Positions 1 to 64,000 of a stretch of 64,000 nucleotides of DNA are shown here, one piece after another. A program made the position numbers and the translations under genes. Source of the DNA: Pseudomonadota bacterium (GTDB lineage Bacteria; Pseudomonadota; Gammaproteobacteria; Halothiobacillales; Halothiobacillaceae); the NCBI GenBank assembly GCA_021801265.1, contig JAJYYE010000010.1, positions 62,001-126,000 of the forward strand, read 5' to 3'. How positions within the stretch are numbered: position 1 is the stretch's first letter; each line of letters begins with the position of its first letter. Below the pieces are notes generated by a model that had not been told where the DNA came from, ran no database searches, and saw nothing but the letters and a program-made list of their open reading frames with translations.

Positions 1-150
1 ATGCTTGCTTGGCTGCACCGTAAGCGAATAACTCAGAATCGGGGTACGGGCATGGGCGGCGGGGCGCAGTCGAATTTCGTGGGGGGAAAGCACGACCGCG
101 CGGTCGAACAGATAACGGCTTTTGTGATGCAGCGCAACTCGAATAGTCAT
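1..150 (-). CDS. Transglutaminase-like protein, N-terminal fragment (cut by window edge)
   Basis: Only the first 50 codons are inside the window. The peptide begins MTIRVALHHKSRYLFDRAV and continues with a SPHEIRLRPAAHARTPI-type stretch, which is the beta-rich N-terminal region typical of bacterial transglutaminase-like cysteine protease homologues. The ATG overlaps the stop codon of the Anbu gene by four bases (ATGA), so the two are almost certainly translated together. Transglutaminase-like proteins are regular partners of Anbu, alpha-E and circularly permuted ATP-grasp genes, which supports the call although the catalytic Cys-His-Asp part lies outside the window. Confidence 0.8.
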   Translation of the reverse strand, partial: MTIRVALHHKSRYLFDRAVVLSPHEIRLRPAAHARTPILSYSLTVQPSKH

Positions 151-968
151 GATGGCGGTATCTCTTGAATTGGGGCTTGACTCTGGGATTGGCTTTGAGA
201 TTGGTTGAACAGATCCGGTACCGCCGGGATGGATGTTTGGCACACCCACTCAGGATCCGGCAAGGAGGCAAATACGTTACGCAAACCCTCGCTCCAACTG
301 CCGCTAATGGCGGTGAAATACGGGTCACCCTCCGGTAGTTGGCGCAGGTTATCCAGCACATAGCTATCGGTGACATAGCAGGCCAAATCAATGGGCATGC
401 CCACCGATACATTGCTGCGCATGGTTGAATCGAACGACACCATCACGCATTTAATCGCTTCGGGCAGCTGAGTTTCGGGGCGAATGACCCGATCGATAAT
501 CGGCTTACCATATTTGATTTCGCCAATCTGGAAAAACGGCGTATTTTCAGTGGCTTCAATAAAATTCCCTTCGGAATACACCAAAAATAATCGCGGTGGT
601 TCGCCGACAATTTGCCCACCCACGATGAAATTGGCGCTCACGTCAATATTGCCCGCCAACAAAAAGGGGCGATCGGTATTTTGCACCGAACGCAAACACC
701 CGCCCAACAACGTGGCGACATCGAACATCGAGTCAACATTCCAGATGTTGCGCTCATCGTGGTGCCGCCCCTGCATTTCTAATGTGTTGATCGCATTCTG
801 GGTGATCGACAAATTGCCGGAGCTTAAAATCACGATGGCGCGATCGCCGCGATTCACAAAACTGCGCATTTTTTTGAAACTGGAGATTTGATCAACCCCG
901 GCGTTCGTGCGGGAATCGGAGGCGAACACGAGGCCCGCATTCAGTTTGAGTGCGACACAATAAGTCAT
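147..968 (-). CDS. Anbu, proteasome-related peptidase (ancestral beta subunit)
   Basis: This 273-residue protein starts MTYCVALKLNAGLVFASDSR. Removing the initiator Met exposes a Thr, the expected N-terminal nucleophile of the Ntn-hydrolase fold, and the GLVFASDSRTNAG strip matches the start of proteasome beta-like chains. Anbu assembles into open helical rings in the species studied; peptidase activity has been hard to show and the substrate is unknown. The C-terminus ends in a low-complexity SQSQSQSQ run. It sits third in a four-gene operon with circularly permuted ATP-grasp, alpha-E and transglutaminase-like genes. That set has been proposed to make and process a peptide tag; this role is inference from gene neighbourhood. 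Confidence 0.92.
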   Translation of the reverse strand: MTYCVALKLNAGLVFASDSRTNAGVDQISSFKKMRSFVNRGDRAIVILSSGNLSITQNAINTLEMQGRHHDERNIWNVDSMFDVATLLGGCLRSVQNTDRPFLLAGNIDVSANFIVGGQIVGEPPRLFLVYSEGNFIEATENTPFFQIGEIKYGKPIIDRVIRPETQLPEAIKCVMVSFDSTMRSNVSVGMPIDLACYVTDSYVLDNLRQLPEGDPYFTAISGSWSEGLRNVFASLPDPEWVCQTSIPAVPDLFNQSQSQSQSQAPIQEIPPS

Positions 969-999
969 GGCTGCGCTTCGCTATCAGTCAAAAGGGCAC

Positions 1000-1995
1000 T
1001 CATTGTAGTTGCAACTGGAATCGATCTGGCCGAATTCCGCCCGGAATTTTGTCGTCTTTCAACGAGAGATACGCATCGTGAATTTCGTTACTGAGCTGAT
1101 GCGTGCGTGCCAAAAAATCGGTTAAATATTCGTGTAGCCCATACGCGAACACATCTTCAATACGGGTAAAATGCAGCGCGGCATGCAGCTCACCGGCTAA
1201 TCGCCGCGCTTCGCGGCCAGTGCCACCATTGATCACTTCCAGTGTGCTATCCACCTCGTTCAAGCACGCGTGCAAAGAACGCGGCATATCGGCCCGCAAA
1301 ATCAGCAACTCCGCCACGCGCATGGGGGTGATGCTATCGCGGTAAATTTTGCGATAGGCTTCCTGCGCACTCACCGAATTGAGCAAGGCGCCCCACTGGT
1401 AATAATCCGCCGCGCCGCCGACATCCTGCACGCTCGGCAACAAAATATGATATTTCACATCCAATATACGGGCGGTGTTATCGGCGCGCTCTAAAAATGT
1501 ACCTAACCGGATGAAATATAAAGCATCATCTTTTAAAATCGTGCCCAGTGTTACGCCGCGAAACAAATGCGAACGCTCTTTCACCCAATCAAAAAAACCA
1601 TCCAAATTGGTTTGATCCAGCGAAGGCAACATGCGTTTTAAATCCAGCCACATGCTGTTGATGATTTCCCACATCTCGGAGGTAATCGCACCGCGCACGG
1701 CCCGCGCACTTTCTCGCGCTTGCATCAGGCTCGAATAAATACTGGAGGGGTTTTCGGGGTCGAGTGCGATGTATCGGGTGACGTTTTCGGCTTCCACCAG
1801 CCCATATTTTTTCTCGTAACCCTCGGCAGAACCACAAATATTCAAGGGCGCAAACCACAAACGGGCATCTGCACCCTCGTCATCATCGGGCAGCATGGCG
1901 GTGCGATGCGCCACGTCCAAAATACGGGCGGTGTTCTCGGCACGTTCAATGTACCGAGCCATCCAGAATAAATGATCAGCTGTTCGCGATAACAT
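1000..1995 (-). CDS. Alpha-E domain protein (DUF403)
   Basis: The 331-residue protein opens MLSRTADHLFWMARYIERAE, the hallmark of the all-helical alpha-E family. A second copy of the motif (RLGTFLERADNTARILDV) falls near the middle, so the protein is probably built of two related helical halves. Biochemical function is not established. The family is found almost only with circularly permuted ATP-grasp and transglutaminase-like genes, as here. It starts 3 bases after the ATP-grasp stop codon and ends 31 bases before Anbu, consistent with one transcript. Confidence 0.9.
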   Translation of the reverse strand: MLSRTADHLFWMARYIERAENTARILDVAHRTAMLPDDDEGADARLWFAPLNICGSAEGYEKKYGLVEAENVTRYIALDPENPSSIYSSLMQARESARAVRGAITSEMWEIINSMWLDLKRMLPSLDQTNLDGFFDWVKERSHLFRGVTLGTILKDDALYFIRLGTFLERADNTARILDVKYHILLPSVQDVGGAADYYQWGALLNSVSAQEAYRKIYRDSITPMRVAELLILRADMPRSLHACLNEVDSTLEVINGGTGREARRLAGELHAALHFTRIEDVFAYGLHEYLTDFLARTHQLSNEIHDAYLSLKDDKIPGGIRPDRFQLQLQ

Positions 1996-1998
1996 GAT

Positions 1999-3441
1999 TT
2001 AGTCCTCCAAAACCCAAGTATCTTTGGTGCCGCCGCCTTGAGAAGAATTGACGACCAAAGAACCTTCAGCCAGCGCCACCCGCGTTAAACCGCCCGGTGC
2101 CAGCCGGATTTCTTTGCCTGAGAGCACGAAGGGGCGCAAATCGACATGCCGAGGCGCCACACCCGCTTCAACCAAGGTCGGGCAAGTCGAAAGCGCCAAC
2201 GTAGGCTGGGCAATAAATCCGGCAGGGTTTTGCCTAATTCGCTCACGATAGGCCTTAATTTCGGCAGGCGTGCTGGTGGGGCCTACGAGCATCCCGTAGC
2301 CACCCGAACCTTGAACTTCTTTCACCACCAATTCGGGCAAATGCGCCAGCACGTACTTTAAATCCTCAGCCTGATCGAGCCGCCACGTTGGCACGTTGGA
2401 AAGCAACGGTTTTTCCCCGAGATAAAACTCAATCATCATCGGCACAAATAAATAGGTGGATTTATCATCGGCGATGCCCGTGCCCACGCCGTTGGTTAAG
2501 GCCACACCGCCATGGCGATAGGCATCAAACAGGCCCGGCACGCCCAGCATGGAATCGGGCTTGAAGGCCAGCGGATCAAGATAATCATCATCCACTCGGC
2601 GATAAATTACGTGCACTTGCTGCGGCCCTTGGGTGGTGCGCATGTACACCTTGTGGTCATTGACGAACAAATCCTTGCCTTCAACGAGCTCCACGCCCAT
2701 TTGGCTGGCCAAAAACGCGTGTTCAAAATAGGCGCTGTTAAACGCACCCGGCGTAAGCACCACAATGACCGGGTTTTCCACATGCGCGGGGGCCGATTCC
2801 CGCAAGGTTTCAAGCAACAATTGCGGGTAATGCGCCACGGGTCGTACCGTGTGATGGGTAAACAAATTGGGGAATAACCGCATCATCGTATTGCGGTTTT
2901 CGAGCATGTACGAAACACCGGATGGCGTTCGCAGGTTATCCTCCAGCACGTAAAAATCATTTTCAGAGACACGCACCAAATCAATGCCCGCAATTTGGGC
3001 ATAGACCTGGTTGGGTAAATCGACGCCCTGCATTTCGGGGCGGTACATGCTGTTGCCCAACACTTGAGCCGCAGGAATAATTCCGGCCTTGATAATCTCC
3101 TGATCGTGGTAAATATCGTGCAAAAACATATTCAATGCCCGAACGCGCTGCTTCAAACCCAGCTCCAAGCGTTGCCATTCGGCCGCGCCGAATACCCGAG
3201 GCACGACATCAAAAGGAATCAAGCGTTCTTCATCTGCTGCCGCGCCATATACGGCAAAAGTAATACCCATTCGCCGAAATAACAGCTCCGCATCGCGCTG
3301 CTTCTGTCCCAAAGATTCCAATGACAACGACAATAAATGACGCGCCACATCAGTGTATTGATGACGCAAACTTGTGCCATCCATCCCATACATTTCATCG
3401 AATGCCCTAGCTTGGTTAGCCGTCTCGTTCGTTTTATCCAT
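1999..3441 (-). CDS. Circularly permuted ATP-grasp protein (DUF404/DUF407)
   Basis: The 480-residue protein has the family's FYVLEDNLRTPSGVSYMLEN block in its first half and an ATP-grasp-like glycine-rich strip (KEVQGSGGYGMLVGP) near residue 390. Such enzymes are predicted to form peptide-like bonds at the cost of ATP; the substrate is unknown. The frame is open to a TTG at 3453, but ATG at 3441 is preferred because it lacks only four residues and is a stronger start. It is the first gene of the Anbu operon, so the promoter should lie in the AT-rich stretch above 3442. Confidence 0.88.
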   Translation of the reverse strand: MDKTNETANQARAFDEMYGMDGTSLRHQYTDVARHLLSLSLESLGQKQRDAELLFRRMGITFAVYGAAADEERLIPFDVVPRVFGAAEWQRLELGLKQRVRALNMFLHDIYHDQEIIKAGIIPAAQVLGNSMYRPEMQGVDLPNQVYAQIAGIDLVRVSENDFYVLEDNLRTPSGVSYMLENRNTMMRLFPNLFTHHTVRPVAHYPQLLLETLRESAPAHVENPVIVVLTPGAFNSAYFEHAFLASQMGVELVEGKDLFVNDHKVYMRTTQGPQQVHVIYRRVDDDYLDPLAFKPDSMLGVPGLFDAYRHGGVALTNGVGTGIADDKSTYLFVPMMIEFYLGEKPLLSNVPTWRLDQAEDLKYVLAHLPELVVKEVQGSGGYGMLVGPTSTPAEIKAYRERIRQNPAGFIAQPTLALSTCPTLVEAGVAPRHVDLRPFVLSGKEIRLAPGGLTRVALAEGSLVVNSSQGGGTKDTWVLED

Positions 3442-3782
3442 GATCGTTCTCAATTTGATCGGTATCTCAACTCACCCTAGGGAACCATAAGGCAAAACCT
3501 GCGCCAATTTACGGCTCAAGCCAACCCCATGAAATACCATAAGTATTTTCAAGCACTTAAAGTAAAAATACATAATTGCACCAGAAAATCTCAAACAATA
3601 ATATTTAGCGCACAAAAATATCGCGCAAACATCAATTAAAATGAATACCCATAAATTTTTAATTATCAGAAAATACTAAACTCAAAATATTTCCAAAATA
3701 TGTCTTTATCTCAAAGCAAAAATTTCAATTTTCAATAGATGTCCGTAAATACGTGATATACCGGACCATGGAAATACGCTCG

Positions 3783-3799
3783 CGCACCAATTAGGTGCG
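3783..3799 (+). promoter_or_regulatory. NtrC-type enhancer site 1
   Basis: CGCACC-AATTA-GGTGCG is a perfect 6+6 inverted repeat with a 5-base spacer. It contains the NtrC consensus core GCACC-N5-GGTGC. Its centre lies near -141 from the predicted sigma-54 start site. Confidence 0.8.
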
Positions 3800-3815
3800 T
3801 AAAAAGCTGCGGAAT

Positions 3816-3832
3816 TGCGCCGATCAGGTGCA
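3816..3832 (+). promoter_or_regulatory. NtrC-type enhancer site 2
   Basis: TGCGCC-GATCA-GGTGCA matches the TGCACC-N5-GGTGCA consensus with one change. Its centre is 33 bases from that of site 1, about three helical turns, and near -108 from the predicted start. This spacing is close to the paired NtrC enhancers of the E. coli glnA promoter. Confidence 0.75.
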
Positions 3833-3864
3833 AAGACGTCTATCATATTAACTTAAAATAATTT

Positions 3865-3877
3865 CAACTAATTGATT
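3865..3877 (-). promoter_or_regulatory. IHF-type binding site
   Basis: On the minus strand the sequence reads AATCAATTAGTTG, a full match to WATCAANNNNTTR, set in AT-rich DNA. It lies between the NtrC-type sites and the sigma-54 promoter, where IHF normally bends DNA to bring the activator to RNA polymerase. Confidence 0.55.
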
Positions 3878-3904
3878 TTAAACATAAGATAAAAATCACC
3901 ATTC

Positions 3905-3921
3905 TTGGCACAATAATCGCT
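3905..3921 (+). promoter_or_regulatory. Sigma-54 (RpoN) promoter of the urea operon
   Basis: TTGGCACAATAATCGCT matches YTGGCAC-R-N4-TTGCW with one change (TCGC for TTGC). The invariant GG and GC are separated by exactly 10 bases. Transcription should begin near 3932, about 31 bases upstream of the first gene. Confidence 0.75.
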
Positions 3922-3925
3922 CTAT

Positions 3926-3937
3926 CTTGTATACCAG
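3926..3937. promoter_or_regulatory. Candidate operator for the GntR-family regulator
   Basis: CTTGTATACCAG is palindromic at 10 of 12 positions and covers the predicted sigma-54 start site. It resembles the TTGTATAC-centred sites reported for some FCD-type GntR regulators. Such a regulator is the third gene of this operon, so autoregulation by substrate is plausible. Binding is inferred. Confidence 0.45.
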
Positions 3938-3962
3938 TTGATATTCAAGAAGGAATAGCACA

Positions 3963-5783
3963 ATGCCCGCCTCGATATATACGCCGAAAATTCGCACAAT
4001 ATCGGAATGGTTATGCCTGTGGCGGAGTGACGCCGATCAAGCCACCGATTTGCTTATTCATAACCATGAGCAATTAATGGCTGCATGGCATGCCGATGAT
4101 GCACCACAATGGATTTATCTCGCGCCGCTGGATGACATTAAACACCGCATTGAACAACTCAAGAAAAGCGATTCCATCAATAGGCCGTTATATGGCGTGC
4201 CCTTTGCCGTGAAAGATAATATGGATGTAGCGGGTATGCCCACCACCGCCGGTTGTCCTGAATTTGCCTTCACCCCTGAGCATGATGCGTTTGTGGTGGC
4301 GCAATTGCTTGCCGCCGGCGCCATTTGCATCGGCAAAACCAACCTTGATCAATTCGCCACCGGTTTGAACGGTACGCGGACGCCCTTTGGCACACCACAT
4401 TCGGTGTTCAACGATGCCTATGTGTCGGGCGGTTCCAGTTCCGGCTCAGCGGTCGCGGTGGCCTTGGGGGAAGTCGCATTTGCGCTCGGCACGGATACCG
4501 CCGGTTCTGGCCGCGTGCCCGCCGGGTTCAACAACCTCGTTGGCTTGAAACCGACCAGGGGATTCATCAGCACAGGTGGCGTAGTGCCGGCCTGCCGTAC
4601 TTTGGATTGTGTCTCGATTTTCGCGCACCGCATCGTCGATGCCGAAGCGGTGCTGACAGTGGCTGGTGTGTATGATGCCGCCGATCCCTATGCGCGCCGC
4701 CCGCTATCCATCCCCTATATCAACCTAAATCAACCACTGAGACTTGCCACTTTCTCATCGCTGGAATGGTTTGGTGATGCCGTGCAGCAGGCCGCTTGGC
4801 AGGCATATGTTGGTGAGTTGGCCACGCGCGGCATGGCACTCACCGAAATCGACCCTGCACCTTTTTTTGCGCTGGCCCCCCTGCTCTACAACGGTCCGTG
4901 GGTAGCCGAGCGCTTGACGGCGATTTTCGATTTTGCGACGAACCAACCCGAATCGATTCACCCCGTGGTGCGCGAGATTGTGTTATCTGGGGCAAAATTT
5001 TCAGCGGTCGATACCTTCAAAGCCGAATACGAACGCGCCGCGCTCACCCGTCAGATTCACGAGGCACTCGCACCATTCGATGCGCTCATCGTACCCACCA
5101 CCCCGACCTTCCCCACGATCGAGGCAATGCGGGCAGAACCCATCCAGCGCAATTCCGAACTTGGCACCTACACCAATTTTGTGAACTTGGCAGATTTATC
5201 CGCGCTGGCGATTCCCGCGAATTTCCGGACCGATGGCTTGCCGTTTGGTGTGACCTTAATAGCGGAAGCCTGGGCAGATAAAAAACTGGCCGATATAGGC
5301 CACGTGCTGAATCAAGAAACGAAACCGGCTAACGAAAACGCAACCGTACAGCCGCATGAAATCGCCCTAGCGGTGGTCGGCGCCCATTTAACCGGCATGC
5401 CCCTGAATCACCAACTGACCTCACGCCATGGTCGTTTGCTCAAAACCACCACCACAGCGGCCACTTATCGGCTGTATGCACTGGCCAATACCACGCCGCC
5501 CAAACCGGGGCTGGTGTTCGATTCGAGCGGGGCCGCAATTGCGGTCGAAGTATGGGCCATACCCAGGACATTGCTGGCGGATTTTCTGCAAGACATTTCA
5601 GCACCACTGGGTTTGGGTACGCTCACACTCGCCGATGGCAGCAGCGTGACCGGATTTATCTGTGAGCCACGAGCGCGGGATGGCGCGCGGGATATCACCG
5701 AATTGGGCGGCTGGCGGGCTTATATCGCATCCCGTCAGATGCCGCCGCTGGCACCACAACCCAAAGGAATTACCCATGCCTAA
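3963..5783 (+). CDS. atzF: Allophanate hydrolase
   Basis: This 606-residue cytoplasmic enzyme hydrolyses allophanate to ammonia and CO2, the second half of the urea amidolyase pathway. The N-terminal amidase-signature domain has the Ser-cisSer-Lys triad: Lys near residue 84 (PFAVKDNMD), a serine in GGSSSGSAVA near 158, and the nucleophile in GTDTAGSGRVPAG near 181. From about residue 460 it carries the C-terminal domain typical of allophanate hydrolases, and its length fits the family. An AAGGA ribosome site precedes the ATG. It is the first gene behind the sigma-54 promoter and overlaps the urea carboxylase gene by 8 bases. Fungal urea amidolyase fuses the two activities; here they are separate chains. 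Confidence 0.95.
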   Translation: MPASIYTPKIRTISEWLCLWRSDADQATDLLIHNHEQLMAAWHADDAPQWIYLAPLDDIKHRIEQLKKSDSINRPLYGVPFAVKDNMDVAGMPTTAGCPEFAFTPEHDAFVVAQLLAAGAICIGKTNLDQFATGLNGTRTPFGTPHSVFNDAYVSGGSSSGSAVAVALGEVAFALGTDTAGSGRVPAGFNNLVGLKPTRGFISTGGVVPACRTLDCVSIFAHRIVDAEAVLTVAGVYDAADPYARRPLSIPYINLNQPLRLATFSSLEWFGDAVQQAAWQAYVGELATRGMALTEIDPAPFFALAPLLYNGPWVAERLTAIFDFATNQPESIHPVVREIVLSGAKFSAVDTFKAEYERAALTRQIHEALAPFDALIVPTTPTFPTIEAMRAEPIQRNSELGTYTNFVNLADLSALAIPANFRTDGLPFGVTLIAEAWADKKLADIGHVLNQETKPANENATVQPHEIALAVVGAHLTGMPLNHQLTSRHGRLLKTTTTAATYRLYALANTTPPKPGLVFDSSGAAIAVEVWAIPRTLLADFLQDISAPLGLGTLTLADGSSVTGFICEPRARDGARDITELGGWRAYIASRQMPPLAPQPKGITHA

Positions 5784-8700
5784 TGCCCTGTTCACAAAAG
5801 TGCTCATCGCCAATCGGGGCGAGATTGTGGTGCGCATCGCCCGTACGCTGAAAAAAATGGGTGTTATTTCCGTCGCCATCTACAGCGATTCCGATGCTGA
5901 TAGCCCCCACATTCGTGCCTGTGATGAAGCCCTCGCCCTGGGTGGACAGACCGCCGCCGAAAGCTATCTGCAAGCCGATAAAATTATAGAACTCGCCAAA
6001 GCGCACGGTGTACAGGCCATTATTCCAGGCTATGGATTTTTATCCGAGAATGCCGATTTTGCCGAACGCTGCGCTCATGAAAACATCGTGTTTATTGGCC
6101 CTACCCCCGCACAACTGCGTGAATTTGGCTTGAAACACCGCGCCCGCGAACTGGCCGAGACTGCGAACGTGCCACTCGCGCCGGGTAGTGCCTTACTTAA
6201 AGATTTACCCACAGCCATTTCTGAGGCCAACCGCATCGGCTACCCGATTATGCTCAAAAGCACCGCAGGTGGCGGTGGCATCGGGTTACGCCGTTGCGCG
6301 GACGAACCCGCGCTGATTGAAGCCTTCGAAGCCGTTGCAGGCATGGGCGCACGCTTCTTCGGTGATGGCGGGGTATTTGTCGAACGGTTTATCGACCACG
6401 CCCGCCATGTTGAAGTGCAAATTTTTGGCGATGGCCAAGGCCGTGTGGTCGCCTTGGGCGAGCGCGATTGCTCACTGCAACGTCGCAATCAAAAAGTGAT
6501 TGAAGAAACTCCCGCGCCAAATCTGCCTGCTGCCACGCGTGCCGCACTTTTGGCAGCCGCGCAACGGCTGGGTGAGTCCATCCACTACCAATCGGCGGGC
6601 ACGGTCGAGTTTATTTACGATGCGCCAGGGGATGAATTTTACTTTTTGGAAGTCAACACCCGTCTGCAAGTCGAACACCCCATCACCGAAGAAGTCACGG
6701 GCGTTGATTTGATCGACTGGATGGTCAGCCTTGCCGCCGGTGTTCCGTTTGATTTGCACGCCCCTGCACCCAAAGGCCATGCCATGGAAGTGCGCGTGTA
6801 TGCCGAAGAACCCCTGCGGCATTTTCAGCCATCTCCCGGCCAATTAAGTCAGGTCACACTCCCCTGTGGCGAACGCGTCCGCGTTGATACCTGGGTTGAA
6901 ACCAGTACCCTTGTGCCCGCTCAGTTCGACCCCATGCTCGCCAAAATCATCGTCACCGGCAACACGCGAAGCGAAGCACTGACCAATTTAGCCGAAGCTT
7001 TGGCACACACACGCTTCGATGGCATTTCCACCAACCTGGCATTTTTACGCACACTGCTCGACTTGCCCGATTTTATCGCGGGCACACACAGCACCGGCAG
7101 TATTGATCACTATTTAGCCGCTGGTTTATATCAGCCGCCCGCGTTTGAGGTCATTAAACCGGGCACCTATACCACCGTGCAGGATTTTCCCGGTCGGTTG
7201 GGTTTGTGGCACATCGGCGTACCGCCCTCCGGGCCGATGGATGATTATGCCCTGCGATTGGCGAACCGCATCGTCGGCAATCCAGCGAACGCGGCCGGTT
7301 TGGAGTGCACTCTGGTGGGTGCAACCCTGCAATTCCATCGAGACAGTTTGATTGCCGTCACCGGCGCAGCAGTTGAAATCCATTTGAATGGTGAGCCGGT
7401 TCAGGCGGGTCGCCCGATTGCGGTCGAAGCCGGGCAAACCCTCGCAATCGGCCCAGTGCAAACCGGCGCCCGCATCTACCTCGCGGTGCGTGGCGGTATT
7501 GACGTACCCGAGTATCTGGGCAGTCGCGCTACCTTTGCCCTAGGTAAAATGGGGGGCCATGCCGGACGCATTCTCCAGGTCGGTGATATTCTGCCGATTG
7601 GCACAACACCGGCCGCTTACGCGCCCAAAGTAGCCGATGCGGCTTTATTACCGAGTTTCGGCAATCACTGGGCAATCGGCGTGCTGTACGGCCCACATGG
7701 GGCGCCGGATTATTTTATGCCCGAGGCCATTGAGCAATTTTTCGCGACCGACTGGGCCGTGCACTACAACAGCAATCGGCTGGGCATTCGGCTCTCAGGC
7801 CCCAAATTAAGCTGGGCGCGCCGCGATGGTGGCGAGGCGGGGCTGCACCCTTCCAATATTCACGACACCGAGTACGCGGTGGGTTCGATCAACTTCACCG
7901 GCGATATGCCCGTGATTCTCACGCGAGATGGCCCGAGTTTGGGCGGCTTTGTTTGCCCAGCCACCATCGTGCGTGCCGAGTTATGGAAAGTCGGCCAGCT
8001 CAAACCCGGTGATACCATCCGTTTTGTGCCGATCAGCTATGCCGAGGCCCGGGCGCTGGAAGCCGAACAAGATGCAGCGATTGAGTCGCTGACCGCGCCC
8101 GAACAAAGCGTGTCACGCCATGCCGATTTGGGTCATTGCATTCTGCTGGATACCCCAGCCACTGCCGATGCACCACGTCTCACCGTCCGCCAGGCTGGTG
8201 ATGGCTATGTGCTGCTCGAATACGGCGAAAACGTGCTGGATTTGGCCTTGCGTCTCCGTGTCCATGCCTTGATGCAGTATCTTGAAACCGATCCCGTACC
8301 CGGTATTCTGGAATGTTCACCGGGCGTGCGTTCCCTGCAAATTCGCTATGAACCCAAGCGCCTGCCCCAAGCGGAATTAATCAGCCGCTTACAGACGATT
8401 AACGCGCAGTTGCCGGATGTGCGCCGCTTATCGGTGCCTTCGCGGATTGTGCATTTACCGATGGCATTTGAAGATACCGCGACCTTGGATGCCGTTGCCC
8501 GCTATCGCCAATCGGTTCGAGATACCGCGCCCTGGCTGCCCAGCAATAGTGAATTTATTCGCCGTATCAATGGCCTGCCCAATATTCAGGCGGTGAAAGA
8601 CACCCTGTTTGCCGCTTCATACATGGTATTGGGCCTGGGCGATGTCTATCTGGGCGCACCTTGCGCCGTCCCGCTCGATCCACGCCATCGCCTGCTGACG

Positions 8701-9375
8701 TCCAAATACAATCCCGCCCGCACCTATACCGCAGAAGGAACGGTCGGCATCGGCGGCATATACATGTGCATCTACGGCATGGATTCGCCGGGGGGGTATC
8801 AATTGGTCGGGCGCACCCTGCCCATCTGGAACCGTCGGCCATCACACCCGAGCTTTGTGAACGGCAAACCCTGGCTGCTGCGCTTTTTTGATCAGGTGCA
8901 ATTTTATCCCGTCACCGAGACCGAGCTCACGCGCATGCGATCGGCGTTTGCCGCAGGCACGCTCACGGTTAAAGCCGAACCTACCGTATTCAGGCTCGCA
9001 GAACATGAAGCATTTTTAGCCGCTAATCACACCGAAATTACCGAATTTCAAGTCCGCCAAGCCGTTGCCTATCAGCAGGAAATCAGCTTATGGCAGGAGG
9101 ATGATGGCAGCTTGATCAGCCGTGAATCCGTGGTGTCCGAGGTCGATATCAAAGGCGAACCGATAGCCGCCACCATCAGTGGCAATGTCTGGAAACTGTT
9201 GGTTGAACCGGGCGAGGCAGTTCAGGCCGGGCAAGTCGTGGTCATTGTCGAGGCCATGAAAATGGAATTTGCGATTGAAGCCCCGCGCGATGGTGTTATT
9301 GCGCACTGCACCTGCGCACCGGGGCAACTCGTGCAGATGGGGCAACCCCTAATGGCGCTGGAATTGCCGTCATGA
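5776..9375 (+). CDS. uca: Urea carboxylase (biotin-dependent)
   Basis: This 1199-residue enzyme carboxylates urea to allophanate using ATP and bicarbonate. Domains in order are biotin carboxylase (about 1-450, starting FTKVLIANRGEI, with ATP-binding KSTAGGGGIGLR), a KipA-like part (about 455-780), a KipI-like part (about 790-1080) and a C-terminal biotinyl domain whose VEAMKMEF places the biotinylated Lys near residue 1160. ATG 5776 is chosen because the upstream extension overlaps atzF and is not family-like. Some family members are guanidine carboxylases, but those usually sit with CgdAB (DUF1989) genes, which are absent here. The urea transporter downstream also favours urea. Confidence 0.93.
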   Translation: MPNALFTKVLIANRGEIVVRIARTLKKMGVISVAIYSDSDADSPHIRACDEALALGGQTAAESYLQADKIIELAKAHGVQAIIPGYGFLSENADFAERCAHENIVFIGPTPAQLREFGLKHRARELAETANVPLAPGSALLKDLPTAISEANRIGYPIMLKSTAGGGGIGLRRCADEPALIEAFEAVAGMGARFFGDGGVFVERFIDHARHVEVQIFGDGQGRVVALGERDCSLQRRNQKVIEETPAPNLPAATRAALLAAAQRLGESIHYQSAGTVEFIYDAPGDEFYFLEVNTRLQVEHPITEEVTGVDLIDWMVSLAAGVPFDLHAPAPKGHAMEVRVYAEEPLRHFQPSPGQLSQVTLPCGERVRVDTWVETSTLVPAQFDPMLAKIIVTGNTRSEALTNLAEALAHTRFDGISTNLAFLRTLLDLPDFIAGTHSTGSIDHYLAAGLYQPPAFEVIKPGTYTTVQDFPGRLGLWHIGVPPSGPMDDYALRLANRIVGNPANAAGLECTLVGATLQFHRDSLIAVTGAAVEIHLNGEPVQAGRPIAVEAGQTLAIGPVQTGARIYLAVRGGIDVPEYLGSRATFALGKMGGHAGRILQVGDILPIGTTPAAYAPKVADAALLPSFGNHWAIGVLYGPHGAPDYFMPEAIEQFFATDWAVHYNSNRLGIRLSGPKLSWARRDGGEAGLHPSNIHDTEYAVGSINFTGDMPVILTRDGPSLGGFVCPATIVRAELWKVGQLKPGDTIRFVPISYAEARALEAEQDAAIESLTAPEQSVSRHADLGHCILLDTPATADAPRLTVRQAGDGYVLLEYGENVLDLALRLRVHALMQYLETDPVPGILECSPGVRSLQIRYEPKRLPQAELISRLQTINAQLPDVRRLSVPSRIVHLPMAFEDTATLDAVARYRQSVRDTAPWLPSNSEFIRRINGLPNIQAVKDTLFAASYMVLGLGDVYLGAPCAVPLDPRHRLLTSKYNPARTYTAEGTVGIGGIYMCIYGMDSPGGYQLVGRTLPIWNRRPSHPSFVNGKPWLLRFFDQVQFYPVTETELTRMRSAFAAGTLTVKAEPTVFRLAEHEAFLAANHTEITEFQVRQAVAYQQEISLWQEDDGSLISRESVVSEVDIKGEPIAATISGNVWKLLVEPGEAVQAGQVVVIVEAMKMEFAIEAPRDGVIAHCTCAPGQLVQMGQPLMALELPS

Positions 9376-10187
9376 GCGCACCACTACGCTTTCCAGCCGA
9401 ACGCCGCCATACGTTAGCACTGGCCGAACGCGTGTATGCCGAATTAAAACGCGCGCTATTTGCCTTCGAGCTTTTGCCCGGTGAACGCTTCAGCGAAAAC
9501 ACCATAGCCGAACGCACCGGAGCCAGCCGCACACCGGTTCGCGAAGCCCTGACCCGCCTGGCGCGCGAAGGCTTTTTAACCGTGCAAAACCGCTCTGGCT
9601 GGCGTGTGAATGACCTCGATTTTTCGATTTTCGATCAGCTCTACGAAGTACGCACGATTGTGGAATTGGCCAGTATCGACCGCCTCACTGCGCAAACCGA
9701 ACCGGCTGGGATTGCCGAATTAATCACGCTGTGGCAGGTGAATGAGGCCGAGCGCTTAACTGATGGTCCAGCCGTGTTCGTACAAGATGAGCAATTCCAC
9801 AGCCGCTTGGTGGCAGGCACGGGCAATGCCGAATTACAGCGTATTCACACCAGCGTGACCGAGCGCATCCGCATCGTGCGCCAACTCGATTTCACCGAAA
9901 GCTACCGCGTCGAAGCCACGTACAACGAGCACGCCGCCATTTTGACGGCCATTGTCCAGCACCGCGCCAGTGAAGCCAAACGGCTGATGCAAACCCACAT
10001 CGAACTTTCCCGGCAATCCGTACGCAAGATCAGCCTGCATCGTTTGTATGAAGCGCGCCAACAAGCACGTGATGATGCCCACCAGCCTGAACGCCTTTCC
10101 GAACCCGCGACCGGCGGCATCCGGTCACCCCTGACTGAAACCTTGTCTGAAAAAAACCTTGGAGATCGTAGCCATGAATCGTCGTAA
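9372..10187 (+). CDS. GntR-family (FCD domain) transcriptional regulator
   Basis: The 271-residue protein has a GntR winged helix-turn-helix at about residues 12-75 (LLPGERFSENTIAERTGASRTP is typical; shorter core SENTIAERTGASRTPVREAL) followed by an all-helical FCD ligand-binding domain to about residue 225. It starts with an ATGA overlap of the urea carboxylase stop and ends 14 bases inside urtA, so it is firmly part of the operon. It most likely tunes the operon in response to a pathway compound. The palindrome at 3926-3937 is the obvious candidate target. Ligand and sign of regulation are not known. Confidence 0.9.
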   Translation: MSAPLRFPAERRHTLALAERVYAELKRALFAFELLPGERFSENTIAERTGASRTPVREALTRLAREGFLTVQNRSGWRVNDLDFSIFDQLYEVRTIVELASIDRLTAQTEPAGIAELITLWQVNEAERLTDGPAVFVQDEQFHSRLVAGTGNAELQRIHTSVTERIRIVRQLDFTESYRVEATYNEHAAILTAIVQHRASEAKRLMQTHIELSRQSVRKISLHRLYEARQQARDDAHQPERLSEPATGGIRSPLTETLSEKNLGDRSHESS

Positions 10188-11475
10188 CTTTATGAAAACT
10201 TTGGGCGCAACGGGTTTGTCGCTCGGATTCGGACTCAAAGGCATTGAATTCGCCAACGCCGCGCAAGGCCCGATCAAAATCGGTATTTTGCATTCGCTCT
10301 CCGGCACGATGGCGATTTCTGAAAGCGCCCTCAAGGACAACATGCTGATGCTGATTGCCGAACAAAACGCCAAGGGCGGCGTAATGGGCCGCAAGCTTGA
10401 ACCGGTCGTGGTCGATCCTGCGTCAAACTGGCCGCTATTTGCCGAAAAAGCGCGGGAATTAATCAGCAAGGAAAAAGTCTCGGCGATTTTTGGCTGCTGG
10501 ACATCCGTATCGCGTAAATCAGTCTTGCCGGTGGTTGAAGAACTCAACGGCTTGCTGTTCTACCCTGTGCAGTTTGAGGGCGAAGAATCCTCCCGCAATA
10601 TTTTCTATACCGGCGCCGCACCAAATCAGCAGGCCATTCCGGCGGTAGATTATTTGATGAATGAACTCGGCATCACCCGTTGGGTATTGGCGGGCACGGA
10701 TTATGTTTATCCCCGCACCACCAACAAAATCCTGGAAGCATACCTCAAGCAAAAAGGCGTGGCCGATGAGGATATCATGATCAACTACACCCCATTTGGC
10801 CAATCCGACTGGCAATCAATTGTAAGCCAAATCAAGCAATTCGGAAGTACGGGCAAGCCAACCGCCGTTGTGTCCACCATCAATGGTGATGCCAACGTAC
10901 CGTTCTACCGCGAGCTGGGCAACCAAGGCATCAAATCGCAGGATATTCCGGTCGTTGCATTCTCGGTAGGCGAGCAGGAACTTTCTGGCATCGATACCAA
11001 ACCCTTGGTGGGTCAACTCGCCGCCTGGAACTACTTCGAAAGCATCAAAACACCGGCGAACGAAGCCTATATCGCCAACTGGAAAAAATTCACCAAAAAC
11101 CCAAAAAATGTAACCAACGACCCGATGGAAGCCGAATACATTGCCTTCCAGATGTGGGTCAAAGCGGCCGAAAAAGCCAAATCGACCGACACCGACAAGA
11201 TCATCGAAGCCATCGTAGGTATCGAAGTCCCCAACCTCACCGGCGGCATGGCCAAAATGCTGCCGAATCACTACATCACCAAACCCGTGTATATCGGTGA
11301 AATTCAAGCGAATGGCCAGTTTGATGTAGTGTGGAAATCCAAGGCTGAAGTACCGGGCGAGGCCTGGTCGAAATATCTACCTGGCAGCAAAGATTTAATC
11401 GCGGACTGGACGCCACCGATCAACTGCGGCGCGTACAACACCGTCACGAAAAAGTGTACCGGTTCAGGATCGTAG
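10174..11475 (+). CDS. urtA: Urea ABC transporter, substrate-binding protein
   Basis: The 433-residue periplasmic protein captures urea for the UrtBCDE permease. ATG 10174 is chosen because it has a GGAG ribosome site and opens a Tat-type signal, MNRRNFMKTLGATGLSLG, with likely cleavage after FANA near residue 31. The mature part begins with the IGILHSLSGTMAISE strip of the branched-chain amino acid/urea binding family. The first 14 bases overlap the gntR gene. A strong hairpin follows the stop codon. Confidence 0.94.
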   Translation: MNRRNFMKTLGATGLSLGFGLKGIEFANAAQGPIKIGILHSLSGTMAISESALKDNMLMLIAEQNAKGGVMGRKLEPVVVDPASNWPLFAEKARELISKEKVSAIFGCWTSVSRKSVLPVVEELNGLLFYPVQFEGEESSRNIFYTGAAPNQQAIPAVDYLMNELGITRWVLAGTDYVYPRTTNKILEAYLKQKGVADEDIMINYTPFGQSDWQSIVSQIKQFGSTGKPTAVVSTINGDANVPFYRELGNQGIKSQDIPVVAFSVGEQELSGIDTKPLVGQLAAWNYFESIKTPANEAYIANWKKFTKNPKNVTNDPMEAEYIAFQMWVKAAEKAKSTDTDKIIEAIVGIEVPNLTGGMAKMLPNHYITKPVYIGEIQANGQFDVVWKSKAEVPGEAWSKYLPGSKDLIADWTPPINCGAYNTVTKKCTGSGS

Positions 11476-11484
11476 TTTTAGCTG

Positions 11485-11517
11485 GACGCGGCGAGGGGCT
11501 AATGACCTCGCCGCGTC
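11485..11517 (+). terminator. Hairpin between urtA and urtB (processing or attenuation signal)
   Basis: GACGCGGCGAGG and CCTCGCCGCGTC form a perfect 12-bp stem around a 9-base loop, ten bases after the urtA stop. No T-run follows, so it is not a classic terminator. A structure here could protect or partly terminate the upstream message, raising the binding protein above the membrane subunits. Confidence 0.7.
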
Positions 11518-11536
11518 GCATTGTGAGGATGCACGG

Positions 11537-13261
11537 ATGAAATTATTCGTCAAACAATCACCGCGACATGACGCCACAAGCCTGTGGCCATCGTTCGCCC
11601 GAATTTTGTTGCTGTACCTGTTGGCTGGCATGGCACTCTCAATTCAGCCCGCATGCGCCGGTTCGGTAGCAACCGCACCAGCGGGCAGGCCAGAACCTGC
11701 GCCCAATGTTGCGACAGATGCTGCGCCATCTATTGCCCCCGCCAGCGCCACCGTGGCGGCTATTGCTGGCGATGATGGCATGGCGCGCACCACCGCACTG
11801 AATGCGCTGATTGCCAACCCACCCGCCGATGCCGAGCCGATTTTCCATGCACTGGATCAAGGCCTGCTGTACACCCAAACCGTACCCGTTACTCGTTTGG
11901 GTATTGCCGATGCTGCGGGTCAGATCACCGATGCGCTCACCCACACCGGAACGGGCAACACCCATGATGCCACCTGGCAAGTGGTCGCCATCAATAACGC
12001 GATTCGTATTAAATTACGGCCACGGATGGATATGTATGACCTGCAATCGCCCGATGCGGCCAAACGCCGCGCCGCTACCGATGATTTGTTTTCCGCAAGA
12101 CTCACGCCCGAATTTCTATCTGAAATTAAAGCATTAGAACCCAAAATTACCGACCCATCGGTTCAAGCCAATCTGAAAAAATTGGTGGCAAGTTTTGAAC
12201 TCAACGATACCAACCCCACGGTTCGCCTTGCCGCCATCACATCCGTGGCCGATGCGCTGGATCCTGAAATTCGCGCCAAACTGGCTAATCTGGCTCAAAA
12301 CGATACCAATCCCACCGTGAAAGCGACCGCCATCAAAGCCCTGACTGCCATTGATTCTCGGGTTGCCGGCTGGCAATTTGCACAAAATTTGGTGTTCGGC
12401 CTCAGTCTCGGCTCGGTGTTGTTACTGGCCGCGATTGGCTTGGCCATTACCTTTGGCGTTATGGGCGTCATCAACATGGCGCACGGCGAAATGATGATGA
12501 TTGGCGCCTACACGACATGGTTGCTGCAACAATTGATGCCCACCCATCTCACCGCTGCACTGTTTCTTGCCATCCCCGGCGCCTTTTTGGCGGCGGGAAT
12601 GATTGGCATGCTGATTGAGCGCGGTTTGATTCGCTTCCTGTATGGCCGCCCACTCGAAACCCTGCTTGCCACCTTTGGTTTAAGCCTGATGCTACAACAA
12701 GCGGCGCGCATCATTTTCACGCCCTTGAATCGCGCCGTGGCCTTACCCGAATTCATGAGCAACAGCTGGGTGATTAACCCGGTGTTCGCCATCACCTATA
12801 ACCGATTGTATATCTTGATTTTTTCACTCACGGTGTTCTTGGCACTGCTGATCTTGTTAAAGCACAGTACCTTTGGCCTGCGGATTCGTGCCGTGGCCCA
12901 AAATCGGGCGATGGCACGCGCCTGCGGCGTGCATTCAGGCTGGATTGATGCCCTCACCTTCGGTTTAGGTTCCGGCATTGCAGGCGTGGCGGGTGTGGCG
13001 CTCGCACAAATCACCAATGTGGGGCCAAACTTAGGGCAGAGCTACATCGTCGATTCGTTCATGGTTGTGGTGTTGGGTGGAGTCGGAAATTTGTGGGGCA
13101 CGCTCGTCGCCGCCATGGGCGTTGGCGTGCTGAATAAATTTCTGGAGCCCTATTCCGGTGCGGTTCTGGCGAAAGTCGTGGTACTGGTGCTCGTGATTCT
13201 CGTGATTCAAAAACGCCCGCGGGGATTATTCCCGCAAAAAGGCCGTGCGGCTGAGGAATAA
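11537..13261 (+). CDS. urtB: Urea ABC transporter, permease UrtB
   Basis: The 574-residue inner-membrane subunit has a signal-like segment (about 20-42), a periplasmic region with two HEAT-like repeats around residues 215-275 (NDTNPTVRLAAITSVADAL and NDTNPTVKATAIKAL), and then the multi-span LivH-type permease domain from about residue 285 (LVFGLSLGSVLLLAAIGLAI). Long N-terminal extensions are common in proteobacterial UrtB. With UrtC it forms the membrane channel. The ATG lies 19 bases after the urtA-urtB hairpin. Confidence 0.93.
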   Translation: MKLFVKQSPRHDATSLWPSFARILLLYLLAGMALSIQPACAGSVATAPAGRPEPAPNVATDAAPSIAPASATVAAIAGDDGMARTTALNALIANPPADAEPIFHALDQGLLYTQTVPVTRLGIADAAGQITDALTHTGTGNTHDATWQVVAINNAIRIKLRPRMDMYDLQSPDAAKRRAATDDLFSARLTPEFLSEIKALEPKITDPSVQANLKKLVASFELNDTNPTVRLAAITSVADALDPEIRAKLANLAQNDTNPTVKATAIKALTAIDSRVAGWQFAQNLVFGLSLGSVLLLAAIGLAITFGVMGVINMAHGEMMMIGAYTTWLLQQLMPTHLTAALFLAIPGAFLAAGMIGMLIERGLIRFLYGRPLETLLATFGLSLMLQQAARIIFTPLNRAVALPEFMSNSWVINPVFAITYNRLYILIFSLTVFLALLILLKHSTFGLRIRAVAQNRAMARACGVHSGWIDALTFGLGSGIAGVAGVALAQITNVGPNLGQSYIVDSFMVVVLGGVGNLWGTLVAAMGVGVLNKFLEPYSGAVLAKVVVLVLVILVIQKRPRGLFPQKGRAAEE

Positions 13262-13265
13262 CATC

Positions 13266-14453
13266 ATGTTTTCAAGAAAATCACTCGGTGGTAATGACAC
13301 AGGTGGCCTCATTGTGATGCTATTCATCGCGCTGATGCTGGTGTGGGTCAGCGTCGGCAATCTCGCCGTGCACGAAAGTAGCCCCTGGCATGTCTCCACC
13401 TACACCGTCACCCTGCTCGGCAAGTTTTTATGCTACGCCCTGCTGGCGGTTTCGATTGATTTGATTTGGGGTTATGCAGGCATTCTATCCTTGGGTCACG
13501 GCGCATTTTTCGCGCTCGGCGGCTACGGCATGGGCATGTATTTAATGCGCCAAATTGGTGATCACGGGCAATATGGCAACCCCAACTTGCCCGATTTCAT
13601 GGTGTTCTTGAACTGGCACGAATTGCCTTGGTATTGGCACGGCTTCGAGCATTTCTGGTTCGCCGCACTCATGATTTTGCTCGTTCCTGGCTTGCTCGCA
13701 GGCTTATTCGGTTGGTTAGCGTTTCGCTCGAAGGTATCAGGCGTGTATTTCGCCATCATCACCCAAGCCCTCACCTATGCACTCATGCTCGCGTTTTTCC
13801 GCAATGAAATGGGCTTTGGCGGCAACAATGGCTTAACCGATTTCAAAGAAATACTGGGCTTTTCGATTACCGAAAACAGTACCCGCGTCGGCTTATTTGT
13901 CGCGGCGGGCATCGCGCTCATCTTGGGCTATTTGATTGCCCGCACCATTGTGCGCTCGCGTTTTGGCCGCGTGCTGGTCGCGATTCGCGATGCCGAACCA
14001 CGCACCCGCGCCGCGGGCTATCCAGTCGCACAATACAAACTCGTGGTGTTTGTGATTTCCGCCATGCTCGCTGGCGTGGCCGGTGCGCTCTATGTGCCGC
14101 AAGTCGGCATTATCAACCCCGGTGAGTTCTCGCCACTCTCCTCGATTGAGGCGGTCGCGTGGGTGGCCACTGGTGGGCGCGGCAGCTTGTTTGGCCCGAT
14201 TATTGGCGCGTTTGCCGTTAATTACAGCAAAACCGAACTCACCACGATTGCCCCCGATTTATGGCCATTCGTGCTCGGTGGCTTGTTTATTTTAGTGACA
14301 GTATTTTTGCCGAAGGGATTAATCAGTCTGCTGGCGCTGCGTAAAAAACGCAGTATGACCGAAGCAGCGCCGCCCAACGAAACGCCACGTGATCCGGGTT
14401 CAAAAATTGCCAACCAACATAACGCCCCGCCCCCACAGGAGTACCTGCCATGA
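13266..14453 (+). CDS. urtC: Urea ABC transporter, permease UrtC
   Basis: The 395-residue LivM-type inner-membrane subunit pairs with UrtB. ATG 13266 is preferred to the in-frame GTG at 13245 because GAGGA lies 8 bases before it and the GTG sits inside urtB. The GYAGILSLGHGAFFALGGY block is diagnostic of this permease family. The C-terminus is a short proline-rich cytoplasmic tail. It ends in an ATGA overlap with urtD. Confidence 0.94.
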   Translation: MFSRKSLGGNDTGGLIVMLFIALMLVWVSVGNLAVHESSPWHVSTYTVTLLGKFLCYALLAVSIDLIWGYAGILSLGHGAFFALGGYGMGMYLMRQIGDHGQYGNPNLPDFMVFLNWHELPWYWHGFEHFWFAALMILLVPGLLAGLFGWLAFRSKVSGVYFAIITQALTYALMLAFFRNEMGFGGNNGLTDFKEILGFSITENSTRVGLFVAAGIALILGYLIARTIVRSRFGRVLVAIRDAEPRTRAAGYPVAQYKLVVFVISAMLAGVAGALYVPQVGIINPGEFSPLSSIEAVAWVATGGRGSLFGPIIGAFAVNYSKTELTTIAPDLWPFVLGGLFILVTVFLPKGLISLLALRKKRSMTEAAPPNETPRDPGSKIANQHNAPPPQEYLP

Positions 14454-15280
14454 TCGACGCCTACGAAGAAAGCGCGGGTATGGGCGAACGCATAAATCAA
14501 TTAAAACCTGGCCAAGCGGATATCAGTCACGGCACCATTTTGTATCTCGAAGATGTGACCTTAAGTTTCGATGGATTCAAAGCGTTGAATGGCCTGAATC
14601 TCACACTCGACGATGGTGAATTGCGCTGCATTATCGGCCCGAATGGTGCGGGCAAATCGACCATGATGGATGTGATTACCGGACGTCGGAAACCTCAGCA
14701 GGGTCGGGTATTTTTCGGCCAGAACATCGATTTACTCAAACTGCCCGAACACGAAATCGCCAACGGGATGGTCGGGCGAAAATTCCAGCGGCCCACCGTA
14801 TTTGAAGCATTGGGTGTGGCCGAAAATATCGAACTCACTCTAACCGGTTCGCGCAGCCCGTGGCGAATGCTCAAGGTGCGCAGCACAACTACCGAACGCG
14901 ACCGCATCGACGAGGTACTTACCACCATTGGACTGATTGGCCTGCGTGATCGCCCTGCGGGGGTGTTATCACACGGCCAAAAACAGTGGCTCGAAATTGG
15001 CATGTTGCTGGCGCAAAACCCGCGCATTTTGCTGGTCGATGAACCCGTTGCTGGTATGACCGGCGAAGAAGTGGTACGCACCGCCGAATTACTGGTGAGC
15101 TTGGCTGGCACCCGCACCGTCGTGGTCGTAGAGCACGACATGGCCTTCGTGCGGAAAATTGCCAATAAAGTCACCGTGCTTCACCAAGGCAGTGTCCTGG
15201 CCGAAGGCAGCTTAACCAGCGTGCAAAACAACCCGAAAGTCATCGAAGTTTATTTGGGGGAAACACCATGCTCGAACTAA
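14450..15280 (+). CDS. urtD: Urea ABC transporter, ATP-binding protein UrtD
   Basis: This 276-residue LivG-like ATPase has Walker A GPNGAGKST near residue 65, the ABC signature LSHGQ near 179, and Walker B ILLVDEP near 200. It powers the UrtBC permease from the cytoplasmic side together with UrtE. Its first residues, before YLEDVTLSFDGFKAL, are a nonconserved leader. The gene overlaps urtC by four bases and urtE by thirteen, so translation is coupled along the transporter genes. Confidence 0.95.
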   Translation: MIDAYEESAGMGERINQLKPGQADISHGTILYLEDVTLSFDGFKALNGLNLTLDDGELRCIIGPNGAGKSTMMDVITGRRKPQQGRVFFGQNIDLLKLPEHEIANGMVGRKFQRPTVFEALGVAENIELTLTGSRSPWRMLKVRSTTTERDRIDEVLTTIGLIGLRDRPAGVLSHGQKQWLEIGMLLAQNPRILLVDEPVAGMTGEEVVRTAELLVSLAGTRTVVVVEHDMAFVRKIANKVTVLHQGSVLAEGSLTSVQNNPKVIEVYLGETPCSN

Positions 15281-15963
15281 GCGGTATCAATCAATATTAC
15301 GGTGGCAGCCATATTTTAAGCGACGTCCACTTAAGCGTTGGCGCGGGCGAACTCATCTGTATTTTAGGGCGCAACGGTGTGGGCAAAACCACCCTCATGC
15401 GCAGCATCATGGGCATGGTCGGCATTAAAAGCGGCGCGATGACCTTTGCGGGCCAAACCATCACCCAACACACCACCGAACAACGTGCGCGCGCCGGAAT
15501 CGGCTTTGTACCGCAAGGCCGCGAAATATTCCCACTGCTCACCGTCGAAGAAAACTTGAAATTGGCCCTGGCCGGAAGGCGCGATAAAATTCGTAAAATC
15601 CCATCACAAATCCATGATTTATTTCCGGTATTACTTGAAATGCGCCACCGACGCGGCGGTGATTTATCGGGTGGCCAGCAACAACAACTCGCCATTGGCC
15701 GTGCCTTGGTGCTCGACCCAAAAATTTTGCTGCTCGACGAACCCACCGAAGGCATCCAGCCCAATATCGTGGTGGAAATCGGCCATGTGCTGCGACGGCT
15801 GAATCAAGAACTGGGGCTGGCCGTGTTGCTGGTCGAACAAAAACTGCCCTTTGCCCGCCAAGTGGCCGATCGATTCGTGATTATGGAACGCGGCCATATT
15901 CAAGCCAGCGGCGCCATGGATCAACTCAACGAAGAACTCATTCAGCGCTATTTGACCGTTTAA
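15268..15963 (+). CDS. urtE: Urea ABC transporter, ATP-binding protein UrtE
   Basis: The 231-residue LivF-like ATPase has Walker A GRNGVGKTT near residue 36, signature LSGGQQQQ near 134 and Walker B ILLLDEP near 154. It is the last gene of the urea operon. It faces the DUF2242 lipoprotein gene tail to tail across about 90 bases, in which no clear Rho-independent terminator is seen. Confidence 0.95.
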   Translation: MLELSGINQYYGGSHILSDVHLSVGAGELICILGRNGVGKTTLMRSIMGMVGIKSGAMTFAGQTITQHTTEQRARAGIGFVPQGREIFPLLTVEENLKLALAGRRDKIRKIPSQIHDLFPVLLEMRHRRGGDLSGGQQQQLAIGRALVLDPKILLLDEPTEGIQPNIVVEIGHVLRRLNQELGLAVLLVEQKLPFARQVADRFVIMERGHIQASGAMDQLNEELIQRYLTV

Positions 15964-16055
15964 AAGCGTGTGCAAAGTCTGGGCAACAAGAAAATCGAGT
16001 CTGTCCGTGTTGTCCAACGGGGGCGGCGCTCCACCTGCCAACGTACACGACACGA

Positions 16056-16814
16056 TTATGGAGCGGGTAGCTGTGCGGGCTCAGCGGCTGGTGAAGAAAC
16101 CGCTGCAGGTTCAGAAACCGGGGCAGGCGTTGGTCCGGGCTCAGGGGGTATCGGGATAGAAGGCGTTGATGCCGAACTCACCGCAGGTGTGGGGACTGTG
16201 GCAAGGGCGGCAGCGGGTTTTGCAACCGGTGTGGGCGTCGATGTTTTAGGGGTGGGTGTTTTGGGTGTGGGTGGCGGGCTATCTAAAAAGTTGTCGTGCA
16301 AAATACTTTCAACTGATGAAAAAAATTTGCCATAAAACACGCGATCGGTGATGGTTTCGTCCGAAACTTTAACCATGGAGTCGATACTTTGCCCAATAGG
16401 CAGTGAGATAGAACCGATCACGGCAAGGCCCACACTCGCCGCATTTGCGGATTTTTTCAGATCATATGTTGAGATTAATCCGTTGGCGTAAATGGTGCTG
16501 CCGTTGGCATCCGACAAACACACCACGCTCATTTCCAGAAAACTGCTGCGGCCACCATCCATGCGATAGGCTTTACGGCCTTTGACAGTACCGGTCTTGG
16601 CGCTGCTGTTATCCAAGGTATAACCATCGCCCAGCAGGGTGCGCTCCGCCGCTGAACAGGCGGTTTTTGCGTCTTCTGCCACATGCTTTTGATAAGGGCT
16701 GTCATTCGAGAAGCTATCTTTGGCAAAGGTACGCGGCGTACTACAGGCTGAAAGCGTGAGCATCATCGGCGCAAGCAAGAGCACGAACAAAAGGGGGGTA
16801 GGTAGACATTTCAT
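16056..16814 (-). CDS. DUF2242 family lipoprotein
   Basis: The 252-residue protein starts with a lipoprotein signal whose lipobox LSAC places the lipidated Cys near residue 24. The body (about 25-180) resembles DUF2242 proteins, with an AAERTLLGDGYTLDNSSAKTG-like region (core LLGDGYTLDN), VVCLSDANGSTIYANG, and SISLPIGQSIDSMVKVS. The last 75 residues are rich in Pro, Thr, Ala and Ser and may span the periplasm. Function is unknown. It stands alone, convergent with the urea operon. Confidence 0.8.
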   Translation of the reverse strand: MKCLPTPLLFVLLLAPMMLTLSACSTPRTFAKDSFSNDSPYQKHVAEDAKTACSAAERTLLGDGYTLDNSSAKTGTVKGRKAYRMDGGRSSFLEMSVVCLSDANGSTIYANGLISTYDLKKSANAASVGLAVIGSISLPIGQSIDSMVKVSDETITDRVFYGKFFSSVESILHDNFLDSPPPTPKTPTPKTSTPTPVAKPAAALATVPTPAVSSASTPSIPIPPEPGPTPAPVSEPAAVSSPAAEPAQLPAP

Positions 16815-17576
16815 GGGGATAAATTACGACGCATAAACACGATTGAAAGCACCATCGCCCCGAATACTATCATGATAATGTGGCAATGGTTGACTTGTTG
16901 ATGTAACAGTGGCGGTTACATTCTGCTTGGGATAGAACCCCACTTCTGAAAAAATGAGTCATCATATACAGTCGATGAAGCATTGAAAAAGTTAACGAAT
17001 CAAATTTTGATTTCTATGATTTAAAAATATAAATCAATATATTTATCGCACTAATATATCAAATGCAGGGGAATTACTACCGGACTGAAACCAGCAATAA
17101 ACTTGTACCTGACTCCATTTTTCCGGTGGCATGTATCTCGAGCATCATGGCCGATTAATTCGATTAAAATTCATATTGTTTGTATTTAGATATAACTTGG
17201 GTCGAGTTGACATCGAAATGCCAAAAACCCGGGAAATAACCAAGCTGCCGGATACTTTTTTCGGTTTTCTACAGAGGGTATGGGTTCAAGCATTTCTTTC
17301 AACTGAAAACCAGATTTTTTCAGCCCGTTTAAGGAGAAAGACCGTGGTCAGTGAAAGTGGCTTGTTAGTCCAGGATTTGGGGTTAAACCCACTTGCCCCA
17401 TAGCGTCGTATGTCAGCACCTGCGGATTTCAATGCCTGTGTCAATGCCGTTACATTGTTTTGTAGCGCCATCAAGACACATTGGGGACATCATTCCTTGA
17501 TTACATGCAGCCATGCCCATCCCTTATCATGGTGCAAGATGATGGCAGTGTATCTGTCACCAAGCCGACAGGCGCA
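16815..17576. other. Intergenic region of about 760 bases, no confident gene
   Basis: The left third is AT-rich. ATGTAAC and GTTACAT at 16901 and 16915 form a perfect 7-bp inverted repeat. A 90-codon frame on the plus strand (17131-17403) and a 62-codon frame on the minus strand (17286-17474) are open, but neither has a clear ribosome site or a family I recognise. The upstream promoter of the DUF2242 gene should be near 16815-16900. Confidence 0.5.
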
Positions 17577-18887
17577 TTACGGGGTGATTTTTCGGTATTC
17601 GTGGTTATCGGTGTCGCCCACATAGACATTGCCACTGGCATCGACGGCAACGCCCACCGGATTATTAAACGAGGCCGACGCAGCGGGGCCATTGGTAGCG
17701 CCGGGGGTCGTCGAACCCGCCAGCGTGGTGACCATCCCAGTCGCCAGATCAATCTTGCGGATCTCGTTGTTGCCATCGGCTACATAGAGGAGGGTGCCGT
17801 TGCCATTGAGCGCAACGCCCTTCGGAGCGTTAAACGAAGCGGCTACGCCGATGCCATTGGCGGAGCCAGGGATCGTGGAACCCGCCAGCGTGGTGACCAC
17901 GCCAGCCGGGGTGACCTTGCGGATTTCATTGTTGCCGACATCACCCACATAAATAGTACCGCTGGCATCGACTGCAATCCCTTTCGGGTGGTTAAAGGCG
18001 GCGGCCGGGCCGGTACCGTCGGCAGCACCAGGTGTCGTCGAGCCCGCCAGTGTAGTGACAACACCGGCCGGGGTGATCTTGCGGATCTCATTGTTATTGA
18101 AATCGGCAATGTAGAGATTGCCGCTGGCATCCAGCTTAACGCCTTTCGGGTAGTGAAAGGAGGCGGCCAGGCCGGTGCCGTCAGCCGAGCCGGGGGTCGT
18201 CGAACCTGCGAAGGTGGTGACCATCCCGGTCGTCAGGTTGATCTTGCGGATTTCATTGTTGTAGGAATCGGCGACATAGAGCGTGGTACCGCTGGCGTCA
18301 AGTGCTACATCCGTCGGGTAGTTAAATCCGGCGGCCAAGCCGATACCGTCGGCGAAGCCGGGGGTTGTCGAGCCAGCCAAGGTCGTGACAACACCCGCCG
18401 GGGTGATTTTGCGAATCTCGAAGTTGTTGGTATCGGCAACATAAAGATTGCCGCTGGCATCGACCACAACGCCGGTCGGATAGTAAAAGGATGCCGCCGA
18501 GCCGGTGCCATCAGCAGAGCCGGGGGTCGTGGAACCCGCCAGCGTGGAAACCAGGGGGGGCATGCAGACAACGGTGATGTCCGTCACGTTGGCGGCATTG
18601 ATATTGCCGCTACCGCGGGTCACGGTGCAGGTTTCACCAATCGGCTGAGTCCCCACGGTTACGGCATAGGCTGCCCTATCGGCCAACGGCGTGACGAAAA
18701 TAAAGCTGCCATTGGCCGAGATGGATAACGCATCTCGGCCATTATTCAGCAGGGTGACCGATGCCGCGCTATCCAATCCTGAGACCGTGCCGCTGAGGCT
18801 ATAAGCCGACGAAGATCCGCCACAGGCAACAAGACTCAAGGAAAGCACCGCCGCCGCAATAGGGGCGAAGGGTTTGAAAGATGTCAT
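17577..18887 (-). CDS. NHL-repeat beta-propeller lipoprotein
   Basis: The 436-residue protein has a lipoprotein signal (LSLVAC, lipid Cys near residue 22), a small beta domain (about 28-105), and six consecutive NHL-type repeats of 54-56 residues. Each repeat runs from a TLAGSTTPG turn through YPTGVVVDASGNLYVADT-like strands to NEIRKITPAG. Six repeats suggest a six-bladed propeller, usually a binding surface. The final repeat stops at HEYRKITP without the closing strand, so ring closure may use the N-terminal part. Partner or ligand is unknown. Confidence 0.85.
   Translation of the reverse strand: MTSFKPFAPIAAAVLSLSLVACGGSSSAYSLSGTVSGLDSAASVTLLNNGRDALSISANGSFIFVTPLADRAAYAVTVGTQPIGETCTVTRGSGNINAANVTDITVVCMPPLVSTLAGSTTPGSADGTGSAASFYYPTGVVVDASGNLYVADTNNFEIRKITPAGVVTTLAGSTTPGFADGIGLAAGFNYPTDVALDASGTTLYVADSYNNEIRKINLTTGMVTTFAGSTTPGSADGTGLAASFHYPKGVKLDASGNLYIADFNNNEIRKITPAGVVTTLAGSTTPGAADGTGPAAAFNHPKGIAVDASGTIYVGDVGNNEIRKVTPAGVVTTLAGSTIPGSANGIGVAASFNAPKGVALNGNGTLLYVADGNNEIRKIDLATGMVTTLAGSTTPGATNGPAASASFNNPVGVAVDASGNVYVGDTDNHEYRKITP
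17600..18560. repeat. Tandem coding repeats, period 162-168 bp, six copies
   Basis: The six NHL blades are also strongly similar as DNA. A block reading GAACCCGCCAGCGTGG or close variants recurs near 17713, 17879, 18040, 18204, 18371 and 18534. Such similarity implies recent duplication or ongoing gene conversion. Confidence 0.8.
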
Positions 18888-19055
18888 TTAAAGGGTTCCT
18901 CAGGTTTTATTGGCGGGCAATCACAACCGGCGCGGATTCCACGGGGTTATGGCTCAGGAGAGCCCTTTGGTTTATGTGGACTGAATTTACCACAAGCGCG
19001 TCGAATGGCATCAAGGATAATTTTCGCCGACCTGTCAGGGCGATTGATGCACGGT

Positions 19056-19577
19056 TTATTCATGTTTGCTCTTGATGGATTCCGGGGACAGGCCTTTCGA
19101 TCCCGGCCACAATAAAATGATAAGTACCGCGATCGCGGTACCAATGAATGATTCGCTAAAGCGCAATGCGGCATTGCGTACCGGGTTTAATGTCGGGTCG
19201 ATGCTGGTGACAACCATGATGACGACCACCGTAATCGCGGCGAGGCGCGCATGATCGGGAATGCGGGCCACTTGGCAGAGCAACACGGTCGCGAAAACAG
19301 ACACCGCCATACCAATCACGCTGAACGGCAGGACGGTGAGATAAACCGCGCTGATGATTGCCCCAATGAAGGTTCCCAGCACCCGTAAAGATGCCGATGA
19401 CCAGGTATCGCGCTGCGTGGCCTGAAGCACCACGATGCCGGAGATGGCCGACCAAAGCCCGCCGATATTGGCCGAGGCCACATGAAACAGGCTGGTGAAC
19501 TGAAAGCCCGCCGCGTAAGAAACCAGCGATACCAGGGCGATTTGGAACGCAATGCGAGTAGCAGCAACACCAATCAT
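19056..19577 (-). CDS. FUSC/aromatic-acid-exporter-like membrane protein
   Basis: The 173-residue protein is almost entirely hydrophobic, with about five to six membrane spans. The ANIGGLWSAISGIVVLQATQ block with SLRVLGTFIGAIISA is typical of the FUSC/ArAE membrane domain. It lacks the large cytoplasmic domain of full-length FUSC proteins and corresponds to the short single-domain type. Substrate is unknown. It lies between the NHL lipoprotein and the glutamine amidotransferase gene on the same strand. Confidence 0.75.
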   Translation of the reverse strand: MIGVAATRIAFQIALVSLVSYAAGFQFTSLFHVASANIGGLWSAISGIVVLQATQRDTWSSASLRVLGTFIGAIISAVYLTVLPFSVIGMAVSVFATVLLCQVARIPDHARLAAITVVVIMVVTSIDPTLNPVRNAALRFSESFIGTAIAVLIILLWPGSKGLSPESIKSKHE

Positions 19578-19613
19578 GGGTAGTCCATTATTTTAATTAA
19601 AATTCTGCCAGAT

Positions 19614-20318
19614 TCAGAACAATCCGGGCCGGGTTAAAAATGCCAGCAATTGCGCCATCAGCGTCTGGTTGATGCGATAACTCGCAGCGGGTTCTGCCCG
19701 CATGGTTTGGGCACTAGCCACAAACGGCGCGTCGATCAGCTCATCGCTACCGTGTTCGATCAAATCTTCGACCGTGGCCGCTGTCATTTCCAGGTGACAT
19801 TGCAGGCCGACGACATTCTGTCCCAATACAAATCCTTGATGAGCACAGGCCGCGCTCTTGGCCAGAAGCTCCGCACCGACGGGCAGGCCGAAGGTATCGC
19901 CGTGCCAGTGAAATACCGTCGAGGCAGGTACGGCATCCGGCCAAATTTGGCGTGCAGCGGGCGTCCAGTCGATCGGCCACCAGCCAATTTCCGGTTGGGT
20001 ATTTTTTTGCACCACCGCACCGAGTTGTTCCGCGATTAATTGCGCCCCCAAACAGATGCCGAGTACAGGCTTGCCAAGGTCTAAACAGGCGCGGATATAG
20101 GCTTTTTCCGCCAGCAGCCATGAGTATTGCGCGGTATCGTGCACGCTCATCGGCCCGCCCAGCACGATCAATAAATCCAGACAGGCGGGCTCGGGCAAAA
20201 CAACGGGCTCGGGCAAAAATTGCTGCGCCATCTGCACCGTGACGCCGCGCGCGGCAAACCAGGGCGCCATGGCACCCAAGCCTTCAAACAATTCATGTTG
20301 AAATGCTAAAATCTGCAT
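19614..20318 (-). CDS. Class I glutamine amidotransferase
   Basis: The 234-residue protein has the class I GATase triad: nucleophile Cys89 in GICLGAQL, and the His and Glu of QCHLEM near residue 175. It is a stand-alone glutaminase-type domain of the GMP-synthase-like group, with no synthetase partner nearby. Stand-alone members have varied substrates, including gamma-glutamyl compounds, so the exact reaction cannot be named. It is 28 bases downstream of alr on the same strand. Confidence 0.85.
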   Translation of the reverse strand: MQILAFQHELFEGLGAMAPWFAARGVTVQMAQQFLPEPVVLPEPACLDLLIVLGGPMSVHDTAQYSWLLAEKAYIRACLDLGKPVLGICLGAQLIAEQLGAVVQKNTQPEIGWWPIDWTPAARQIWPDAVPASTVFHWHGDTFGLPVGAELLAKSAACAHQGFVLGQNVVGLQCHLEMTAATVEDLIEHGSDELIDAPFVASAQTMRAEPAASYRINQTLMAQLLAFLTRPGLF

Positions 20319-20346
20319 GGATACACCTCATTCAAACAATCACAAC

Positions 20347-21513
20347 CTATTCAACGATTCGGCGCGCCACTCGCCCACTCATTTGGCACATCAGCTCGTA
20401 ACTGATGGTCAATGCGGCGCTGGCGACTTCATCAATCGGTAATTGTGCGCCCCAGCATTCCACGGAATCGCCCACGGATGCAGTTATGCCGCGCAAATCG
20501 ACTGTGATTAAATCCATCGAGACCCGCCCGATGAGCCGCGCCCGCTGGCCGTTGACCAGGATGGGCGTGCCATCCGGCGCGTGACGCGGGTAACCATCGC
20601 CGTAGCCGATGGCGACCACGCCGACCGGCATGGTTTCAGACGCGGTAAACCGACCGCCATAGCCTACGGTTTCTCCGGCCTGAACGGTACGAATGGCGAT
20701 AAGGCGGGTAGTCAATGTCATCACCGGGCGCAAACCATGATCGGCCGCTGTGCCCGTCACAAACGGGTTGCCGCCGTAGAGCATGATGCCGGGACGAACC
20801 CAATCGCCACCCGCATCGGGAAATGCCAGCAGCCCTGCCGAATTGCACAGGCTGGTGTCACCCTGCACAGTCGCCGTTACCTGATGGAATAAGTCAATTT
20901 GTGCGTGTGTGGGCGCGGGGTTCGGCTCATCGGCGCGGGCAAAATGCGTGAGCACGCCGGGATTTGGACGCACGCCGCGCAATGTACTCAACCGGGCATA
21001 GGCTTCGGGAAATTCATCGGCGGTGAATCCGACGCGATGCATGCCGGTATCCAGTTTTAGCCATGCCGTGAGCGGCAGCCCAAAACCCACCCTACCCACC
21101 GCTTCAATTTGGCTGACGTGATGGAACACCGGCTCCAAAAAACGTTGTGCCGCCCGGCGGGCTTCCGTCTGACTCATCACGCCTTGCAACACCATGATGC
21201 GTTGCGTCACCCCGGCTTGGCGCAGCGCTTCGCCCTCGCCCAGACTCGCCACCATAAATCCGTCCATCGACTCGCGGATGGCCTGAGTGACCATGGCGGC
21301 ACCATGGCCATAGCCATCGGCTTTCACCGCCGCGAATAATTTTCGCCCGCCTGCAGCCTGTTTCGCCACCACCGCGTTATGTCGCAGGGCAGATAAATCC
21401 ATCGTGAGTTGCGGACGGCGTAAAGCGCTCGATTCCGTCTTCGGAGCCGCCCTGAATTCCGAAACCAATTCCGGGACTAATTCCGACCCTGATTTTGACT
21501 GAGGCTCCGCCAT
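20347..21513 (-). CDS. alr: Alanine racemase
   Basis: This PLP enzyme makes D-alanine for peptidoglycan. The PLP-binding Lys is in LFAAVKADGYGHGA near residue 64, and GIMLYGGNP carries the conserved Tyr region. The 388 residues include about 35 extra N-terminal residues before TMDLSALRHN compared with most family members. The ATG directly abuts the dnaB stop codon (TAAATG), so translation is probably coupled; a shorter internal start is possible. dnaB-alr is a common gammaproteobacterial order. Confidence 0.95.
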   Translation of the reverse strand: MAEPQSKSGSELVPELVSEFRAAPKTESSALRRPQLTMDLSALRHNAVVAKQAAGGRKLFAAVKADGYGHGAAMVTQAIRESMDGFMVASLGEGEALRQAGVTQRIMVLQGVMSQTEARRAAQRFLEPVFHHVSQIEAVGRVGFGLPLTAWLKLDTGMHRVGFTADEFPEAYARLSTLRGVRPNPGVLTHFARADEPNPAPTHAQIDLFHQVTATVQGDTSLCNSAGLLAFPDAGGDWVRPGIMLYGGNPFVTGTAADHGLRPVMTLTTRLIAIRTVQAGETVGYGGRFTASETMPVGVVAIGYGDGYPRHAPDGTPILVNGQRARLIGRVSMDLITVDLRGITASVGDSVECWGAQLPIDEVASAALTISYELMCQMSGRVARRIVE

Positions 21514-22920
21514 TTAATGATAGCCCTCGGGCATCACATCGTTCGGGATGTAATCTTCAAAACGGGTATTTTGCCCTCGGAAAGTCAGGAATAAATTACC
21601 GATTGGCCCGTTCCGCTGCTTGCCGATAATGATTTCAGCCATGCCTTTTTGTGCCGACTCTTTGTCGTAGACTTCATCACGGTAGATAAACACGATCAAA
21701 TCCGCATCTTGCTCAATCGCGCCCGATTCGCGCAAATCCGACATCACCGGGCGTTTATTCGGGCGTTGCTCCAGCGAACGATTCAGCTGCGAGAGCGCCA
21801 CCACGGGCACTTTCAGCTCCTTGGCAATCGCCTTGAGCGAGCGGGAAATTTCAGAGATTTCATTGGTACGGTTTTCTTTGGTGCCCGGCACTTGCATCAA
21901 TTGCAGGTAATCGACCACGATCACGCCCAGTTCGCAGGTACGCGCCAGCCGCCGCGCCCGTGAACGCAAATCACTCGGCGACAAGGCGGGCGTATCATCA
22001 ATATGAATTTCAGTCTGGCTTAAAATGCCGACCGCCGAGGTCAGCCGGTGCCAATCGTGATCGTCCAGCCGACCGGTACGTACCTTGGTTTGGTCGACTC
22101 GACCGATGGAACTCAACATCCGCAGCGCCAGTTGCTCGCCAGGCATTTCCATCGAAAATACCGCTACGGCTTTTTTGCCGGAAATCGCAATATGTTCGGC
22201 GATATTCATTGCAAAGGTAGTTTTACCCATCGACGGCCGCCCGGCGACGATGACTAAATCGCCCGCCTGCAGGCCAGAGGTCATCTCATCGAAATCCTTA
22301 AAGCCCGTGGCATGGCCGGTAATGGCTTCTTCCCGCTCGAACAATTCGGCGACCCGATCCATCGCCCCCGTCATCAGCTCCTTGATGGGCCGAAAACCGC
22401 GCTGCAGGCGCTCGCCTTCATCGGCAATCTGGAAGATTTCCCGTTCGGCGAATTCCATCACCTCAGCCGCCGCGCGGCCTTCGGGGCGATACCCCATCGT
22501 CACAATCTGCGTACCGACATCAATCAAACGCCGCAACACCGAGCTTTCGCGAATCATTTGCGCATAAGCGAGGATATTCGCTGCTGTCGGCACCGCTTCC
22601 ACCAGTGCCACGAGATAAGGCACGCCACCCGATTCTTCCAGCTGATCGCGCTTGGACAGCCATTCGGCCACCATCACCGCGTCGAACGGTTTATTGCCTT
22701 CAGACAAGCCCAGAATCGCCGTATAAACCTGTCGATGATCGGCACGATAAAAATCATCGGGTTGCAGCACATCGCTGATTTTCTCGAGCGCCATGTGATC
22801 GAGCATCAACCCACCCAGAACGGCTTGCTCGGCCTCCTGAGAATGCGGCGGCATGCGCACATTTGCAAAAGCTTCCGCGCTGGGCGGTAGGGAAAAATTC
22901 GGCGAAAAATCAGACGACAT
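21514..22920 (-). CDS. dnaB: Replicative DNA helicase
   Basis: The 468-residue hexameric helicase unwinds DNA at the replication fork. The N-terminal domain starts PPHSQEAEQAVLGGLML, and the RecA-like domain carries Walker A GRPSMGKTTFAMN near residue 235 and the VIVVDYLQLM Walker B strand. ATG 22920 is preferred to the in-frame TTG at 22932. No intein is present. It leads the dnaB-alr pair. Confidence 0.97.
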   Translation of the reverse strand: MSSDFSPNFSLPPSAEAFANVRMPPHSQEAEQAVLGGLMLDHMALEKISDVLQPDDFYRADHRQVYTAILGLSEGNKPFDAVMVAEWLSKRDQLEESGGVPYLVALVEAVPTAANILAYAQMIRESSVLRRLIDVGTQIVTMGYRPEGRAAAEVMEFAEREIFQIADEGERLQRGFRPIKELMTGAMDRVAELFEREEAITGHATGFKDFDEMTSGLQAGDLVIVAGRPSMGKTTFAMNIAEHIAISGKKAVAVFSMEMPGEQLALRMLSSIGRVDQTKVRTGRLDDHDWHRLTSAVGILSQTEIHIDDTPALSPSDLRSRARRLARTCELGVIVVDYLQLMQVPGTKENRTNEISEISRSLKAIAKELKVPVVALSQLNRSLEQRPNKRPVMSDLRESGAIEQDADLIVFIYRDEVYDKESAQKGMAEIIIGKQRNGPIGNLFLTFRGQNTRFEDYIPNDVMPEGYH

Positions 22921-22984
22921 AAGACACGACAAACCGGAAAAAACGGAAATTCATGATACACCGACCAAGACCGTTCACGGCGGA

Positions 22985-23747
22985 TCAAAGCATGAAAAAA
23001 GCCGCAAGCACCCGTTGAGTCCGAGCGACTACCCACCAGATTTCCCAGTCCAATAGGTACGCGTTAATTGGTGTTACCACGCCCGTGACCGGGTTAAGCG
23101 CGAAGCGTTTGCGGGTAAATTGCGGTGTACGTGCCGTGGGGTTATTGGTTAAATCCGTAACCGCCGCCGCCTGATCAATCAGCAGATAGTCCACCGTGGT
23201 TTGCGCCTGGGTTACCGAGAGCACCATGATGCCGTGCTTGCGGGTATCGGCGAAGATAATGGGCGCATCAACGGGATGCGGAATACCGCAGCGTTTGATT
23301 CGCTGCCGCTTTTTGCATATCGGCCAAACCCTGCAAACCGGCGATCGCGCCCTCGACAAAATTGTTGAAGGTACCAGAACTGATGGCCAGCCCGGTAAAG
23401 TCGACCACCGGCATCGCCATAGTGGGCATATGATGCGCGGTGACAAAACTCGCGTGGCAATCGCCCGAGGCCAAAAAAGCGCCGGGTCGATTTACCAGTG
23501 TTTCGAGCAGCACCTGCTTACCCTGCGGAAAACCATCCCAATGGCCAAGTATGGGGCTTGAATATGGTTTGGCAATTGGCAGGCAAGGTGCTGGCAGTGG
23601 TGAAGTTCCAGAGTAGCGGCCATCAGGCCCATCAACAGCCACCAGCAAGAAGGCACCACGGAATGCGTCCTGGGATGCCCCGAGGCTACCGACGGCGGAA
23701 ACAATGCCGTCCTGGTCCGTTAAAAAATCAGGTGCTGAACCGTTCAT
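22985..23747 (-). pseudogene. PhoD-like alkaline phosphatase fragment, frameshifted
   Basis: Two overlapping minus-strand frames together read as the C-terminal part of a PhoD-like phosphatase. The first (to about 23268) contains the GDCHASFVTAHHM metal-site motif and DFTGLAISSGTFNNF. The second continues with IPHPVDAPIIFADTRKHG and FALNPVTGVVTPI. The switch falls near 23280, at CTGCGGTATTCCG. Restoring one extra GGTAT would rejoin the frames, so a 5-base slippage deletion is likely. The N-terminal half of the enzyme is missing, so the gene is dead. Confidence 0.75.
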
Positions 23748-23894
23748 AAATCACGAGCGATTCCAAACTGACCACCACCCTGATGATCCTCATCTTGTTC
23801 AAGGCCACCGCACAAGTTTATTGCTGAGTCACGGAACTCAGCCATAGACAGATGCCTCTACCCAGCGCGTTTTAATGTTTGACAGGAGCTCCTT

Positions 23895-24209
23895 ATGTAC
23901 GTGGTAGCAAACCGTATTCCCGTGGCGAATGAATGGCGCGAGCAATTTGAAGAACGATTTCTGGCGCGGGCAGGCCAAGTCGACAAGCAACCCGGCTTTG
24001 TGCGGATGGAGATTTTACGCCCGGATTCTGAAGACGGTCTTTACGTCGTTTTAACCCATTGGCAAGATAAAACAGCCTTTGAAAACTGGGTTGGCAGCCC
24101 GGATTTCCGCGAATCGCACAATAATCCGTTACCCAAAGAAGCCTTTACCGGACCGGGCAAACTTGAGCGCCATTCGGTGATCATTCTGAGTGAATCACAC
24201 ACAAAGTGA
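23895..24209 (+). CDS. Antibiotic-biosynthesis-monooxygenase (ABM) family protein, heme-degrading-like
   Basis: The 104-residue ferredoxin-like ABM protein starts MYVVANRIPVANEWREQFEE and contains QPGFVRMEILRP and YVVLTHWQDKTAFENWVGS, like HmoA/IsdG-type heme-degrading monooxygenases. A strong AGGAGCTCCTT ribosome site precedes the ATG. It is convergent with the TonB receptor, 29 bases away. Heme degradation is a family-level guess; the key heme ligand His cannot be confirmed by eye. Confidence 0.75.
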   Translation: MYVVANRIPVANEWREQFEERFLARAGQVDKQPGFVRMEILRPDSEDGLYVVLTHWQDKTAFENWVGSPDFRESHNNPLPKEAFTGPGKLERHSVIILSESHTK

Positions 24210-24238
24210 ACCGCTGAACCTTGCGGTGTAGTTGGCGC

Positions 24239-26317
24239 CTAAAACAGCAACTGCACCCCCGCAGACAATGAGCGCCCCGGTTTGGGCGCCAATAAGCGCA
24301 TGGCATCAATACTACTGGCGACATACGCCGTGCGATCAGTCAGGTTATCGAGCGCGACATACCATTGCCCTGCCACATTCCCACCACCAAACGGTGGCGT
24401 GAATTGCCGCGCCAATTTTATATTCACCATCATATAACCCGGTGTGGCGCCTGCTGCATCGTTAGCGGGTACGCGCGTTTGGCGAGCCACCATCGGCGTT
24501 TCCAGTTGCGCCGTCCAGAAATCATGCTGCCAAATGAGCGCAGGTGTCACAGTGAGCGGCGCGATGCGGGGCAAGGGTTCGCCATCGGTCAGGTTATCCG
24601 CCCGAACAAGACCGGCCACCGTCCGGACATTCACAGTATGCGATCCTTGCTCAAATACCGGCCACAAACCACTGAGCTCAACCCCCAAAATGCGGGCCAG
24701 AACGCCGCTGTAATCGTATTCCGGCAAGGCATCTGCGGCTGAGCAAACCGAAATATCCCCGGCGCCATTGCGGCATTGGCCTGTGCCCAGCAAACCAATG
24801 TAATTTTGATATTCACTGACATACGCAGTGGTTGAAAATTTCGCCGAATCGCGTTGCCACTGCAGACCGGCTTCGATGGTATTACTGCGTTCGGTTTTGA
24901 GATTCGGATCACCGAGCTCGTAGGCGCCCGTCGCATCGTGCGGGCCATTGGCATACAGTTCATCAAATGCCGGCGCACGTTCGTTATGTGAAAGCTGACC
25001 CATCACCGACCACTCAGGATGGAACTGATAAGCCATGCTCAAGGAAACGCTCGCCGGTGTGGACTGATGCTCGCTTGGCGCACCAAACCGTGCCATACCG
25101 AGATCCCTCGCGCCATCGGACGTAACCTCTACGCGCGCCACGCGGGCGCCAACGCTGTAGGACCAGGCACCGTTCTTGCCATCACCCACGGCAAAGGCAC
25201 CGAGATTACGGGTATGGGTTTTTGGCAGGAATGAAGCATCACCCAACGCCGAAAAATCAAAATCGCTGTATTGCAGGCCATAGTGCCAATCCAGCCCCAG
25301 CGCCGCGCTCTGTAAGTCCAAGCGGTAGCTATTGCCTTTGTTCAAAAACGTGGTGGCAGGCGTGCCGTTGTTTAATTCCTGGTGCTGGTAATCGGTTTGA
25401 TTGGCTTCCAAAGTGATTTTTTTCACAAAACCCGGCAGGTTTCGTTGCTCCGCCCTGAGGTTAACCGTGGTGGAACGCATCTCAATGGTGGTTGCGGGGT
25501 CAATCACCACGCCATAGATGTCCCGGCTCTGGCCAATTGACATCCCCAAGGTTGTGTCCGCGCCGGTATAACTCAGTCCCAGCGTCCCGCCGCGCTGCCG
25601 ACTGGCGGAATTCCGGATTTTCCCGTCCACCAGTGAAGCGCCCGTAAAGCCATTCGGCGCAGAGTAATCTCCGGCGTTTTGCCAAAACCCATCCATATGC
25701 AGGGCAAACTGACCATTCCCCGCATCCACCGATGTCGCGCCCGAAGTTTGACCGGCACCCGTATTGCCTTGGGTTTGAACCCGCCCCGTCACGCCATTCA
25801 CCGGCTGCGTGGCAATGGCATCATTCTCGGTCCTGATGATGCCGCTCGCCGCGCCGCCGCTATACAACAAGGCTTGCGGCCCCCGTAAGATTTCCACCTT
25901 GTTGAGCGACAAAGGGTTGATCGGGGCATTGTGGTCATAACTGACGGCAGAGGCATCGAACGCGGGCAAGCCATTGGTAAAAATCCCCACCCGATGCGCA
26001 TCCAAACCCCGAATCACCGGGCGGTTACTGTTGGGACCATACCAAGTCGAGCTCACACCCGGCAAGCCGTCAAGCAAAGCCCCCAACGTGCCCGCACCTT
26101 GACGCTCAAATAATTGCGGCCCCTCAAGCACTTGGGTTGGCGCACCCGGCATCCCGATAACGGTGAGCGGAGCAGTCACAGAAATGGCCCCTAAATCGCT
26201 CACAGGTGCCGCCATCGCGCTATGACTGGCCGCAGCGCCCAGCGCGAATAGAATGCTCGAAGAAAAAAACTGAAAAGAGGGATGCGCAGATTGTTTGATT
26301 GGATTGTGAGGAGACAT
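24239..26317 (-). CDS. TonB-dependent outer-membrane receptor, ZnuD-like (zinc)
   Basis: The 692-residue protein has a signal peptide ending SAMAAPVSD near residue 36, a plug domain (about 45-160; RPVIRGLDAHRVGIFTNG, VEILRGPQALLYSGGAASG), and a 22-strand-type barrel ending in aromatic residues (AGVQLLF). The plug resembles ZnuD-type zinc receptors. A Zur-type palindrome lies 52 bases upstream of the chosen ATG, supporting zinc uptake under zinc limitation. ATG 26317 is chosen because the longer frame would run through the box and spoil the signal peptide. Another metal or metallophore cannot be excluded. Confidence 0.85.
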   Translation of the reverse strand: MSPHNPIKQSAHPSFQFFSSSILFALGAAASHSAMAAPVSDLGAISVTAPLTVIGMPGAPTQVLEGPQLFERQGAGTLGALLDGLPGVSSTWYGPNSNRPVIRGLDAHRVGIFTNGLPAFDASAVSYDHNAPINPLSLNKVEILRGPQALLYSGGAASGIIRTENDAIATQPVNGVTGRVQTQGNTGAGQTSGATSVDAGNGQFALHMDGFWQNAGDYSAPNGFTGASLVDGKIRNSASRQRGGTLGLSYTGADTTLGMSIGQSRDIYGVVIDPATTIEMRSTTVNLRAEQRNLPGFVKKITLEANQTDYQHQELNNGTPATTFLNKGNSYRLDLQSAALGLDWHYGLQYSDFDFSALGDASFLPKTHTRNLGAFAVGDGKNGAWSYSVGARVARVEVTSDGARDLGMARFGAPSEHQSTPASVSLSMAYQFHPEWSVMGQLSHNERAPAFDELYANGPHDATGAYELGDPNLKTERSNTIEAGLQWQRDSAKFSTTAYVSEYQNYIGLLGTGQCRNGAGDISVCSAADALPEYDYSGVLARILGVELSGLWPVFEQGSHTVNVRTVAGLVRADNLTDGEPLPRIAPLTVTPALIWQHDFWTAQLETPMVARQTRVPANDAAGATPGYMMVNIKLARQFTPPFGGGNVAGQWYVALDNLTDRTAYVASSIDAMRLLAPKPGRSLSAGVQLLF

Positions 26318-26368
26318 AAGATCGACACTCAGGGGAAATTGTGTGTGGCAAAAGCCATAGAAATTAAT

Positions 26369-26383
26369 TGTTATAACGTAACA
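26369..26383. promoter_or_regulatory. Zur-type operator upstream of the TonB receptor
   Basis: TGTTATAACGTAACA matches the 15-base core TGTTATA-N-TATAACA at all but two positions. Its position just upstream of a ZnuD-like receptor gene supports Zur control. Binding is not shown. Confidence 0.7.
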
Positions 26384-26502
26384 TAAAAAAACCAAAGCCG
26401 CCTGATTTGCTAATCAATCATCATAAAAATAAATGACTACTTTTTTCTATCACCCTGCCCGTTCTGGCTGATGAATCCAAACCCTTAACCTGAGGCGAAC
26501 AA

Positions 26503-26947
26503 TTGATCGTGCGCGCCTATGCCGACCAACTTGAGGGCCTCGCTCGCAACAACGTGGTTAAAGCCATGGGGTATTGCCGTCAACGACAGCAGCATCTGTG
26601 TCGCCTTGGTATTTGGCGATCAATTGAGCAATGGAACTAACGCGAAAGAAGTCAAAGTGTTGCTGGCGGATCTCGCCAAAGAAAACAACAAGGGCGCGTT
26701 ATTCCTGCACTTAACTGTGTTTGGTAAAAATTGGGGCGAAATGGCCGCAACCGAAGATAAAGCCGTGGGCACCTGGCTCGCCGACAAGGACAATATCTTT
26801 GCATTAGCCGTCAATCCAAAAGATAAAACAGGCGAGGTCAACCCGGTGCGCTACACAGATGGCAAACAAACCGTGACCGGTGTTGCATTCACCACCGATT
26901 TGAACAAGGGCTTTTTAGGCCCGTTTAATCGCCGTTTGCTGAAGTAA
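26503..26947 (+). pseudogene. Unknown small protein gene, probably frameshifted
   Basis: A frame opening at TTG 26503, 7 bases after GAGG, reads LIVRAYADQLEGLARNNVVKAM, then appears to shift at the GGGG run 26568-26571. Removing one G continues it as GIAVNDSSICVALVFGDQL through to the stop at 26947. A downstream ATG at 26519 in the second frame gives a 142-residue product, but its first 17 residues are then out of register with the better-looking reading. I do not recognise the family. It may be a pseudogene or a phase-variable G-run. Confidence 0.45.
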
Positions 26948-27166
26948 TTCATCTCGATACGCCAAAGCCCCTGCGCTTAGGGGCGTAGCAGGTCCTATCA
27001 AAACCAGACCGCTGACAAACCCCGTTTTTTCGAAAGGCAGAGGTTTTTGTGTCTGGATGAAATTGAGGCTCGCCCGAGGATTTCCGGATGTCTCAATCCG
27101 GTCGTTGGATGGCATAGGCGGAGCTCGCCTCGTATTACCGTGACTCGTATGTATCTTCTGCTCCGT
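26948..27166. other. Intergenic region downstream of the broken gene
   Basis: GCCCCT and AGGGGC at 26967-26984 form a small stem with no T-run. Nothing else convincing was found up to the oxyR terminator. Confidence 0.4.
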
Positions 27167-27201
27167 AAAAAAGCCGGCCACCCGCGACAGCAGGCGAGTG
27201 G
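27167..27201 (-). terminator. Rho-independent terminator of oxyR
   Basis: On the minus strand CCACTCGC and GCGGGTGG form an 8-bp stem (one T-G pair) with an 8-base loop, followed by CCGGC and a run of six T. It lies about 67 bases after the oxyR stop codon. Confidence 0.6.
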
Positions 27202-27267
27202 TCTTCTTTCCACGCCATCAGCGTGCACTCGGTGGAAAAAATACGCGTGGGTCGTTGAGGTCGAATA

Positions 27268-28173
27268 TCAGATAGCGGCCACTTCGGGCGGCAGATTGGC
27301 CTTGAGCGTGGCCGCGAGGCGCTCGAAGGTTTCGGGAAACGGCGCGCGCTTGCGCCACGCCAGACCAATGGTGCGCCCTGGCGGCGGTGCCATGAAGGGG
27401 CGGGTTTCAATTGACTTTCTGCTGGTGCGCGGCCCGGCATCGACCGCCAGCGCAGGCAACAGGGTGAGCCCCAGCCCCATGCCCACCATCTGGCGTAGTG
27501 TCTCCAGACTGGTGGCGCGGACTTCTTCGCGGCCGCGCGAGCCGGTGCCGCAGACGTCAAGCGCCTGATCGCGCAGGCAATGGCCTTCGTCGAGCAGCAA
27601 CAGTTTCTCTTTCATGATATCGGCCACCAAGAGCGTCGCCTTTTTGGCTAGTGCATGACCGGCCGGCAACGCGGCAAAAAAGGGTTCGTAGAACAGCGGC
27701 TCGACACGCAGGTTTTCATCGTTCACCGGTAGTGCCAGCAAGCCCGCATCCAGCTTGCCGTCGTTCAGATGCTCCAGAATCTGCGGCGTCATTTCTTCAC
27801 GCAGCAGCAGGCGCAGACCGGGGTATTTTTTATGCACCAGCGTCAGCGCAAGCGGCAGGTAATACGGCCCCAGGGTGGGAATGACGCCGAGATGGAGGGT
27901 GCGCACCATCGGGTCCTGCGCGTGTCTGGCGAGTTCGCGGATACGCTCGGCTTCCTCGACGATATTGCGCGCGGCGACAAGGATTTCACGCCCGGTCGCC
28001 GTCGCCGTCACGCGCTTGAGGCTGCGGTCAAACAGGGTGATACCGAGGAAATCCTCCAGCTTCTTGATCTGGGTGGACAAGGTAGACTGGGTGATGAAGC
28101 AGGCCTCGGCCGCTTTGCCAAAGTGGCCATGATCGGCCAGCGCCACCAGATACTTGAGTTCTTGCAGTGTCAT
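27268..28173 (-). CDS. oxyR: Hydrogen-peroxide-inducible transcriptional activator OxyR
   Basis: The 301-residue LysR-type regulator senses peroxide through a disulfide. The N-terminal helix-turn-helix begins MTLQELKYLVALADHGHFG. Starting at ATG 28173 puts the redox cysteines of GHCLRDQALDVC at positions 199 and 208, exactly as in E. coli OxyR, which settles the start over the longer frame at 28206. It is divergent from katG, the standard target, with palindromes in between. Confidence 0.95.
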   Translation of the reverse strand: MTLQELKYLVALADHGHFGKAAEACFITQSTLSTQIKKLEDFLGITLFDRSLKRVTATATGREILVAARNIVEEAERIRELARHAQDPMVRTLHLGVIPTLGPYYLPLALTLVHKKYPGLRLLLREEMTPQILEHLNDGKLDAGLLALPVNDENLRVEPLFYEPFFAALPAGHALAKKATLLVADIMKEKLLLLDEGHCLRDQALDVCGTGSRGREEVRATSLETLRQMVGMGLGLTLLPALAVDAGPRTSRKSIETRPFMAPPPGRTIGLAWRKRAPFPETFERLAATLKANLPPEVAAI

Positions 28174-28183
28174 CTCAATACCA

Positions 28184-28222
28184 TTCGATTTTATCAATCG
28201 AACCATTCTAGACTATTCATAG
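28184..28222. promoter_or_regulatory. Palindromic elements upstream of oxyR, candidate OxyR sites
   Basis: TTCGATT-TTATC-AATCGAA is a perfect 7-bp inverted repeat (28184-28202), and CTATTCATAG is a second palindrome (28213-28222). They begin about 10 bases upstream of the oxyR start, where OxyR normally represses itself. The four-part ATAG consensus is only partly met. Confidence 0.4.
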
Positions 28223-28291
28223 GACAAATTTCTGATTGTGGGCTTTAATGATACCAGTCCGATTGTGGGGCGCTATCGCAGGGGAGAGATC

Positions 28292-30703
<2,412 letters not shown>

Positions 30704-30733
30704 CCTCGGAAGAGAGGCCTGAACGGTCTTATG

Positions 30734-30792
30734 TTGAGCAACCTTGACCTGGCTGGCATCGGCTTACCCCGAATCCAGTTAAGGTTGCTCAA
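30734..30792. repeat. Inverted repeat downstream of katG
   Basis: TTGAGCAACCTTGACCTGG (30734) and CCAGTTAAGGTTGCTCAA (30775) are near-perfect inverted copies around a 22-base loop. It may act as a stabilising 3' hairpin or factor-independent terminator, although no T-run follows. A small mobile-element end is an alternative. Confidence 0.6.
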
Positions 30793-31130
30793 ACCACACA
30801 ACTTCCTTTTCACTTAAAGGGTAGATTCAGAAAACGGAAATTAAGGCATGTTAACGATTTTTTATCGCTTTAAAATCATGAAGTTGATATTTTTATGCTT
30901 TTACCGGTGCCACGTCAGGTTTGCGTAAATTAAATTACTTAAGAATCAGGGCAATGCATGACCTTAGCGTACTTCAAGTTTCGTTTTCTGAGCCCCCCCT
31001 ACGAACACGTTGGGTTTGACCCTTCATCCATCGACCCCATGCTGCTGCTCATCGCGCTAGCAACCTGTCGGACTTAACCATCCGCTACCATCAAAATTAC
31101 TCGTAGCCCCCGCTGCCACCATTTCAACGG
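30793..31130. other. Gene-poor stretch with possible transposase remnant
   Basis: This stretch of about 340 bases has no intact gene. A 39-codon frame at 30958-31077 contains HVGFDPSSIDPMLLLIAL, which resembles the DUF772-type N-terminus of IS5/IS1182-like transposases, and then stops. No inverted terminal repeats were recognised. The remainder is AT-rich. Confidence 0.35.
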
Positions 31131-31562
31131 TTAACGGTTAATTGTGTAATTAACGCCAAATACGCCCAGTTGATTTGATCGCCTTTCAAATAGCCGCTTA
31201 TCCCATATAACCTGTTCTGGCTGGGAGAAAGTTAGCTGGGCGGCATCTGGGTGTAATGGATTAACCAAGGCATTCCATTCGAGCTTTGCAACCACAGATG
31301 GCGCCAGAAAAACTGCACTTTTGACTTCTTTAAGCCATAAGTCACCGAACGCACTTGCGGGTGACCCTGCGCAGTATCCCACTTGTGACAGTGCGCTGGC
31401 ATCGTAGCGCTCAAGGGTGACGCCATCAGGTACATCCGCAATCACAAACCGATGGTCAATGGGATTCCTGGTGAAATGGCAGCATGCCCATTGGGTACGC
31501 GCGATAAGGCTTGCCCGCATTACACCCAACTGCTGTGATGCTTGGGTTATCGTTAAACCCAA
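31131..31562 (-). pseudogene. Truncated RES-domain protein (toxin-family remnant)
   Basis: The C-terminal half reads LWLKEVKSAVFLAPSVVAKL, followed by NPLHPDAAQ and WDKRLF, which is the conserved end of RES-domain NAD-degrading toxins. The N-terminal part with the catalytic Arg and Tyr is missing. In its place is a short segment resembling a helix-turn-helix (LTITQASQQLGVMRASL) that may come from an antitoxin or a fusion scar. No Xre/DUF2384 antitoxin gene is next to it. It is very unlikely to be an active toxin. Confidence 0.6.
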
Positions 31563-31571
31563 CTCAAAGCG

Positions 31572-32063
31572 CTATTGAACACCGTTACCTATCACGCCGC
31601 CGAGCACCCCGCCAATGGCAGTTCCCATGAGCGTGCCCCCGGTTTTATCGCCTTTTTTGCTGAGATAATGCCCTGCAAGCGCCCCAACCCCCGCCCCGAC
31701 CAATGCGCCCGCTACCGGGTTGCCTTGCTGCCCTTGGTTAGGCTGCGCATACTCTTGTGAATATTGCGGGTTTTGTGGATATTGGGCGTTTTGTGGGTAT
31801 TGCCGATATTGGGGTTGCTCGGGATAATATTGCGGCTGCGCCTGATATCGATTTTGCACATAAGGCTGTTGATAGCTTTGGTATTGCGGCGCGCGTTGAG
31901 AATATTGCCCCTGATAAGGCATTTGCGCGCACCCCGTGGCAAGCACAATCGATAAAACCCCCACCGAAGATAAAATTAATTTAAGGGCCCCTTGGATTAA
32001 GAGTATGCCATGCCGCGTGAAGCGACGAAGGGATGGCGCATGAATAACGTTAATTTCCAACAT
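31572..32063 (-). CDS. Glycine-zipper outer-membrane lipoprotein
   Basis: The 163-residue protein has a lipoprotein signal with lipobox LATGC (Cys near residue 45) behind a rather long basic leader. A low-complexity middle of PQY/YPQ repeats spans about residues 50-110. The C-terminal glycine zipper (VAGALVGAGVGALAGHYLS, then GTLMGTAIGGVLGGVIG) is of the 2TM/17-kDa antigen type. ATG 32063 is chosen as the start nearest the signal peptide. Function is unknown; relatives sit in the outer membrane and affect envelope stability. Confidence 0.75.
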   Translation of the reverse strand: MLEINVIHAPSLRRFTRHGILLIQGALKLILSSVGVLSIVLATGCAQMPYQGQYSQRAPQYQSYQQPYVQNRYQAQPQYYPEQPQYRQYPQNAQYPQNPQYSQEYAQPNQGQQGNPVAGALVGAGVGALAGHYLSKKGDKTGGTLMGTAIGGVLGGVIGNGVQ

Positions 32064-32249
32064 AATGTCCAATTTCCTCAACAGCGGTAAAACAGGCCCT
32101 TCGTGTACATACAATACGAGTTATTTGGCCTGTCAAGTTGTCTTGAACCTGAGAAAACAGTTTAAATTTTGTAAACCTATTGTAGCTAGCAGCCTCTATA
32201 AGGAACATCCAAATCACAGGCACTGAGCAATTTGCCAGATTTCTTATGG

Positions 32250-32277
32250 TTGAAATATCAGACCAATCTAGTACAAT
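32250..32277 (+). promoter_or_regulatory. Sigma-70-type promoter of the SUF operon
   Basis: TTGAAA, a 16-base spacer and TACAAT give a strong near-consensus promoter about 40 bases upstream of the regulator gene. The spacer (TATCAGACCAATCTAG) is where an Rrf2-type repressor would be expected to bind, but no clean palindrome is visible. Confidence 0.6.
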
Positions 32278-32317
32278 TTAAACATCTTGAACACAGAGTC
32301 CCCAACTCAGATTTACC

Positions 32318-32821
32318 ATGCTCAAAATTAGCCGAATGAGTGATTATGCCATTGTGCTGTTAACTGCGCTGGCACACAGCAATGCACAATCCAACGCGCG
32401 GGCACTGGCTGACACCACCCAGCTCACCTTACCCACGGTAGGGAAATTGCTCAAAACCTTATCGGCACAAGGTTTATTGATTTCTCAGCAAGGGCGAAAT
32501 GGGGGGTATCGTTTGGCGCGCAGCACAGAGTCCATCAGTTTGGCCGATATTATTGAAGCGATTGACGGCCCGATCGCGATGACGGATTGCTTTGATCCCA
32601 GCCATGATTGCGATCGCGAGGCCAATTGCACCGTTCGCCCGCATTGGCAAGCGATTAACCAAGGCATGCACGCGCTGCTGGACAAGATTACGTTGGCTCG
32701 ATTGATTCAGCCGGTCAACCCCGAGTCCCAACTTGCAGTACCCGTGTGGTTTAGTAAGCCTGCACCGGGCGGTGAGCGGGTCAAAATACCCCAAGAATTT
32801 TCATCCCGCGCGGCTAAATAA
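32318..32821 (+). CDS. Rrf2-family SUF regulator (SufR/IscR-like)
   Basis: The 167-residue protein starts MLKISRMSDYAIVLLTALAH, with an Rrf2 winged helix (about 1-80). Three cysteines in CFDPSHDCDREANC (about 92-105) are spaced like the Fe-S ligands of IscR-type sensors. It heads the SUF operon and likely senses Fe-S status and represses it. Proteins of this kind are usually annotated as SUF system Fe-S cluster assembly regulator. They differ from the cyanobacterial SufR of the DeoR group. Confidence 0.9.
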   Translation: MLKISRMSDYAIVLLTALAHSNAQSNARALADTTQLTLPTVGKLLKTLSAQGLLISQQGRNGGYRLARSTESISLADIIEAIDGPIAMTDCFDPSHDCDREANCTVRPHWQAINQGMHALLDKITLARLIQPVNPESQLAVPVWFSKPAPGGERVKIPQEFSSRAAK

Positions 32822-32881
32822 CGGTATGAACCTGAAACGATCCATTTTATGCGGCATCGCTGCACAGATAAGGTACTCAAG

Positions 32882-34348
32882 ATGAGCGAACAACACGACA
32901 TCGAAGCGCTGGTTTCCCGCGAATACAAATATGGGTTTATCACCGACATCGAGCAGGAGATTATTCCGCCGGGCTTGAATGAAGATGTGGTACGGCTGAT
33001 CTCAAAGAAAAAAAATGAGCCGGAATTCCTGCTCGAATGGCGTTTGAAGGCCTATCGGCATTGGCTCACGATGACACCGCCAACTTGGGCGCATGTGCAT
33101 TATCCGCCGATTGATTATCAGGCCCTGTCTTATTACGCCGCGCCGAAAAGCCAGGCAGAGCAAGCGGAAATTGACGCGAACCGGCCGAAAAGTCTGGATG
33201 AGGTCGATCCGAAATTGCTGGAAATGTACGCCAAACTCGGCATCCCGCTCCATGAACGCGCCGCATTGGCAGGGGTTGCAGTCGATGCGGTGTTCGATAG
33301 CGTCTCGGTCACCACCACCTTCCGCGAAAAACTCGCTGAAGTTGGGGTGATTTTCTGCTCGTTTTCCGAGGCCGTTCATAGCCACCCCGAGATTGTGCAG
33401 AAATACCTCGGTACCGTCGTACCAGCGGGCGATAACTACTACGCTGCGCTCAATTCCGCGGTGTTCTCGGATGGTTCGTTCGTATTCATTCCCAAAGGCG
33501 TGCGCTGCCCGATGGAGCTTTCGACCTATTTCCGGATCAACGCCATGAATACCGGCCAGTTCGAGCGCACCTTGATTATTGCCGAAGAAGGCGCGCATGT
33601 GAGCTATCTCGAAGGCTGCACGGCACCGCAACGCGATGAAAATCAACTCCATGCCGCAGTGGTGGAATTGATCGCGCTCGATGATGCAACCATCAAATAT
33701 TCCACCGTACAAAATTGGTATCCCGGTGATGAGCACGGCAAAGGCGGCATTTATAACTTTGTGACCAAACGCGGTGATGCGCGCGGCGACCGTTCGAAAA
33801 TCACCTGGACGCAAGTGGAAGCCGGTTCGGCGATTACCTGGAAATACCCCAGTTGCATCCTGCGTGGCGATGATTCAGTGGGTGAGTTTTACTCGGTCGC
33901 CGTCAGCAACAATTATCAGCAGGTCGATTCCGGCACCAAGATGATTCACTTGGGCAAACGCACCCGCAGCACGATTGTCTCAAAAAGTATTTCGGCCGGT
34001 CGCTCACAAAATGCATATCGCGGCCTGGTCCATATCGCCAAATCCGCCGATGATGCGCGCAATTACACCCAATGTGATGCGCTCTTGATTGGTGATCGTA
34101 ATGGCGCGCACACGTTTCCCTATATTGAGTCGAAAAACCCCACCGCGCAGATTGAACACGAGGCCACGACCACCAAGGTCAGCGACGACCAGATTTTTTA
34201 CCTGAAATCGCGCGGCATCACAGAAGAAAATGCCACCAATATGATTGTTAATGGCTTCTGCAAGGAAGTGTTCAACGAATTGCCGATGGAATTTGCGGTG
34301 GAAGCCCAGGCCCTGCTGGCGGTATCACTCGAAGGCTCTGTGGGCTAA
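32882..34348 (+). CDS. sufB: Fe-S cluster scaffold protein SufB
   Basis: The 488-residue SufB forms the SufBC2D complex on which clusters are built. Recognisable blocks are [37 protein letters not shown] and [20 protein letters not shown], and [20 protein letters not shown] 32882 is chosen over the upstream in-frame ATG at 32849 because the protein then begins [19 protein letters not shown] as the family does. It follows the regulator gene by 60 bases. Confidence 0.96.
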
Positions 34349-34405
34349 TTGGACGGATGACCCAAAAAAAATCAATCAGGCGACTATTTTTCAAGAGAAC
34401 AAACC

Positions 34406-35161
34406 ATGAAATTATTGGAAATCAAAAATCTGCACGCCAACATTGGCGACAAAATCATCCTGCGTGGCATCAACCTCACCGTGAATGCAGGTGAAGTACA
34501 CGCCATCATGGGGCCGAACGGTTCGGGCAAAAGTACGCTCTGCCAAGTGCTCGGCGGGCGTGATGGCTTTGAAGTCACCGAAGGTACCGTGGAATTTGAA
34601 GGCCGGAATTTACTGGACATGGAAACCGAAGATCGGGCCACCGCGGGTTTACTGCTGGGCTTTCAGCATCCGGTCGAAATTCCCGGCGTGAAAAACATCT
34701 ATCTGCTTAAAGAAGCGCTGAATGCCCAACGCGCGGCACGCGGTTTGGGCGAACTGGATACCTTCGTTTTTATGAAACAGGTGCGCGAGTTGGTGAAATC
34801 CATGCAAATGGATGATGCCTTTTTGCATCGCGGCGTGAATGCGGGCTTCTCCGGCGGTGAGAAAAAACGCAATGAAATTCTGCAGATGCTCTTGCTGCAA
34901 CCCAAACTCGCCCTGCTGGATGAAACGGATTCCGGCCTCGATATTGACGCGCTCAAAATTGTGTCCGAAGGTATCAATCGCCTGCGTGGCACCGATCGCG
35001 GTATTGTGTTGGTCACGCATTACCAACGGTTGCTGAGTTATGTCGAGCCGGATTTTGTGCATATTCTGTACAAAGGCCAAATCATTAAATCGGGGGATAA
35101 ATCGCTGGCGCTGCAACTCGAAGCCGAGGGTTATCAGGATATTCTTGAGGCCGCATCATGA
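34406..35161 (+). CDS. sufC: Fe-S assembly ATPase SufC
   Basis: The 251-residue ABC-type ATPase has Walker A GPNGSGKST near residue 35, the SufC signature FSGGEKKRNE near 148 and Walker B LALLDETDSGLD near 168. It dimerises on SufB and SufD and drives cluster assembly. It overlaps sufD by four bases (ATGA), so translation is coupled. Confidence 0.97.
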   Translation: MKLLEIKNLHANIGDKIILRGINLTVNAGEVHAIMGPNGSGKSTLCQVLGGRDGFEVTEGTVEFEGRNLLDMETEDRATAGLLLGFQHPVEIPGVKNIYLLKEALNAQRAARGLGELDTFVFMKQVRELVKSMQMDDAFLHRGVNAGFSGGEKKRNEILQMLLLQPKLALLDETDSGLDIDALKIVSEGINRLRGTDRGIVLVTHYQRLLSYVEPDFVHILYKGQIIKSGDKSLALQLEAEGYQDILEAAS

Positions 35162-36432
35162 GTGCCCCCTTGCCGAACCTTCCGGAACGGGCGGCTTTGC
35201 CCGATTGGCTGCGCGGCGCCATCAGCCAGCCATCGGCTGCACCCGCTGACGTGCAAGCCATCGCGCAAGCGCAGATCACGACGTGGGGCTTACCCACCCT
35301 GCGCGATGAAGAATGGCGCTGGACCAACCTTCGCGCCATTATGCGCCTGCCTGCCGCAACCGCTGAACACACGCAATGGCAGCCCTCACCGCTGGCTACC
35401 GTGTTACCCGATGCGCTGGTGATCCAGTTCAGCGCGGGCAAACTCAAGGCCATACCAGAAAACCTGCCCGATGGCCTCACGATGACTGCGCTGAATACCG
35501 CTGAAGCCGCGTTGCGCCACGCTGCATTTGCACCCAACGCAGCGTCGGCCAACGATGCGTTACTTGCCTTAAATACCGCATCCGCCCATGATGGCCTCAT
35601 CATCGACATTGCGGCGAACACCAGTTTAACCCGCCCCATCGTGCTGGACTGGCAAGACGATGCCGGCACGTCCAACCACAGTGAAACCCGCGTGCTGATC
35701 CGTATTGGGCCCCACAGTGAAGCCACCGTGATTGAATCGACGTACGCCACCAGCGCTGCGACGCATTGGCGCAATGCGGTCAGCGTCATTCATCAGGCGG
35801 CAAACAGTCAGCTCACGCACATCAGCCTTGGATTGGCGGGTGCAGCGCGACTCTTGACCGACCGCAGTTTTGTCACACTGCTGCGTGATGCGCGTTATCG
35901 CTCAATCAATATTCAACTCGGCGGCCAACTGGTTCGCCGAGAGATTGATGTGGATATCAGAGAACCCGGCGCGCACTGCGATTTATTGGGCTTGATGATG
36001 CCGCGCGACAAGCAAATCATGGATACGCATACCCGCGTCACGCATGCTGCGCCCCATACCACCAGCAATGAGCAATACCAAATTATTGCCGATGATGCGG
36101 GACGCGGAATTTTCAAAGGCCGCATTCTGGTGGCACAAGACGCCCAGAAAATCGAGGCCTACCAAAACAGTCGCAATTTGCTGCTGTCCAATACGGCCGA
36201 AATCGACACCAAACCGGAACTTGAAATCTACGCCGATGACGTGAAATGCAGCCACGGCGCGACCATTGGCCGCCTGGACGACGAGGCGCTGTATTACCTG
36301 AGAAGCCGGGGGATTTCCCGGACAGATGCCCGCCGCCTGCTGATTTCAGGCTTTGCGCAAGAGATCGTCAATGCGTTGCCCAGCCCCGATTTGGTCGCCT
36401 GGATGAGCGCCCAAATGGATGCTTCGGCGTGA
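35158..36432 (+). CDS. sufD: Fe-S assembly protein SufD
   Basis: The 424-residue partner of SufB has the typical LRDEEWRWTNLRAI stretch near residue 42 and the conserved C-terminal run LEIYADDVKCSHGATIG with LYYLRSRGISRTDAR. It forms the SufBC2D scaffold and helps iron acquisition. Its stop codon overlaps the GTG start of sufS. Confidence 0.95.
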   Translation: MSAPLPNLPERAALPDWLRGAISQPSAAPADVQAIAQAQITTWGLPTLRDEEWRWTNLRAIMRLPAATAEHTQWQPSPLATVLPDALVIQFSAGKLKAIPENLPDGLTMTALNTAEAALRHAAFAPNAASANDALLALNTASAHDGLIIDIAANTSLTRPIVLDWQDDAGTSNHSETRVLIRIGPHSEATVIESTYATSAATHWRNAVSVIHQAANSQLTHISLGLAGAARLLTDRSFVTLLRDARYRSINIQLGGQLVRREIDVDIREPGAHCDLLGLMMPRDKQIMDTHTRVTHAAPHTTSNEQYQIIADDAGRGIFKGRILVAQDAQKIEAYQNSRNLLLSNTAEIDTKPELEIYADDVKCSHGATIGRLDDEALYYLRSRGISRTDARRLLISGFAQEIVNALPSPDLVAWMSAQMDASA

Positions 36433-37703
36433 GCTCAGCCTTAATTTCTCCGGCGCCAGCGATTGACCCTGCGATGAACAATGGGGCTTTTGATGTGGCA
36501 GTCATCCGCGCAGCATTTCCAGCGCTGCAGCAAACCGTGAATGGCAAGCCGTTGGTTTATCTGGATAATGCCGCGACCACGCAAAAACCGTTGGTGGTGA
36601 TCGAAGCGGTAAACCAGTTTTATCGGCACGATAACGCCAATATTCATCGCGGCGTGCACACGCTGTCGGCGCGCGCGACCGATCAATACGAGGCTGCGCG
36701 TGAACAGGTTCGAAGCAGCCTGAATGCAGCCGTGGTCGAAGAAATCGTATTTGTCCGCGGCGTGACGGAGGCCATCAATCTCGTGGCTGCCAGCTTCGGC
36801 CAGCGTCTCAATGCGGGTGATGAAATTCTCATTTCGGCGTTGGAGCATCATGCCAACATCGTGCCGTGGCATCTGCTGCGTGAACGCATCGGTATCGTGC
36901 TCAACGTGATCCCGGTGACTGACATCGGTGAACTGGATTTATCCGCCCTGCCCGCATTAATCAGCCCGCGCACCCAGTTAATTGCCGTCAATCACGTCTC
37001 CAATGCGCTCGGCACCATCAACCCCGTATGGGAAATTTGCCAGATTGCCCAAGCGCACGGCGTACCGGTGCTGGTCGATGGCGCGCAGGGTTTGCCGCAT
37101 GGCGTGGTGGATGTCCAGTCGATTGGCTGCGATTTTTACGCCATGTCCGGGCATAAAGTGTTCGGCCCCAGCGGCGTGGGTGCGCTGTACGCACGGCGTC
37201 CCTGGCTGGATGTGCTGCCGCCCTATCAAGGCGGCGGCGACATGATTGAAACCGTCAGCTTTGATGCCGTGCGTTATGCCCCAGCCCCGGCCAAATTTGA
37301 AGCCGGCACACCCAATATTGAAGGCGCGATTGGCCTCAAGGCTGCGCTGGCATGGCATGCCGCACTGGATTGGCAAGCGATTGCTGCGCATGAAGCCCAA
37401 TTGCTGGCCACGGCCACGACCGGGCTGCGCGACATTCCCGGCCTGAGAATCATTGGCGAAGCCGCGAACAAAGTGCCCGTCGTTTCCTTTGTGATCGACG
37501 GCACGCACCCGCACGACATCGGCACCCTGCTGGATGCGCAAGGCATTGCCGTGCGCACTGGCCAGCATTGCGCCATGCCCGTACTGAAGCAGCTCGGCGC
37601 AGTCAGCGGCACCGTGCGCGCCTCCTTTGCTTTTTACAACACGCTTGATGACGTCGCCGCGCTGATTCGCGCCGTACATCGGGCGCATGCCCTCCTCACC
37701 TGA
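36429..37703 (+). CDS. sufS: Cysteine desulfurase SufS
   Basis: This PLP enzyme (group II desulfurase) supplies sulfur from cysteine. The PLP Lys is in AMSGHKVFGPSG, the active Cys in RTGQHCAMPVL near the C-terminus, and VYLDNAATTQKP marks the N-terminus. GTG 36429 is chosen because it overlaps the sufD stop codon (GTGA) and gives 424 residues; ATG 36474 would give 409, closer to the usual length, and is a fair alternative. It works with SufE. Confidence 0.95.
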   Translation: MSSALISPAPAIDPAMNNGAFDVAVIRAAFPALQQTVNGKPLVYLDNAATTQKPLVVIEAVNQFYRHDNANIHRGVHTLSARATDQYEAAREQVRSSLNAAVVEEIVFVRGVTEAINLVAASFGQRLNAGDEILISALEHHANIVPWHLLRERIGIVLNVIPVTDIGELDLSALPALISPRTQLIAVNHVSNALGTINPVWEICQIAQAHGVPVLVDGAQGLPHGVVDVQSIGCDFYAMSGHKVFGPSGVGALYARRPWLDVLPPYQGGGDMIETVSFDAVRYAPAPAKFEAGTPNIEGAIGLKAALAWHAALDWQAIAAHEAQLLATATTGLRDIPGLRIIGEAANKVPVVSFVIDGTHPHDIGTLLDAQGIAVRTGQHCAMPVLKQLGAVSGTVRASFAFYNTLDDVAALIRAVHRAHALLT

Positions 37704-37724
37704 GCCCATTATTCGAGAACCCTT

Positions 37725-38270
37725 ATGGAACCCTTGGAACGCGTTCGTTTAACCCGAGATTGTGTGGCTACCATGGTGCCCTCCGGCCAAAAAGTGCTGG
37801 CTTCAAAAGATACGCCGGTCGAAATCATGCAGGCGCTCGGCGGCAGCTTCACCATCAAAGCGCGCGGCCATTTGCTGCGCCTTGAAGGCAAAGATGCCGA
37901 TGCGCTGGGTAAAGAGCCGCCCCCGAAACCCGAACTCCCCGAAAATGCCACCGATGCCGACATCGAGCACATGGTGTGGGAACAGCTGCGCGGCGTATTC
38001 GACCCGGAAATTCCCATTAATATCGTGGAGTTAGGCTTGGTCTACAAGGTCAAGGTCGAAGCGTTGCCCATCTCGGGCCGACGCGTTGATGTCGATATGA
38101 CCCTCACCGCCCCCGGCTGCGGTATGGGTGGCGTGATTGCCTCCGATGCGCATCAGCGGATTATGGAAATCCCCACCGTCGAAGAAGCGGCGGTGGAACT
38201 GGTATTCGACCCACCTTGGCACCGGGAAATGATGTCGGAAGAAGCGCGTTTAGCCACGGGGATGTTTTAG
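37725..38270 (+). CDS. sufT: SufT, DUF59/MIP18-type Fe-S assembly factor
   Basis: The 181-residue protein has an N-terminal extension (about 1-75) before the MIP18/DUF59 domain, which includes LRGVFDPEIPINIVELGLVY, the APGCGMG cysteine motif and VFDPPWHREMMSEEAR. SufT-type proteins help mature Fe-S proteins under high demand. It lies inside the SUF operon, 21 bases after sufS. Confidence 0.92.
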   Translation: MEPLERVRLTRDCVATMVPSGQKVLASKDTPVEIMQALGGSFTIKARGHLLRLEGKDADALGKEPPPKPELPENATDADIEHMVWEQLRGVFDPEIPINIVELGLVYKVKVEALPISGRRVDVDMTLTAPGCGMGGVIASDAHQRIMEIPTVEEAAVELVFDPPWHREMMSEEARLATGMF

Positions 38271-38272
38271 TC

Positions 38273-38605
38273 ATGACCGAACAAACACACAGTGAATGGC
38301 TACCCGTTTGCGCGCAACGTGAACTCGCCCCCGGCGAACGGCGCGTCATTGCCGCGCCTGATCAAGATATTCTGGTGGTGAATGCCGATGGCGTGATTCT
38401 GGCCGTCGCCAACCAATGCAGTCATCAAGCGCTGCCGCTGGACGAAGGATCGCTGGATGGCGATTTAATCACCTGTCCCTACCACAACGCCCAGTTTTGC
38501 CTGCGCACCGGCGAAGCACTCTCGGCACCGGCCTATGAACCAATTGGCTGTTACGACATCAAAATCGAACACGACCGGATTTTTGTCGCCGCCACTCCGC
38601 GCTAA
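38273..38605 (+). CDS. Rieske [2Fe-2S] ferredoxin-like protein
   Basis: The 110-residue soluble Rieske protein has the ligands Cys49-x-His51 (CSH) and Cys68-x2-His71 (CPYH). ATG 38273 begins 3 bases after the sufT stop. Similar small Rieske proteins, often annotated as ferredoxin subunits of non-heme iron oxygenases, recur in proteobacterial SUF operons, but their job there is not settled; electron supply to assembly or repair is a reasonable guess. No oxygenase subunit is nearby. Confidence 0.88.
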   Translation: MTEQTHSEWLPVCAQRELAPGERRVIAAPDQDILVVNADGVILAVANQCSHQALPLDEGSLDGDLITCPYHNAQFCLRTGEALSAPAYEPIGCYDIKIEHDRIFVAATPR

Positions 38606-38633
38606 CCCCACGCACCCCACTGGAGGAAATGCC

Positions 38634-39035
38634 ATGAGCAATTCACGCATTCAAACTGCCATTGAGCGCAGTGCCGCCCTGCCTGCAGCCGAACAAATCG
38701 GCCTCACCCCCGCCGCAGTCGCTCATATTAAAACCACCTTGGCCTGTGAACCCACGGCCATCGGCCTGCGTATCGGCGTGAAAAAATCCGGCTGCACCGG
38801 CTACAGCTACGTCATGGATTTCGCCAAAACCATCGAAGCCGATGATCTGGTGTTTGAACACCACGGTGTGCATTTGGTGTGTGATGCCGCCAGTTTTGCC
38901 ATGCTCAAAGGCTCAACCCTCAATTATGTGGCGAGCGGTTTATCGCGCCTGCTGCAGTTCAATAACCCCAATGTGGTGGATAGCTGCGGTTGCGGTGAGA
39001 GTTTCAGCATCAAGGAAACGCCCGCCCATGCCTAA
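38634..39035 (+). CDS. sufA: A-type Fe-S carrier SufA (HesB/IscA family)
   Basis: The 133-residue protein carries the three cysteines of the A-type family: one in KKSGCTGYSY and two in SCGCGESF at the C-terminus. It carries Fe-S clusters to target proteins. A GGAGG site precedes ATG 38634. The first 25 residues are a nonconserved extension. It overlaps sufE by 8 bases. Confidence 0.93.
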   Translation: MSNSRIQTAIERSAALPAAEQIGLTPAAVAHIKTTLACEPTAIGLRIGVKKSGCTGYSYVMDFAKTIEADDLVFEHHGVHLVCDAASFAMLKGSTLNYVASGLSRLLQFNNPNVVDSCGCGESFSIKETPAHA

Positions 39036-39465
39036 TATGACGCATAACTTGGCACCCCAAGCCGCGATTGCCGAACTCAAGGAAGAATTTGCATTCTTTG
39101 ACGACTGGACCGACCGCTATCAGTACATCATCGACATGGGCAAGCAAATGCCGCCCTTTCCTGCAGAAAAGCAAGATGACGCCCACAAGTTCCATGGCTG
39201 CCAGTCGCAAGTCTGGTTTGATGCCGAATGGAAAGACGGTCGGCTCGAACTGCAAGGCACCAGCGATGCGGCGATTGTTAAAGGCTTAATCGCCCTACTC
39301 TTTCGGGTGTATGGCCAACAAACTGCCAGCGAAATATTGGCCACCACACCTGAGTTCCTGGATGAATTAGGCTTAAAAACCCATTTATCCGCCAATCGCG
39401 CCACCGGATTAATGGGGATGATTCAGAAAATCCGTGCGATTGCGACAGAGGCGGATTACCGATAG
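39028..39465 (+). CDS. sufE: Sulfur acceptor protein SufE
   Basis: The 145-residue protein accepts persulfide sulfur from SufS at Cys58 in KFHGCQSQVW. The DWTDRYQYIIDMGKQMPPF segment is family-typical. ATG 39028 lies inside the end of sufA after an AAGGA sequence; ATG 39037 is possible. It closes the SUF operon, followed by a hairpin repeat. Confidence 0.95.
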   Translation: MPNMTHNLAPQAAIAELKEEFAFFDDWTDRYQYIIDMGKQMPPFPAEKQDDAHKFHGCQSQVWFDAEWKDGRLELQGTSDAAIVKGLIALLFRVYGQQTASEILATTPEFLDELGLKTHLSANRATGLMGMIQKIRAIATEADYR

Positions 39466-39472
39466 CCCGCAG

Positions 39473-39500
39473 CCCGGATGAAGGCTTGCCGAAATCCGGG
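39473..39500. repeat. REP-like palindrome, copy 1 (possible SUF operon terminator)
   Basis: CCCGGAT and ATCCGGG form a perfect 7-bp stem around GAAGGCTTGCCGAA, which itself can fold. The same CCCGGATGAA...ATCCGGG pattern recurs at 46582. This is the widespread TAGCCCGGAT-type intergenic repeat of proteobacteria. A short T-rich run follows at about 39513. Confidence 0.7.
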
Positions 39501-39677
39501 GCCGGTGCCAGATATTTTCCCGGACTACTCGCCCGGAATGTATTCGCTTCACCCCCGCCCCTCAACACAATCAACCGCTCCCCCGCTCAGTGGTACAATC
39601 CCCGCACTATTTTTAGCCATGCTGTTTCAAGCGGTGGCATTCAACTTTAAATTCCTTGCAACGTGAGTGCTTCCACC

Positions 39678-42600
39678 ATGCAGATTTTTTTCGGCAATGC
39701 CGCTGCTTCCGATTTCCGTTTAGCCAAAAAACTTAAATCAATCCAAGAGCTTGTGCCTTCTGTGACGCATTTATCTGCGCGCTTTGTGCATTTTGTTGAA
39801 CTCAATAATCAGGCGCATTTATCGGAACACGCTACGCATCGGCTGGATGATCTGTTCAATTACGGCACACCGATGGATTATTGGCCGGATTCGGCGGTGA
39901 GTGTGCTCGTCACCCCGCGTCCCGGCACGCGCTCGCCGTGGTCGAGCAAGGCGACTGAAATTGTGCAGATTTGTGGCGTGGATGCGGTGCAGCGGGTGGA
40001 ACGCGGTATTGAATATGCGCTGGTCGGGCTGGATCGGCTGGATCGTCATGGCCGCGCGGCAATTGCCGCGCTGTTGCATGACCGCATGACCGAAACCGTG
40101 TTTGAGGGCTGGGGCGAATGCGAAGCACTGTTTGTGCATCACGAACCGGCACCGCTGGCGCATATTCCCTTGCTGGAACAGGGCGATACGGCCTTGCACA
40201 TGGCCAATCACGAACTGGGCCTTGCGCTTTCCAGCGATGAAATCACCTACCTGGATGGTGCCTATCGCGCATTGGGCCGCAACCCCACCGATATTGAGCT
40301 GATGATGTTCGCGCAGGCCAATTCCGAGCATTGCCGCCACAAGATTTTCAATGCCGATTGGGTGATTGATGGCGAGGAACATGACCTCTCATTGTTTGCG
40401 ATGATTCGCAATACCCATCGGCACAATCCGAACGGCACCTTGAGCGCCTACAAAGATAACGCAGCTGTCATCGCGGGCTGGCCAGGCACACGCTTTTCCG
40501 TCGATGTGGCGAGCAATCAGTACGATCAAACCGATGAGCCGATTCACTTTTTGGCCAAAGTCGAAACCCACAACCACCCGACGGCAATTTCGCCCGATCC
40601 GGGTGCGGCCACGGGCTCCGGCGGCGAGATTCGCGATGAAGGCGCCACCGGGCGCGGCGGCAAACCCAAAGCGGGATTAACGGGGTTTTCGGTCTCGAAT
40701 TTGCGCATTCCCGGCCAGGAACAACCGTGGGAAGCCCTGCTGCCTGTGGGCAAGCCCGAACGCATCGTGTCCGCGCTCGACATCATGCTGGATGGGCCGA
40801 TTGGTGCCGCCGCGTTCAACAACGAGTTTGGCCGCCCGGCACTCACCGGATATTTCCGCAGCTTCGAGCTGCAACCCACCACCACCGATGGCGCACACAC
40901 GGCGGTGCGCGGCTATCACAAACCCATCATGCTTGCGGGCGGACTCGGTGCAATGCGTCCCGGCCTGGTGGAAAAGCAACCGATTGCCGATGGCGATTTA
41001 CTGATCGTGCTCGGCGGCCCCGCGATGCAAATCGGCTTGGGCGGCGGTGCAGCCTCCTCACAAACCAGCGGCAGTAGTTCGGCGGCGCTTGATTTCGCTT
41101 CCGTGCAACGCGCCAATCCGGAAATGCAGCGCCGCGCGCAGGAAGTGATCGACCGCTGCATTGCGATGGGCGAACACAATCCGCTGGTTTCCATCCACGA
41201 TGTCGGCGCGGGCGGGCTCTCGAACGCCTTCCCGGAACTGGTTCACGATGCGGGCCTCGGCGGCGTGTTCAACCTGCGCGCCATTCCGAATGACGAACCC
41301 GGCATGTCGCCGCTGGCCATTTGGTGCAATGAATCGCAGGAACGTTATGTACTCGCCATCCGCCCCGCCAGCCTGCCGTGCTTCACCGAGTTATGCGAAC
41401 GCGAACGCGCGCCGTTTGCGGTGATCGGCCAGGCGACGAGCGAACAGCATCTCAGCGTTTCGGATGCGCACTTCGGCAATCAACCGATCGATTTACCGAT
41501 GCACACGCTGTTCGGTCATCCGCCGAAAATGCTGCGCACGGTTGCCTCCCTGAAAACTCATTTCCAGCCGTTTTCAACCGAAAATATCTTGCTGGAGGAC
41601 GCGCTCAATCGCGTTTTGAGTTTGCCGACGGTCGCCGACAAAAGTTTTCTCATCACGATTGGTGACCGCAGCGTTGGCGGTCTGGTTGCGCGCGATCAAA
41701 TGGTCGGCCCGTGGCAGGTACCGGTTGCCGATTGCGCGGTCACGGCAACTGATTTTTATCACGATACCGGCGAAGCCATGGCTCTGGGCGAACGCGCGCC
41801 AATTGCGGTGCTCGACGCACCGGCCTCGGCCCGCATGGCCATTGCCGAAGTGCTGACCAATCTCGCCGCCTCACCGATTAACGCCACCGCCGATATCAAA
41901 CTTTCCGCCAACTGGATGGCGGCTTGCGGCCATCCGGGTGAAGATGCCGCGCTCTATGCAACCGTTAAAACTGTCGGCATGGAGTTTTGCCCCGCGCTGG
42001 ATATTGCCATTCCTGTCGGCAAGGATTCGCTCTCGATGAAAACCCGCTGGGCCGACAACGGCATTACCAAAGAAGTCGTGTCGCCGGTGTCATTGATCGT
42101 GACCGGCTTTGCATCCGTGAGCGACATTAACCGCGTGCTGACCCCGCAAATGCAGCCGATTGCGGATTCCCACCTGCTGCTGATTGATTTGGGCTTCGGC
42201 AAAAATCGGCTGGGCGGTTCGGCTTTAGCGCAAGTGCATGGTCACATCGGCCAAATTGCGCCCGATATTGCCGCAAAACCCCTGAAATCCCTGTTTGACA
42301 CCATCCAATTGCTCAATGGCTTGGGGCATATTGTGGCCTATCACGACCGCAGTGATGGCGGACTGATTACCACGGTGCTGGAAATGGCCTTCTCCGGTCA
42401 TTGTGGCTTTCACATCGATTGTGGCAGCTTGAGCGGCGACACCCTGGCTGCGTTGTTTAACGAAGAAGTGGGCGTGGTCATTCAAGTTCGCGCAGCAGAC
42501 CTCAGCTTCGTGAAAGATCAATTCGCCCAAGTCGGCTTGGGCGAAGCGCTGCATGAGTTAGGCCGCCCCGTTGCGGGCGATGCCATTCAAATTAACTGGC

Positions 42601-43601
42601 ACGGCAAACCCCTATTTGAGGCAAAACGTGGCGATTTGCATCGGATTTGGTCTAAAACAAGCTTCCTGATGGCAAATTTGCGCGATAACCCAGTCTGCGC
42701 CATCGAGGAATATGATCGTTTGCTGGATGAAGAAAACCCCGGTTTATCGACCGCAAAGGCTACCTTTGATGTGCGTGAAAACATTGCCGCACCCATGATA
42801 AACAGCGGCGTTCGCCCGAAAATCGCCATCCTGCGCGAGCAAGGCGTGAACGGGGAGATCGAAATGGCTGCCGCGTTTGATACGGCGGGCTTCACGGCAG
42901 TGGATGTCCATATGAGCGACTTGCTCGCCGGCCGCGTCGATTTAACCGATATGCACGGCTTGGCGGCTTGCGGTGGGTTCTCGTATGGGGATGTGCTGGG
43001 CGCCGGTTCCGGCTGGGCGCATGCGATTCGCTATAACCCGCGTGTGTTTGATGCGTTCAGCACGTTCTTCAATCGGCAAGATACCTTCGCGCTGGGCGTG
43101 TGCAATGGCTGCCAGATGCTCTCGCAACTGCATGATTTAATTCCCGGTGCGACCAGCTGGCCGCGATTTGAGCGGAATCAATCGGAGCAATTCGAAGCAC
43201 GGCTGGCCTTGGTGGAGGTACTGCCCACCCCCTCCCTGTTTTTCACGGGCATGGAAGGCTCGATTCTGCCGATTACCGTCGCCCATGGTGAGGGACAGGT
43301 GCGATATCGCAATCCCATCGATTCGGAAGAAGCCTACAACACCTTGCGCTATGTGGATGGCCACGGCATTGCGACCGAAATTTATCCCGATAATCCGAAC
43401 GGTTCGATCTGGGGGCAAACCGGCTTTACCACACCCGATGGTCGCTTCAATATTCTCATGCCACACCCGGAGCGCGTGTGGCGCAACAGTCAGTTTTCCT
43501 GGAAGCCGGAGTCGTGGTCGCAGGGTCAATTTGAAGATCGCAACGCTGCTGAAGGCCCATGGCTGCGGCTGTTCCGCAATGCCCGCCACTGGTTAGGCTA
43601 G
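39678..43601 (+). CDS. purL: Phosphoribosylformylglycinamidine synthase
   Basis: The 1307-residue single-chain enzyme catalyses step four of purine synthesis. Its order is an N-terminal domain, the synthetase core ([30 protein letters not shown]) and a C-terminal glutaminase domain with [14 protein letters not shown], nucleophile Cys in GVCNGCQML and MPHPERVW. This long form is typical of Gammaproteobacteria. ATG 39678 is chosen over GTG 39663; neither has a strong ribosome site. Confidence 0.97.
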
Positions 43602-43624
43602 CGGCGCATGTCGCACAGTCACTC

Positions 43625-44548
43625 ATGAACAGGGCGATGCCGAAATTCGTGCCGCCGCCCGTTTTCGTGCTGATGGCAGGCTCCACGATGTGGGGCATCA
43701 CATGGATTTGGCTCAAGGCAATTGATGACATGGGCGTGGGGCCGATTCTCATTTCGGTCATTGCCTATGGCGTACAGTTTTTGATGCTGCTGCCGTGGGT
43801 GCTACCCGCCGTATGGCCGCGTCTGCGCACGGATAGCGCCCGTCCGCTGGCTTGGCGCTGGTTGCTGCCACTGGCGCTGCTGAGCGGCATTGCGGGCATC
43901 GGTTTTGCCGTGGCGATGGTGTATGGCGATGTGGTGCGTTCGATGCTGCTGTTTTTCCTGATTCCCGCTTGGGGCGTGATTTTTGGCCATGTTTTTCTGC
44001 ATGAACCCTTAACCCGGCTACGCATCACGGCGGTCATTCTGGCCATTGGTGGCGCAATAGCAATTCTCGGCCCGGATATCCACTGGGGGTTTTCCATTGC
44101 CGATTTAGCGGCACTCACCGCTGGACTTGCGCTGGCTGCATCCAATGTCGTGTTTCGCTATCTGCAAGCGGAGCCGATGCTGCTGAAGCTCTCGATCATG
44201 CAACTCGGTGGTGTCGTGTTTGGGCTGGCCGCGCTTATGATGTGTCCCGAACCCCTGCACACCATCACCCTGCCCGGCCTGGTGCACAGCGTGGTCTATG
44301 GCAGCACATTGCTGCTGGGTGCCATGCTCGCGACGCAATATGCCGTAGAGCGCCTGCCCGCCGGGCGCTCGGCGGTGCTCATGACACTCGAACTGCTGGT
44401 CGCCAGCGGCACCGCCATCTGGATTGGGCATGAACATCCGGCGTTCACGGTCTGGATGGGCGGCGGGTTGATTCTCACCGCCGCGCTACTGGAAGCCACC
44501 AGCCATCAGCCCGATTCAGACCCGGCTCATGATCAAGCCAAACCATGA
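43625..44548 (+). CDS. EamA/DMT-family transporter
   Basis: The 307-residue inner-membrane protein has about ten spans in two EamA repeats. The first starts FVLMAGSTMWGITWIWLKAI and the second near ADLAALTAGLALAASNVVF. Substrate is unknown. ATG 43625 is chosen because the longer frame overlaps purL. It ends in an ATGA overlap with rep. Confidence 0.85.
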   Translation: MNRAMPKFVPPPVFVLMAGSTMWGITWIWLKAIDDMGVGPILISVIAYGVQFLMLLPWVLPAVWPRLRTDSARPLAWRWLLPLALLSGIAGIGFAVAMVYGDVVRSMLLFFLIPAWGVIFGHVFLHEPLTRLRITAVILAIGGAIAILGPDIHWGFSIADLAALTAGLALAASNVVFRYLQAEPMLLKLSIMQLGGVVFGLAALMMCPEPLHTITLPGLVHSVVYGSTLLLGAMLATQYAVERLPAGRSAVLMTLELLVASGTAIWIGHEHPAFTVWMGGGLILTAALLEATSHQPDSDPAHDQAKP

Positions 44549-46578
44549 ATCCCGATCAGTACCAAGGGCTGAACGCGCAACAATCCGCCGCCGTGCGCCA
44601 TCTGGATACCCCGCTTCTGGTGTTGGCCGGTGCCGGTTCAGGCAAAACTCGCGTCATTACTGAAAAAATTGTTTATCTGATTGAAAAAAAAGGCATTCCT
44701 GCCTGTCATATATTCGCGGTGACATTCACCAATAAAGCCGCCAAAGAAATGGCGGCGCGAACCACCGAACGCCTCACCCCCGAACGCCGGCGTGGGTTGA
44801 ATATCTCCACGTTTCACACCTTAGGCTTGAATTTTATTCGCCGAGAATATGCCGCAATGGGCTTGCGTACGGGCTTTACCGTGTTCGATGCCGACGACAG
44901 TTTGGCCTTGTTCAAATCGCTCATCGGCCACAGTGAATACAAGGACATCATCGAACCAAAGGCCGCGCAATGGCAAATCTCGCAATGGAAGAATGACCTG
45001 CGCACGCCGCAAACCTGCTTCGAGCAAGCCGAAGATGAAGAAGCGCGGACACTAACCGGCATCTACGATCAATATCAACGCCAACTTGCCGCCTGTAACG
45101 CGTTGGATTTTGATGATTTGATTGGCCGTCCGGTCGAACTGCTGCAACAAGATGATGCGGTGCGCGAACGCTGGCAAGCCCGAGTGCGTTACTTGCTCGT
45201 GGATGAATACCAGGACACCAACACCACCCAATACGAGCTGGTGCGCTTGCTGGTCGGCAAACTCGGCGCGCTCACCGCCGTGGGCGACGATCACCAATCC
45301 ATTTATGCCTGGCGCGGCGCACGGCCCGAGAATCTCAATCGACTGGCGGTCGATTTCCCGAATTTAAGCCGTATCAAACTCGAACAAAATTACCGCTCCG
45401 TGAATAGTATTCTGCAGGCGGCGAATTATCTCATCGCCTTGGATACCACCACCCAAGCCAAACAGCTCTGGAGCAACATCGGTGCCGGTGAACCGCATCG
45501 GGTGATTATCTGCGCCACCGCCGAGGATGAAGCCGAGCGCATCGCCACCGAAATTCTGCACCGCCATTTTCGCGCGCAAACCGAATATCGAGATTTTGCC
45601 GTGTTATATCGCGGTAATCATCAAGCGCGCTTAATTGAACAAGCGCTGCGTAAACTCAATATCCCATATAGCCTTACCGGCGGGCAATCCTTCTTCGAGC
45701 GCGCAGAAATCAAAGACGGCATGAGCTATCTGAAGTTGCTGGTCAACCCCGATGACGATGCCGCGTTTCTGCGGGTGATTAACACCCCGCGCAGGGAAAT
45801 CGGCCCTACCACCATCGAAAAACTCGGTGGCTATGCCCGCGAACGGCGCAGCTCGCTGTATCAGGCAGCGCGTTCCATGGGTATTCAAACCGTGCTCGAT
45901 GCCCGCGCCTGCGATCGGCTACAGCGCTTTTGTGTCTGGCTTGAAGGCATGCGTAATCAACGGGATACCGATGCCATCGGTGTGATTCGGCAGGTGTTCG
46001 CCGCAATTGATTACCCGGCTTATCTACGCGAACAGGAAACCACGCCCAAGGCCGCCGATCGCCGCTGGCAGAATATTGAAGAATGGCTCGACTGGCTGGC
46101 AAAAATCAGCGAAACCAGCGCTGAAGCCGGAGAAATAATGGATCTACCCACCCTCGCCCAGCGCATGACCCTGCTCGGCATCCTCGATCAGCAAACCCGA
46201 GAAAAAGACAGCAACGCGGTAGCGTTACTCACGTTGCATGCCGCCAAAGGGCTGGAGTTCGGCCACGTATTCATGGCGGGCATGGAAGAAGAAATTCTGC
46301 CGCACCGCGATTGCGTCGATGACGACCGCCTCAGCGAAGAGCGCCGACTCTGTTTCGTCGGCATCACCCGCGCCCGGCTCTCGCTCACCTTCACCCTCAC
46401 CAAACGTCGCCGTCGCTATGGCGAATGGCTCGACACCACCCCCAGCCGCTTTCTCAATGACATCCCCGCCGAATTGCTGCACTGGCAAGGCGAAGGCATC
46501 GAACAACCCAAAGCCGTCACCCAGGCGCAAGGCCGCGATCATCTGGCCGGGATTCGAGCCATGTTGGGAAAATCCTAG
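44545..46578 (+). CDS. rep: ATP-dependent DNA helicase Rep
   Basis: The 677-residue superfamily 1A helicase unwinds 3'-5' and helps forks pass bound proteins. It starts GLNAQQSAAVRHLDTPLLVL and has Walker A AGAGSGKTRVI near residue 30, LLVDEYQDTN motif II and GDDHQSIYAWRGA motif III, then LTLHAAKGLEFGHVF motif V. Length and motif wording match Rep more than UvrD. It overlaps the EamA gene by four bases. Confidence 0.93.
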   Translation: MNPDQYQGLNAQQSAAVRHLDTPLLVLAGAGSGKTRVITEKIVYLIEKKGIPACHIFAVTFTNKAAKEMAARTTERLTPERRRGLNISTFHTLGLNFIRREYAAMGLRTGFTVFDADDSLALFKSLIGHSEYKDIIEPKAAQWQISQWKNDLRTPQTCFEQAEDEEARTLTGIYDQYQRQLAACNALDFDDLIGRPVELLQQDDAVRERWQARVRYLLVDEYQDTNTTQYELVRLLVGKLGALTAVGDDHQSIYAWRGARPENLNRLAVDFPNLSRIKLEQNYRSVNSILQAANYLIALDTTTQAKQLWSNIGAGEPHRVIICATAEDEAERIATEILHRHFRAQTEYRDFAVLYRGNHQARLIEQALRKLNIPYSLTGGQSFFERAEIKDGMSYLKLLVNPDDDAAFLRVINTPRREIGPTTIEKLGGYARERRSSLYQAARSMGIQTVLDARACDRLQRFCVWLEGMRNQRDTDAIGVIRQVFAAIDYPAYLREQETTPKAADRRWQNIEEWLDWLAKISETSAEAGEIMDLPTLAQRMTLLGILDQQTREKDSNAVALLTLHAAKGLEFGHVFMAGMEEEILPHRDCVDDDRLSEERRLCFVGITRARLSLTFTLTKRRRRYGEWLDTTPSRFLNDIPAELLHWQGEGIEQPKAVTQAQGRDHLAGIRAMLGKS

Positions 46579-46581
46579 TGG

Positions 46582-46616
46582 GTAGCCCGGATGAAATACA
46601 ATGGAATCCGGGCTAC
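46582..46616. repeat. REP-like palindrome, copy 2
   Basis: GTAGCCCGGAT and ATCCGGGCTAC form a perfect 11-bp stem with a 13-base loop, directly after rep. It shares CCCGGATGAA and ATCCGGG with the copy at 39473. Confidence 0.8.
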
Positions 46617-46623
46617 TGGCTAC

Positions 46624-46658
46624 AGTCCGCATTCAACCGAATTCCGTCGAAGCGGACT
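46624..46658. terminator. Hairpin between rep and arsJ
   Basis: AGTCCGCATTC and GAAGCGGACT pair over 10 bp with one bulge. With the adjacent REP-like stem it forms a double hairpin between two convergent operons and may end transcription from both sides. No T-run is present. Confidence 0.45.
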
Positions 46659-46748
46659 CATCCCCGACAGCACGGCCCACATTAACGCACGCTATCCATC
46701 ATGAGACTCAATCACTCAAACGTCTTGAGGCCAAATCAATGGACCGAT

Positions 46749-47954
46749 TCAATAAGCTGGGTTGACAGACGTGCGCAGATGTCGACTCATTCCATAGGTA
46801 AACCCTGCCGCCAGCACGATAAAGCCGGCGGAAATCAACAAGCATCCCTCAAATCCGATCGTTTGATAGGCATAGCCTGATAATATCGTACCGAGCAGGC
46901 GGCCGCCCGCATTGGCGGCATAGTAAAAGCCGACATTCATTGCGGCTTTATCCATCGAAGAATAATTGAGAATCAGATAGGAATGCACCGCTGAGTTGAT
47001 GGCGAATACGGCACCGAAAATAGCCAAACCGAGGGTGACCACCCAACCGGGTTCAAAATCGGCAACCAAACCGGCCCAGATCAGTAAAGGCGTAGCAATG
47101 AGAATCAGGCTCCAGAGCAGCGCCGTGTGCGCCCCTATCGGTCGCTTCCGGCCGCGCAACAACGCCGGTGCGCTGGCTTGCACGATGCCATAACCCACCA
47201 CCCACAAGGCGAGGTAGGCACCGACCCATTCAAAATCCCAGCCGATCGAGACGAGATACACCGGCAAAGCGACCACAAACCACACGTCCCGAGCGCCAAA
47301 CAGGAACAATCGGGCGGCGGCAAGCCAGTTGATGGCCGGTTCCTGCGCGAATAATCCGCTGAATTTTGCTTTGACCTTCATCGCGCCCAAGCCCGAAGGC
47401 AGGGTCAGCGTGGCCGTAAACCCCACCACCAGGAGCAGCGCCAAGGCCAAATTGGCGCCCTGAAAGCCGATGATCGAAAGTAACGCCGCGCCGACGAAAA
47501 ACCCGATGCCTTTAAGCGCATTTTTCGAGCCGGTAATCCATGCGACCCAGGTGAATAACTGCTCATCCGAAGCGCCAGCCACCAATTTCACGCCCGCCTT
47601 TGCCGACATTTTATTCAGGTCTTTCGCGATACCGGACAGCGCCTGTGCGGCCATGACATACCCTACGGTCAGCAGCGGATTGGGCACCGTCAGCATCAAC
47701 AGCGCAGCGATTTGCAGCGCCGTGCCCATCTGCATGGTGCGGTTCAAACCAATCCGCGCCCCCAGCCAGCCACCGACGAAATTGGTGACGATGCCAAACA
47801 CTTCGTAAAACACGAACAGCATCGCAATGGCAAACGGTGAATAGCCCATTTGATAAAAATGCAGCACCACCAGCATCCGGATGGCGCCATCGGTGATGGT
47901 AAAGGCCCAATAATTGCCCGTAATAATCAGATAATTTCGCAGGGCGGCTGTCAT
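46749..47954 (-). CDS. arsJ: ArsJ, MFS exporter of 1-arseno-3-phosphoglycerate
   Basis: The 401-residue MFS protein has about 12 spans and begins NYLIITGNYWAFTITDGAIR, characteristic of ArsJ. ArsJ exports 1-arseno-3-phosphoglycerate, which then breaks down to arsenate outside. The gene follows the arsenic-linked GAPDH gene by 3 bases in the same operon, the diagnostic pairing. It is the last gene of the arsRC-gapdh-arsJ unit. Confidence 0.94.
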   Translation of the reverse strand: MTAALRNYLIITGNYWAFTITDGAIRMLVVLHFYQMGYSPFAIAMLFVFYEVFGIVTNFVGGWLGARIGLNRTMQMGTALQIAALLMLTVPNPLLTVGYVMAAQALSGIAKDLNKMSAKAGVKLVAGASDEQLFTWVAWITGSKNALKGIGFFVGAALLSIIGFQGANLALALLLVVGFTATLTLPSGLGAMKVKAKFSGLFAQEPAINWLAAARLFLFGARDVWFVVALPVYLVSIGWDFEWVGAYLALWVVGYGIVQASAPALLRGRKRPIGAHTALLWSLILIATPLLIWAGLVADFEPGWVVTLGLAIFGAVFAINSAVHSYLILNYSSMDKAAMNVGFYYAANAGGRLLGTILSGYAYQTIGFEGCLLISAGFIVLAAGFTYGMSRHLRTSVNPAY

Positions 47955-47957
47955 GGA

Positions 47958-48971
47958 TTATTTCTCACAGCCTACCAACGAGGCCAACTCGACCAGGCGG
48001 TTGGCATAGCCCCATTCGTTGTCATACCAGGCCAGCACTTTGACCATGTGCTCATCAATCACCATCGTCGATGGCGCATCGACGATCGCCGAACGCGCGT
48101 CATTGACAAAATCAATCGAGACCAGCGGTCGGATTTCATAACCCAAAATCGTCGGCATTTTTTCGGAAGCCGCCTTAAGCAAGGCATTCACTTCCGCCAC
48201 GGTGGTGGCGCGTTTGGGCGTAAACACAAAATCGGTGAGCGAGGCATTAAGCAACGGCACGCGCACCGCCAAGCCGTTCAGCAGCCCGTTCAATTCGGGG
48301 AAAATCTCGCCAATCGCCTTGGCTGAACCGGTGGTGGTGGGTGAGAGCGACATCGATGATGCCCGTGCCCGCCGCCAGTCTTTATCGCCCTTATCGACCA
48401 CGACTTGCGTGTTGGTGAGATCGTGCATCGTCGTCATCGTGCCACGCACAATGCCCAGGCCCTCATGCATCACTTTCACGACCGGTGCCAGGCAATTGGT
48501 GGTGCATGAAGCGGCTGTCACGATTTTGTGTTTTTCGGCATCGAATAGATGGTCATTGATACCCATCACGACATTCAACACTGCAGCGTGCTTGACCGGC
48601 GCGGCCACAACCACGTGCGGTGCACCTTGAGTCAGATGGGCGCTGATCTGCTCGAAACTGCGCCATTTTCCGGTCGATTCGATGACGACATCTACGCCGA
48701 TGGCGCGCCAGTCGAGTCCGGCAATCGTTTTGCACATTGAAAACCCAATGCGTTGACCGTTGATCGTAATGCTGTGCTCGTCCGCAAAAATCGTCTGCGG
48801 CCAACGTCCATGCACCGAATCAAATTCGGTGAGATGGGCCATGCACGGTGCATCGCCGGCAATTTCATTGATATGCACCACCGACAAGCCCAGCTCAGGC
48901 CGATCAAACAGTGCGCGCAGCGCCAAGCGGCCCATGCGGCCGTAGCCGTTTATTGCGACACGAATCGTCAT
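47958..48971 (-). CDS. ArsJ-associated glyceraldehyde-3-phosphate dehydrogenase
   Basis: The 337-residue enzyme has the NAD site [15 protein letters not shown] at its start and catalytic Cys156 in [11 protein letters not shown]. In the arsenic pathway it uses arsenate in place of phosphate to form 1-arseno-3-phosphoglycerate for ArsJ. Its position between arsRC and arsJ, with 3-base gaps on each side, makes the arsenic role far likelier than central glycolysis. Confidence 0.94.
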
Positions 48972-48974
48972 TTT

Positions 48975-49883
48975 CTATTCACTCATTAAACCCATGGCAC
49001 TAATTTCATCGCGGATGCGAATTTTTTCGATGGCGTAATCGGAAAGTTGCGTGAGCAAACGCACACGCGTTTCCAAGGTACGACCCGCTTCAATAAAGAC
49101 ACTGACCGGATCCTGATCCGGGTGAGCCGCCATTTGCCGTACCGGATCGCTAACCCCCCAATGGGCAGTAATCGGCCGGCCGGGCCAGGCGGGGCAAGCC
49201 TCATTGAGCAAGGTATCGCACACGGTAATCACCAGATCCATCTTTGGTGCATCGGGCGTTAAAAATACCGACCAGTGCTTTGCGTGTATGTGCGCGGTGG
49301 GTAAATCGAAACGCCTTAACGCCTCAAACGTCATGGGATGCACCGATGCGGCGGCGCTTTGACCCGCCGAATATGCCTTAAATCGGCCTTGGCCCCAACG
49401 ATTTAACAGGGCTTCAGCCAAAATCGAGCGGGCACTGTTGGCGACACACAAAAACAAGACGTGGAACACTTTATCAGGCTGGGTTTCTGCGGATGGCGCT
49501 TCGATTTGCGCCGAGGCGTCCGACAGAAGATCATGATTACTCAAATAAATCTCGTGTGCTTGTTGCAGTAATTGGTAGCCATTAACACTCAATGACCAGC
49601 TCATACGCGATAATCGCAAAATTTCCCGCACCCACATGGGCATGTTTGGGCTTAACGCATAGAGGTTTGACGTGCCTTTACGGGTCAATGCGAGCCAATT
49701 GTCGTCCATCAATACGCCAATGTGCCGCGAAACGGTCGATTGCGGTTTATTGAGTAACATTTGCACATGGCAGACACATAAGCACGGCTCGGATTCGAGC
49801 AGCATCAAAATACGCAATCGCGTTTCATCGGATAACGCCGAAAATAACAGCTCAGGGTTTTGATGCAGATCATGAAGGTTCAT
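48975..49883 (-). CDS. ArsR-ArsC fusion: arsenite-responsive repressor plus arsenate reductase
   Basis: The 302-residue protein joins two functions. Residues 1-110 are an ArsR/SmtB helix-turn-helix repressor with Cys34, Cys36 and Cys38 (PCLCVCHV), placed for As(III) binding. Residues 140-300 are a low-molecular-weight-phosphatase-type arsenate reductase with Cys146 in CVANSARS (C-x5-R) and resolving cysteines 222 and 230 (VCDTLLNEAC). The sensor is therefore made with the enzyme that produces its inducer. It is the first gene of the operon, with a palindrome just upstream. Confidence 0.92.
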   Translation of the reverse strand: MNLHDLHQNPELLFSALSDETRLRILMLLESEPCLCVCHVQMLLNKPQSTVSRHIGVLMDDNWLALTRKGTSNLYALSPNMPMWVREILRLSRMSWSLSVNGYQLLQQAHEIYLSNHDLLSDASAQIEAPSAETQPDKVFHVLFLCVANSARSILAEALLNRWGQGRFKAYSAGQSAAASVHPMTFEALRRFDLPTAHIHAKHWSVFLTPDAPKMDLVITVCDTLLNEACPAWPGRPITAHWGVSDPVRQMAAHPDQDPVSVFIEAGRTLETRVRLLTQLSDYAIEKIRIRDEISAMGLMSE

Positions 49884-49892
49884 CGCCCATCC

Positions 49893-49908
49893 ATCCGTAA
49901 AAGCGGAT
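49893..49908. promoter_or_regulatory. Candidate ArsR operator
   Basis: ATCCG-TAAAAG-CGGAT is an inverted repeat 10 bases upstream of the ArsR-ArsC start codon. The location suits autorepression by the fused repressor. The match to known ArsR sites is only general. Confidence 0.5.
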
Positions 49909-50106
49909 ATTAAGGGTTGCAGCTTAATCTCCGTCTATGACAAAACAGTGAAGCAGCTCATGCCGTCACAAAATATCCGACCTAAACCTGATTCTCACCC
50001 GAAAAAATAACCCACGTAAGTGAGGCATGGCGTGCCCAACGATGGGACGAACCTGTCGTCAGCTGCCTGCGCTGAACGGAACGCTGACGGTATCGCCAGG
50101 CGGTTT

Positions 50107-50631
50107 TTAGAAATCTAAATCACTTTGAATCGCCGTGATGCCCGCTGCACCGCAAATATCATCATTCGCGCCGCCCGGGGCGCCCGAAACACCAATCGCG
50201 CCGACCACACTACCGCCCGCACTTATCGGCAAACCGCCGCCAATCATCACAACACCGGGTTGAGACATGATGGCTTTTTCAGCCGAATCGGGTTTGGTGA
50301 CGTTTTCCGCGACAGCCGAGGTCGCACTGCGCCAGCTCGCTGCGGTTCGGGCCTTGCCAACTGCGACATCATAGGTATGCCAACCGGCCAAACGATCCCG
50401 CAAAACCACAATCGGCAAGCCAGAAGGATCGGTAACAGCCACCGTGATGGACCAACCATGTTTGGTGCATTCAGTTTTGGCGGCTTCTGCCGCTTTTAAT
50501 GCGAACTCGGGCGTGATGATCCTTTGCGACCAAGTCGCCGTGGGCTCGTCAGCCATCAAATCAGGGCCAGATAGTACGGACATCACACCAAAGGCAATGA
50601 GCGAGGGAATGATTTTCATGTGTTTTTTCAT
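50107..50631 (-). CDS. GlcG/HbpS-family heme-binding-like protein, exported
   Basis: The 174-residue protein has a signal peptide (MKKHMKIIPSLIAFGVMSVL, cleavage near LMA-DEP) and a PF03928-type domain with ITVAVTDPSGLPIVVLRDR and GGGLPISAGGSVVGAIGVSG. Relatives bind heme or cobalamin, or sense redox stress, but the role here is unproven. ATG 50631 is chosen so that the signal peptide starts at the Met. It is the last gene of the SigZ-permease-thioredoxin group. Confidence 0.8.
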   Translation of the reverse strand: MKKHMKIIPSLIAFGVMSVLSGPDLMADEPTATWSQRIITPEFALKAAEAAKTECTKHGWSITVAVTDPSGLPIVVLRDRLAGWHTYDVAVGKARTAASWRSATSAVAENVTKPDSAEKAIMSQPGVVMIGGGLPISAGGSVVGAIGVSGAPGGANDDICGAAGITAIQSDLDF

Positions 50632-50681
50632 GTCGTTTCTTCTTTGGATTAATTTCAAGAACAATCAGTAACCAGGTGTGC

Positions 50682-50999
50682 TTAACCGCACGATGTGTTC
50701 CCATCACGGCAACAGCCTGACGAAGAGACCGAATCGCCGGGCGTGCAGCAGGGCCCAGGGGACGATGCAACCAACCACGCCGAAATTGCTTCACGCCGAG
50801 GCACACTGCCGCTGTGCACAACCACCTCATCGATCACGACGGCGGGGGTAGACATCACGCCGTATCGCATAATGTCCTTAAAATCCTCGACTTTTTCGAG
50901 TGATGCGCGGTGATTGTGTTCGGCCAAAACCGCTTCAATGAGTTTGAAGGTTGTTTGGCAGTTCGCGCAGCCGCTACCTAAAATTTTGATGTTTGTCAT
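50682..50999 (-). CDS. Thioredoxin-fold protein with Cys-rich tail
   Basis: The 105-residue protein begins MTNIKILGSGCANCQTTFKL, with a redox CxxC (Cys11, Cys14) in a small thioredoxin fold, and contains the cis-Pro strip VMSTPAVVIDE. The last 25 residues add seven-odd cysteines and glycines (PCCTPGD, SGCCRDG, TSCG), unlike most relatives. Such proteins are frequent partners of ArsP-like permeases. A good AGAGA ribosome site precedes the ATG. The tail suggests metal or metalloid binding, which is inference. Confidence 0.82.
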   Translation of the reverse strand: MTNIKILGSGCANCQTTFKLIEAVLAEHNHRASLEKVEDFKDIMRYGVMSTPAVVIDEVVVHSGSVPRREAISAWLVASSPGPCCTPGDSVSSSGCCRDGNTSCG

Positions 51000-51022
51000 G
51001 TTCTCTGCTCTCTCCTAAACAT

Positions 51023-52072
51023 TTAGTGAATCACGGCATTGAATACATAGCCGACAAGCATAATCCCGACGGCCACCACACTGGCGAAGATCACAATCAA
51101 TTTGACTTTCATGACCTTGCGCAAAATCAAAAACTCCGGCAATGATAAGGCCGTCACCGCCATCATGAAGGCCAAAGCACTACCAATCGCCGCGCCTTTG
51201 GCGACCAAAGCCTGCAAAATCGGCACCATGCCCGCCGCATTGGAATACATCGGCACGCCAATCAATACCGCCGCTGGCACCGACCACCAGTGATCTTTAC
51301 CCATCAAACCCACCATAAAATCTTGTGGCACATAGCCATGAATGGCCGCACCCAGCCCAACCCCAATCAAAATATAGGGTGCAACCTTGAGCACGATCGA
51401 GCGCATGCCTTGCCAGCCTGCCGCAAAGCGAGCCTGCCATCGCTGCGCCTCGTCCCCGGTTGCAGCCACGGGCATGTCGAATACCCAAGGCTCAACCCAC
51501 TCACGCGCATTCAAACGGCCAATCACCCAACCCGAGGTCATGGCCACTGCCAGCCCCATCACTAAATAAAACAACGCGATTTTCCAGCCAAACAAACCAA
51601 ACAGCAGCACCAGTGCGACTTCATTGACCATCGGCGCGGCCACCAAAAATGAAAAGGTCACGCCTAACGGCACACCAGCCGTTAAAAAACCAATAAACAA
51701 AGGGATGGCCGAGCAGGAGCAGAATGGCGTCACAATCCCGAGCATCGCGGCCATCACATTACCCACGCCGGCTCTACGCCCCGCCAGTAAAGCGCGGGTT
51801 TTTTCAGGGGTAAAAAAGGTTTGTACCACGCCCGCAACAAAGGTGATCAGCGCCAACAGCAACAACACCTTGGGCAGTTCAAACACCAGAAAAGCAAGTG
51901 CATTGAATAAATGACTGTGCGGATTGAGTGGAATCCAACACATCAGCGCATCGGTGACGGGTTGTAAATTCCAATAAATCACGAACCAGCTTGTAACCAA
52001 AATGGTCGGCCACACCCAAGCGCGCCATGCGGCGGGGGTAAAAGGTGTAGGTTCGATGTGGGCGATAGTCAT
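51023..52072 (-). CDS. ArsP-like permease (DUF318 family)
   Basis: The 349-residue inner-membrane protein has about eight to ten spans and the family hallmark TPFCSCSAIPLFIGFLTAG. Members include ArsP, which exports trivalent organoarsenicals; others are uncharacterised. The partner thioredoxin-like gene starts 24 bases downstream and the arsenic operon follows, so a metalloid-export role is plausible. The exact substrate cannot be read from the sequence. Confidence 0.85.
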   Translation of the reverse strand: MTIAHIEPTPFTPAAWRAWVWPTILVTSWFVIYWNLQPVTDALMCWIPLNPHSHLFNALAFLVFELPKVLLLLALITFVAGVVQTFFTPEKTRALLAGRRAGVGNVMAAMLGIVTPFCSCSAIPLFIGFLTAGVPLGVTFSFLVAAPMVNEVALVLLFGLFGWKIALFYLVMGLAVAMTSGWVIGRLNAREWVEPWVFDMPVAATGDEAQRWQARFAAGWQGMRSIVLKVAPYILIGVGLGAAIHGYVPQDFMVGLMGKDHWWSVPAAVLIGVPMYSNAAGMVPILQALVAKGAAIGSALAFMMAVTALSLPEFLILRKVMKVKLIVIFASVVAVGIMLVGYVFNAVIH

Positions 52073-52161
52073 AAATTCCTCGAAAATGTCTGTGCTCTTG
52101 GTGAGAAGACGGTAAACGAGGCAAAAAGATGCAGATGTTTTGGGTGTTTTTTAAAAACGTA

Positions 52162-52731
52162 TTACGAGCAGGGTGAATCTGTACGGCAACATACGTTGTG
52201 CTGCTCATCAAATTGTACGCCGCAGCGCGCCACCATTGCCGCTCGTAGCCGTATCCGCGCACGCAGCAGGCGCGATTTCGCCGCCGCAAGCGTTAACCCC
52301 CGTTCATCGGCAAACTGTTGGACGGTTTGATGCGCCAGATCACAAGCGCGAATAATCACCTGATCACTGGGCAATAACGCGGCCAGATTGGGCTCTATGC
52401 AATCGAGCAAGTCATTGAGTGGGGTATCGGTGCGGGTTTCTTCTGAAAATAGTTCATCAAAATCATCGGGCAATGCCGCTAACCGGTGATCTTTACGCCA
52501 ATAATCCACCAACACATTTCGGCATACCGAAAACAGCCAGGCACGCGGGTTGGTGAGCGAACAAAATGGTGCGCCCTGCTGCAGGGCGCGTAAAAATACC
52601 TCTTGAATCACATCATCGGCATGCGCGTGATTCGCCGTTTTGCCGGTCACAAATCGGCGCAATTCAGCTTCGTGGTTGAGCCACGCTTGCTCAGTGCAAT
52701 GAAACTTTTTTTTGACAAGCGATTGAGGCAT
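52162..52731 (-). CDS. ECF sigma factor, SigZ-like
   Basis: The 189-residue protein has sigma region 2 (HADDVIQEVFLRALQQ, AWLFSVCRNVLVDYWRKD) and region 4 (LTLAAAKSRLLRARIRLR). The C-terminal tail CGVQFDEQHNVCCRTDSPC is rich in Cys, as in SigZ proteins. No anti-sigma gene is adjacent, so the tail may be the sensor. It is transcribed towards the permease, thioredoxin and GlcG-like genes, its likely targets. Confidence 0.85.
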   Translation of the reverse strand: MPQSLVKKKFHCTEQAWLNHEAELRRFVTGKTANHAHADDVIQEVFLRALQQGAPFCSLTNPRAWLFSVCRNVLVDYWRKDHRLAALPDDFDELFSEETRTDTPLNDLLDCIEPNLAALLPSDQVIIRACDLAHQTVQQFADERGLTLAAAKSRLLRARIRLRAAMVARCGVQFDEQHNVCCRTDSPCS

Positions 52732-53050
52732 TTTTTAGCTAAGGTGCGGCCAAGGTGTGCGGCATAAAAGGCAAAAGTTCATCATGCAGGTATCAGCTAA
52801 AGTTCATCTATCCCCTCGAATGGGGTTATTCACAAAAACTGTGGATAACCTTGGGCATAACTTTCGCTCGGGTATGGACAATCAAGTGTTTACAGGTTTT
52901 GGTCAAAATTTAACCAGCACCGAAAATTTAAAAAATAAATCATTAAAAACAATAGGTTGATAAATTAACCAAACTAAGTGACTGATCTATAACACGCAAA
53001 AAATACACGGTATGGCAGACAGGCAACTTTGTGCATAGTTAAATGATGTC
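52732..53050. other. AT-rich intergenic region with DnaA-box-like cluster
   Basis: A 67-codon frame at 52757-52960 has no recognisable family and is probably not a gene. The stretch holds the DnaA-type boxes listed separately and then about 130 AT-rich bases (52900-53030). No other feature was found. Confidence 0.5.
52826..52860. promoter_or_regulatory. Cluster of DnaA-box-like sites
   Basis: TTATTCACA (52826, one change), TGTGGATAA (52840, perfect box on the minus strand) and TGGGCATAA (52852, weaker) lie within 35 bases, the last two exactly 12 bases apart in the same orientation. Confidence 0.45.
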
Positions 53051-53087
53051 AAGCAGAAAAATCGCGCAAATAGCGGTTTTTCTGCTT
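53051..53087. terminator. Terminator hairpin downstream of gloA
   Basis: AAGCAGAAAAATCGC and GCGGTTTTTCTGCTT pair around a 7-base loop with one mismatch. Read on the minus strand it comes just after the gloA stop and contains GCG followed by a T-run, so it should terminate gloA. Its symmetry would also let it act on the other strand. Confidence 0.75.
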
Positions 53088-53092
53088 GCAAT

Positions 53093-53485
53093 TTAGGTTT
53101 GATCTTTTGCGCCAATTAACTCAATGGCATAGCCATCGGGGTCGGCCACAAAGGCGATAATCGTGGTACCGGCATTCATGGGGCCGGCCTCGCGCAGAAT
53201 CTTGCCGCCCTGCGCTTTGATGGCCGCAGTGGCCTCATACACATCCGGCACTTCAAGCGCAATGTGACCATAGCCCGTGCCGATATCGTAGGTATGGTCG
53301 CCCCAGTTGTGGGTGAGCTCGAGCACGGTGTGATCCGTTTCATCACCATAGCCGACAAAGGCCAGAGTAAACTCACCTGCCGGATAATCTTTTTGTCGCA
53401 AGAGCTTCATACCCAGCACGGTGGTGTAAAACGCAATCGAGGCGTTCAAATCGCGGACGCGCAACATGGTGTGTAACATTCGCAT
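53093..53485 (-). CDS. gloA: Lactoylglutathione lyase (glyoxalase I)
   Basis: The 130-residue enzyme converts the glutathione-methylglyoxal adduct to lactoylglutathione. The metal ligands His5, Glu56, His74 and Glu122 fall at the same numbers as in the Ni-dependent E. coli enzyme. It lies 19 bases downstream of metZ on the same strand. Confidence 0.96.
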
Positions 53486-53504
53486 AAGGCATTAACTCCT
53501 GATT

Positions 53505-54713
53505 TCAGCTCATTGAAAATAAAAACTCGTTGTCTAAACCACGCTGCAAATCCCGAATAATGTCGATTGGATCTTCTAACCCAATGGCTAAACGAATTAA
53601 CCCATTGCCAATACCCGCCTCACTCCGCTGCTGCGGGGTGAGGCGGCCATGGGTGGTGGTCGCCGGATGCGTGATGGTGGTTTTGGCATCGCCCAAATTG
53701 GCAGTAATCGAGATCATTTGGGTGGCGTTAATCACCTTCCAGGCCGCTGCCTGGCCCCCGACCACTGCAAACGACACAATCGCACCCGGCCCCGACTGTT
53801 GTCGCGCAATAATTTCAGCTTGCGGATGGTTTGCCAGCCCCGGGAAATTCACATGGGTCACTTGAGGGTGGTTAACCAAAAACTCCGCCACCTGCGTCGC
53901 GTGATCGCAATGCGCTTGCATCCGTAAGGCCAGTGTTTCCAACCCTTTCGCAAAAATCCACGCATTAAAAGGCGCCATGGTGGGGCCACAGGTACGTAAA
54001 AAGCCGCGAACTTCTTCCCCAACTTGGGTTTTGTTGCCGACCACGGCGCCACCAATGGCGCGGCCTTGGCCATCGAGATATTTGGTTGCGGAATGAATCA
54101 CAATGTCCGCACCCAGGGCGAGGGGTTGCTGCAAAATCGGCGTACAAAAACAGTTATCCACGATCAGGCCTGCGCCGTGCGTGTGTGCCAGTTTGGCCAA
54201 CCGGGCAATATCGACCACCTCACAGAGCGGGTTGGACGGGCTTTCCACAAACACCCAACAGGTTAAATCGGTGATAGCGGCTTCCCATTGCGCCCAGTCA
54301 GTGAGATCGACCCATTTCACGTTCAGGCCGAACTTGGCGAGGTATTTGTTGAATAGCACGCTGGTGGTACCAAACACTTGCCGCGCCACCACGACTTCGT
54401 CACCGGCGGAACACAGCGCCATGAAGGTACTTAAAATCGCGGCCATGCCGGAACCCGTCGCTACGCAGGCCTCGCCGCCTTCCAGTGCAGCAAGCCGGTC
54501 TTCAAACACTTTGGTCGTGGGATTAGTGAAGCGCGCGTAAATGTTGCCGGGTTCAGCACCCGAAAATCGGGCGGCTGCATGTTCAGCCGATTCGAATACG
54601 AAACTGGAGGTCGTGAAAATGGGCTCACTGTGCTCGCCTTCATTTGTCGGGTGATGACCCACGCGAATCGCACGGGTTTTGAGCTGCCAGGCGGGGTCTT
54701 CTTTACGATTCAT
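53505..54713 (-). CDS. metZ: O-succinylhomoserine sulfhydrylase
   Basis: The 402-residue Cys/Met-metabolism PLP enzyme makes homocysteine directly from O-succinylhomoserine and sulfide. The PLP Lys is in HSATKYLDGQGR, the cofactor site includes YARFTNPT near residue 60, and SITANLGDAKTTITHPATTT lies near the C-terminus. The wording fits MetZ rather than MetB or MetC. It is flanked by gloA and the YqcC-like gene on the same strand. Confidence 0.93.
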   Translation of the reverse strand: MNRKEDPAWQLKTRAIRVGHHPTNEGEHSEPIFTTSSFVFESAEHAAARFSGAEPGNIYARFTNPTTKVFEDRLAALEGGEACVATGSGMAAILSTFMALCSAGDEVVVARQVFGTTSVLFNKYLAKFGLNVKWVDLTDWAQWEAAITDLTCWVFVESPSNPLCEVVDIARLAKLAHTHGAGLIVDNCFCTPILQQPLALGADIVIHSATKYLDGQGRAIGGAVVGNKTQVGEEVRGFLRTCGPTMAPFNAWIFAKGLETLALRMQAHCDHATQVAEFLVNHPQVTHVNFPGLANHPQAEIIARQQSGPGAIVSFAVVGGQAAAWKVINATQMISITANLGDAKTTITHPATTTHGRLTPQQRSEAGIGNGLIRLAIGLEDPIDIIRDLQRGLDNEFLFSMS

Positions 54714-54722
54714 GGGATTGTC

Positions 54723-55115
54723 CTATTCTGATTTATCTTGGTTAGCGGGGTGAGAATCAGGAAATTCAAAATATTGGTTGGCCAATTCATCAAACGCCGT
54801 AATTAACGCAAGTAACTCCGTCGTATCGCAGGCAAGTTCGGCAAACCGATATTCCGCCAGCGGTGCGATGGCGCATCGGGCAGGTAATTCGGCACATTCA
54901 ACCAGGGTACTGTGCATGCGGGGCAGAAAAACCCACTGCAGCCATGCATGAAATTCCAAGGTATCAAAACAAAAAGGTACGGTGCTGGCCAAGGCCTTGG
55001 GCGAGGGCTCGGCGGTGGCTAACCCCACAGCGTACAGTGCATGCTCAATACGCCGTAGCAAGGTCAGCAATCCTGCTGGATTGGCTTTCTCCGGTGCCTG
55101 CAGTGGATGCTGCAT
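54723..55115 (-). CDS. YqcC family protein (DUF446)
   Basis: The 130-residue protein contains VPFCFDTLEFHAWLQWVFLP and an all-helical pattern typical of YqcC, a family often found beside the tRNA pseudouridine synthase gene truC but of unknown function. ATG 55115 overlaps the thiD stop codon by one base (TAATG), so translation is coupled; the longer frame would run into thiD. No truC gene is seen here. Confidence 0.8.
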   Translation of the reverse strand: MQHPLQAPEKANPAGLLTLLRRIEHALYAVGLATAEPSPKALASTVPFCFDTLEFHAWLQWVFLPRMHSTLVECAELPARCAIAPLAEYRFAELACDTTELLALITAFDELANQYFEFPDSHPANQDKSE

Positions 55116-55972
55116 TAGTGAATACGTGGCACGGGCGCGGTTTCTTCGCCCTCTTCCTCGGAATCGGCCCAGAACAACCGATGTGGAATCCATTGGCCAC
55201 GGCCAATTTGCGCCGCATGAAACAAGGTGTGACCGGTGTACTCCTGTGCTTCATGAATGGCATTCACATAATCGGCATCAGATGCCTGTGCGATCAATCC
55301 GGCAATCGCCGCCGCCAGCGTGCAGCCTGAACCATGAAACTCGCCCGGCAACCGCTCATACGCAAAACGGCGGGGCGCAGCATGGCCATGGAACAGCCAG
55401 TTCTCCACTTCAGTGCCCGGCTCATCGCCGCCTTTGAGGAGTACATACGTCGGCCCCATGGCCAACAAAGACGCCCCACGTTCTTCCAGCGTATCGCCAT
55501 CGGCATGTGCGAGTTTCACCAGTACCCGGGCTTCATAGGCGTTGGGGGTAAGAATCGTGGTCAAGGGGACCAGCAGATTTAACATGGCCCTGGCAATGGC
55601 TTCATCGGCCAATGTCCCGCCGCCGCCCGCAATGAGCACCGGATCAAGTACCACGGGGATATCGGGGTAATCCTTAAGAATGCTGTGAATAACCTCGACC
55701 AGCGCCACGCTGCCAATCATGCCGATTTTGATGCAGGTGACGGGCATATCTTCAAGCACGGCCCGAGCCTGTTCAATCACCAGGCTCGGGTCGGTTGGCA
55801 CAAAGCGCTTTACATTCACCGTATCTTGCACGGTTAGTGCGGTGATGACCGTGGCCGGATGCACGCCCTGGCTGATAATGGCTTCAATATCCGCCTGAAC
55901 GCCCGCACCACCACTGGGATCATGCCCGGAAAAAACCAGAACGACGGGGACGTTGATTTCGGAATTACTCAT
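55115..55972 (-). CDS. thiD: Hydroxymethylpyrimidine/phosphomethylpyrimidine kinase
   Basis: The 285-residue ribokinase-fold enzyme phosphorylates the thiamine pyrimidine precursor twice. Recognisable blocks are FSGHDPSGGAGVQADI, GMIGSVALVEVI, DPVLIAGGGG and FHGSGCTLAAAIAGLIA with the catalytic Gly-Ser-Gly-Cys. No TPP riboswitch was recognised in front of it. Confidence 0.95.
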   Translation of the reverse strand: MSNSEINVPVVLVFSGHDPSGGAGVQADIEAIISQGVHPATVITALTVQDTVNVKRFVPTDPSLVIEQARAVLEDMPVTCIKIGMIGSVALVEVIHSILKDYPDIPVVLDPVLIAGGGGTLADEAIARAMLNLLVPLTTILTPNAYEARVLVKLAHADGDTLEERGASLLAMGPTYVLLKGGDEPGTEVENWLFHGHAAPRRFAYERLPGEFHGSGCTLAAAIAGLIAQASDADYVNAIHEAQEYTGHTLFHAAQIGRGQWIPHRLFWADSEEEGEETAPVPRIH

Positions 55973-56062
55973 AATTCACCCTGGGTTATTAATCAATTAA
56001 GGCACCTTTGACCAACTCAAGGGCACACGCCGATTCACATCACCCGAGTGATTGAACAGAGT

Positions 56063-56091
56063 GGAAACCGAAAATCTCCTGTTCGGTTTCC
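56063..56091. terminator. Perfect 10-bp hairpin, thiD leader side
   Basis: GGAAACCGAA-AATCTCCTG-TTCGGTTTCC. It lies about 90 bases upstream of thiD with no T-run, so a leader structure or a protein site are both possible. Confidence 0.4.
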
Positions 56092-56316
56092 GATCGCTGA
56101 ACAAATCCAGGGGGCCTCTCATCAACTCCGTCGTGGCCGCGCCGGGACTGTGCGGGGTGGGATGCAAGGCGTGAAGGGAAGAGTTATTCTATTCACTTTA
56201 CTTCACAACACAACAAATCGCCCTCAAAGCCCCGTCCCGTAGGGTTCCACCCCGTGTTTAAACAGGGCTCAACACGTCGTATCGGCCTTGGTATCGTAGA
56301 ATACCTGCGATCGGCA

Positions 56317-56422
56317 GCCTCTGCCTCGTTTTGGGCCCTTGAGTGCAGCAACCCGGCGGGCTTCGCGTTGCACGAGGGCGTTGATCAGAGGCGCTAAGGA
56401 TGGCTTTATTCAGAACATCCTT
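56317..56422. ncRNA. Candidate structured RNA
   Basis: Nested stems are GCCTCTG/CAGAGGC (56317 and 56386), CCTCGT/ACGAGG (56324 and 56372) and GCAAC/GTTGC (56348 and 56367). A second hairpin AAGGATG/CATCCTT (56396 and 56416) follows. No match to 6S RNA, SRP RNA, tmRNA, RNase P or a known riboswitch was recognised. Strand and transcription are unknown. Confidence 0.25.
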
Positions 56423-56497
56423 AAAGGGTACTGCAAAATGATTCGAGATGGGGTAACGTCAAACCTCGTCCCATGATCACCGAAGCCCAAACACCTC

Positions 56498-57886
56498 ATG
56501 CAAAAAAAATCACTGCTTGCCCCCTTCCTGCGCGCCCATCGCTGGATTTGGCAGGCCAAACCCCATGAGCGCCATTTAAAGATTTCGCAACGCATCAGCC
56601 GGGTGACGCTGTATGTGGCGCAGGAAGTATTTAAAGGGAATTTGCAGCAAAGTGCCTTGGGGTTATCGTACATCACTTTGCTTTCGCTTGTCCCGTTGCT
56701 CGCGGTGAGCTTTTCTGTATTGAAAGCATTTGGCTCCGGTCAAGTCATCGAACCTTTTCTGGCCACCTTGCTTGAACCTTTGGGGCGTTCTGCCCCCGAG
56801 CTGACCGCTCGAATCTCCGGTTTTGTGAGCAATATCAAAGTTGGCGTATTGGGAATGCTGGGGATTGCACTGCTGTTTTATACCGTGATCTCGTTGATGC
56901 AAAAAATCGAGACCGTATTTAATGGCATCTGGCGGATTAACCGCTTGCGTCAACTCTCCACCCGTATTCCAATGTACTTGTCGGTGCTATTGGTCGGCCC
57001 TGTATTGGTGCTGGCCGCCACGGGGTTAACTGCCAGCCTGCTCTCAAATCAATTCGTCACTGATCTCACACAGCATTCGTTATTTAGCCCCTCCATCGCG
57101 TGGGTAACTTGGTTGTTCCCGCTTTTTTTGTGGGTTGCCGTCTTTACGTTTATTTATGCCGCCATTCCCAACACCCAGGTCAATTTTTCTGCCGCGCTGG
57201 TCGGGGGGATTGCCGCCGCTTTGGCATGGAATGGCGTGGGCTTAGCCTTCGGCGTCATGATTGCGGGTTCAACCGAATATACGGCAATTTATTCCGCGTT
57301 TGCGTCTTTGATTTTATTTATGGTGTGGCTGCAACTCGCATGGTTGATCGTGCTCATGGGGGCAAGTGTTTCTTATGCTTGGCAAAGCACGGATCGGCTT
57401 CGGCATTTTGAGCGCGCCGATTTGAATCGCCACTATGCGCTGATGGTTGCCGCGCTTGAAACGATCTCTCTGATTGATGCAAGCTTTAAAGAAGGCGGCG
57501 CGCCCCCCTCAACCAAAACCCTGAAAAACCGGCTGGTGCAAGCGCCCGAAATTGACCCGCTGCTCACAGAGCAGGCGCTTGATCTCCTCAATGCAGCCGC
57601 GTTGATTTATCAAGTCACGGCAGACGCCGAAGGGGGATGGCTCCCCGCCAAACCTGCCACATTAATCACCCTTGCTCATATTCGCACCGCCCTTTGGGGC
57701 GACCTAGGGGGCAACTTGGGGGAAAACTCGGCCTATCACCCCATTACCCAGCAGTGGCTGTATGTGGAGCAGACGGCAATCGAGCCACAACTCAGTGCGA
57801 TTAACCTCGCAATTAATCACACCCCGCCTGCCGAGCCAAACCAATCGAGTGGAGAGAAAGCCGCTGTTGTGCTGCCGCGTGATTGA
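56498..57886 (+). CDS. YihY family inner-membrane protein
   Basis: The 462-residue protein has about six spans in the YihY/virulence factor BrkB domain (about 35-310; SALGLSYITLLSLVPLLAVSF), with a soluble C-terminal part to the end. The family was once wrongly called ribonuclease BN. Function is unknown; a transport role has been suggested. It stands alone, convergent with rarA. Confidence 0.85.
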   Translation: MQKKSLLAPFLRAHRWIWQAKPHERHLKISQRISRVTLYVAQEVFKGNLQQSALGLSYITLLSLVPLLAVSFSVLKAFGSGQVIEPFLATLLEPLGRSAPELTARISGFVSNIKVGVLGMLGIALLFYTVISLMQKIETVFNGIWRINRLRQLSTRIPMYLSVLLVGPVLVLAATGLTASLLSNQFVTDLTQHSLFSPSIAWVTWLFPLFLWVAVFTFIYAAIPNTQVNFSAALVGGIAAALAWNGVGLAFGVMIAGSTEYTAIYSAFASLILFMVWLQLAWLIVLMGASVSYAWQSTDRLRHFERADLNRHYALMVAALETISLIDASFKEGGAPPSTKTLKNRLVQAPEIDPLLTEQALDLLNAAALIYQVTADAEGGWLPAKPATLITLAHIRTALWGDLGGNLGENSAYHPITQQWLYVEQTAIEPQLSAINLAINHTPPAEPNQSSGEKAAVVLPRD

Positions 57887-58116
57887 TACGCATCGATTTA
57901 TCGTTGCTTGCGGTGTCATTTTCAGCGGGGTGCTACGACGGTAGGCGGGGTTTCAACCCCGACACACAGCCCAACGCAATGAACCCAGAGAAATGCTGTG
58001 CCGCGCAGAGTCAGGAATCACGGAAGGGGGGCGCGCTACGCATCGGCCGGGGATCAACCCCCGCCTCTCACCGTCTGAGAACAGGCAAGGTTCGATCCCC
58101 TCCGGCTAAAATGGGC
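57887..58116. repeat. Intergenic region with G/C-rich palindromes
   Basis: CGGGGTT-TC-AACCCCG (57946-57961) is a perfect 7-bp stem with a 2-base loop. GGCCGGGGATCAACCCCCGCC (58046-58066, split here as GGCCGGGG, ATCAA, CCCCCGCC) is a related palindrome. A third relative, CGGGTTCAAAACCCG, lies near 62714. They look like dispersed intergenic repeats. Confidence 0.45.
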
Positions 58117-59460
58117 TCAGGCCGAGGGCGGTGCAGGACCAGTGACTTCTTCGTCTAACGCCCGTAAAAAGGCCATTTTTTCAGCAATTTTCGCCTCAAG
58201 GCCGCGCGGCACGGGCTGATACCAAGCGGGTTCATTCATGCCCTCAGGCAAATAGGCTTCGCCGGCGGCGTAGGCGTGCGGTTCATCATGGGCATACCGA
58301 TAGGCATGGCCATAGCCGAGCTCTTTCATCAGCCGAGTCGGGGCATTTCGCAGATGAATGGGTACCGTGCGGCTTTGATCACGCTTTACGAAGGCCATCG
58401 CTTGGTTGAACGCGGTGTAACCTGCATTGCTTTTGGGCGCAATCGCGAGATAAATCACCGCCTGCCCCAAAGCAAGTTCCCCTTCTGGCGATCCCAGGCG
58501 CTCATAAGTTGTGGCCGCATCATTGGCAATTTGCAGCGCACGCGGGTCAGCCAAACCAATATCCTCCCAAGCCATGCGCACAATGCGCCGCGCCAGATAT
58601 TTGGCATCCGCACCCCCATCCAACATGCGGCACAGCCAATACAACGCCGCATCGGGGTGCGAACCACGCACCGATTTATGCAAGGCGGAGATTTGATCGT
58701 AGAAACTCTCACCGCCCTTATCAAAGCGGCGGGTGCTTTGGGTTAGGGTGTGGTGAATAAATTCCGCTGTCATTTCAGTGCGTTGCGTGGCGACAGCGGC
58801 GGTATTGAGTTGCTCCACCAGATTCAGCAAGCGGCGCGCATCGCCATCGGCCAAATCAATGAGCGCCTTGATGGCTCCTGGCGTAAATACCAAATGAGCC
58901 AGGACCTGAGTTTGTGCCCGCGTGATTAATTGACCTAACTCATCCTCGGTCAGTGAATGCAATACATACACCTGCGCCCGCGAGAGCAGGGCAGAATTCA
59001 CCTCAAAGGAAGGGTTTTCCGTGGTGGCTCCAATTAAGGTCACCAGGCCCGATTCCGCATATGGCAGCAACGCATCTTGCTGAGCTTTGTTAAATCGATG
59101 AATTTCATCAATAAACAAAAGCGTTGGCTGACCAAGGACGAGATTGTGCTCGGCCTGATCCATCGCGGCACGAATATCTTTTACGCCAGAAAATACGGCT
59201 GAAAGCGCAATAAACGCACTATCGAAGGCGTGTGCCATCAGCCGCGCCAAGGTGGTTTTACCCACGCCCGGCGGTCCCCATAAAATCATGGAATGCGGCT
59301 TGTGCGCCTCAAACGCTAACCGCAGGGGCTTGCCGGGACCCAACAGATGAGTTTGACCAATCACGTCCTCGATTGAGGAAGGTCTTAACGTTTCTGCCAA
59401 AGGCTGCCTTGGGAAGGGCTTCATAGAGGGATTGGGTTCGTTACCGAATAGATCAGTCAC
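58117..59460 (-). CDS. rarA: Replication-associated recombination protein RarA (MgsA)
   Basis: The 447-residue AAA+ ATPase has Walker A GPPGVGKTT near residue 62 and Walker B LLFIDEIHRFNK near 116, with the C-terminal tetramerisation domain GSHPDAALYWLCRMLDGG. It acts at stalled forks. It lies 20 bases downstream of lolA in the conserved ftsK-lolA-rarA order. Confidence 0.95.
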   Translation of the reverse strand: MTDLFGNEPNPSMKPFPRQPLAETLRPSSIEDVIGQTHLLGPGKPLRLAFEAHKPHSMILWGPPGVGKTTLARLMAHAFDSAFIALSAVFSGVKDIRAAMDQAEHNLVLGQPTLLFIDEIHRFNKAQQDALLPYAESGLVTLIGATTENPSFEVNSALLSRAQVYVLHSLTEDELGQLITRAQTQVLAHLVFTPGAIKALIDLADGDARRLLNLVEQLNTAAVATQRTEMTAEFIHHTLTQSTRRFDKGGESFYDQISALHKSVRGSHPDAALYWLCRMLDGGADAKYLARRIVRMAWEDIGLADPRALQIANDAATTYERLGSPEGELALGQAVIYLAIAPKSNAGYTAFNQAMAFVKRDQSRTVPIHLRNAPTRLMKELGYGHAYRYAHDEPHAYAAGEAYLPEGMNEPAWYQPVPRGLEAKIAEKMAFLRALDEEVTGPAPPSA

Positions 59461-59480
59461 GGCGAGGGCAAGGGCGCGAT

Positions 59481-60149
59481 CTAACGACTGTTAACCACAT
59501 CCACCCCGGCAGGCGGGGTGAATTTGAATAAAGCATCATCTACCCGCTGATTTACCGCACGCGCGCTAAATTGGACGGTGGTACGGTTCCCCAATTTATC
59601 GGTAAACACCATCGCCTTGATACCTTTGGCATCCATACCGATTTGCACTTGGGAAAAATCGCTTTGCTGCGTGCGGTCGCTGAGGGAATACCACGATAAA
59701 CCATCGTTACTACCGATACTACTGAGGGCGAACACCTTTTCAAGCGGTTGATTTCCCAAGAAAATTCCAATCGGTGCCCCCCGATTTTCAGCCAGCGGGC
59801 TCTGGGTAACCTGCGCGAGATCGGGGTCGTAGACCCACAGTATGCCCGCACTTGCGATGAGTTTCTGCACATAGGGCTTTTCATACGCCCAATAAAATTG
59901 ACCGGGACGCGACAACACAAAATTACCGGTGGAACCAGGCTGGGTTTGGCCGCGCACATTGACTTGCTTTTGCACGAAGTCCGCAGAAAAAGTTTTAAGA
60001 TTTTTAACGAATTCAGTCAGCGGGCGAACATCGGACTCAACCGTATCCGCGCCCAGGGGGAAAACCTGCGTATCGGCCATTGCAGAGCCGATCAGGGCAG
60101 GGCTTGACGATGCGATAACAAATAATAAGACAATCAACCAACGGGCCAT
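59481..60149 (-). CDS. lolA: Outer-membrane lipoprotein carrier LolA
   Basis: The 222-residue periplasmic chaperone moves lipoproteins from LolCDE to LolB. ATG 60149 is chosen because it begins the signal peptide MARWLIVLLFVIASSSPALI, cleaved near SAMA-DTQ. The mature part has FSADFVQKQVNVRG and RPGQFYWAYEKPYVQ blocks typical of the family. Confidence 0.93.
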   Translation of the reverse strand: MARWLIVLLFVIASSSPALIGSAMADTQVFPLGADTVESDVRPLTEFVKNLKTFSADFVQKQVNVRGQTQPGSTGNFVLSRPGQFYWAYEKPYVQKLIASAGILWVYDPDLAQVTQSPLAENRGAPIGIFLGNQPLEKVFALSSIGSNDGLSWYSLSDRTQQSDFSQVQIGMDAKGIKAMVFTDKLGNRTTVQFSARAVNQRVDDALFKFTPPAGVDVVNSR

Positions 60150-60206
60150 GTGCAATACCTGAAATCGGTGAAAAATGCCGAATACGTAAAAAACCAAACG
60201 GGAAAA

Positions 60207-62612
60207 CTAACGGGGTGGCGGTGGCGCCAGCACTTCCCGTGCGCCATTGGCCTGCAATTGACCCACAATGCCCTCGTTTTCCATTTCTTCAATCAACCGT
60301 GCAGCGCGGTTGTAGCCGATTTTCAATCGACGCTGTACATACGAAATCGATGCCTTGCGAGTTTCGGTGACAATGGCTACCGCTTGATCGTAATACTCAT
60401 CTATCGCCTCACCGGAAGCGGAAACCGGCCGCTCACCGGGCAACATCACTGAGGATGCCGATTCCTCCGATAAGACCGCTTCGATGTAATTCGGTTCACC
60501 CAAGGCTTTCAGCGCCTCGACCACGCGATGCACTTCATCATCGCTCACAAAGGCGCCGTGCACCCGCATGGGTAAGCCTGTTCCGGGCGGCAGATACAGC
60601 ATATCGCCATGCCCCAGCAGGCTTTCTGCGCCCATTTGGTCGAGAATGGTACGCGAATCAATTTTGGAGGACACCTGAAACGAAATTCGCGTGGGAATAT
60701 TGGCCTTAATCAACCCCGTGATCACATCCACCGAGGGTCGCTGAGTGGCGAGAATCAGGTGAATGCCCGACGCCCGCGCTTTTTGCGCCAAACGCGCAAT
60801 CAGTTCTTCCACTTTTTTGCCGACCACCATCATCATGTCGGCAAATTCATCAACCACAATCACAATGTGCGGCAGGCGTTCCAGCTCTGGCGCGGGCAAA
60901 TCAGGGTCGAAGGCCTCTGCCGGATTGTGGAACGGATCACGCAGCGGCTCACCCTTGTTGGCCGCATGGGTAATCTTTTCGTTGCAGCCCGCCAAATTGC
61001 GTACCCCCAACGTGGACATGAGTTTGTAGCGGCGCTCCATTTCACCCACCGCCCACCGCAACGCATTGGCGGCCTCTTTCATGTCGGTGACCACCGGCGC
61101 CAGCAAATGCGGAATGCCTTCGTAGACCGATAACTCCAGCATTTTAGGGTCAATTAAAATCAAGCGAACTTCATCGGCAGTGGCTTTGTACAGTAAGCTC
61201 AAAATCATCGCATTCACGCCCACCGACTTGCCGGAGCCCGTCGTGCCTGCAACGAGAAGATGCGGCATGCGGGCCAAATCGGCCGTGATTGCGCTACCCG
61301 CGATATCTTTACCCAGTGCCATCGTGAGCGGCGAACGGCTATCTTGATAGGGCCTGGATTCAATTAACTCACGCAATGCGATGATCTCGCGCACTTGATT
61401 GGGAATTTCCAAACCCACGGTCGATTTACCCGGAATCACCTCGACCACACGCACCGACACAATCGACAAGGAGCGCGCCAAGTCCTTGGAAAGATTTGAA
61501 ATCTGGCTCACTTTAACCCCAGGTGCCGGTTGCAATTCAAACCGGGTGATCACCGGCCCGGGCGTGGCCGCGACCACCTCAACCCGCACGCCAAATTCCT
61601 CCAATCGATCTTCAATCAACTCAGACATGGATGCCAAAACATCCGGGCTAAAACCCGTTTGCCGTTGCGGCGCGAAATCCAGCAAATCCACAATGGGGCG
61701 ACCGCCCGCTGTGCCTAATACCGGCTGGGGTTTGGGTGGGATTTTTGCTGTCTTGGAGGCAGCGCGCGGAGTCGCCGCCGCTTTCCCGGTCACTACAGCC
61801 AGATGGGCACCCTGGCCAGGGGGGTGGGCCGATGCGGCGTCAGCAAAACTCGGTTCAGGCATGAACGCGGACGGCACCGATGCATCATGGGCGTTGTTGG
61901 CCCGCCGCCGCGCGGCGGGCGCCACATAATCGGTTTGCACCGTCGGGATTTTGGTGGGCGCCGCCTGACCATCAGCGGCCCCGGTCGCGATGTGACGCTG
62001 CCCCGAAAACCGCCGCGAGACAAACTGAATGACTGACTCGAAAAAACGGCCTACCAACTCAAATACCGCAAACCAGGATAAACCCGACACCGTAGAAAAT
62101 GCCAGCATCACAAAGCCGAGCATCAACACGGTAGCGCCCAATGCGCCCAGATAATGAATCACGCCGGTCGCCAGAACTTGGCCCACCACACCGCCCGCCG
62201 ATCCGGCGGCGGCATTGGCCGGTGTGGCTTGATGAATCGCTGCCAACACACTCACCGCAAACACAGTGAGAATGACGCCGCCAATTTGAATCGCGAAAAA
62301 CACATCCAGCAAACGATCGTCACTACGTAACCGCACGAACTGGCGCAGGGCAAACACAATCACCATGGGCGGCACGGCGTACGCGCCATACCCCAATAAG
62401 AACCGTGAAAAATCGGCCAACCACGCGCCCACGGCACCCGCCGCATTGTGAATCGCCGCCCCCTGCCCTGTGGTGGTGAATCCCGGATCATTGGGCGAAT
62501 AAGTCCAAAGCGACAAGGCGTAATAGCCCGTCAACAGAACCAAGATAAACAAAACCGAATCAGCCACCATCCGCTGGGGCTGAAACAACACCGTATTTTT
62601 GGCAGAACTCAT
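60207..62612 (-). CDS. ftsK: DNA translocase FtsK
   Basis: The 801-residue division protein has about four N-terminal membrane spans (20-200), a short Pro/Ala-rich linker (200-310), and the RecA-like motor with Walker [13 protein letters not shown] and Walker [17 protein letters not shown]-terminal gamma winged helix ([20 protein letters not shown]) reads KOPS sites. The linker is much shorter than in E. coli FtsK, as in many other bacteria. It begins the ftsK-lolA-rarA unit. Confidence 0.96.
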
Positions 62613-62733
62613 TTAAATCCGACTAAATTCAAGTTAATCAAAGCGAAAATGCACCGCACACTCATCTCGTTTGTCCCTGAGAGACGTGATCTAGAGCACA
62701 ACGGGCAAGCCGGGTTCAAAACCCGCCACGGGC
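62613..62733. other. Short intergenic stretch with sspB-side hairpin
   Basis: CGGGTT-CAA-AACCCG (near 62714-62728) forms a stem just past the sspB stop codon and may serve as its terminator, although no T-run follows. Confidence 0.35.
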
Positions 62734-63252
62734 CTACTTAACAATCCGCAACCGCGAGCCTTTTGGCGCAGGGGCATTTGGCGGCGGTTCATCATCGGGC
62801 GTTTCTTCAGTCGGCGACTGCGGGGATTCATCCGATGGCGTCACGCTGGGTTTCGCCCGCAGCTTCTTCGGAGCAGTCACACCCGCCAAGCTTAATTTGG
62901 GCGCAGGGGCGGCCAGTTCGTCATCATCCATAAATTCTTCATCCGGCTCAGGCGGAAATTGTGCGCCGCTACCGAAATCCCGGTCATAAATACCAATCAC
63001 CGCACGAATCGGTACAAAAATGGCTTCGGGTTTACCCGCAAAACGGGCTTCAAACGCAATCGCACGGCGATCCATCGAGAAGTTTCGCACGGCACTGGGG
63101 CTAATATTCAAATGAATCTGCCCCTGATCGACATGAGCTTGTGGCACTGACACGCCAGATACTGTGGCATCTACGACGATGATCGGCACATGACCCTGAT
63201 CGACCGTCCAGTCATACAGGGCGCGAATAAGATACGGACGTTTAGATAACAT
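62734..63252 (-). CDS. sspB: ClpXP specificity-enhancing factor SspB
   Basis: The 172-residue adaptor delivers SsrA-tagged and other substrates to ClpXP. The folded domain (about 1-110) starts RPYLIRALYDWTVDQGHVP. A flexible acidic/proline-rich linker leads to the conserved C-terminal ClpX-binding tail SRLRIVK. It is 16 bases downstream of sspA. Confidence 0.95.
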   Translation of the reverse strand: MLSKRPYLIRALYDWTVDQGHVPIIVVDATVSGVSVPQAHVDQGQIHLNISPSAVRNFSMDRRAIAFEARFAGKPEAIFVPIRAVIGIYDRDFGSGAQFPPEPDEEFMDDDELAAPAPKLSLAGVTAPKKLRAKPSVTPSDESPQSPTEETPDDEPPPNAPAPKGSRLRIVK

Positions 63253-63268
63253 GCGCGAACCTTAAACC

Positions 63269-63898
63269 TTAATACCGATCACGCATTTCGCGTTCAACCT
63301 CGGTGAGGCTCATTTGGAAGGTGGGGCGGTCGAACATGCGCTTCATGTAATCCAGCACGGGCTTGGCACCGGGGCCGGATAGCTCAACGCCATAAACCGG
63401 CAAGCGCCACAACAAGGCCGATAAGGTCACGTCGGTAAGGCTGTATTCTTCACTCATGAAAAAGGGCTGATGGCCAAACGCCGGTGCCAGGGCCAGCAAG
63501 CCTTCCCGTAGTGTTTTACGCGCACGGGACACGGTTTTTTCGCCCCGTTCAAACTCGGGGAGCAAGCCATACCAATCGCGCTCGATGCTATACAGCGCAG
63601 TGCGCACCTTGGCACGACTCACGGGATCAACCGGCATGAGCGGCGGATGCGGAAAACGCTCATCCAGATATTCCATAATCACACGGGCATTGGTAATGAC
63701 GAGATCACGATCCGCCAAAACGGGCACGGTGCCCTCCGGACTTAAATCGTGAAAATCTTCCGGGATTTCGCCAAGTGATATGTCGATGACATCCGCTGTG
63801 AGCTCTTTTTCCGCAAGAACAATCCGCGTGCGATGGCAATCGGGATTCTCAGGGTTGGTAAACAAGGTCATGACCGAGCGGCGGTTGACAGTCGCCAT
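63269..63898 (-). CDS. sspA: Stringent starvation protein A (RNA polymerase-associated)
   Basis: The 209-residue GST-fold protein binds RNA polymerase and adjusts transcription in stationary phase and stress. ATG 63898 is chosen for its AGGAG site and the family-like start MATVNRRSVMTLF. The SPEGTVPVLADRDLVI and YLDERFPHPPLMP blocks are typical. It forms an operon with sspB. Confidence 0.95.
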   Translation of the reverse strand: MATVNRRSVMTLFTNPENPDCHRTRIVLAEKELTADVIDISLGEIPEDFHDLSPEGTVPVLADRDLVITNARVIMEYLDERFPHPPLMPVDPVSRAKVRTALYSIERDWYGLLPEFERGEKTVSRARKTLREGLLALAPAFGHQPFFMSEEYSLTDVTLSALLWRLPVYGVELSGPGAKPVLDYMKRMFDRPTFQMSLTEVEREMRDRY

Positions 63899-64000
63899 AG
63901 GGCGTCTCCTTAAGAAATCAAGCGAAAAGATAGAGCATGATAGCAAATTGCCCCGAACTTATGGACAAGTCTGTTTCACATCGGGGATGCGAGTGCTTTT
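63899..64000 (-). promoter_or_regulatory. Region upstream of sspA
   Basis: About 100 bases to the window edge. On the minus strand TATCAT is a possible -10 element, but the best -35 (TTGTCC) is 20 bases away, so the promoter call is weak. No coding region was recognised. Confidence 0.25.

Follow-up and report, generated by a model that had tools for sequence, protein, structure and literature searches.

In the 64,000-nucleotide stretch of Halothiobacillus DNA analysed here (the window, part of a 2.66-Mb genome), a TonB-dependent receptor gene in all likelihood encodes a ZnuD-type outer-membrane zinc receptor controlled by Zur, a reading that draws on homology, predicted zinc ligands and an upstream palindrome (Table 1). 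The system itself is not new, and we regard this as an ordinary, well-supported case of a known zinc uptake system. A literature search for Halothiobacillus together with ZnuD returned only an Acinetobacter review, so the Halothiobacillus instance may be undescribed so far. The reading would add a free-living, sulfur-oxidising chemolithotroph to the bacteria with the Zur–ZnuD route, which is known mainly from pathogens. It would also assign a substrate firmly to one TonB receptor while removing a tempting heme link that was based on mere gene adjacency.

Table 1. Positions in the window of the receptor gene, its upstream palindrome and neighbouring features.
Feature	Position	Strand	Basis or remark
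PhoD-like phosphatase gene remnant	22985..23747	-	159-aa ORF clusters with 745-aa proteins matching Pfam PhoD; lower end judged by eye
ABM-family (IsdG-type) monooxygenase gene, 104 aa	23895..24209	+	PF03992, 75.4 bits; probably an unrelated neighbour
znuD-type TonB-dependent receptor gene	24239..26317	-	692 aa plus stop; Pfam, PDB, Foldseek, ligands
Zur-type palindrome TGTTATAACGTAACA	26369..26383	.	exact site; 8/8 genus orthologs; top 15-mer of the window
Broken remnant, divergent gene for an exported protein without known family	26435..26947	+	two separated matches, stop, missing middle

At full length the receptor ORF spans 24239-26395 on the minus strand and begins with TTG. This start would place the palindrome inside the ORF and is disfavoured by the relatives; the ATG at 26317 gives a protein whose length is in line with theirs, and the palindrome then lies 51 bp upstream. 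Both the plug (PF07715) and the barrel (PF00593) domains score above their Pfam cut-offs. By sequence, the closest relative of solved structure in the PDB is Neisseria meningitidis ZnuD (4rdr, E 2.7e-47), followed by OprC (E 5e-12). A Foldseek search with the predicted receptor structure likewise ranks the entries 4rdr, 4rdt and 4rvw first, with E 4.3e-29, TM 0.72 and 23% identity to 4rdr, from a model whose mean pLDDT is only 62.9. The zinc ligands reported for meningococcal ZnuD are Asp-99, His-100, Glu-340 and His-499 (PMC4557270), and all four have counterparts in the receptor (D128, H129, E314 and H460), a D-H-E-H set that is kept across eight receptor sequences of the genus. The best matches and the ligands bear out the sequence-only reading, which had called the protein a ZnuD-like receptor. 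Against the NCBIfam ZnuD model NF038289, which is of type 'exception' and covers a narrow set, the receptor scores 242.6 bits versus a cut-off of 950; it is outside that narrow set, and our claim is for the wider ZnuD type.

Further relatives were collected by a contig scan with an alignment (A2), which returned 72 loci; a scan with one protein returned none. Ligand positions were checked in 41 chosen loci, the other 31 being mostly partial or remote matches. D-H-E-H is present in 16 of the 41, including six close Halothiobacillus records, and the remaining 25, which include a single remote record under the Halothiobacillus label (L143), carry R-H-A/S-H. This second ZnuD-like group (L134-L150, L156, L157, L159, L160, L162, L165, L166 and L175) comes mainly from sulfur-oxidising and purple sulfur bacteria. 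A Zur-type palindrome with at most three mismatches lies upstream of 11 of its 25 receptors, and in G014 (L096) a receptor of this type adjoins a ZnuA-family gene.

The palindrome TGTTATAACGTAACA differs from the pattern TGTTATANTATAACA at 2 of 14 specified bases, which amounts to 13/15 when the central A/T is counted, as the sequence-only reading had reported. From a single genome the significance of such a box is weak, because three sites with at most two mismatches occur in the 2.66 Mb (before znuA, before znuD and inside an ORF) and, at up to three mismatches, a reversed control pattern is commoner than the box pattern (67 vs 29 sites). The third close site, C8:632739, is the one inside an ORF and was taken as chance. 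Comparison across the genus is more informative. The receptor is present in eight of ten genus genomes and missing from two, and all eight orthologs carry the box, at one to three mismatches, in the 250 bp upstream of the gene. None of 996 permuted palindromes matched this conservation, in a control that ignores genome kinship and so overstates independence (receptor identity within the genus goes down to 59%). The znuD box is thus far beyond chance. Promoter prediction upstream of znuD gave a single weak match, no more than chance expects.

Searching for the same box at znuABC had been proposed as a check, and the motif is found before the genome's own znuA (C1:4240-4254). A znuA box lies within 250 bp upstream in eight of the ten genus genomes, with 0/992 permuted palindromes as good, again under a control that overstates independence; the other two (G001 and G002) have no box in that range, and their best sites over 700 bp carry 3 and 4 mismatches. 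A matrix was built solely from 12 znuA boxes, eight from the genus and four from genomes of the family, and left out 13 of the 25 znuA upstream regions examined, in which the best match had 6-7 mismatches. With this matrix the znuD box is the top 15-mer of the 64-kb window, at 15.6 bits vs 10.0 for the next. The genome also encodes a Zur-like Fur-family protein, the best match of PRK11639 (E 1.5e-34), which scores 119 vs a cut-off of 167 for that model. The conserved box, its presence at znuA, the znuA-only matrix and the Zur-like protein together make Zur-mediated zinc control of the receptor gene very likely, in agreement with what had been proposed from the window itself.

We infer the following course. 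When zinc is ample, zinc-loaded Zur would bind the palindrome before znuD and repress the gene; when zinc is scarce, repression would be lifted and the receptor made. Zinc would then be bound in the pocket between plug and barrel formed by D128, H129, E314 and H460, and passed into the periplasm with TonB-derived energy, from where the ZnuA system, likewise Zur-boxed, would carry it across the inner membrane.

Two alternatives concern the regulator and the form of the substrate. Control by Fur of a receptor that imports an iron compound would fit the single clear Fur protein encoded in the genome, which scores above its cut-off, and Fur boxes and Zur boxes alike are A+T-rich palindromes; yet the best Fur-box matches upstream of the eight orthologs have 7-9 mismatches in 19 positions, 497 of 500 permuted palindromes do as well as the Fur box or better, and the palindrome is common to znuD and znuA. 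Fur instead of Zur, which the sequence-only reading had named as the outcome that would count against it, therefore has no support in the sequence, and we hold this alternative to be improbable in the extreme. A Zur-controlled receptor might instead take up a zinc-metallophore complex rather than free zinc. Such complexes are reported to be imported by Zur-controlled receptors (PMC6103462), and the identity of the receptor to ZnuD is low, but the receptor retains the complete set of four free-zinc ligands, and we consider a metallophore substrate quite unlikely.

The remaining alternative turns on the neighbouring ABM gene, which is convergent with znuD, as had been noted, their stop codons lying 29 bp apart. 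The sequence-only reading had suggested that the two share a heme theme; put in full, the receptor would import heme, alone or along with zinc, and inside the cell the ABM protein would degrade the heme. The receptor does resemble the NCBIfam heme receptors (TIGR01785, 121.7 bits, under the cut-off), heme use with ZnuD in Escherichia coli is described in a report cited in PMC4557270, and the Asn-Trp-His triad that defines IsdG-type enzymes (PMC6018153) is present in the ABM protein as N6, W65 and H75 and kept in 9/9 genus orthologs, with W and H displaced by two positions in two of them. Because this triad is kept, heme degradation by the ABM protein on its own is possible. The protein is nevertheless below every NCBIfam heme-oxygenase cut-off, the best being HmuQ at 61 vs 130 bits. 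It thus shares with IsdG/HmoB-type proteins the ABM domain and the triad, and differs from them in falling below the heme-oxygenase equivalog cut-offs; its nearest solved relative, TT1380, is labelled a hypothetical protein.

Gene order across the genus led us to reject a functional pair of ABM and znuD. The two are direct neighbours in just one subclade: in G000, G003 and G006, and by inference in G004, where each gene is found at the end of a contig. In the closed genome (G009) about 190 kb separates them, in G001 and G002 they are on separate contigs, and ABM is present without znuD in G005 and G007. In G008, an assembly 81% complete, znuD is present and ABM was not found. The ABM gene is next to phoD-dnaB-alr in the window's subclade, and since it adjoins rpsF/rplI-type genes (names assigned from the sequences by inspection) in five other genomes (G001, G002, G005, G007 and G009), its differing neighbours suggest a rearrangement. 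No Zur box was found at ABM in any of nine genus genomes, where the best sites have 5-7 mismatches, and HemS was found in none of ten. ZnuD itself is reported not to bind heme-agarose and to have a pocket too small for heme, which argues against heme transport (PMC4557270). Given the gene order, the occurrence of ABM without znuD, the lack of a Zur box and of HemS in these genomes, and the ZnuD structure paper, the proposed heme theme is unsupported. ABM is probably a chance neighbour of znuD, and heme import by the receptor coupled to degradation by ABM is very improbable.

On its other side, the receptor gene faces a remnant of a divergent gene. Six relatives have an intact copy, 233 aa, in divergent orientation to znuD; we call its product exported from a signal-peptide-like start judged by eye. 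The gene occurs in 8/8 znuD-bearing genus genomes, counting the broken copy in the window, and is absent from both genomes that lack znuD; a sample of 368 further genomes of the class yielded one that has it, without znuD beside it. In G008 it is on another contig than znuD, next to iron- or B12-type transporter genes: at L112 (1673-8595) it lies beside an ABC transporter (permease, ATPase and binding protein) and an iron/B12/heme-type TonB receptor. The protein matches nothing in Pfam, even with the threshold relaxed to E 5, and nothing in NCBIfam; it has no convincing sequence match in the PDB, and its fold model, weak at a mean pLDDT of 58.9, has no significant fold match. It could partner the receptor in handling zinc, as a carrier in the periplasm or as an accessory protein, served by the same Zur box and almost wholly limited to the genus, but we think this doubtful. 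In relatives with both distances measured, the box is closer to the start of znuD than to the exported-protein gene, and since the window holds a remnant only, znuD and its box are kept there without the exported protein.

Two further neighbours were seen. The PhoD-like gene beyond ABM is intact (745 aa) in G003, G004 and G006, and the 159-aa fragment in the window has no Pfam match by itself. Between the znuD side and an Rrf2-type gene, the window carries a LysR-type regulator gene and a divergent KatG-type peroxidase gene (27268-30703), a pair that related loci do not have at the matching place.

Among known systems, the receptor described here is most like N. meningitidis ZnuD and its N. 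gonorrhoeae counterpart TdfJ, with which it shares the plug and barrel, the four zinc ligands and a Zur-type palindrome upstream; gonococcal tdfJ is reported to carry the exact meningococcal-type box TGTTATATAATAACA (PMC6692053). Unlike meningococcal ZnuD, to which it is only about 23-25% identical, the receptor falls below the NCBIfam ZnuD cut-off and nearly lacks the His/Asp-rich loop 3, where further zinc sites lie in the meningococcal protein (6 residues vs about 64). The ZnuD1 and ZnuD2 proteins of Acinetobacter baumannii differ from it in being reported as 41-42% identical to the meningococcal protein (PMC3516566). That source describes a Zur-boxed TonB system in A. baumannii and a gamma-proteobacterial Zur box of 19 bp, with Zur boxes at Acinetobacter znuD1 and znuD2, and the overall arrangement, Zur-boxed ZnuD-type receptors plus znuABC, is the one that A. 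baumannii has in common with the Halothiobacillus genome described here.
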